A stretch of 24,220 nucleotides of DNA from a virus, in the IMG/VR virus record IMGVR_UViG_3300046680_000350, positions 1 to 24,220 of that record; one strand, written 5' to 3'. Below, piece after piece: positions 1 through 24,220 of this stretch. The translations under genes were made by a program, and so were the position numbers. The notes below the pieces were generated by a model. That model saw only the letters and a list, made by a program, of their open reading frames with translations. It searched no databases and was not told the origin of the DNA. The stretch's first letter is position 1, and each line of letters begins with the position of its first letter.

Positions 1-393
1 CGCCAATGGAACGGTCAGCCAGAACGGTGCCGAGTAGATAGAGCTGCTGCCGAGCGTCGCAGAGGCCAGAGCGGTTCCGGACGGCAGGCCGCCAGCATCT
101 GCGTACAGTCCAACCTGGAGGGGTGGAATCAAGCTCAGTGTCGGCGAGCCGCCGACCGCAGACAACTGAAGCTGCACACTGCCGATCGTGGTCTGGGTCG
201 ACGCAGTGACGATCGTCTGCGAGAGCCACTGCGTCAATGTGCTCGAATACACGCTGGAGCCCGTGGTCTGCGAGGACTGCAACGCGCCAGGATAGATGAA
301 CTGGGCTGTGTGGGTGGCGAGGAACTGATTGGCCTGTCCAGCCTGCGCATTTGATTTGACGGAAGCGCCAAGGTACGCAGGAATGAAGGACAT
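1..393 (-). CDS. Tail-tip or fiber-like protein, 3' end cut by window edge
   Basis: Starts at an ATG one base after the stop of the upstream tail gene; the GGGGAG upstream of it is a good ribosome site. The 131 visible residues begin MSFIPAYLGASVKSNAQAGQ and run off the left edge without a stop. The sequence is rich in Ser, Thr, Gln and Gly and is predicted to be mostly beta strand. A stretch around residues 100-130 (VGLYADAGGLPSGTALASAT, then a WLTVPLA-like strand) resembles jelly-roll or lectin-like domains of phage fibers and virion surface proteins. Its place as the last visible gene after tape measure, hub and tip genes suits a receptor-binding or minor tail protein. The function is inferred from position and composition; no catalytic motif is visible. 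Confidence 0.75.
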   Translation of the reverse strand, partial: MSFIPAYLGASVKSNAQAGQANQFLATHTAQFIYPGALQSSQTTGSSVYSSTLTQWLSQTIVTASTQTTIGSVQLQLSAVGGSPTLSLIPPLQVGLYADAGGLPSGTALASATLGSSSIYSAPFWLTVPLA

Positions 394-394
394 G

Positions 395-982
395 TCAGCT
401 CCCCACCGAGAACGCCGCCTGCAAGATCAGCGTGTTGGAGGTGGACACCGTGACGTTCGGCGAAAACGCCCAGTGGTCGATCAGGGTACCGCTGTTGGCT
501 GTAGCCGACGCATTCGCAAAAACACCAGCCTCAGTCACTGTCCACGTCACTGCCGGTGAGGAGAAGTAGAACAGCCATGTCGCCTGTGCGGTGATCGTGG
601 GGGTTGCCGGGGTTGAAGCGCCAGCGCCAACCGTCTGCCGGGCCAGTTCGGTGAAAAGCTGCGTATCGGCTGCCGCAACGGTTCCTGCGCCACTGCCCAC
701 GGCCCCGTACAGCGGCGTCAAATAGGTGGCCGATGTGACCCCAAGGCTGGCTGCTTGATCCTGGATACCTGACCACACGAGGGCCGCCGCCAACGCTGTA
801 AGGCCAGCGGTGCACATGATGTTCGCGCCGTCACGCCGATCGACGACTGCGTTGTCCGGCGGTAGCAGCATCGCACCCACGTCGCCCTTGTGGGCCAGGA
901 ACCAGTCGGTGTCCACAACGGTCAGGGAGAGGTGCCCGTTGATGCTGAGTTGCGACGTGGTGCTGCTTCTTATGGGTTCCAT
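395..982 (-). CDS. Putative tail-tip/baseplate structural protein
   Basis: A 195-aa protein with an ATG start (MEPIRSS), 16 bp after the stop of the small gene upstream. The C-terminal third reads WTVTEAGVFANASATANSG, then a LIDHWAFSP-like strand and a TSNTLILQAAFSV-like strand. This 'EAG-F-hydrophobic ... F-S-P ... D/N-T-L' layout is common in small tail-fiber or baseplate proteins of long-tailed phages, where it forms a beta-sandwich end. There is no signal peptide; residues 55-75 are Ala-rich but not a convincing membrane segment. It lies among tail-tip genes downstream of tape measure and hub, which supports a structural role. The exact role (fiber, adaptor or chaperone) cannot be decided from sequence. 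Confidence 0.75.
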   Translation of the reverse strand: MEPIRSSTTSQLSINGHLSLTVVDTDWFLAHKGDVGAMLLPPDNAVVDRRDGANIMCTAGLTALAAALVWSGIQDQAASLGVTSATYLTPLYGAVGSGAGTVAAADTQLFTELARQTVGAGASTPATPTITAQATWLFYFSSPAVTWTVTEAGVFANASATANSGTLIDHWAFSPNVTVSTSNTLILQAAFSVGS

Positions 983-998
983 CGTGAACGATCCTATC

Positions 999-1241
999 TC
1001 AGGCCCAGGCGGCTGTTCCCCAGGTTGCCTGGTTCCAGCCGAGATTCGTAGAGACCGTTCCTGTCACTGTTTCGCCGATAATCGTGGATTCGTCCACCTC
1101 ACTGACCACGCTCGTGCCCGTGATGGTAGTCGCGCCCTGTGTTGCCTGCTGAAGACCGTTGTTCAGCGTCCCGAGAATATCAACCCAGGTGCTAATACGG
1201 CCGGTAAGCTCCCGGCACTAGATCACCCAACCTTCCAGCAT
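999..1241 (-). CDS. Small tail-region ORF with in-frame amber codon or non-standard start
   Basis: Between the hub gene (stop at 1247-1249) and the 195-aa gene (start 982) there is a protein-like reading frame ending in TGA at 999-1001. Its product reads ELTGRISTWVDILGTLNNGL, continues through a VTGTSVVSEVDESTIIGETV-like stretch and ends WNQATWGTAAWA. An ATG at 1241, placed as expected just after the upstream stop, gives only seven codons (MLEGWVI) before a TAG at 1218-1220; the protein-like sequence continues in the same frame after it. After the TAG no ATG, GTG or TTG occurs until deep inside. Possibilities are an AUU start at 1196, a frameshift from the GTG at 1218, amber read-through, a recent nonsense mutation, or a sequence error. 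Function unknown; likely a small tail-tip structural protein. Confidence 0.5.
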
Positions 1242-1246
1242 CCCGC

Positions 1247-2647
1247 TCAAATGCGGATCGCTGTGATCTGAGCCTGGCGGTAACCGCCGGTGCTCTGGAA
1301 TGTCACGCTGTTGCCGATGACGATGAACGTGTCTGTCAGCCCCCAGGAGAAGGCGGTCGCCGAGTCTGGCACGAGGGTTGTCGAGATGATGCAGGTCTGC
1401 CCTGAGCGTACCCATCCGATGAAGTCTTCGGATGTGCTGAACGAAATGCGCTCTGCGGCGAAGGCGTACTCCTGGCGCTCCCGTAGGGCTCTGGCAAGGG
1501 CCATCGGTGTCGTACTCAGGGACGTATCATTGATGTACTCTTCATAAATCCCGCTGTTCGGCCCTGTGTACGTGACCTGTGAAGCGTGGTCTGTCGCCTG
1601 TGCAATGATGGGGAACTCGTAGTCGTACCAAAGCTGGATACGTACACCAGCCGCAGGTGCGGACGAATTCCCTAGATACCAGCCGCCTACGGAGTTCTGC
1701 GTCACAATCCAGCCGGACGGTGTCGTGCTGGTGTTGCCCGCCTGGACCACGGTCACCACGGTTGCCACGCCGTTGACTTTCAGCACGGGTGACCCGGTGA
1801 CGGTGAACCGCAGACCCCACGTCGTCGTCGTCCCGTCCCCGCGCCATGCGCCGGTCGGGCCCGTTGTGTTGACGTTGCCGTGGACTACAGCCTGATTGGC
1901 ACCCTGGACAAGGACCCGGTTGCGTATCGAGGTGCCGTCCCATTCGTAGCCGAACTGGCTTGTGAGCATATGGCCCTGCGTCGTGCTTCCGCCGACTGTC
2001 GGGGTCGTTGTGAAGGTGACGCCGGACGAAATGGCCGTTGAGGCGTCATAGAAGTGCAGGTGCCTGCTCTGGTCCACGTACCAGCCGTACGGGGTGACCT
2101 GGCTGGCCAGCGTGGCGAGTTTCTTCCACGCGTCGCTGAGTGTGGTGTAGTTGAGGATGAAGCTGGACAGCACAGGGCCTGGGGCGATGAATCCGCCGTT
2201 GGGGATCGTTTTCGCGTCAATGCCGCAGTTCGCCTGCTGGGTGAGCGAGATGACTATCTGGTCGACGGTCTTCCCGAAGAACTGCCCGGCCACGATGACG
2301 TTGTCCGCGTAGAACGTGTAGTCCGTGCAGTTGAGGGTCCACTCGTTGCGGTTCGATCCGGAGATGCTGAGGACCGGGTCGTTGACGACTCCCGCGAACA
2401 GGAAGACGCCCGCAGTGTTGTCGTGCAGGCTGATCTGGCTGAGAACCGGGATGTAGAAGTTTGGGTGCGCTTGACCTTGCCAGTCGTCGACCAGGGGGAC
2501 AGTGGCAGTGTCCCCCTGGCGGCCGAAGTTCTGGTTGATCGTCAGCTGGGCACTGGCACCGGCCCAGGCCATTTTGTTGGTGTAGTCGGTGGGGCTGCCG
2601 CCCGGTGGGGTGATGAGAAGGGTGAGGTTCGGTGGGGCGATGGTCAC
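1247..2647 (-). CDS. Tail-tip hub / baseplate-like minor tail protein
   Basis: A 466-aa protein with a GTG start (MTIAPPNLTLLITPPGG). A strong AAGGAGG ribosome site lies in the 14-bp gap after the tape measure stop and fixes this start. The position directly after the tape measure gene is where siphophages encode the distal tail (Dit) and hub/Tal proteins. The sequence supports this: an N-terminal part on tail axis geometry (WAGASAQLTINQNFGRQGDT, then DWQGQAHPNFYIPVLSQISL) and a middle with VDQSRHLHFYD and a FGYEWDGTSIRNRVLVQGAN-like strand, as in hub proteins. Residues about 255-345 look like an extra beta insertion (GDGTTTTWGLRF...GGWYLGNSSA). No peptidase or lysozyme motif is evident. Known of the family: such hubs close the tail tube and carry fibers. 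The precise Dit versus hub call is inference. Confidence 0.8.
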   Translation of the reverse strand: MTIAPPNLTLLITPPGGSPTDYTNKMAWAGASAQLTINQNFGRQGDTATVPLVDDWQGQAHPNFYIPVLSQISLHDNTAGVFLFAGVVNDPVLSISGSNRNEWTLNCTDYTFYADNVIVAGQFFGKTVDQIVISLTQQANCGIDAKTIPNGGFIAPGPVLSSFILNYTTLSDAWKKLATLASQVTPYGWYVDQSRHLHFYDASTAISSGVTFTTTPTVGGSTTQGHMLTSQFGYEWDGTSIRNRVLVQGANQAVVHGNVNTTGPTGAWRGDGTTTTWGLRFTVTGSPVLKVNGVATVVTVVQAGNTSTTPSGWIVTQNSVGGWYLGNSSAPAAGVRIQLWYDYEFPIIAQATDHASQVTYTGPNSGIYEEYINDTSLSTTPMALARALRERQEYAFAAERISFSTSEDFIGWVRSGQTCIISTTLVPDSATAFSWGLTDTFIVIGNSVTFQSTGGYRQAQITAIRI

Positions 2648-2661
2648 CTAGTTCCTCCTTC

Positions 2662-5547
2662 TCAGAACCTCGACCGGTAGCCGCCGGACGGCAGTACCAA
2701 CGTTGCGAGCCGCTTCTCCATTTTCTGGAGGAGCTGGTCGGTGTCGCGGTCTGACATGATCTGGGCACCCCGCAGGTCCACGTGGATGTGCAGTTCCGAG
2801 GCGCTGGAGGAGCCAGCGCCGATGCCGCCTGTAGTAAGGCCGCCAGCCACCGTCAGCTGTCCGCTGACCGCGTTCTTGGCGGAGGCTGTCAGTCCGGCGC
2901 CGAGGCGTCGGACGGCGGCGTGTGCCACCTCGGCGTGCTTGTCGATACCGGCTGCGATTCCGTGGGGGATCCACTTGCCCACTTCGTCGGCGAACACCTT
3001 CGAGGGGGATCCGATGCCGAGGAAGCTCTTCGCTGCCTTCAGTGCATTACTGGCCAGGTTCGTCATGGCGTTGATCAGGTAGCTGGCGGCTCCTTCAACA
3101 CCCTTGATCATGCCGTTGACAAGGTCAATTCCGAAATTAAAGAAATTGTAAAGGAACCCGGTCAGCCAATTCCAGGCATCAATAATCGGCTGAATGACAA
3201 CCTGCTTGACCAGCGTCCACGCACCCTTTGCTTGGCTGACGATGCCGTTCCACTGCCCGTTCAGGAAGCCAGAAATCATGTGGATCACTGGCTGCAAAAG
3301 CGTCCAGATTTCCCGGATCGGCGTGATCACAACGGCCTGGAAAATGGCCCAAGCGCCCTTGGCCAGCCCGACGATCATGTGCCACTGCCCGACGAAGAAG
3401 CCAGACACGGCGTTCCACACAGTTCGTGCAGTATCTATGATTTGCTTGTGGAAATGATTCCAGATAGCGACAAGAACGCCGATCGGAAAAGCGAAGATGA
3501 CGAGGAGAAGTGGCCACCATTTCTCAAAAAATGCCTTGATCGTATTCCACACAGATACCGTCGTATTGACGATCGCATTCCAGACGCCAACAACTGAATT
3601 CCAGAGAGACAGTGCTGCACCGGCTACAGCGTTCCAGGCAGTCTCCAGCCCGTGCCACGTGGACACAGCTGCCGCAACAAGCCATTTGAACGTAGCAACC
3701 ACGGCGGCGATCGTGACCTTGATCACGATACCGATAACCTGGAACACTCCGTTGACGATGTCTCGGAATGTCTTGAAATGCGTGTAACAGTAGACCAGGA
3801 TCAGAACAAGGGCGACAATGGCGGCAACAATGGGATTCTCTGCGACGAGGGTGAGTGCGCCATCAAGGAGCTCAGCGATGATAATGACCATCTTGATAGC
3901 CGCAAACACGGCGATCAGCGCACCGACCACCTTGAACACCGTGATAACAAGCTGCTGGTGCTTCTCGATCCACGCCGCCAGTGGGGTGACAATCTTAGCG
4001 ATCTCCGTTGCCAGAGATACCACCTCGGGCAGCAGTGCCGTACCGATAGCAATACCGGCGTTCTTGATGGACTCCTTGGCGCGGTCCATCTGGAAGGCTG
4101 CGGTCTTCTGGAGCTCCGCAAAGCCTTTTACGTTCCCATCCGCCTGGGCGGATGACGCGCCGATCGTCGCAATAGCCTTCGCGGTATCCCCGGCATTTTT
4201 CCCGGTGGTCATAAGAGCAACGTTAAGACCGGCCGCTGTACCTACCAGCGAGCCAAGAGCACCCGCATACGTCTGGTGCAGTTTCGGGGCGCTCTTCGCC
4301 GCGACCTGAGAGAGCCACTCCAGCGTTCCGCCAAGGCCCTGAGTCGACATGTGCTGGTTGAGCTCCTGCGTCGTGATGCCGACGGCCTTGAATTCCTTCC
4401 TCATGACCGTGGACGGCTTCTCAAGACTGCGAATCGCATTCGCCAGGTTCTGCGATGCACGCTGAGCAGTAACACCATGCGAGGTCATCTCGGCAAGGGT
4501 GCCCGCCACGTCATTGAACTTCAGACCAACGGCCGCCGCGAGGGGGAGCACGTTTCCCATGGCAGACGACATGGTCTGGAACGTCGCCTTGCCAACAGAC
4601 ACAGCCGTCGTCAACTGGCTCGTGACAAATGCCGCCTGCTGACCCTTGTAGTGGTAGTCCTTCAGAATGTCTGTGACCGCGTTTGCTACGGTCGCGAAAT
4701 CGGCACCCTCGGTTGCTGCACCCTGAGTGGCTGCTTTCAGAACGTCCAGGCCACCGTGCGCTGCATTGTATCCGGCAGACTCCACCACGTACATGGACTT
4801 GGACAAGTCGTCCGCTGAAACACCTGTCTGATTGGAGATCGAGAGGATGCCATCTCGGACCGTGGCGAGAGCACTTTGCGACTCACCGGCCGTTGTCACC
4901 AGACGCGTCGTCAGTGTCTGGAAACTCATCGCCGACTTGATCGACTCATATCCGATACCGGCAACGATTGCGACAGCCCCGAAAGCGGCGTTCTTCGCCT
5001 TCGTGGACGACTCCGCACTGGCGGCACCGGCCCGGGTCGCCGCAGCAGCCTGGGTGTCGGCCGCAGTAGTGGCTTCCCGGGCAGCAACAACGTTCGCACC
5101 CGTTGTGGCGTCAACCGTGGCAGCGAGACGAGCCTCAGCGGCACTCATCTCCGCTGCTGCCGTGGCCGTACGGCGCTGAGCAGCCGTCAACTCATCCGCT
5201 GCTGCGACAAGGCGTGTCTGTGCCGCTACGTCGCCGTCCGCAGCCGCGAGGGACTGCCGCTGCGCCTGGACGAGGGCTTCCTCGGCGGTGGCCTCCTCCT
5301 CCGTCGCCATCGCCAGCTTCGCCCGGGACGCGGACAGCTGGGACGTGGCAATGGTCACCGCATCGCCGCCGGAAGCCGTCGCCATCAGCCCCGCGTCAAT
5401 CCGGGCCGCCGCCTCCTCCGCAGCCGTGGCGGCAAGCTGGGACGTCTCCGCCATCTCAGTGAAACTGCCGCTGACACGGTGCAAAACGTCGGAAACGAGG
5501 TCGACACCCGTAATGGTGGCGAGTACCTGAATAGCTTCAGCCAGCAT
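2662..5547 (-). CDS. Tape measure protein
   Basis: The longest tail gene, 961 aa, start ATG at 5547 behind GGAGGAG. The first 170 residues are Ala/Glu/Gln/Arg-rich and likely coiled coil. Residues about 180-520 resemble the TP901-type tape measure core (SISNQTGVSADDLSKSMYVV, SAMGNVLPLAAAVGLKFNDV). Strongly hydrophobic segments follow at about 532-630 (VVGALIAVFAAIKMVIIIAE, PIVAAIVALVLILVYCYTHF) and about 676-696. A Trp-rich part includes two 44-residue tandem repeats near 711-795 (GFFVGQWHMIVGLAKGAW and GFLNGQWNGIVSQAKGAW). Known of the family: it sets tail length, is wrapped by the chaperones, and its membrane segments help DNA entry. DNA at about 3120-3560 is visibly richer in A/T than its surroundings. 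The start overlaps the end of the frameshifted chaperone by 11 bp. Confidence 0.95.
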   Translation of the reverse strand: MLAEAIQVLATITGVDLVSDVLHRVSGSFTEMAETSQLAATAAEEAAARIDAGLMATASGGDAVTIATSQLSASRAKLAMATEEEATAEEALVQAQRQSLAAADGDVAAQTRLVAAADELTAAQRRTATAAAEMSAAEARLAATVDATTGANVVAAREATTAADTQAAAATRAGAASAESSTKAKNAAFGAVAIVAGIGYESIKSAMSFQTLTTRLVTTAGESQSALATVRDGILSISNQTGVSADDLSKSMYVVESAGYNAAHGGLDVLKAATQGAATEGADFATVANAVTDILKDYHYKGQQAAFVTSQLTTAVSVGKATFQTMSSAMGNVLPLAAAVGLKFNDVAGTLAEMTSHGVTAQRASQNLANAIRSLEKPSTVMRKEFKAVGITTQELNQHMSTQGLGGTLEWLSQVAAKSAPKLHQTYAGALGSLVGTAAGLNVALMTTGKNAGDTAKAIATIGASSAQADGNVKGFAELQKTAAFQMDRAKESIKNAGIAIGTALLPEVVSLATEIAKIVTPLAAWIEKHQQLVITVFKVVGALIAVFAAIKMVIIIAELLDGALTLVAENPIVAAIVALVLILVYCYTHFKTFRDIVNGVFQVIGIVIKVTIAAVVATFKWLVAAAVSTWHGLETAWNAVAGAALSLWNSVVGVWNAIVNTTVSVWNTIKAFFEKWWPLLLVIFAFPIGVLVAIWNHFHKQIIDTARTVWNAVSGFFVGQWHMIVGLAKGAWAIFQAVVITPIREIWTLLQPVIHMISGFLNGQWNGIVSQAKGAWTLVKQVVIQPIIDAWNWLTGFLYNFFNFGIDLVNGMIKGVEGAASYLINAMTNLASNALKAAKSFLGIGSPSKVFADEVGKWIPHGIAAGIDKHAEVAHAAVRRLGAGLTASAKNAVSGQLTVAGGLTTGGIGAGSSSASELHIHVDLRGAQIMSDRDTDQLLQKMEKRLATLVLPSGGYRSRF
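3230..3430 (-). repeat. 44-residue tandem repeat within the tape measure gene
   Basis: Two copies of a Trp-rich unit, GFF/L-x-GQW-x-x-IV-x-x-AKGAW followed by VVI-x-PI-x-x-x-W, are encoded 132 bp apart: the 'cactgccc' block lies at 3251 and again at 3383. The copies match clearly at protein level but are diverged at DNA level, so the duplication is old. Several looser W-N-A/S-V units precede them. Confidence 0.65.
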
Positions 5548-6107
5548 GGCCCTGACTCCTCCGATGCTGTTCCTCGCGCCGAATCAGCTGAATGTAGACG
5601 AGGTAGTCCTCTGCCTCCGGCCACGGCAGTTCCCGGAACTCGTCGAGAGACATTCCGATCTGCTCCTTGAGTTCCTTACGCAGGAGGAACGTCGAAAAGC
5701 TCGGGGGCCCCTGCGTCCCCATCCGCACTGCTGCCGAGGTCTTCAACAGGAAACTGGCGATCCTCCTCCGGAGTCCGCACCTTGTTCTGGCCGTCGACCG
5801 TCTTCCACAGTTCGTCGAAGATGCTCCCGGGGAGCTGCTGCACGGACTTGAGGCTGAGCGGCCAGACGGTTCCGTTGTCGTCATCCAGGTTCCACGCCTT
5901 GATGGACGCCAGGAGCATCAACTGCCGGTAGCGTGCGACGTCGGGGGTGGGAACGGCCTCACCGCCGGTCATGACGACCTTGGACAGTGCCCGCTCCGCG
6001 TCCTCCTTGGAGCCCTGCGAGACGTGCTTGGCGAGGTCGACCCAGTACCCCCGCTCGGCATCGACAACGACTCTGTTGACACCCTCGTATGCAGTAAGAA
6101 ATCCCAT
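5537..6107 (-). CDS. Tail assembly chaperone, long frameshifted form (G-T type)
   Basis: The short chaperone frame ends at 5676, but a protein-like extension in another frame continues to TGA at 5537-5539 and overlaps the tape measure start by 11 bp. The extension reads FSTFLLRKELKEQIGMSLDE, then a FRELPWPEAEDYLVYIQLIR-like segment and a HRRSQGHAG tail, charged and helical like the T part of lambda-type G-T proteins. Known of the family: a minority of ribosomes shift frame to make a longer chaperone that binds the tape measure protein. Codon phase shows the extension is in the +1 (equivalently -2) frame, not the usual -1. The likely slip site is the GGGGCCCCC run at 5703-5711. Expected product is about 190 aa. 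The exact slip point and efficiency are inferred. Confidence 0.75.
5676..6107 (-). CDS. Tail assembly chaperone, short form (G type)
   Basis: A 143-aa protein beginning MGFLTAYEGVNRVVVDAERG, acidic toward the C-terminus (DLGSSADGDAGAPELFD). It sits between the major tail protein and tape measure genes, the standard place for tail assembly chaperones. The frame stays open 37 codons upstream to an ATG at 6218, but the ATG at 6107 is preferred. It follows an AAGGGGA ribosome site, and the upstream extension would run through a terminator-like hairpin and encode an unrelated hydrophobic stretch. The conserved-looking middle (YRQLMLLASIKAWNLDDDNG, then WPLSLKSVQQLPGSIFDELW) resembles actinophage chaperones with a 'W-L-D-D-G--W-P-l' block. 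It acts in the cytoplasm, coating the tape measure during tail assembly, and is absent from the finished virion. Confidence 0.85.
   Translation of the reverse strand: MGFLTAYEGVNRVVVDAERGYWVDLAKHVSQGSKEDAERALSKVVMTGGEAVPTPDVARYRQLMLLASIKAWNLDDDNGTVWPLSLKSVQQLPGSIFDELWKTVDGQNKVRTPEEDRQFPVEDLGSSADGDAGAPELFDVPPA
5703..5711 (-). promoter_or_regulatory. Probable programmed frameshift site (GGGGCCCCC)
   Basis: In the zero frame this is read GGG-GCC-CCC before GAG-CTT-TTC. A Pro tRNA on CCC can re-pair with CCG after +1, or with CCC after -2; both lead into the extension frame ending at 5537. The CTT-TTC just downstream is an alternative +1 site. The site lies 25 bases before the zero-frame stop, typical for chaperone frameshifts. 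Slip direction is deduced from codon phase, not measured. Confidence 0.55.
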
Positions 6108-6132
6108 GGAGTCCCCTTGTTTTGTGGCTTTG

Positions 6133-6163
6133 AAAAGGCCCCTGACGAAGGACGCCAGGGGCC
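6133..6163 (-). terminator. Terminator-like hairpin after the major tail gene
   Basis: On the minus strand GGCCCCTG pairs with CAGGGGCC (8 bp, extendable by 2 bp across a mismatch, with a 5-base loop) and is followed directly by TTTTC. It lies in the gap between the major tail protein stop (6222) and the chaperone start (6107). Partial termination here would lower chaperone and tape measure expression relative to the tube protein, which is needed in many more copies. Confidence 0.75.
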
Positions 6164-6221
6164 GGTGCAGAAGTACAGCTGCGATGATCCCGAGCTGTAC
6201 GTAGAAGCTGACAGGCATGAC

Positions 6222-7664
6222 CTAGTACGGAATGTAGACGCTGTTCGAGACAGTGGCCTGAATCGTGTACTGTGCTCCGCCAGTAAGCGGACGTGTCGCC
6301 TCGAAGGACATCGCCGACATGATCGTGTCGGAAATCTTCACGTCGTTGTTGAACTTGGTCACTGCGATCTGCGGGCACACGAAGTTGATCGTGCTCGACA
6401 GAGTCGGGTGCTGAAGCTGGAAACCCAGCGCACCGAGCGTCTGTGCGTCGAGGCGGTTGAAGTCGCCGTAGGTAGAGTCATTCAGGCTGGACCACACCAC
6501 GTCAACAGACCCGTTCACATGCAGCGTGACCGGCGTCAGGAAGCTTGGACCGTGCTGCCCGGAGAACGTGTACGTCTCTTTGACGCCGTTCTCAATCACG
6601 ATGTTGACGTTGCTCGTGTCGGCGCGCAGCGAGTTGTAGAAGTTCAGCGTCGCCTCAGTAAAGACGAACGGCAACTCGTTGGTCACTGAAATGGCCGATG
6701 GAGTGGTCAGTACAGCGACAGACCGGCCCATCAGGTCGGCCGTGATCTCGGCAGCCGCATTGCCGACTGGCATTTTCAGATCGAACTTGTTGACGCGGCA
6801 TCCGGCGAACTGGAGCGACTGGAAGTTGCCGAGGTTCTTCTCCACGGTCAGCGAAGGGATCGTGGACGCCCCCTCGACAAACGTGTGCGTGAACGGAGCA
6901 GCCACCAACGCCACTGGTGCAGCAGACGCATGAGCGTACGTGAGCGCTGCGTCCAGGGTCAGCGTGTTGGTTGAAATGACCGTGATCTTCCGGCACTCCG
7001 CAGTGGTGGTGCCGGTAACAGCGTTGACGTCGATCTGGATAATGTTGCCGACAGCCAGACCGGCAGCCGACGTAACTACGACTGTCGTTGCCGTCGCGAT
7101 GCTGGGGGAGCTGAGCGTGGTGGTCGCCGCATACGTCGTCACAACCACGCCGGATGCGTGTCCGAAGGCGAAGGCGTCCGCCACGGTGATCGAGGTGCCC
7201 GCCACGACGGTGACTTTCCGGACTTCCTGGAAGACACCCGTGTCTACCGTCACCTGCTGCCCGACGGCGAAGCCGCTTCCCGAGGTCACCACAAAAGTCG
7301 TGGCACCCGCAGTAATGGCTCCGTTGACCGTGGTCGACGTCAGCGAGGCGAACGTTCCGATGACACCGAAGCTGGCGTTTGCGTCCTGTCCGACTGAAGC
7401 GGCCACCAGTGCCATGGCATTCGAGGGGAACAGCGGCCCGGCAAGCGCACCCTGGTACTTCGCCTCACCCTGGAGGTTGTAGATGTGCAGGTCGCGAACG
7501 CCCTGCATGACCTCGGGCGAGAACCAGCCGGGATCCTCCGTCATTGAGTTCGACGTCATCGGCAGGAACGTGCTCGGAACAACCGGAGTGCCGAACGTTA
7601 CTTCTTTTGCAATTCCGGTGGCAGAAAGACTACCGAGCCGCTCAATGATCGTGGGAAAAGGCAC
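6222..7664 (-). CDS. Major tail (tube) protein with two extra beta modules
   Basis: A 480-aa protein; GTG start at 7664 behind AAGGAGG. It begins MPFPTIIERLGSLSATGIAK and then reads EVTFGTPVVPSTFLPMTSNS, typical of siphophage tube proteins (an early 'G-K-E-x-T-x-G-T' segment). Core tube residues are about 1-105 and 255-480, including FAGCRVNKFDLKMPVGNAAA and the C-terminal FEATRPLTGGAQYTIQATVS. Between them sit two tandem modules of about 70 residues (about 108-175 and 181-250), so the protein is longer than a minimal tube subunit of 200-350 aa. The position just before chaperone and tape measure genes and after tail-completion genes supports the call. A terminator hairpin follows. Each subunit would show the modules on the tail surface; their ligand is unknown. 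Confidence 0.9.
   Translation of the reverse strand: MPFPTIIERLGSLSATGIAKEVTFGTPVVPSTFLPMTSNSMTEDPGWFSPEVMQGVRDLHIYNLQGEAKYQGALAGPLFPSNAMALVAASVGQDANASFGVIGTFASLTSTTVNGAITAGATTFVVTSGSGFAVGQQVTVDTGVFQEVRKVTVVAGTSITVADAFAFGHASGVVVTTYAATTTLSSPSIATATTVVVTSAAGLAVGNIIQIDVNAVTGTTTAECRKITVISTNTLTLDAALTYAHASAAPVALVAAPFTHTFVEGASTIPSLTVEKNLGNFQSLQFAGCRVNKFDLKMPVGNAAAEITADLMGRSVAVLTTPSAISVTNELPFVFTEATLNFYNSLRADTSNVNIVIENGVKETYTFSGQHGPSFLTPVTLHVNGSVDVVWSSLNDSTYGDFNRLDAQTLGALGFQLQHPTLSSTINFVCPQIAVTKFNNDVKISDTIMSAMSFEATRPLTGGAQYTIQATVSNSVYIPY
6915..7343 (-). repeat. Two tandem beta modules inside the major tail gene
   Basis: Residues about 108-175 and 181-250 align throughout: TFVVTSGSGFAVGQQVTVDT pairs with TVVVTSAAGLAVGNIIQIDV, then VRKVTVVAGTSITVADAFAF pairs with CRKITVISTNTLTLDAALTY, and GHASG pairs with AHASA. 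They are clear at protein level and diverged in DNA. A third related copy appears in the connector gene at about 9264-9521. Confidence 0.75.
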
Positions 7665-7673
7665 GGTCCCTCC

Positions 7674-7928
7674 TTACAGGGTCTCGGTGTCCGCTGCCAC
7701 GGTGGCATCGGTGGCTTCTGGCAGTGCGTCGAGAAGGACCTCAACAACAGCTTTTCTCTTGCTTACTGGTCGAACTCCGACCGCCTCGGCCACCTCTTCG
7801 ACATCACTCCGGCGCGTAAACGACTCGGCCAGATCGTCGGGGACTGTGAACTCCGCGCCCGGTTCCACCTCGCCGACACCGGCTGTATGGAACGTGACGG
7901 TGAGCGGCCCCGTGTAACGCAGCTTCAC
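7674..7928 (-). CDS. Small conserved tail-module protein
   Basis: An 84-aa acidic protein beginning MKLRYTGPLTVTFHTAGVGE, then VEPGAEFTVPDDLAESFTRR. The start 'M-K-x-R-Y-x-G-P' followed by a turn-rich 'v-x-x-G-x-x-x-x-V-P-D-x-L-A-x-s' block resembles small proteins that actinophages and other siphophages encode near the tube gene. Function unknown; the first 45 residues could form a small beta barrel. The remainder is helical and charged (SDVEEVAEAV, KRKAVVEVLLDALPEA). It ends 9 bp before the major tail start, within the AAGGAGG that serves that gene, so the two are probably translated together. No known catalytic motif. Confidence 0.7.
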   Translation of the reverse strand: MKLRYTGPLTVTFHTAGVGEVEPGAEFTVPDDLAESFTRRSDVEEVAEAVGVRPVSKRKAVVEVLLDALPEATDATVAADTETL

Positions 7929-7936
7929 AGGCTCTC

Positions 7937-8434
7937 CTAAAGCTGTTCGGGTTTGATGTACTCGCTGACGGTGAGGGTGAGCGTGCGCCGAATGAACGGC
8001 TGGACCCTGTCTATGGCCCGCCTTGGGAAGTCGTTCGCCGTCGTGCCCGGGTGCTGAACCGACCGCCGGTAGTAATGCGTGCCACCGCGCTCCCAGTGCA
8101 GGATCTTCCCGGACCCTTCGCCACCCTTGGGGATCTCGTGGCCACGGGTTCCGCTGATCACATACTTGGCGTACGGAACATCAGAGGTGAAGACCATCGA
8201 CACGCCCTTGCCGATGCCGCCGCCGACACTGTCGAGTCTGATGGACTTCTTCAAGTCGCCCTTTACCTGGCCACGGGACAATACGGTGTCGTCGTACTTG
8301 TACTCCGGTGCCTCGGACTTGAGGGCGTCCAGGACGACAGGAGCGACCCGGCTGCGCCACGTGGCCGCCATGGGCCTGAAGGCCCACTTGGGAAAGGCGA
8401 CTTTGGCCCCCTCGACCCTGATCTGGATACTCAT
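7937..8434 (-). CDS. HK97 gp10-like head-tail/tail-completion protein
   Basis: A 165-aa protein with an ATG start; it overlaps the upstream gene by 4 bp (ATGA). Residues about 86-102 (PYAKYVISGTRGHEIP) and 126-136 (VQHPGTTANDF) match the layout of the HK97 gp10 family: 'Y-A-x-Y-V-x-x-G-T-x-x-H-x-I', then a basic 'H-P-G-T-x-x-x-x-F' block before a C-terminal helix. Known of the family: these small proteins act at the head-tail joint or in tail completion. The gene order (connector, joining proteins, gp10-like, tube protein) agrees. The N-terminal helix (PMAATWRSRVAPVVLDALKS) is also typical. Confidence in the family is good; the exact place in the neck is less sure. Confidence 0.8.
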   Translation of the reverse strand: MSIQIRVEGAKVAFPKWAFRPMAATWRSRVAPVVLDALKSEAPEYKYDDTVLSRGQVKGDLKKSIRLDSVGGGIGKGVSMVFTSDVPYAKYVISGTRGHEIPKGGEGSGKILHWERGGTHYYRRSVQHPGTTANDFPRRAIDRVQPFIRRTLTLTVSEYIKPEQL

Positions 8435-8919
8435 GCCTGCACCGCCTCGTAGAGCTCCATGCCGATCCGGGCCGTGTAGTAGAGCATGCGCAGCGTTGCG
8501 GGGGTGCGTTCCGGCGGGTACTCGAACTCGAAGTTCTCGCCGACGTTCAGGAGCTGACTCACAACACCGGTTACCGGGTCAGTGATGAGCAAAGGTGTCT
8601 GCGTGGTCCACAGTTTGTTCATCACTGCGTCCACAATCAGAGGGAATTCTGTGTCCAGCGTGGGGGAGTCCGGATTCGTCTCGTAGACGAGGTAGATGTC
8701 CATCATCCAGGCGAGGTGCTTGAAACCGGCCCCGCGTGGCATCGTCTGCCGTTGGATACGCAGCCTGCTGCCCCAGACGTACGCTTTCGGGCTGTCGAGA
8801 TCCTCAACCGTCGGCGGGGTGATGTACGCCTGCAAAGGGGTGGTCATGCCCGGGATGGTGAGGCCGTCCAGTTGGTTCTGGAGGTATAGCTGGACCGAGT
8901 TCAGTGGCGTGGTAAACAC
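8431..8919 (-). CDS. Putative head-tail joining or tail terminator protein
   Basis: A 162-aa protein starting ATG at 8919 (MFTTPLNSVQLYLQNQLDGL), directly after the 49-aa basic protein and overlapping the gp10-like gene by 4 bp. Features include a Pro-rich early segment (GMTTPLQAYITPPTVEDLDS), VWGSRLRIQRQTMPRG and a strand-rich HLAWMMDIYLVYETNPDSPT. The size, the 'x-x-W-x-x-D-I-Y-L-V' strand and the position between connector and tube gene fit tail terminator or head-closure proteins, which are 100-160 aa alpha/beta folds. No family-defining motif is certain, so the call rests mostly on order and size. Confidence 0.65.
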   Translation of the reverse strand: MFTTPLNSVQLYLQNQLDGLTIPGMTTPLQAYITPPTVEDLDSPKAYVWGSRLRIQRQTMPRGAGFKHLAWMMDIYLVYETNPDSPTLDTEFPLIVDAVMNKLWTTQTPLLITDPVTGVVSQLLNVGENFEFEYPPERTPATLRMLYYTARIGMELYEAVQA

Positions 8920-8922
8920 CTC

Positions 8923-9072
8923 CTACCAGGCGCGTGGCGCGTTCACGGTACGCACGTGTGCATGACGGTGACCGACATGCCTGTCATGCACGGCCTTCTT
9001 GCGCGCCGTATGCGCTTTCTTCCGCCGGACGCTTTTGCGGGACTTGACCTTCTTGCTGTTGTGCCAGGCCAC
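8923..9072 (-). CDS. Very basic 49-residue protein in the connector region
   Basis: The GTG at 9072 follows a good AGGAGG ribosome site overlapping the connector stop, giving MAWHNSKKVKSRKSVRRKKA and a tail ending HVGHRHAHVRTVNAPRAW. A longer frame start at 9120 would overlap the connector gene by 40 bp without a ribosome site and is rejected. About half of the residues are Lys, Arg or His, with seven His in the second half. It could bind packaged DNA or act as a small ribosomal-protein-like neck peptide, but nothing in the sequence proves this. Short basic proteins between connector and joining genes are found in some actinophages; no family is recognised here. Confidence 0.65.
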   Translation of the reverse strand: MAWHNSKKVKSRKSVRRKKAHTARKKAVHDRHVGHRHAHVRTVNAPRAW

Positions 9073-9080
9073 CAGGCCTC

Positions 9081-10034
9081 CTAGATCACCCTGCGAAAGG
9101 GCTCCATGATCGACTCCCACTGGAGGTGCAGATCCGAGATTCCGTGGCCGCCAGCCGTCTGTGAACCCGTGATGTTCTGAATAGAGACGCTTGTGATACC
9201 GGACTCCAGCGCCTGCGACATGGCCGCCAGGATGGTTGCCCAGAGCACATCCGAGGGGATCGTGGAAATCACAATCGACGCCGGATTCGAGCCGACGTGC
9301 GCAAAGGTCACCGGGGCCGACAGAGTGAGCGTCCCCGGCCCCGCCGCAACCGTACCGCCACCGTTGGGAAGCACCAGCGGAGTGGTAGCCGTCACGGAAG
9401 TGATGTGCACCGTCTCCGAGCTCGCGTCGTCGTAGATGTGAGCCGAGGCACCAGCAAAACCCGTAACGTCATCCACCTGAATGGTGCTGGACCCGGCGGT
9501 CACATTCGCCATGATGCCCGCATGGGGCCAGCCGTTGATGTAGGAGCACGAGAACCTGAATCCGTTGCGCCCGAGCCGCCACGTGGCAGCACCAGGAGCA
9601 ATGATGATGGACTGGCCACCCGAACCGCCTGAGCCGCCCGACGTGTAAGAGCCGTACACGCCGATGACCGGATTCTCGATATCCCAGAATCCTGACGGCA
9701 CCTGGGTCCACTGACGGGGAAAAACAGCGTTCCCAGACGTCTGGACAGCCAGGATCTGGGTCACAGGCCACCGGGACAGGATCCATCGGACGTTCCCGGT
9801 GGCCTGTTCGAGGTTGATGCGGTAGTCACCCGGACCGGACCGCTGCTCAGTGTCGGCAGTAGCCCGCAAAGTCTGGTTGACGAATCCGTCGATCATTGTC
9901 GTCGCACGGTGACAGATGTTTGTCTGTTCAGCGAACTGCTGAGCAGTGGTGGCCTTTGGCATGGGAATAATCGACCACGCCACACCCGTCGGAGCCGAGG
10001 TAAGCATAGAAGGTGTGATGTAACTCGTTGCCAC
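9081..10034 (-). CDS. Head-tail connector (adaptor) protein with inserted beta module
   Basis: A 317-aa protein with a GTG start at 10034 behind GGGAGG. The N-terminal half (about 1-125) is adaptor-like: ATTAQQFAEQTNICHRATTM, FVNQTLRATADTEQRSGPGD, ATGNVRWILSRWPVTQILAV. Helices that pair with the portal ring followed by 'W-P-V-x-x-I-x-x-V' are typical of gp6/gp15-like connectors. A Gly/Ser linker (SYTSGGSGGSGG) follows. Residues about 172-257 form a beta module like those in the major tail protein (TAGSSTIQVDDVTGF, then APVTFAHVGSN). A final helix (ILAAMSQALESGITSVSIQN) resumes the adaptor fold. Usual adaptors are 100-200 aa, so the inserted module explains the extra length. It probably forms a ring under the portal. 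Confidence 0.8.
   Translation of the reverse strand: MATSYITPSMLTSAPTGVAWSIIPMPKATTAQQFAEQTNICHRATTMIDGFVNQTLRATADTEQRSGPGDYRINLEQATGNVRWILSRWPVTQILAVQTSGNAVFPRQWTQVPSGFWDIENPVIGVYGSYTSGGSGGSGGQSIIIAPGAATWRLGRNGFRFSCSYINGWPHAGIMANVTAGSSTIQVDDVTGFAGASAHIYDDASSETVHITSVTATTPLVLPNGGGTVAAGPGTLTLSAPVTFAHVGSNPASIVISTIPSDVLWATILAAMSQALESGITSVSIQNITGSQTAGGHGISDLHLQWESIMEPFRRVI
9264..9521 (-). repeat. Beta module in the connector related to the tail-tube modules
   Basis: The segment VTAGSSTIQVDDVTGF ... ETVHITSVTA ... LTLSAPVTFAHVGSNPASIV follows the same order of landmarks as the two modules in the major tail protein: T-A-G-x-x-T, then an F at the strand turn, E/R-x-V-x-x-x-V, l-T-l-x-x-x-x-x-F-x-H. 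Found by reading, not by a scored alignment. Confidence 0.55.
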
Positions 10035-10049
10035 GCGGCCACCTCCCTG

Positions 10050-10226
10050 TCACTTCGGATCCGTCACGCCGAGTCTCTTGGCGCATCGTTTGCACAAAAA
10101 CCGGCTGTTCTCCAAGTCTGTGACCTTGTGGCTGTCACAGAAGAGCGCCCCGCACGAGGCGCAAGCGCCGACCGGGATACTTCGCGAATTCGCGTTACAG
10201 AAACGGCAGTTACGGCTGTTCCGTAT
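10050..10226 (-). CDS. 58-residue zinc-ribbon protein with probable ATA start
   Basis: The 225-bp gap between the connector and the 196-aa gene holds a clear protein frame ending in TGA at 10050-10052. It reads RNSRNCRFCNANSRSIPVGA, CASCGALFCDSHKVTDLENS and RFLCKRCAKRLGVTDPK. Three CxxC pairs (C7/C10, C22/C25, C45/C48) plus C30 and H33 suggest two bound zinc ions, as in RING- or B-box-like ribbons. There is no ATG, GTG or TTG in frame. A GGGAGG ribosome site sits four bases before an ATA at 10226, which makes AUA the best start candidate. The frame is open further upstream but encodes Arg-rich sequence without a ribosome site. The gene continues the neighbouring run of small zinc-binding proteins. 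Function unknown. Confidence 0.55.
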   Translation of the reverse strand: MRNSRNCRFCNANSRSIPVGACASCGALFCDSHKVTDLENSRFLCKRCAKRLGVTDPK

Positions 10227-10258
10227 ATAGCCTCCCGATCGGCGACGTACTGCCGTCG

Positions 10259-10849
10259 TCAGCCCAGTACGGTCTTGATTGCTGCGATCTGGTCGTCCCG
10301 GGAGCGCGTAATCGGCACGCCGTGCTGCTTGGCGATCTCCCGCAGTTCATTGATGGTCAGGGTGTCCAGGTCGGGCGTCTCCGGCTTGACCGGCTCGGCC
10401 TGCACGGGCGTCTGGACGGTAGCGGAAAGCTGCGGGGCACGAGAAGGCTCGGGAGTCGCCACAATGTCGGCCGCAGGGGCTCCGACGGGCGCGGCGGGGG
10501 CGATATTCCCCGTCGTCATGAACTGCATGAACTGCCCGAGGATGGCAGGCAGGTCTCCGAGCTTCGCGAGCTGGCTGAGCGCGTCAGCCGTACTCTGGGC
10601 CTGCTCAAGAGCACCCCGCTTCTCGACGTCTTCGCGGGCATTCGTCTCGTCGATGGTCTCCGGGATGGTGGTGACCTGAGTCGTCCACAGAGAATCCGAG
10701 CGCAGGAAGTCCTCGCAGGGGTGGCAGTTCAGGGCCCAGACGCGGGCCGGGGCACCAGCAACGACGGGTCGACGGTGGACTTCGCCACAGCCTCCGTGGT
10801 CACCGGAAACAGCTACCGCAGCGAGGTCACTGCGGGCGTAAAGAGTCAT
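10259..10849 (-). CDS. Conserved actinophage virion-region protein with HeH/Rho-N-like C-terminus
   Basis: A 196-aa protein. The ATG at 10849 (MTLYARSDLAAVAVSGDHGG) is chosen over a longer frame from 11080, which would overlap the upstream zinc-ribbon gene. The N-terminus carries C21, H25 and a CHPC pair at 42-45 (GGCGEVHRRPVV, ALNCHPCEDFLRSD), possibly a small zinc site. The order 'MTLYARSD ... HGGCG--H-RP ... C--CE--LR-D' is one I recognise from small proteins in actinophage head modules. A helical middle (TADALSQLAKLGDLPAILGQ) and a Pro/Ala linker lead to the last 34 residues (TINELREIAKQHGVPITRSR), a HeH/LEM or Rho-N-like fold that often binds nucleic acid or other proteins. Exact role unknown. 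Confidence 0.75.
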   Translation of the reverse strand: MTLYARSDLAAVAVSGDHGGCGEVHRRPVVAGAPARVWALNCHPCEDFLRSDSLWTTQVTTIPETIDETNAREDVEKRGALEQAQSTADALSQLAKLGDLPAILGQFMQFMTTGNIAPAAPVGAPAADIVATPEPSRAPQLSATVQTPVQAEPVKPETPDLDTLTINELREIAKQHGVPITRSRDDQIAAIKTVLG

Positions 10850-10877
10850 CTCGTTCTCTTTTCGTTGAAGAAGTTGG

Positions 10878-11156
10878 TTAGACGACGAACGTCTCGGTGC
10901 CGCACTTGGTGCAGTGTGCGTTCCACACGTTCCAGACCCGGCCGCAGTCAGGGCACTGTCGCCCCTTCTTGGTCCCGAAAGACTGGGACCCTTTTCCGGA
11001 AATGAAGTCCTGCTGCCCGTACTGACCGCTCTCAATGGCAGCGGCATGCCTGTCCGAGACCGTGACCGTCCCACCCGCACGGGGGGCGGTGTACTTCGTA
11101 CCGTCCTTGCAGTCGAAGCCTTTACAGCCCGGCGGCAGGTTCACCTTGACAGACAT
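10878..11156 (-). CDS. Small protein with C-terminal zinc ribbon
   Basis: A 92-aa protein, ATG at 11156, starting MSVKVNLPPGCKGFDCKDGT. A beta-rich N-terminal part (TKYTAPRAGGTVTVSDRHAA, then AIESGQYGQQDFI) is followed by a C-terminal ribbon CPDCGRVWNVWNAHCTKCGT. The cysteines are C69xxC72 and C83xxC86, a standard four-Cys zinc ribbon with a WNVWN bridge. This layout occurs in small proteins next to the preceding 'MTLYARSD' family in actinophages, which supports the start and the pairing. It lies 9 bp after the 99-aa gene. Its role is unknown; a virion or assembly factor is likely from its location. Confidence 0.75.
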   Translation of the reverse strand: MSVKVNLPPGCKGFDCKDGTKYTAPRAGGTVTVSDRHAAAIESGQYGQQDFISGKGSQSFGTKKGRQCPDCGRVWNVWNAHCTKCGTETFVV

Positions 11157-11165
11157 GCTTTCCCC

Positions 11166-11465
11166 TTACTGTGCCGAAGAAATGAGCCAGCTCACCGGCC
11201 CTGTTGGTGCCGCAGCGGCAATAACACTGAGCGTGGTGCCCTTCGACCCGGGATACGTCGGAATGGAAACCGGCGGGGCCCCGCTCGGAATGGCGAAACC
11301 GTTCGTCGTCGTCGCTGTCACGCCAGCAGCCACATAGACGATCTGGCCGCAGTTATTGCTGATGACGACCGTGCCGACCCCGGGCGGTACCACGCACAAC
11401 TGGGCCGCCGTGCTATTGCTGAGCGCCGGAAGGCTGGTCGAGGTGAGCGAACCGCCATTGATCAT
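11166..11465 (-). CDS. Small beta-rich putative capsid decoration protein
   Basis: A 99-aa protein starting ATG at 11465, sharing one base with the stop of the 260-aa gene (TAATG), so translation is probably coupled. It is Ser/Thr/Ala/Gly-rich and beta-rich: AQLCVVPPGVGTVVISNNCG, IVYVAAGVTATTTNGFAIPS, TLSVIAAAAPTGPVSWLISS. It is landmark-for-landmark like the 111-aa protein at 12315-12650: 'v-x-i-x-N-x-G', then 'G-f/l-x-i/v-P-x-G', then a hydrophobic 'v-i-A-A-x-x-t/s-G' end. Both are probably small trimeric or surface decoration proteins descended from one gene. No signal peptide or enzyme motif. Confidence 0.7.
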   Translation of the reverse strand: MINGGSLTSTSLPALSNSTAAQLCVVPPGVGTVVISNNCGQIVYVAAGVTATTTNGFAIPSGAPPVSIPTYPGSKGTTLSVIAAAAPTGPVSWLISSAQ

Positions 11466-12247
11466 TAGTTCGCCCCGAACCAGAGGTTGTAAGCACCAGT
11501 CGCAGTGTTACTCGCCATGGTGATCGAGGCGGGGAGCGCAGTGGTGTTGGAACCCGTGGCCGACACCGCGAACGGGTACTTGGCGGCAGTGTTGCCAAAG
11601 GTGGTAGCCGAACCCATCGTGGCGACACCCGTGGTAACCGTGTTGAGTCCAGTTCCCGTGATGGTGGACAGAACCGGCTGGGTGGACGCGTTGAAGAACA
11701 CGCCGAACCAGTAGTTGGCACCACCGGCTGGGACCGTGAAGGCGGCAGTCAGCGGGCACTGAATGGCACCCGTGTTGGTGCCGATGGCGGTCGTAAGATC
11801 CGCCGTAGTGGCCACGAGTGCGCCAGTGGAGCTGTAAATACCCGCGAAGTTCTGACCGGTGGTCGGGGTCACTGCTCCAGTGGCAATCTTGATCCACAGG
11901 TTGGTGACCACGGTGCCGCCAGCCAGCGGAGTCTTTCCGAGGTACAGCGCACCGGCGGTCGTTACAGCACTACCAACACCCGTGGCGAGGTAGTACGGGT
12001 AGTTCCAAGCGGCCAGATTGAGGGAACTGGGTGCAATGGCCTCGCTGAGGTCATTCACGGGGGTCGGACCAAGAGTGGCGTTGCCAGCCAGGTTGACCAC
12101 GCCACCCAGGGTGGTCGTGGAACCGGCGTTGGTCGTCAGCGAGGAACCAGAACGGAACTGCGTCGCACCGTCGTTCCACACGTTCTGCAAGTTGAGGGAC
12201 GTACCCGCCGGAGGGAGGGTACCGAGGTCAGAGCCGCCAACGGGCAT
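11465..12247 (-). CDS. Putative virion surface protein (beta-rich, lectin-like)
   Basis: A 260-aa protein, ATG at 12247 behind TAGGAG. It starts MPVGGSDLGTLPPAGTSLNL. Residues about 40-60 (NAGSTTTLGGVVNLAGNATL) may be an attachment strand region. The main domain (about 75-260) reads WNYPYYLATGVGSAVTTAGA, VVTNLWIKIATGAVTPTTGQ, NFAGIYSSTGALVATTADLT and ANYWFGVFFNAS, a jelly-roll pattern as in carbohydrate-binding or fiber domains. The partly visible left-edge tail protein has a similar 'V-G-L-Y-a-d/s-x-G' strand. Placed among capsid and decoration genes, it may be a head fiber or outer capsid protein. Composition and context support a structural role; the ligand is unknown. Confidence 0.7.
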   Translation of the reverse strand: MPVGGSDLGTLPPAGTSLNLQNVWNDGATQFRSGSSLTTNAGSTTTLGGVVNLAGNATLGPTPVNDLSEAIAPSSLNLAAWNYPYYLATGVGSAVTTAGALYLGKTPLAGGTVVTNLWIKIATGAVTPTTGQNFAGIYSSTGALVATTADLTTAIGTNTGAIQCPLTAAFTVPAGGANYWFGVFFNASTQPVLSTITGTGLNTVTTGVATMGSATTFGNTAAKYPFAVSATGSNTTALPASITMASNTATGAYNLWFGAN

Positions 12248-12268
12248 CGTTTACTCCTAACAGGGGAT

Positions 12269-12311
12269 GCCCGGCGGGAGCAGGGGAAGGACTCCCGCCG
12301 GGCGGCTTTTT
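12269..12311. terminator. Strong GC hairpin with a T-run on the plus-strand side
   Basis: GCCCGGCGGGAG (12269-12280) pairs perfectly with CTCCCGCCGGGC (12292-12303), a 12-bp stem with an 11-base loop. On the plus strand it is followed by GGCTTTTT; on the minus (gene) strand no T-run follows, only AAAAA before the stem. It lies between the 111-aa and 260-aa genes. It could be a tail-less terminator for the minus strand, common in GC-rich hosts, and a classic terminator against plus-strand transcription. Confidence 0.65.
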
Positions 12312-12314
12312 GGG

Positions 12315-12650
12315 TTACTCGTTGACGGACAGCGACGCAGGGCCGCAGAGCGCGCTGGTCAGCGTGCCCGAGGTGGCGGCGATAGCATAGATGTCGAAGG
12401 TCGTGCTCGACTGGAGAGCATTGAACCCGTTGATCGTCACCTGCGCGCCCGCTGGAACGCGGAGCCCGGTCACGGCAGTCACGGCGGACTGGCCGATGAA
12501 CATCGTGTTCTTGCCCGTGTTGATCACGGTGACATCACCAATGGTGATACCAGCAGTGATGCCGGAGGCGTCCGAGTCGAAGATGAGCGTGGCGGTGCTG
12601 AGAACCGACGCAGTAGCCTGAGTGGCCGCGCCGTTTGCGAAGATGGCCAT
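12315..12650 (-). CDS. Putative capsid decoration protein
   Basis: A 111-aa protein starting MAIFANGAATQATASVLSTA. The ATG at 12650 is chosen because GGAAAGGA lies eight bases upstream; the longer frame from 12689 would begin inside the terminator hairpin. The rest is beta-rich: TLIFDSDASGITAGITIGDV, VINTGKNTMFIGQSAVTAVT, GLRVPAGAQVTINGFNALQS. The position immediately after the major capsid gene, the small size and the strand pattern fit capsid stabilising proteins. Its own hairpins upstream and downstream suggest separately set expression. A diverged paralog is the 99-aa gene at 11166-11465. Function is inferred from context. Confidence 0.75.
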   Translation of the reverse strand: MAIFANGAATQATASVLSTATLIFDSDASGITAGITIGDVTVINTGKNTMFIGQSAVTAVTGLRVPAGAQVTINGFNALQSSTTFDIYAIAATSGTLTSALCGPASLSVNE

Positions 12651-12660
12651 TCGGCCTGTC

Positions 12661-12675
12661 CTTTCCGTGGGAAAG
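12661..12675 (-). promoter_or_regulatory. Hairpin covering the ribosome site of the decoration gene
   Basis: On the minus strand CTTTCC pairs with GGAAAG around a CAC loop. The 3' arm is the ribosome site (GGAAAGGA) of the 111-aa gene. The 5' arm shares bases 12673-12675 with the terminator stem next to it, so the two structures cannot both form completely. This could tune translation or transcription read-through; regulation is inference. Confidence 0.5.
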
Positions 12676-12703
12676 GGGCACCAGAGCATATCTGGTGCCC
12701 CTT
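12673..12703 (-). terminator. Terminator-like hairpin after the major capsid gene
   Basis: AAGGGGCACCAGA pairs perfectly with TCTGGTGCCCCTT (13 bp) around a 5-base loop. It starts 7 bases after the capsid stop codon and is followed on the minus strand by TTTCCC (partly within the stem). A weak T-tail suggests partial termination, which would favour capsid protein over downstream genes. Confidence 0.75.
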
Positions 12704-12710
12704 CGGCCGA

Positions 12711-14537
12711 TTAGCTGAACGGGGTGGTGTCCGAGACCTGGAGACCCTGGAGAATGCCGCTGTACTGCGGGGCGTGGGCCACGAGAGCTCCGTACATGAA
12801 GATGCTGTAGCGGAACGTCGCGTCAATGACCGGCCACGCCACAGACACGTAGTCCTGGACCATGGTCATCTCCCACGCGTTCGCAACGTTCGTCCACGTC
12901 TGCGGGAGCTGGTAGGACATCAGCATCGCGGAACCCTGGGTCAGCCACGGGTGCACAACGAGCTTCAGGATCGACCGGGTGATCGGGTTCTGGAACTCGG
13001 AGACAGCCGCACCGACGCGGACGCCGGAAACGTCTGGCTGGTCCAGGAACAGACGGTAGTTCGTGGCAGAACCCTGCGAGATGACGTCGTTCGAGAGGCG
13101 CATGATGTCGCCGCCCTCACCGACAATCTCCGCCGGGTCGGCACGGAACGCGCCAGGGTTGTTGCTGGTGGTGTTCGTGCCGTTCCACAGAGCCTGGAGG
13201 GCCGTGTACAGAACGTTGTAGTTCAGGTGCTGGCCGACCGAAGAGTTGACGTAGCCGCCCTGCCAGTTGCTCGGGTACACACCCGAGGTGGCGGACTTGC
13301 CCGTCAGGGTCGGGATCAGGCCCTCCATGCGGGTGCCCGTACCGGTGCCGGTGTCAGCCGCAGGCGGCACGACAACAGCAGGCAGCACAGCGAAGCCCTG
13401 GAGGGTGTACTTGGTGCCGCCGACACCGGACGCCATCAGGTAGTAGCTCGTGCCGTCGAAGCCGTAGACGTTCCACGACTGGCCACCAGCGGACATCGCC
13501 GGGAAGGTGACGTCCACAACCTGGCCCGCAGCCACCGCAAAGGTGGTCGACGCGGCCGACACGGCAGTGGAGCCGTAGTAGTTGGTCGCAGCCACCTTCA
13601 CCGCAGTGATGGTGGTGTTGAACGCGGTCTCGTTCGAACCGGCGGTACGGACGGTCGCAGTCGGGGTGCCAGGCGTCGCCAGGACGGTGCTGGACGCCGA
13701 CAGCATCGCGTACTCCTCACCGAGCATCATCTCCTGGAGGAGAATCAGGTTGGCGAGCGCCGAAATGTCCTCGAAGCCCTGACCGGCGAACTGCGCCAGC
13801 CACGACAGCGACTCGGTCAGACCGAAGAAGCGGTACGGGACATTCAGCTGGACCTCGGTCTGAGAACCAGCGTTCGGCAGGTTGAGCGGCCACGAAGTAG
13901 ACGCCAGAGAACCACTGGACTGAACCAGCTCGGGAATCGAGATGTCCGTGACGCCCTGGCCACCCGTCTGGGTGCCGGAGATGCCGGTGAACACGCGCTC
14001 GATACGGCTGGTGCCCTGACCGGCCGGGCGGGGGAGCTTGTTCCGGAAAACCGTGTACATCGGGTAGATGAGACGGCTCGGAGCGAGCAGGTCAAAAGGC
14101 ACAAGGCCGGAGACGGTGCCAATGCCGAGGTTACCGGCGGTGAAGCTCTTCAGGGCGTCCGCGCCACCGGGCATCTGTCCCAGAACCTGGGAGAGCTGCT
14201 CGCCGATGGACGGAGCGGTCAGCGCGGTCTTCAGGTTGCCGAACTGGCCCAGGAACTGGGGGTTCAGGCCCTTGACGACGTCCGCTTTGCGCGTGTAGCC
14301 ACGGTTGGTCTCCGTACGGAGCTCCATGGTGGCCTGGTGCGCCTTGGTCAGGATCTGACCCGGGTCACTCAGCGCCTGGTTGCCGGTACCGATGTAACCG
14401 GCACCCTTGACCATGTACGACATGCGGTTCTTGAGCATGTCACCGGAACGCGAGTACTGTCCTGCCTGAGCAGACGCCTCGTTGTTGGTCGGCCCGACCG
14501 TGGCGGGAGGGACCTCCATGCTGAGAATGTCAGCCAT
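12711..14537 (-). CDS. Major capsid protein with inserted beta domain
   Basis: A 608-aa protein, ATG at 14537 behind AAAGGAAA. It directly follows the protease/scaffold gene and is followed by decoration genes, the usual place for the capsid gene. Capsid-like landmarks include VSGLVPFDLLAPSRLIYPMY and TVFRNKLPRPAGQGTSRIER (N-arm and start of the HK97-type fold), PYRFFGLTESLSWLAQFAGQ, GFEDISALANLILLQEMMLG, and the C-terminal TRSILKLVVHPWLTQGSAML. Residues about 287-395 form a separate beta-rich, Ig-like piece (TTITAVKVAATNYYGSTAVS, QSWNVYGFDGTSYYLMASGV) that would stand on the capsid surface. The usual fold needs only 300-400 aa; this insertion and a long N-terminal part of about 140 aa explain the size. 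Family assignment rests on order, size and fold landmarks. Confidence 0.88.
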   Translation of the reverse strand: MADILSMEVPPATVGPTNNEASAQAGQYSRSGDMLKNRMSYMVKGAGYIGTGNQALSDPGQILTKAHQATMELRTETNRGYTRKADVVKGLNPQFLGQFGNLKTALTAPSIGEQLSQVLGQMPGGADALKSFTAGNLGIGTVSGLVPFDLLAPSRLIYPMYTVFRNKLPRPAGQGTSRIERVFTGISGTQTGGQGVTDISIPELVQSSGSLASTSWPLNLPNAGSQTEVQLNVPYRFFGLTESLSWLAQFAGQGFEDISALANLILLQEMMLGEEYAMLSASSTVLATPGTPTATVRTAGSNETAFNTTITAVKVAATNYYGSTAVSAASTTFAVAAGQVVDVTFPAMSAGGQSWNVYGFDGTSYYLMASGVGGTKYTLQGFAVLPAVVVPPAADTGTGTGTRMEGLIPTLTGKSATSGVYPSNWQGGYVNSSVGQHLNYNVLYTALQALWNGTNTTSNNPGAFRADPAEIVGEGGDIMRLSNDVISQGSATNYRLFLDQPDVSGVRVGAAVSEFQNPITRSILKLVVHPWLTQGSAMLMSYQLPQTWTNVANAWEMTMVQDYVSVAWPVIDATFRYSIFMYGALVAHAPQYSGILQGLQVSDTTPFS

Positions 14538-14564
14538 GGTATTTCCTTTCAGCGGGAGTTTTCA

Positions 14565-17393
14565 TTACGGGTTGATCCCCGTCATCTGGTAAAGGCGACT
14601 CCAGGCAGCCTCCCGCTGCGCCGGGTCTGGGTTGTTGCGAGCCTCCAACTGGAGAGACTGCATCAGGGCCAACTGAGTACGCTCCGCGTTCTCTGCGACC
14701 GTACGGGCGGCCACCGGCACACCCGTAGCGGACTTGTTGGCGGTGTTCTGCATCGCAAGGCCCTTGAAAGGGGCCTCGCGCGGGTCAGGAAGGTCGCCAA
14801 GCGCATCAAGGCGCTTCTGCTGCTTCCGCAAAGCCTTCTGGGTGACGGCAAGCTGCTCGGACTGGGCAGTGAACTGCTCCATCAGAGCCGCAAGCTTCTC
14901 AACGAGCGGATTGGTGGCCTCGGCGAGCGCACTCTTCATAATGTCGCCGAAAACGGGAGCCTCCGGCTCAACCGCCCCGTCGGACACCGTCGCTGCCTTC
15001 TCCACGAAAACGCCCTCAAGACCGGCCGCGTTCGCCGCCTCGCGGGCCTGCTCAATGAGCTCCTGCGCCTTAGCGGTCATCTCCGGGTCCTCCTCCGACT
15101 TTCCGACCGGCAGAGGAACCGGACGTGCACCAACTGGCGGCTCCCCACCAAGACCGGGGGCAGCCATGGGGCACAGGTCCGGGAACGTCTGCGCAATGTG
15201 GTCGTGCATGGCCTGCATCGCCGATTTGGCGCTGTCCCGCAGGGCGTTGCGGTAGTAGGTGCGGCTCATGCCCGGGGGAAGAGGCGCTGGCTCGATCACG
15301 CCCGAGCCCTTGTTCGCAGGTGACTGCTCAGCGCGCCCAGCACTCTGGTAGCCCTGGCTGAAGTCGTCTGCGCTCATGTCGCTCGTGGGCACACTGTGCG
15401 TGTTCGGACCGGCATGCCCAGAACTCAACTGTGCCTGCCCCGCAGTCAGAGCCGGACGGCGGAAGCGGGTCGGAGAGAGCTCGGTCGGCGTCGGGAAAGA
15501 ACCCGGACCCTTGTTGGCGTCCGTGAACTCCTTGTGCAGCTCATCACGGAGCTCCGCAATGACCTCCGGGTCCGTGCCCTTGATCGTGACGGCGTGCTGC
15601 CACATCAACGCCATGTGGCGTGCCTCGTCCAGCGGGGCAGACGCGGCGGCGTCGAGGGCCTTCTGCTGCCACTCGACCGCACTCAGCTCGCTGAACGCGT
15701 CCGCCTGGAAGCACTTCGCCACGTCCGACGGCTCAAAGGCAGCACACAGGTGGTCGTGCAGCGCCCCGAGGTCATGCGGGGCACCGACGCTCTTGTGCCG
15801 GTCGGCGGCCTTCATGTAGCGGCTGTCCGGGTCGGTCGGCAGGCCCGCATCGTGCTCGAACGATTCGATGGCCATACCGTCCGGCTCACGGTGAGCCGGA
15901 ATGGGGTCAATGCCTGCGGCACCAGGTCCCACAACACCATCCCCCGGAGTCGGCTTGCCCTTTTTCTTCTTTTTCTTCTGAACCTGGGGAGCTGGGACGC
16001 CCTTCAGTGACAACCCGCAGTGCGAGCAGAAACTGTGGTCCTCATCGGACGCGGAACCGCAGCCCGAGCACGACATGCTGCCAGGACCGTTCTTGACGAC
16101 GTCCGGATCGGAGGACTTGTCGGCCTTGGGCAGCTTTCCGCCGCACTTTTCGCAGATGCGGAGCTTGGAGTCCGCGTGGTGCGAAGCGCCGCAGTCGCAG
16201 TCCTTCTCGCCCTTGGTGGCGTCCGGCTTTGCCTCGTCGTCCTTCTCGTCGTCCTTCTCGTCGTCGTCGTCGTCCGAGGAGCCGAAAGGCTTGGCGGCAC
16301 CCTCAAAAGCGCCACCCTTCTTCTTTTTGCCCTTTTCGAGCTCGGCGTCAGGCTCCATCTTCCCCACCCCGATCTCTTCTTTCCAGGAATCTGGAAGTTC
16401 GGCAACGAAAGACGGTCCCTTGCGGCGGGCAATACTGATGATGTTCGACTTCAGCTTGTCACTGGAGAAGTTCCCCTCCCCGGCACGCCCGATCGAGGAC
16501 GCGGCATCGGAGACGTCACCTGGGGTGACAATCGGGAAGGAACGGCCCGACCCAGCGAAGTCGGCGGCCGGAATCTTGTCCCGATCCACTCCCCCGCCGA
16601 CATCCGGGTCCATCTTCCGCTTCTCGGTGGCATCGCTGGCGGCACGCTCCTCGGCGACCGCACGGTGCTTGAGGAGCTTCGCGAGATCGGCGGGCGAGAA
16701 GGAAACGGAGACGTCCGTCGGCAGCTCAACCGAAACGGTCTCCGGATCGGCCGTCTTGTTGATGACGTTGCCGACCGTGCTCTGGAGCTTCGTGATCAAG
16801 CGGTCCATGTCCGCGTCCGAGGCGGACTGGACACCCTTCAGCTCCAAAATGATGTCATCCGGCCCGAACAGCTCGTCTACGAACTCAGGAAGACCGTCCG
16901 AGGCGGATTTCACCAGCTGCACACCGCAGTTCTTGTTCGCCGGGCGGTCCACGAGGGAAATCTCGACGATCTCCGTGCTGGGTCCGCCCTTGATCCGGCC
17001 CCCACGGGCAATCGGGTCACGGACGATGTCCGGGCGGGAAATACCGACCGAATAGGCGCGCAGAACGCCCTTCTCCACGAGCCGCTTCGCCACAGGCTCC
17101 ACGATGAGGGACTTGACCCACGTCGCGCCCTCAGCATCGGTATTCGCCTCAATGCCGATCCCCGCAGGGTCACGCTGCGAGTTGTGCTGCACACGAACGT
17201 TCCCACCGCTGGAAAGCCACGACTGAATCGCCTTGGCGGACCACTCGGGGTCGACGATCTGCTCATCGCTGTCTACCGAACCGTCGGTAGCCTTGCCGTA
17301 GACGTAGAGGTCCCCATCCGGGGTCCGCTCGCTCTTGGTGATAGGGAACGAGATGTAGGTCAGGTCCCCGCTGTCTGTCAGAGTGGCTGCCAC
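14565..17393 (-). CDS. Prohead protease / zinc-ribbon / scaffold polyprotein
   Basis: A 942-aa protein with a GTG start at 17393 behind AGGGAG. Residues about 1-165 are an HK97-type (S78-like) prohead protease: NVRVQHNS with H70, LRAYSVGISRPDI with S115, and STEIVEISLVDRPANKNCG with acidic residues E141/E144. Residues about 270-345 (IPAADFAGSGRSFPI, SIGRAGEGN, IISIARRKGPSF) resemble a small domain seen in other phage polyproteins. An acidic/Lys low-complexity part (DDDDDEKDDEKDDE) follows. Then come two zinc motifs: CDCG/CEKCGG at about 399-418 and CSGCG/CSHCG at about 442-460. A His/Cys-containing helical region (about 505-625) is unassigned. The C-terminus (about 770-942) is coiled coil (LVEKLAALMEQFTAQSEQLA), as in scaffolds. 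It probably shapes, then processes, the procapsid. Confidence 0.85.
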   Translation of the reverse strand: MAATLTDSGDLTYISFPITKSERTPDGDLYVYGKATDGSVDSDEQIVDPEWSAKAIQSWLSSGGNVRVQHNSQRDPAGIGIEANTDAEGATWVKSLIVEPVAKRLVEKGVLRAYSVGISRPDIVRDPIARGGRIKGGPSTEIVEISLVDRPANKNCGVQLVKSASDGLPEFVDELFGPDDIILELKGVQSASDADMDRLITKLQSTVGNVINKTADPETVSVELPTDVSVSFSPADLAKLLKHRAVAEERAASDATEKRKMDPDVGGGVDRDKIPAADFAGSGRSFPIVTPGDVSDAASSIGRAGEGNFSSDKLKSNIISIARRKGPSFVAELPDSWKEEIGVGKMEPDAELEKGKKKKGGAFEGAAKPFGSSDDDDDEKDDEKDDEAKPDATKGEKDCDCGASHHADSKLRICEKCGGKLPKADKSSDPDVVKNGPGSMSCSGCGSASDEDHSFCSHCGLSLKGVPAPQVQKKKKKKGKPTPGDGVVGPGAAGIDPIPAHREPDGMAIESFEHDAGLPTDPDSRYMKAADRHKSVGAPHDLGALHDHLCAAFEPSDVAKCFQADAFSELSAVEWQQKALDAAASAPLDEARHMALMWQHAVTIKGTDPEVIAELRDELHKEFTDANKGPGSFPTPTELSPTRFRRPALTAGQAQLSSGHAGPNTHSVPTSDMSADDFSQGYQSAGRAEQSPANKGSGVIEPAPLPPGMSRTYYRNALRDSAKSAMQAMHDHIAQTFPDLCPMAAPGLGGEPPVGARPVPLPVGKSEEDPEMTAKAQELIEQAREAANAAGLEGVFVEKAATVSDGAVEPEAPVFGDIMKSALAEATNPLVEKLAALMEQFTAQSEQLAVTQKALRKQQKRLDALGDLPDPREAPFKGLAMQNTANKSATGVPVAARTVAENAERTQLALMQSLQLEARNNPDPAQREAAWSRLYQMTGINP

Positions 17394-17435
17394 ATCCGAC
17401 TCCCTTACTGTCGACTACCGGAACGGAAGCACTGC

Positions 17436-17657
17436 TTAGTCGTCGTCCACCAGCGTGGCACTCGGAAGCCGCCACGCCGGTAGTTCCCCTGTTTTCAGTT
17501 TGGTACGCCATTTGCCGTCCGTATCCGTCCACACATACCCGTGGTCGGTCATGACGGCGTCGTACTTGATGCGGACGCGCTCACCGAGCTCTTCCAGCTT
17601 GTTGAGCGCGTCCGCAATATCGGCGAGCAGGACAGAAGCGACTTCAGAAGTGCTCAT
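17436..17657 (-). CDS. Small protein between portal and protease genes
   Basis: A 73-aa protein whose ATG at 17657 overlaps the portal stop by 4 bp (ATGA), with AGGAAAGG upstream. A longer frame from 17762 would lie inside the portal gene and is rejected. The first half is helical (MSTSEVASVLLADIADALNK, LEELGERVRIKYDAVM), the second half strand-like (TDHGYVWTDTDGKWRTKLKT) and ends acidic (TLVDDD). It is translationally coupled to the portal gene, so the ratio to portal may be fixed. I recognise no family. It occupies the slot where many phages encode a MuF-like minor head protein, but is far too short to be one. Confidence 0.75.
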   Translation of the reverse strand: MSTSEVASVLLADIADALNKLEELGERVRIKYDAVMTDHGYVWTDTDGKWRTKLKTGELPAWRLPSATLVDDD

Positions 17658-20600
17658 GACTGCCTTTCCTGCCCGGCTGCAAGCGCCGCCAGGACGAGGG
17701 GGAGGTCCGCCAACAGTTCGGCCCGAATTGCCGGATTGCCTTGCAAATGGTCGACGTCCCACCAGGCGAGGGACTCGAACTCATCACCGTCCGGGTCGTC
17801 CGGGTTCATGACATCATCCCGGCTGTCCCCGATCTGGACACTGTCCTCCGTGGGCACTTCGTAGACGAATCCACGGTACTTTCCGTTGGACGAGAGCCAT
17901 TTGCCCCGCAGGCGTCCGTCAGGCAGGTGCAGACCCGTCTCCTCCTGCCACTCCCGCACAGCACCCATAACAGGAGACTCGGAATCCTCCAGGCAGCCGC
18001 CCGGGAACTCCCAGGTGCCTGCGGCGGGATCCGGAGGAGTCGTGCCCATCTTGTCGGAGACGCTTTCGCCGTCGTCGTGGCTGATGGAGCCATCCGCATG
18101 AGACCACCAGTCACTCCCTTCCATGCCCCAGGCGGCGGGAGTACCACAGGGGCATACGGCGGCTTGACCGGCCGCCCGCTGGAGCATCAGGACACGGCCC
18201 GAATCGGCTGCCCGGATAGCAATACCCGAAGCGACCGGACCCTGCGGCCCGAACCTCTTCGCGACACCGCCGGAAACACTCTCCGGATCCCACGCGTCAC
18301 AGACGTCACTGGACCGGATGACACCCTCGACCAGCGTGCAACTGTCCGGGGCACGGAACATGGAGCACGTTCCGCAGCTCTCCCCCGCCTCCGTGGCCTG
18401 CCGGTAATCCACCGACTCGGGGGTGACCTTCTCCCGCTTGCTCGCCGAATCCGGCTCCTTGTGGAACTGGTAGGCATGCGTCTCGAACCACGGGCCGTCC
18501 TGGGAATGCACCCGGCCGATGTACACCAGCGCCGGACGCCCCAGCTCCTTGTACGCCAGAGCACGGTGATGCCCGTCAACGACATCGACAGTGGAATCCC
18601 CCGGCTCCAGCACAGTCACCGACGGCTTCGGAACATCACCGGAGCCGATCCGCTCCTTGAAAGCGTCGACCTTCTCCTGCTGGTGGTGCGCAGCCCAGTG
18701 CTCCTCATTGCTGTAGTTCACAAACTCCTGCGGAAGACTCACCGGGCCAGTCCAGCGGGCCTTTTTGACCCACTGAATGGACTCCGGCGGAAAGTTCTTC
18801 AGCAGCTGCTCGTACACCACGTCGGCGGACACCGAGGGATGCGCCGGGATGTGCACCTCGGACTTCGCCGTCTGAATACCCTCGGCGTCGTGCGGGAACT
18901 TCGTGAAACCCCCGCCACCGGCCGGATTGCTCCACCAGTCAGGCTTGTCCGGATCCGGATCCGCCCAAAACTCCTGGCCGCTGTCCGAAACCCGGCGCAT
19001 CCGCCGTGAGACGTCAATCGCAGTATCCACGTCCAATCCCTTGGCCATGTACTCCGCAATACGGGCCAGCACGTCGTTGTCGATGTGCTTGGCCTCCCAG
19101 GTGGAGATCATCCGACCCTTTTTGACGTGCCGGGCGAGGGCCTCGAACTCCGACTGCACCGCCCGCTCGTCGCCCTCGCTCTTGGCAGCCCGCGAGGCGC
19201 GGGGGCGCTTGGAACCGGCCGCCGCAACATCGTGCGCCGGTGTCTGGGCGTTTCCGTTGCCGTCGGTCGGCTTCGCACCCGCCGCCGGTTTGGCGGCAGG
19301 CTTGGCGGCAGGCTTGGCAGCCGGTTTCGCTGCGGCAGCTGCACCCGCCGCCGGTTTCGCGGCCGACGGAGACGGCTTCGTCCCCGCAGGCGGCATCCCC
19401 GGAACCTCCGGAGGCGTCACCGGCGGCGTTACCGCAAGCGTCGGAGCACCCGTAGCACCCGCAGGAAGAGCCCCGAACTCCGGACCCTGGAGATTGTTCG
19501 TCCGCTGCGCCTCCACCGCCTCCTGGAGCGGGAACCAGCCCTGCGGCGTCGCCCACCCCGGGTCCGAGGTCTCCGGCAGGCCCCACGGCTGCAACTTCAG
19601 CTCGGAACGCGCCTCGTCGATCGAACGCAGACCCGCACCCACCTGCTGGGTCAGCAGCTTCGTAAGGACCTCCTCGTCCTTCTCCTCCTGCGTCCCCTCG
19701 AATACGAACCGCATATCGTCCTGCTTGCAGATCACCTGGAGGATGTAATCCATGATGTCCGCAATGAACGTCAGCGTCGGCTTCGTGGCCTTACGGGCCT
19801 GAACATCCTGCGACATCTTCGCCATCTGATGCGCAGCACCCGGCGAGGTGGTCGTAGACACCTTCGGCATGATGCCCAGCTCCATCGGCTGCACATCGAA
19901 CGCCATACAGACCTGGTTCATCACCACTTCGTCGAACTGGTCCGCAAGCTGCTGCTCACGCTGCGGCATCACCTTCGAATCCGAGGGAAGAACAATGATC
20001 TTGTGCTTCCACGCCGGGTCACCGGCAATCGCATTCAACGCGTCCTGCAACTCGCGGATCTGATTCGGCGTCATGTTCGAGTTCACGCCGCCAGGACTCA
20101 CATACACCGCCGGAACCGTTCCCTCACGGAAATAGTCCAGCTGGTAGCCCTGCTTCTGCAAACCCGACATCACCGGAATCAAGGCCCGCTCGATCGGCGG
20201 AAAACCGTACGGAGTCCACCGGCGCGGCACCATCGGCAAGTACAGCAACTGGTTCGCGTGCCAAGAATTGACCTCGGAACCCTTCAAGTTACCGTTCGCG
20301 ATGTCCCGCTCCGTCAGCAGCGTCATAAAATCAGAACGCGGCACCCCGTACAAGTACTGCTGGTACGCGGCAGCCGGAGGACGAGGCCGGGCACCATGCA
20401 TGTCCAGCAGCGGGCGGATCGTCGGCCCGTTGATCAGCGAAACAGAATCCAGGTTCGACCCCAGAAGCCCCTTCTTGCTGGAACGGTCCCACTTGGAGCG
20501 GAACAACAGCGACAGCGCGTCGAAAACGAAAATCTCCTCCAGGAACGCGTCGATGAACGAGTCCCACGAGAAATAATCCGGATCCGGGCCGCTCCGGAAG

Positions 20601-21136
20601 AACTTCATCGCCTCCTGGCGGCGCTCCCCGAAGTCCTTCATGTCATCATGCGACCCGCGCATCGCCTTCGCCGCATCATGGGTCGGCATGATGTCCCAGT
20701 CGATGCCACGGATCTCATTCTTCCGCAGCTGAATGCACGCACGCGCCACCGAATACAAGTCCGCCAGCGAGCGCAGCGTATTGAAGTCCGCGAGCTTGAT
20801 GCCCTCCGAGCCCGGAGTACCCGTCGGAAGGTTCCAACCCACCTGGTACTCGTACAGGCGTGCGTCCGGAAAGTCCGAACCCGGCTCCGGACCGTCCACC
20901 GGCACCGGCAGAATCGGCGAGAACGGGCCGAACGCGCCATTGAGGAAGTCATCGGCCGGACGCGGCAGATACGAACGGTACGCATTCGTCCAGGACCCGT
21001 CCTGGCCCCCCGTGTCCAACTGCCGGGCCATCGGGGACACCGAACCGATATACCCGTTCCCGGAACCCTGCGCCGAGGGGCTCTGCTGCTGACGGATCGC
21101 CTTCGCACTGGAAATAATGGAACCGCGACCGGCCAT
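17654..21136 (-). CDS. Portal protein fused to ParB-like, Cys-motif and Nudix hydrolase domains
   Basis: About 1160 aa. ATG at 21136 (MAGRGS) is preferred over GTG at 21142 because GGGGG lies seven bases upstream. Residues (counted from the GTG): about 1-530 portal, with the FSPILPVPV peptide and LYEYQVGWNLP at 74-105, ARACIQLRKNEIRGIDWDIM, NSWHANQLLYLPMVPRRWTP, PPIERALIPVMSGLQKQGYQ, and a C-terminal helix (EEVLTKLLTQQVGAGLRSID). Residues 588-625 are a KPAA-repeat linker. About 760-890 is ParB-like, with DVVDGHHRALAYKELGRPAL at 853-872. C923, C926, C935 and C948 form a possible metal site. About 966-1150 is a Nudix fold with an exact box G1049-x5-E-x7-RE-W-x-EE-x-GL1071. Portals form 12-subunit rings for DNA entry and exit; typical length is 400-600 aa. 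The extra domains would give enzyme copies at the vertex; activity is inferred. Confidence 0.9.
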   Translation of the reverse strand: MAGRGSIISSAKAIRQQQSPSAQGSGNGYIGSVSPMARQLDTGGQDGSWTNAYRSYLPRPADDFLNGAFGPFSPILPVPVDGPEPGSDFPDARLYEYQVGWNLPTGTPGSEGIKLADFNTLRSLADLYSVARACIQLRKNEIRGIDWDIMPTHDAAKAMRGSHDDMKDFGERRQEAMKFFRSGPDPDYFSWDSFIDAFLEEIFVFDALSLLFRSKWDRSSKKGLLGSNLDSVSLINGPTIRPLLDMHGARPRPPAAAYQQYLYGVPRSDFMTLLTERDIANGNLKGSEVNSWHANQLLYLPMVPRRWTPYGFPPIERALIPVMSGLQKQGYQLDYFREGTVPAVYVSPGGVNSNMTPNQIRELQDALNAIAGDPAWKHKIIVLPSDSKVMPQREQQLADQFDEVVMNQVCMAFDVQPMELGIMPKVSTTTSPGAAHQMAKMSQDVQARKATKPTLTFIADIMDYILQVICKQDDMRFVFEGTQEEKDEEVLTKLLTQQVGAGLRSIDEARSELKLQPWGLPETSDPGWATPQGWFPLQEAVEAQRTNNLQGPEFGALPAGATGAPTLAVTPPVTPPEVPGMPPAGTKPSPSAAKPAAGAAAAAKPAAKPAAKPAAKPAAGAKPTDGNGNAQTPAHDVAAAGSKRPRASRAAKSEGDERAVQSEFEALARHVKKGRMISTWEAKHIDNDVLARIAEYMAKGLDVDTAIDVSRRMRRVSDSGQEFWADPDPDKPDWWSNPAGGGGFTKFPHDAEGIQTAKSEVHIPAHPSVSADVVYEQLLKNFPPESIQWVKKARWTGPVSLPQEFVNYSNEEHWAAHHQQEKVDAFKERIGSGDVPKPSVTVLEPGDSTVDVVDGHHRALAYKELGRPALVYIGRVHSQDGPWFETHAYQFHKEPDSASKREKVTPESVDYRQATEAGESCGTCSMFRAPDSCTLVEGVIRSSDVCDAWDPESVSGGVAKRFGPQGPVASGIAIRAADSGRVLMLQRAAGQAAVCPCGTPAAWGMEGSDWWSHADGSISHDDGESVSDKMGTTPPDPAAGTWEFPGGCLEDSESPVMGAVREWQEETGLHLPDGRLRGKWLSSNGKYRGFVYEVPTEDSVQIGDSRDDVMNPDDPDGDEFESLAWWDVDHLQGNPAIRAELLADLPLVLAALAAGQERQS
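17930..17998 (-). other. Nudix box coding segment at the portal C-terminus
   Basis: The encoded GCLEDSESPVMGAVREWQEE, followed by TGL, fits G-x5-E-x7-R-E-U-x-E-E-x-G-U at every fixed position; only the U residue is Trp instead of the usual Ile/Leu/Val. All metal-binding glutamates are present. It is preceded by GTWEFPGG, the normal strand before the box. The loop before that is about 45 residues long and carries a CPCG pair and two His. Confidence 0.85.
19278..19337 (-). repeat. Tandem 12-bp repeats encoding KPAA linker
   Basis: Units of TTGGCGGCAGGC-type sequence (plus-strand view) repeat about four times, two of them exact at 19290-19313, with degenerate copies at each end. They encode Lys-Pro-Ala-Ala units that form a flexible linker between the portal body and its C-terminal domains. 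Such repeats expand or contract easily. Confidence 0.8.
20837..20920 (-). other. Proline-rich portal peptide shared with the 74-aa protein
   Basis: The portal encodes FSPILPVPV and then, after an acidic spacer, PDARLYEYQVG. The 74-aa protein at 23530-23754 carries FSPILPVPV, a second PILPVPV, and PARLSEYTIGG in the same order. The DNA around 20900-20928 and 23682-23709 is also similar. Confidence 0.75.
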
Positions 21137-21159
21137 GGGCACCCCCTTTTTTCAGAATG

Positions 21160-21528
21160 CTACAGACCGAGGTCGAGCGCTACCAGACTGGCTGCCTGCA
21201 TCGTGTTGTCGGTGTTCAACGCGTACGCCGTAAACGCGACAGTATGCGAACCAGGACTGAGAACCGCTTTCGCGACAATCTGCTGACCAGCAGAATCATT
21301 ATAGATACTGACGCCGTCAACACTGATGTCGACCTGCGCAATATCGTTCTGGGCGGCATTGCTGCGCCCGAAGAACAGGACCGTGTGCCCAGTCCCGGTG
21401 ACAACCTCACTGGCCGCCTGAAACAGCGACGTACTGGCGTTCTGCGGCAGCGGCACGCCCACTGCGGTAGCCACCAGCAGCGAAACGGGCGTACCGGAAC
21501 CGGTCGTGGTACTGATGCTGGCAGTCAC
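21160..21528 (-). CDS. Small beta-rich protein upstream of portal
   Basis: A 122-aa protein; GTG start at 21528 with AGAGGA upstream. An ATG two bases earlier is followed by an immediate stop and is not used. It begins MTASISTTTGSGTPVSLLVA and is strand-rich throughout: HTVLFFGRSNAAQNDIAQVD, ISVDGVSIYNDSAGQQIVAK, SPGSHTVAFTAYALNTDNTM. The pattern of alternating short strands with 'G-S-H-T-V-x-F-x-A' resembles Ig-like or jelly-roll domains of surface proteins. It follows two fiber-like genes with a 9-bp gap and ends 23 bp before the portal ATG. A virion surface or fiber accessory protein is the best guess; no family recognised. Confidence 0.7.
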   Translation of the reverse strand: MTASISTTTGSGTPVSLLVATAVGVPLPQNASTSLFQAASEVVTGTGHTVLFFGRSNAAQNDIAQVDISVDGVSIYNDSAGQQIVAKAVLSPGSHTVAFTAYALNTDNTMQAASLVALDLGL

Positions 21529-21537
21529 ATACGTCCT

Positions 21538-22488
21538 CTACGGAAGGGCAAACTTGGAAGCAGACGTGATCGTGCAGTTGGCGGTGTCCGCCAGACTGGT
21601 GCAGATACGGGTCGTGGCAATCCAGGCGGTGACACAACCGATACCGAGGAAGTCCGGATTGGGTATGTAGCCACTGGTCCCCACAGACGCGACCGCCGCA
21701 GCGAGGCTCCCGAAAACGGTCTGCCCGTACTGAACGATCATCTGGTCGGCGACCGTACCGGACCCGAAAATCCACAGCCGCTGAAGCGTAGAAGAATTCG
21801 TGCCGCCGCCGACAGCCGTCTTCACACCGTTGTTGTCATAGTTCAACGGGTCGAAAGCACTCGTCGGAACCGTCGTCTCCGAATTCGTGGTACGCAGTGC
21901 GTACAAGAACTGTGCTGGTGACTCAGCCGGAGCGGTCACCACGTGCGGATCATTAGACGTACTGCCGGACGCGAGGCCCCACCCGAACGACGGGGAGAAG
22001 AACGAACCCACCGCCTTGTTGAACGTCAGATTCGCGTTCGGCGTCACTACATTGTCCGTAGGCTCGAACGGCCCCAGCCCATACATCAGGTCGTAAACCT
22101 GATTGTGGTTCTGCTGAAGCACCGTCGGCAACGCCTGAAGCGAGAAGATCGCCCCACCAGGCGGGGTGGATCCGGTGATCCCGAGCTGGATCAGCGTACG
22201 GCGCTGCGCATCCGTAGGCCGCGCAGCCAGCGCGCTGATGTTGCCGTTGACGTCCGAAACCCACCAGTTCACCACCCGGTTCGCCGCAGCCCCGCTGATC
22301 GTGACCGTCTGCGCGGGAATCGTCACCGGCGTGATGATCGGATTGTTCGGCTGGGAGACAAAATCGCAAAGAAACGCGTTGGCCTGGGTGAACGTGAACG
22401 TGTTCGTCGGCGAACTGACCGCCATGAGACCACCGGACACAACACCCGTGGACAGCGACGGATACTTCGAATTCGGGTTATACGACAT
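21538..22488 (-). CDS. Fiber- or receptor-binding-like protein
   Basis: A 316-aa protein. The ATG at 22488 (MSYNPNSKYPSLSTGVVSGG) is preferred; a GTG at 22512 would add eight residues. It overlaps the upstream gene by 11 bp. The N-terminal part (TFTQANAFLCDFVSQPNNPI, TPVTIPAQTVTISGAAANRV, VNWWVSDVNGNISALAARPT) and the C-terminal part (TLQRLWIFGSGTVADQMIVQ, YGQTVFGSLAAAVASVG, then a TAWIATTRICTSLADTANC-like end) follow the layout of tail-fiber or baseplate proteins: 'x-R-L-W-I/Y-F ... V-Q-Y-G-Q-T-x-F-x-S-L-x-x-A', then a final 'x-x-W-I-x-x-x-x-x-x-T-x-L' strand. It is unusual to find such a gene upstream of portal instead of after the tape measure. Receptor binding is inferred. Confidence 0.72.
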   Translation of the reverse strand: MSYNPNSKYPSLSTGVVSGGLMAVSSPTNTFTFTQANAFLCDFVSQPNNPIITPVTIPAQTVTISGAAANRVVNWWVSDVNGNISALAARPTDAQRRTLIQLGITGSTPPGGAIFSLQALPTVLQQNHNQVYDLMYGLGPFEPTDNVVTPNANLTFNKAVGSFFSPSFGWGLASGSTSNDPHVVTAPAESPAQFLYALRTTNSETTVPTSAFDPLNYDNNGVKTAVGGGTNSSTLQRLWIFGSGTVADQMIVQYGQTVFGSLAAAVASVGTSGYIPNPDFLGIGCVTAWIATTRICTSLADTANCTITSASKFALP

Positions 22489-23131
22489 ACCAGGCCCCCG
22501 TGACCCCGCCACTAGAAGCCACCGTGATGGACACGTACTGATTCACAAGCGTGGAAGTCGGAGCACCATCAATGGTCTCACCGGACTGCGCAGCCACAGT
22601 AACCACGTTGGTACTGCTGTCGATCTTCTTGATGTCATACCGGTTCAGAACCCCGACAGCACTAGGCAGCGTGACAGTGACCGGAGCCGACGCAGCATTG
22701 ACATAAACCGTCCGGTCGTACACCGTCAACGCAGACGAACCAGTGATCGTCCTGTACCCGGTGTTCTGAAGGGAAATCCAGATCGCAGCACCCGTCGCCA
22801 CACCCACCGCAATGAAAACACCGCCCGAGGTGTTGTTGATCCACAAGGAACCCTTGGCATAACCCTGAGTACCGTCATTGGAAACCGTAGGCGCAACCGT
22901 TGCCGTGACATTCGTCAGCGGCACACCGTTCAGACTGTTCCCGAACGCATGCGGAGTCCCCCACAGGCCAGCAGCCCGGGGACCGTAATAGAACCCGACG
23001 TTCGTCGTATCGAGGTAGAAATCCCCGTCGAGGGACCCCACAAGATTCGACGCCGGAGCACCCGCCCCCGAAAGCCAGCTGAACCCACGCGGACCGGACG
23101 TACCCGCCGTGGTAACCGTGACATTGACCAC
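22478..23131 (-). CDS. Fiber-like virion protein
   Basis: About 217 aa. GTG at 23131 (MVNVTVTTAGTSGPRGFSWL) follows AGGGGGG at a workable distance; GTG at 23140 is possible but lies on top of that ribosome site. Residues about 14-50 read GPRGFSWLSGAGAPASNLVG and GDFYLDTTNVGFYYGPRAAG, then LWG. This 'G-x-x-G-D-x-Y-L-D-T ... Y-G-P-x-x-x-G-x-W-G' motif is widespread in phage fibers and head fibers. The middle (KGSLWINNTSGGVFIAVGVA, TGAAIWISLQN) is a repeat of the same type. The end (SSTNVVTVAAQSGETIDGAP, TSTLVNQYVSITVASSGGVT) resembles a common fiber C-terminal fold. It is upstream of portal with other fiber-like genes, so it may be a head or neck fiber. Confidence 0.78.
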   Translation of the reverse strand: MVNVTVTTAGTSGPRGFSWLSGAGAPASNLVGSLDGDFYLDTTNVGFYYGPRAAGLWGTPHAFGNSLNGVPLTNVTATVAPTVSNDGTQGYAKGSLWINNTSGGVFIAVGVATGAAIWISLQNTGYRTITGSSALTVYDRTVYVNAASAPVTVTLPSAVGVLNRYDIKKIDSSTNVVTVAAQSGETIDGAPTSTLVNQYVSITVASSGGVTGAWYVV

Positions 23132-23144
23132 CGAAAGCACCCCC

Positions 23145-23516
23145 CTACGGAGCCGGAACCGCCTGTGCGAGGAACACGCCCGTCATCAACGCCGTCGCAT
23201 CACTAAGACCCTGGTCCATCCACAGCGTGTAATTGCCGCCACCACCGGACAACAGCCCCGTCGCAGCAGCATTCACCACCACCGTCACCGCAGAAGCGGC
23301 CGTGCTCACCAGGATCGTGCCATTCCCGGTGGACGCCGTACTGGTCACACTGAAAATCGACGCCGCCGAAGAAGCCGTACTGCGGACAATGAACTCGAAA
23401 ATCTTGCCCGTCAGGTTCGCGAGAGAACCATCCTCGTTGTACACCGTGACGACCACCGACCACTGCGACCCCTGGGCCGTCACAACGGTGTAGTTGTTCG
23501 GAAGGAGCGCCGTCAT
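23145..23516 (-). CDS. Ig-like N-terminal baseplate/fiber accessory protein
   Basis: A 123-aa protein, ATG at 23516 behind GAGGGAGGG. It begins MTALLPNNYTVVTAQGSQWS and continues VVVTVYNEDGSLANLTGKIF, EFIVRSTASSAASIFSVTST. The pattern 'q-G-s-x-w-x-v-x-v-x-x-x-n-e-D-G-s-x-x-d/n-L-t-G-k' is seen in N-terminal attachment domains of baseplate and fiber accessory proteins. The end reads GNYTLWMDQGLSDATALMTG, VFLAQAVPAP. It probably helps anchor the two fiber-like proteins that follow. The link to fibers is inferred from order and fold resemblance. Confidence 0.7.
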   Translation of the reverse strand: MTALLPNNYTVVTAQGSQWSVVVTVYNEDGSLANLTGKIFEFIVRSTASSAASIFSVTSTASTGNGTILVSTAASAVTVVVNAAATGLLSGGGGNYTLWMDQGLSDATALMTGVFLAQAVPAP

Positions 23517-23529
23517 AACCCTCCCTCAA

Positions 23530-23754
23530 CTACTCGTCCTGGGAACAATGGCAGATCAGGCCGCCGATGGTGTACTCGGAGAGGCGGGCAGGCAACGGCT
23601 CCGTGTCGTCCGTGTCATCCACCGGAACCGGAACCGGGAGGATCGGCATGACCGGCCCCCACGGAGACTCGAAAGGCTCCACAGGAACCGGGAGAATCGG
23701 AGAGAACTCATCGAGGGGAACAGGCGGATGACACCGGGGGCAGATGCTACACAT
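23530..23754 (-). CDS. 74-residue proline-rich protein carrying the portal peptide
   Basis: ATG at 23754 (MCSICPRCHPPVPLDEFSPI) overlaps the previous stop by 8 bp. Frames starting at 23945 or 23955 are rejected, because they lie wholly inside the 92-aa gene and give Arg/Cys-rich shadow sequence. The N-terminus has CxxC-xx-C (C2, C5, C8) plus H9, and the end has CHC (C68, H69, C70), so one zinc ion could close the chain into a ring. Between them lie FSPILPVPV (17-25), PILPVPV (37-43) and PARLSEYTIGG (55-65), the last two elements in the order of the portal N-terminus. Length and cysteines are unlike any family I know. It may compete with or bind the same partner as the portal arm; that is inference. 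Confidence 0.72.
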   Translation of the reverse strand: MCSICPRCHPPVPLDEFSPILPVPVEPFESPWGPVMPILPVPVPVDDTDDTEPLPARLSEYTIGGLICHCSQDE

Positions 23755-24025
23755 CGCCGGAATCCCCATCCCACACGTCCTGCGGGAACACCACCGAAGC
23801 CTCCCAGTCGCCGTTCGGCCAGAACTCCACCGACGACACCGTCTCCCCGTTCGGATTCCACTCGATCCGCCTGATCCGAGGACACGGCTGCAACTGCGCA
23901 GGCAACGCATGCACCCGCACATGAATACCGCCGCAGTACCAGCACGCCGAAACACCGTCCGCCTCGCCCGAGAAGATCAGCCGCGCTTGCGCCATATCCT
24001 CAGCAGACAGATCGTGCTCACTCAT
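23747..24025 (-). CDS. Small hypothetical protein with CxxC motif
   Basis: A 92-aa acidic protein, ATG at 24025 overlapping the preceding stop by 8 bp (ATGAGTGA) and its own stop overlapping the next start by 8 bp. It begins MSEHDLSAEDMAQARLIFSG and continues EADGVSACWYCGGIHVRVHA. The pair CWYCGG with H at 'GGIHVRVH' could bind a metal. The second half is strand-rich (IRRIEWNPNGETVSSVEFWP, NGDWEASVVFPQDVWDGDSG). No family is recognised. Tight overlaps on both sides show it belongs to the same operon as the 74-aa gene. Position near the start of the head module suggests a role in packaging or early assembly, without direct evidence. Confidence 0.75.
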   Translation of the reverse strand: MSEHDLSAEDMAQARLIFSGEADGVSACWYCGGIHVRVHALPAQLQPCPRIRRIEWNPNGETVSSVEFWPNGDWEASVVFPQDVWDGDSGDV

Positions 24026-24220
24026 CGCCGTACCCGCCGTCCAGCAGCGAACCCACCAGCGTCACCGTCGCCTCCCGCTCACCCGCCGCGTCGAGAGGGC
24101 GCACAAACGGCCCCACCAGCCGCACGTCACAACCGGCCGTGAACGGCTGCTCCTCACAGGACTCGACGCGGATCCTCACCCGACCGCCGTCCTGGTCACC
24201 ACCGGAACCGCCGCATGCGG
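24018..24220 (-). CDS. C-terminal part of an unidentified protein, 5' end outside window
   Basis: An open frame enters from the right edge and ends in TGA at 24018-24020, overlapping the start of the 92-aa gene by 8 bp. The last 66 residues read ACGGSGGDQDGGRVRIRVES, CEEQPFTAGCDVRLVGPFVR, PLDAAGEREATVTLVGSLLD and GGYGDE. It is acidic, with two cysteines nine residues apart and regular strand-like spacing (VRIRV, VRLVGPFV, ATVTLVG). The start lies beyond the window, so length and domains are unknown. The overlap and the coding character support a real gene of the same operon. Function unknown; no motif of a terminase or other packaging enzyme is visible in this part. Confidence 0.7.
   Translation of the reverse strand, partial: ACGGSGGDQDGGRVRIRVESCEEQPFTAGCDVRLVGPFVRPLDAAGEREATVTLVGSLLDGGYGDE

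Follow-up and report, generated by a model that had tools for sequence, protein, structure and literature searches.

A 74-residue protein encoded by an uncultured phage carries copies of the N-terminal arm of the phage's own portal protein, and copies of the same arm recur on otherwise unrelated proteins of related phages. The protein was found in a window (the whole stretch of viral DNA analysed) of 24,220 bases with 62% G+C. The sequences establish that the arm has been copied, that the copy is under constraint, that it turns up on unrelated proteins and that it follows the portal of the same genome. We propose that the 74-residue protein would be recruited to the head through the partner of the portal arm, a reading to which we give a little under even odds (about 0.45). 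The features are collected in Table 1.

Table 1 Arm copies, capsid-segment copies and neighbouring features. Positions are those of the window unless a record is named.
Feature	Position	Strand	Details
74-residue portal-arm-mimic protein	23530..23754	-	stop codon included; from ORF and L001 homolog
First, partial arm copy in 74-residue protein	23677..23706	-	FSPILPVPVE
Second, full arm copy in 74-residue protein	23560..23661	-	WGPVMPILPVPVPVDDTDDTEPLPARLSEYTIGG; portal-only profile E 3.3e-4
Candidate metal site, N-terminal half of 74-residue protein	23728..23751	-	CSICPRCH (CxxCxxCH)
Candidate metal site, C-terminal half of 74-residue protein	23545..23553	-	CHC (CxC)
92-residue CxxC protein	23747..24025	-	immediately upstream of 74-residue gene
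Portal polyprotein	17654..21136	-	portal core, ParB-like stretch, C-terminal NUDIX domain
Portal N-terminal arm	20825..20968	-	LPRPADDF..FGPFSPILPVPVD....ARLYEYQVGWNLP, residues 57-104
942-residue protease-containing protein	14565-17393	-	
608-residue putative major capsid protein	12711-14537	-	named from gene order only
Segment of putative major capsid protein	14016..14111	-	SGLVPFDLLAPSRLIYPMYTVFRNKLPRPAGQ, residues 143-174; copied in related phages
G038 arm carrier			72-residue CxxC protein ending FGPFAPIEPVPVEEMPNAAHPFFRPEPRGFDYPVC at the stop codon
G029 arm carrier			ends FGPLSPIHPVSDDGARPEPRRFPYPVC at the stop codon
G030 arm carrier			111 residues, ends QQPRRFPYPVC at the stop codon
G031/G032 arm carrier			91 residues, ends ARPQPRAWRYPVG at the stop codon
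G027 arm carrier			159 residues, ends RRSPRAFKYPVC at the stop codon
G057 arm carrier			holin-like, 174 residues, ends FGPHAPIRPIPVDDPPSARQSPPRVWNWPIG at the stop codon; PHROG holin E 7e-7
G056 arm carrier			209-residue coiled-coil protein directly upstream of portal; GPLSAIMPVPVDEEPHAIEPRRWEYPVIGNLP near its end
G089 arm carrier			206 residues, ends ESPRTWDYPVG at the stop codon
G015 arm carrier			317 residues; arm mid-protein, C-terminal CxxC...CxxC stretch
G024, G026 arm carriers			weaker copies
G067-G070			second copy inside portal ORF, between portal core and MuF-like part
L191 capsid-segment protein	L191:480-668		62 residues, ends QPFNLCCPARLIYPVYGKRR at the stop codon
G038 capsid-segment protein	G038:C1:105688-106311		ends WFDLSQPARLIYPVPPPFRNRKR at the stop codon; competing ORF overlaps first part of frame
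G027 capsid-segment protein	G027:C1:60676-61155		segment near N-terminus
G056 capsid-segment and arm protein	G056:C1:1450-2088		

The 74-residue protein and its gene neighbourhood

The head genes of the window lie on the minus strand and encode, in this order, the 92-residue protein, the 74-residue protein, three small or fibre-like proteins, a 122-residue protein, the portal polyprotein and the 942- and 608-residue proteins. The 92-residue protein, to which no family could be assigned, is kept near the portal in most of the group at ~30-90% identity and lies directly upstream of the portal in several genomes. Tail-fibre-like and Ig-like genes occupy the interval between the 74-residue gene and the portal (21160-23516, minus strand), an unusual location that is also seen in several relatives. 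The 942-residue protein has a prohead-protease-like N-terminus (a weak match) and double zinc-ribbon-like motifs mid-protein, and is probably a protease plus scaffold.

The 74-residue protein reads MCSICPRCHPPVPLDEFSPILPVPVEPFESPWGPVMPILPVPVPVDDTDDTEPLPARLSEYTIGGLICHCSQDE. Its sole close homolog in IMG/VR (L001:3893-4132) retains both PILPVPV copies, the R...Y.[VI]GG end and the CxxCxxCH and CxC motifs. The first arm copy of this homolog is FGPFSSILPVPVE, and its FGPFSSILPVPV resembles FGPFSPILPVPV of the portal. Comparison of the two genes gave a dN of 0.20 and a dS of 0.83 (dN/dS ~0.24), with 14, 12 and 29 differences at the three codon positions, which indicates that the 74-residue gene is translated and under purifying selection. 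The start codon is preceded by GGGGA and overlaps the stop of the upstream 92-residue gene by 8 bases. A preliminary description of this DNA had allowed that the small frame might not be translated; from the substitution pattern, the overlapping start and the GGGGA, it looks translated. The same description called the protein zinc-type, a label that is plausible given the conservation of CxxCxxCH and CxC in both known members.

No family match was found for the 74-residue protein and its structure model (pLDDT 59) is without a confident fold. A scan of IMG/VR for PILPVPVP returned 47 stretches, in which the L001 contig held the only relative of the 74-residue protein and the rest were unrelated. 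A scan for GPVxPxLPxPVP gave as relevant matches only the contig of L001 and a protein of the L015 record. Lopton gp4 and similar weak phage matches proved unrelated on inspection.

The 74-residue protein shares a peptide with the portal arm

We searched the window with a 79-residue reading of the 74-residue ORF (P0001), and the single other match was the portal frame (E 1.6e-5). A profile built from portal arms only recovered the 74-residue protein (Table 1) and its L001 homolog (E 2.7e-5). With the arm profile, the best match among the controls, which were reversed ORFs and a 454-kb set of DNA from other phages, lay at E 0.04-0.07, and none fell below 0.04. The peptide that the preliminary description had noticed in both proteins, FSPILPVPV followed by an R-L-x-E-Y stretch, is real and stands above these controls, and the second internal PILPVPV copy is present, together with ARLxEYxIGG, within 23560-23661. 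Two details needed amending. The longer motif P-x-R-L-x-E-Y-x-I/V-G is shared as A-R-L-x-E-Y-x-[VI]-G but not in its P-x-R-L part, the portal reading P-D-A-R-L-Y-E-Y-Q-V-G. The reported DNA similarity exists (a 20-nt family at 85-90%) but its coordinates were off by one, the correct positions being 23687-23700 and 20904-20917.

The DNA similarity follows from the shared peptide. The codons for ILPVPV are not the same in the 74-residue and portal copies, which gives no indication of recent copying at the DNA level, and a recent duplication or a recombination site was ruled out. Aligned in a mixed profile (A5), the 74-residue protein fits the portal-arm core FGPxxPIxPVPVD...PRxxxYPV; its copy is without the portal D81 and W101, and has a Trp in place of portal F69. 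By these comparisons, the shared peptide is a genuine copy rather than a chance resemblance.

The arm is a conserved extension of the portal

The portal of the window matches phrog_2662 (E 1.5e-40), a portal family that includes MuF or NUDIX fusions and whose distant isolated relatives are the Arthrobacter phages Sonali and Mufasa8. We modelled the portal using AlphaFold2 with 63 sequences. The core of the model has a tailed-phage portal fold: residues 36-486 match the portals of phage 812 and RcGTA with Z ~21. In the portal fragment that contains the arm (LPRPADDFLNGAFGPFSPILPVPVDGPEPGSDFPDARLYEYQVGWNLP), pLDDT is below 50 over the first 29 residues and the match to known portals begins after the arm, so the arm is a conserved linear extension outside the portal fold.

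Portal relatives were sampled from 41 IMG/VR loci at first; the sample was later widened to the 80 best among the stretches that encode a relative, which number at least 468. Of the 41 first loci, 39 have a recognisable arm, and the other two, L035 and L041, are without the portal N-terminus. Arm positions G, F, P, P, P, D, P, R and Y are invariant across the portal group, with F, P, P and R invariant even at ~30% portal identity, in a Chloroflexi MAG and in Methylobacterium contigs. The L002 record encodes a portal that is 88-90% identical and keeps the arm; the 74-residue gene is absent and no second arm copy was found anywhere in the 108-kb record. As to whether one copy can change free of the other, which the preliminary description had held would count against a common partner, the answer goes half way: portals of the L002 type retain the arm without a second copy. 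Since the arm is kept in such records, it appears to be conserved for a role of the portal, and the 74-residue protein would be an accessory, non-obligatory user.

Copies of the arm recur on unrelated proteins

We used a portal-arm profile built from 35 portals to search whole IMG/VR records, 41 at first and 50 more afterwards. It recovered every N-terminally complete portal plus second copies elsewhere, in about a dozen otherwise unrelated proteins, several of which terminate exactly at the arm (...RPEPRRFPYPVC followed by the stop codon). The arm is the sole common part of the carriers. Their remainders are holin-like, coiled-coil, Cys-rich (several) or unassigned, and no recognised family common to the carriers was found outside the arm.

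With the portal-only profile, E values per genome range from 2e-11 to 4e-3, and G026 is weaker at 0.04. The non-portal copies include G038 (3e-8), G056 (8e-8), G029 (6e-7), G057 (2e-6), G001 (3e-5), G032 (1.6e-4) and G000 (3e-4). The second copy within the portal ORF of G067-G070 scores from 2e-11 to 1.5e-9; in L243 (G067) and L244 (G069), which encode portal-MuF polyproteins, it lies at about residues 682-706. The copies of G015, G024, G026, G027, G030, G031 and G089 are weak by sequence and were assigned partly on position and pairing, and those of G024, G030 and G089 were missed by the portal-only profile and found by the mixed profile A5 or by reading. A pattern scan with the stop codon (TGG also accepted) returned 13 matches, comprising 10 portals, two known carriers (G029 and G038) and one unrelated sequence.

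We scored the arm of every carrier with its own portal and, for comparison, with the portals of the genomes of other carriers. Over 12 pairs the observed total was 866, compared with 696 +/- 34 in 200,000 re-pairings (P=5e-6, a value that includes a contribution from the shared ancestry of neighbouring phages). Leaving out the internal portal copy (11 pairs) left P unchanged at 5e-6. When 70 distinct portal arms were ranked, the mean position of the own portal was within the top 15%. The co-variation of copy and portal arm that the preliminary description proposed to look for can be examined in this way across genomes, and the copies resemble their own portal more than other portals. The tracking suggests that the copies stem from the variant present in the same genome or are kept similar to it.

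A segment of the putative major capsid protein is copied in parallel

For the 608-residue putative major capsid protein, neither solved structures nor named families gave a match, and the annotation of its phage relatives is hypothetical. The copied segment of this protein sits where its homologs start to match, and so may begin the mature capsid protein. A profile of the segment recovered proteins of L191 (E 1.6e-6), G038 (8e-5), G027 (9e-4) and G056 (3e-3), the best reversed control being 0.052, and the segment is C-terminal in two of the four carriers. The G056 carrier, which also matches the family of the 608-residue protein, bears both arm and capsid segment, with LAPYDLQAPAQILTPSYSPMRN as its copy of LVPFDLRAPSRLIYPVYTVYRN in the putative capsid protein of the same genome. 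We considered a common origin of the portal arm and the capsid segment and rejected it, as hhalign found no similarity.

A proposed head-docking tag and its alternatives

The same peptide recurring on unrelated small proteins suggests that it works as a head-docking address tag. We propose that the arm is a linear docking peptide that would reach out of the portal fold to a partner in head assembly; the likeliest candidates are the capsid lattice, on its inner face, and the scaffold that surrounds the portal vertex. In related phages, unrelated small proteins would repeatedly have acquired the arm or a corresponding segment of the putative capsid protein. Since its tag is copied from the portal arm, the 74-residue protein is expected to bind at the site of the arm, and could be recruited into, or held at, the assembling head, perhaps being packaged. 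A partner common to the two proteins, as suggested in the preliminary description, is supported by the recurrence on unrelated proteins and by the tracking of the own portal variant; the plug or assembly-timer role suggested there is possible but not supported. The likeness of one carrier to a holin speaks against head docking, since a holin would be odd head cargo. So do the small share of large records in which carriers are present, the distance of several carriers from the head genes, the loss of portal D81 and W101 and the change of F69 in the 74-residue copy, and the naming of the putative capsid protein from gene order only. We hold more tentatively, as a possibility somewhat short of an even chance, the wider proposal that arm and capsid segment are interchangeable address tags that have moved among unrelated accessory proteins and place them on or in the growing head.

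The acceptor site of the arm could instead be where the 74-residue protein competes with the portal, delaying or redirecting portal incorporation without being packaged. CpmB, which competes with the 80alpha scaffold through a shared motif (PMC5644958), is a precedent, one partial and one full copy could add avidity, and a portal expected as a single 12-mer would presumably be sensitive to a small competitor. However, the carrier is absent from most phages of the group and carrier architecture varies between phages, which fits cargo better than one conserved regulator, and we think this unlikely. Somewhat less probable again is that the partner is the portal itself, the arm binding a neighbouring subunit; the 74-residue protein, or MuF-type parts with an internal copy, would then join the ring through exchange of arms and might act as a plug or stabiliser. 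In T4, loop1 of the N-terminal region packs on the neighbouring portal subunit (PMC7136217); the second copy of G067-G070 lies between the portal core and the MuF-like part, and the copies follow their own portal. Yet the parallel copies of the putative-capsid segment, once together with the arm in the same protein, point to a wider head interface.

A neutral by-product, arising from proline-rich low complexity or from passive duplication of the 5' end of the portal gene with no shared partner, has in its favour that PILPVPV alone is proline-rich and that PILPVPVP does occur by chance in unrelated ORFs. This is improbable given the dN/dS of 0.24, the retention of both copies in L001, the diverged ILPVPV codons, the recurrence on unrelated proteins and the own-portal pairing (P=5e-6, shared ancestry included). 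Even more doubtful, to the point of being a marginal candidate, is that the carriers act as decoys for a sensor by which the host would detect portal or capsid arms. Some carriers do lie off the head genes in small-gene clusters (G027 and G038), and host restriction is countered by the comparable set of T-even internal proteins (PMC3012670), but no host sensor is known here and a mimic of the trigger would by default activate the sensor.

Comparison with known systems

Head docking by a copied arm has partial parallels. Assembly of T4 depends on the N-terminal 73 residues of its portal, which are located within the head in contact with the capsid protein (PMC7136217); the same paper notes that the N-termini of portals have not been resolved in other phages and are likely to contact the capsid. 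The N-terminal region of T4 gp20, outside the portal core and in the head, is an essential capsid anchor and resembles the arm in this respect. In contrast to the arm, that region is not described as copied by any protein other than the portal in the T4 literature consulted, and the arm sequence here is specific to this portal family. The structural literature consulted on phage 812 and HFTV1 gives no role for the portal N-terminus.

The T-even internal proteins are a diverse set with only the capsid-targeting sequence in common (PMC3012670), and the 74-residue system is best read as working like such a sequence, copied from the portal arm. In both cases, here judged by sequence, a short peptide is common to otherwise unrelated accessory proteins. 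The differences are that the peptide here is also the portal N-terminal arm, usually at the C-terminus of the carrier, and that a second class copies a putative-capsid segment. CpmB of SaPI1 and the 80alpha scaffold have a common C-terminal RIIK motif, bind the capsid protein near-identically and compete (PMC5644958). Here too a small protein has, close to its C-terminus, a motif taken from an assembly protein, which in CpmB binds capsid. In that system a satellite draws on the scaffold, whereas in the present one assorted proteins of the phage itself draw on the portal. In the open-access literature searched, we did not find a portal-arm tag with a parallel putative-capsid tag moved among unrelated proteins.

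The copies bear on two questions still open for most phages: the way in which accessory proteins enter tailed-phage heads, and the binding partner of the N-terminal arms of portals, which structures usually leave unresolved. As natural tags that are copied from the portal arm and vary with it, they offer a direct route to its binding site and a sequence signature by which uncharacterised proteins could be predicted to be head-associated, and could possibly serve as loading tags for engineered capsids. If true, the proposal would describe a modular addressing code copied from the virion's own joints in uncultured phages.

Distribution and location of the carriers

Sonali and Mufasa8 belong to the same portal family as the window, but arm carriers were not found in them or in the other isolated relatives searched (THSA-485A, Polewnik, Strzyga and MMB025). 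Carriers are present in only ~9 of the 27 records of at least 50 kb. Those of G038, G027, G015 and G057 are distant from the head genes, where early or lysis genes may lie. In G027 the capsid-segment carrier and the arm carrier are ~1.3 kb apart on the same strand (G027:C1:60676-62815, minus strand), within a small-gene cluster off the head genes.
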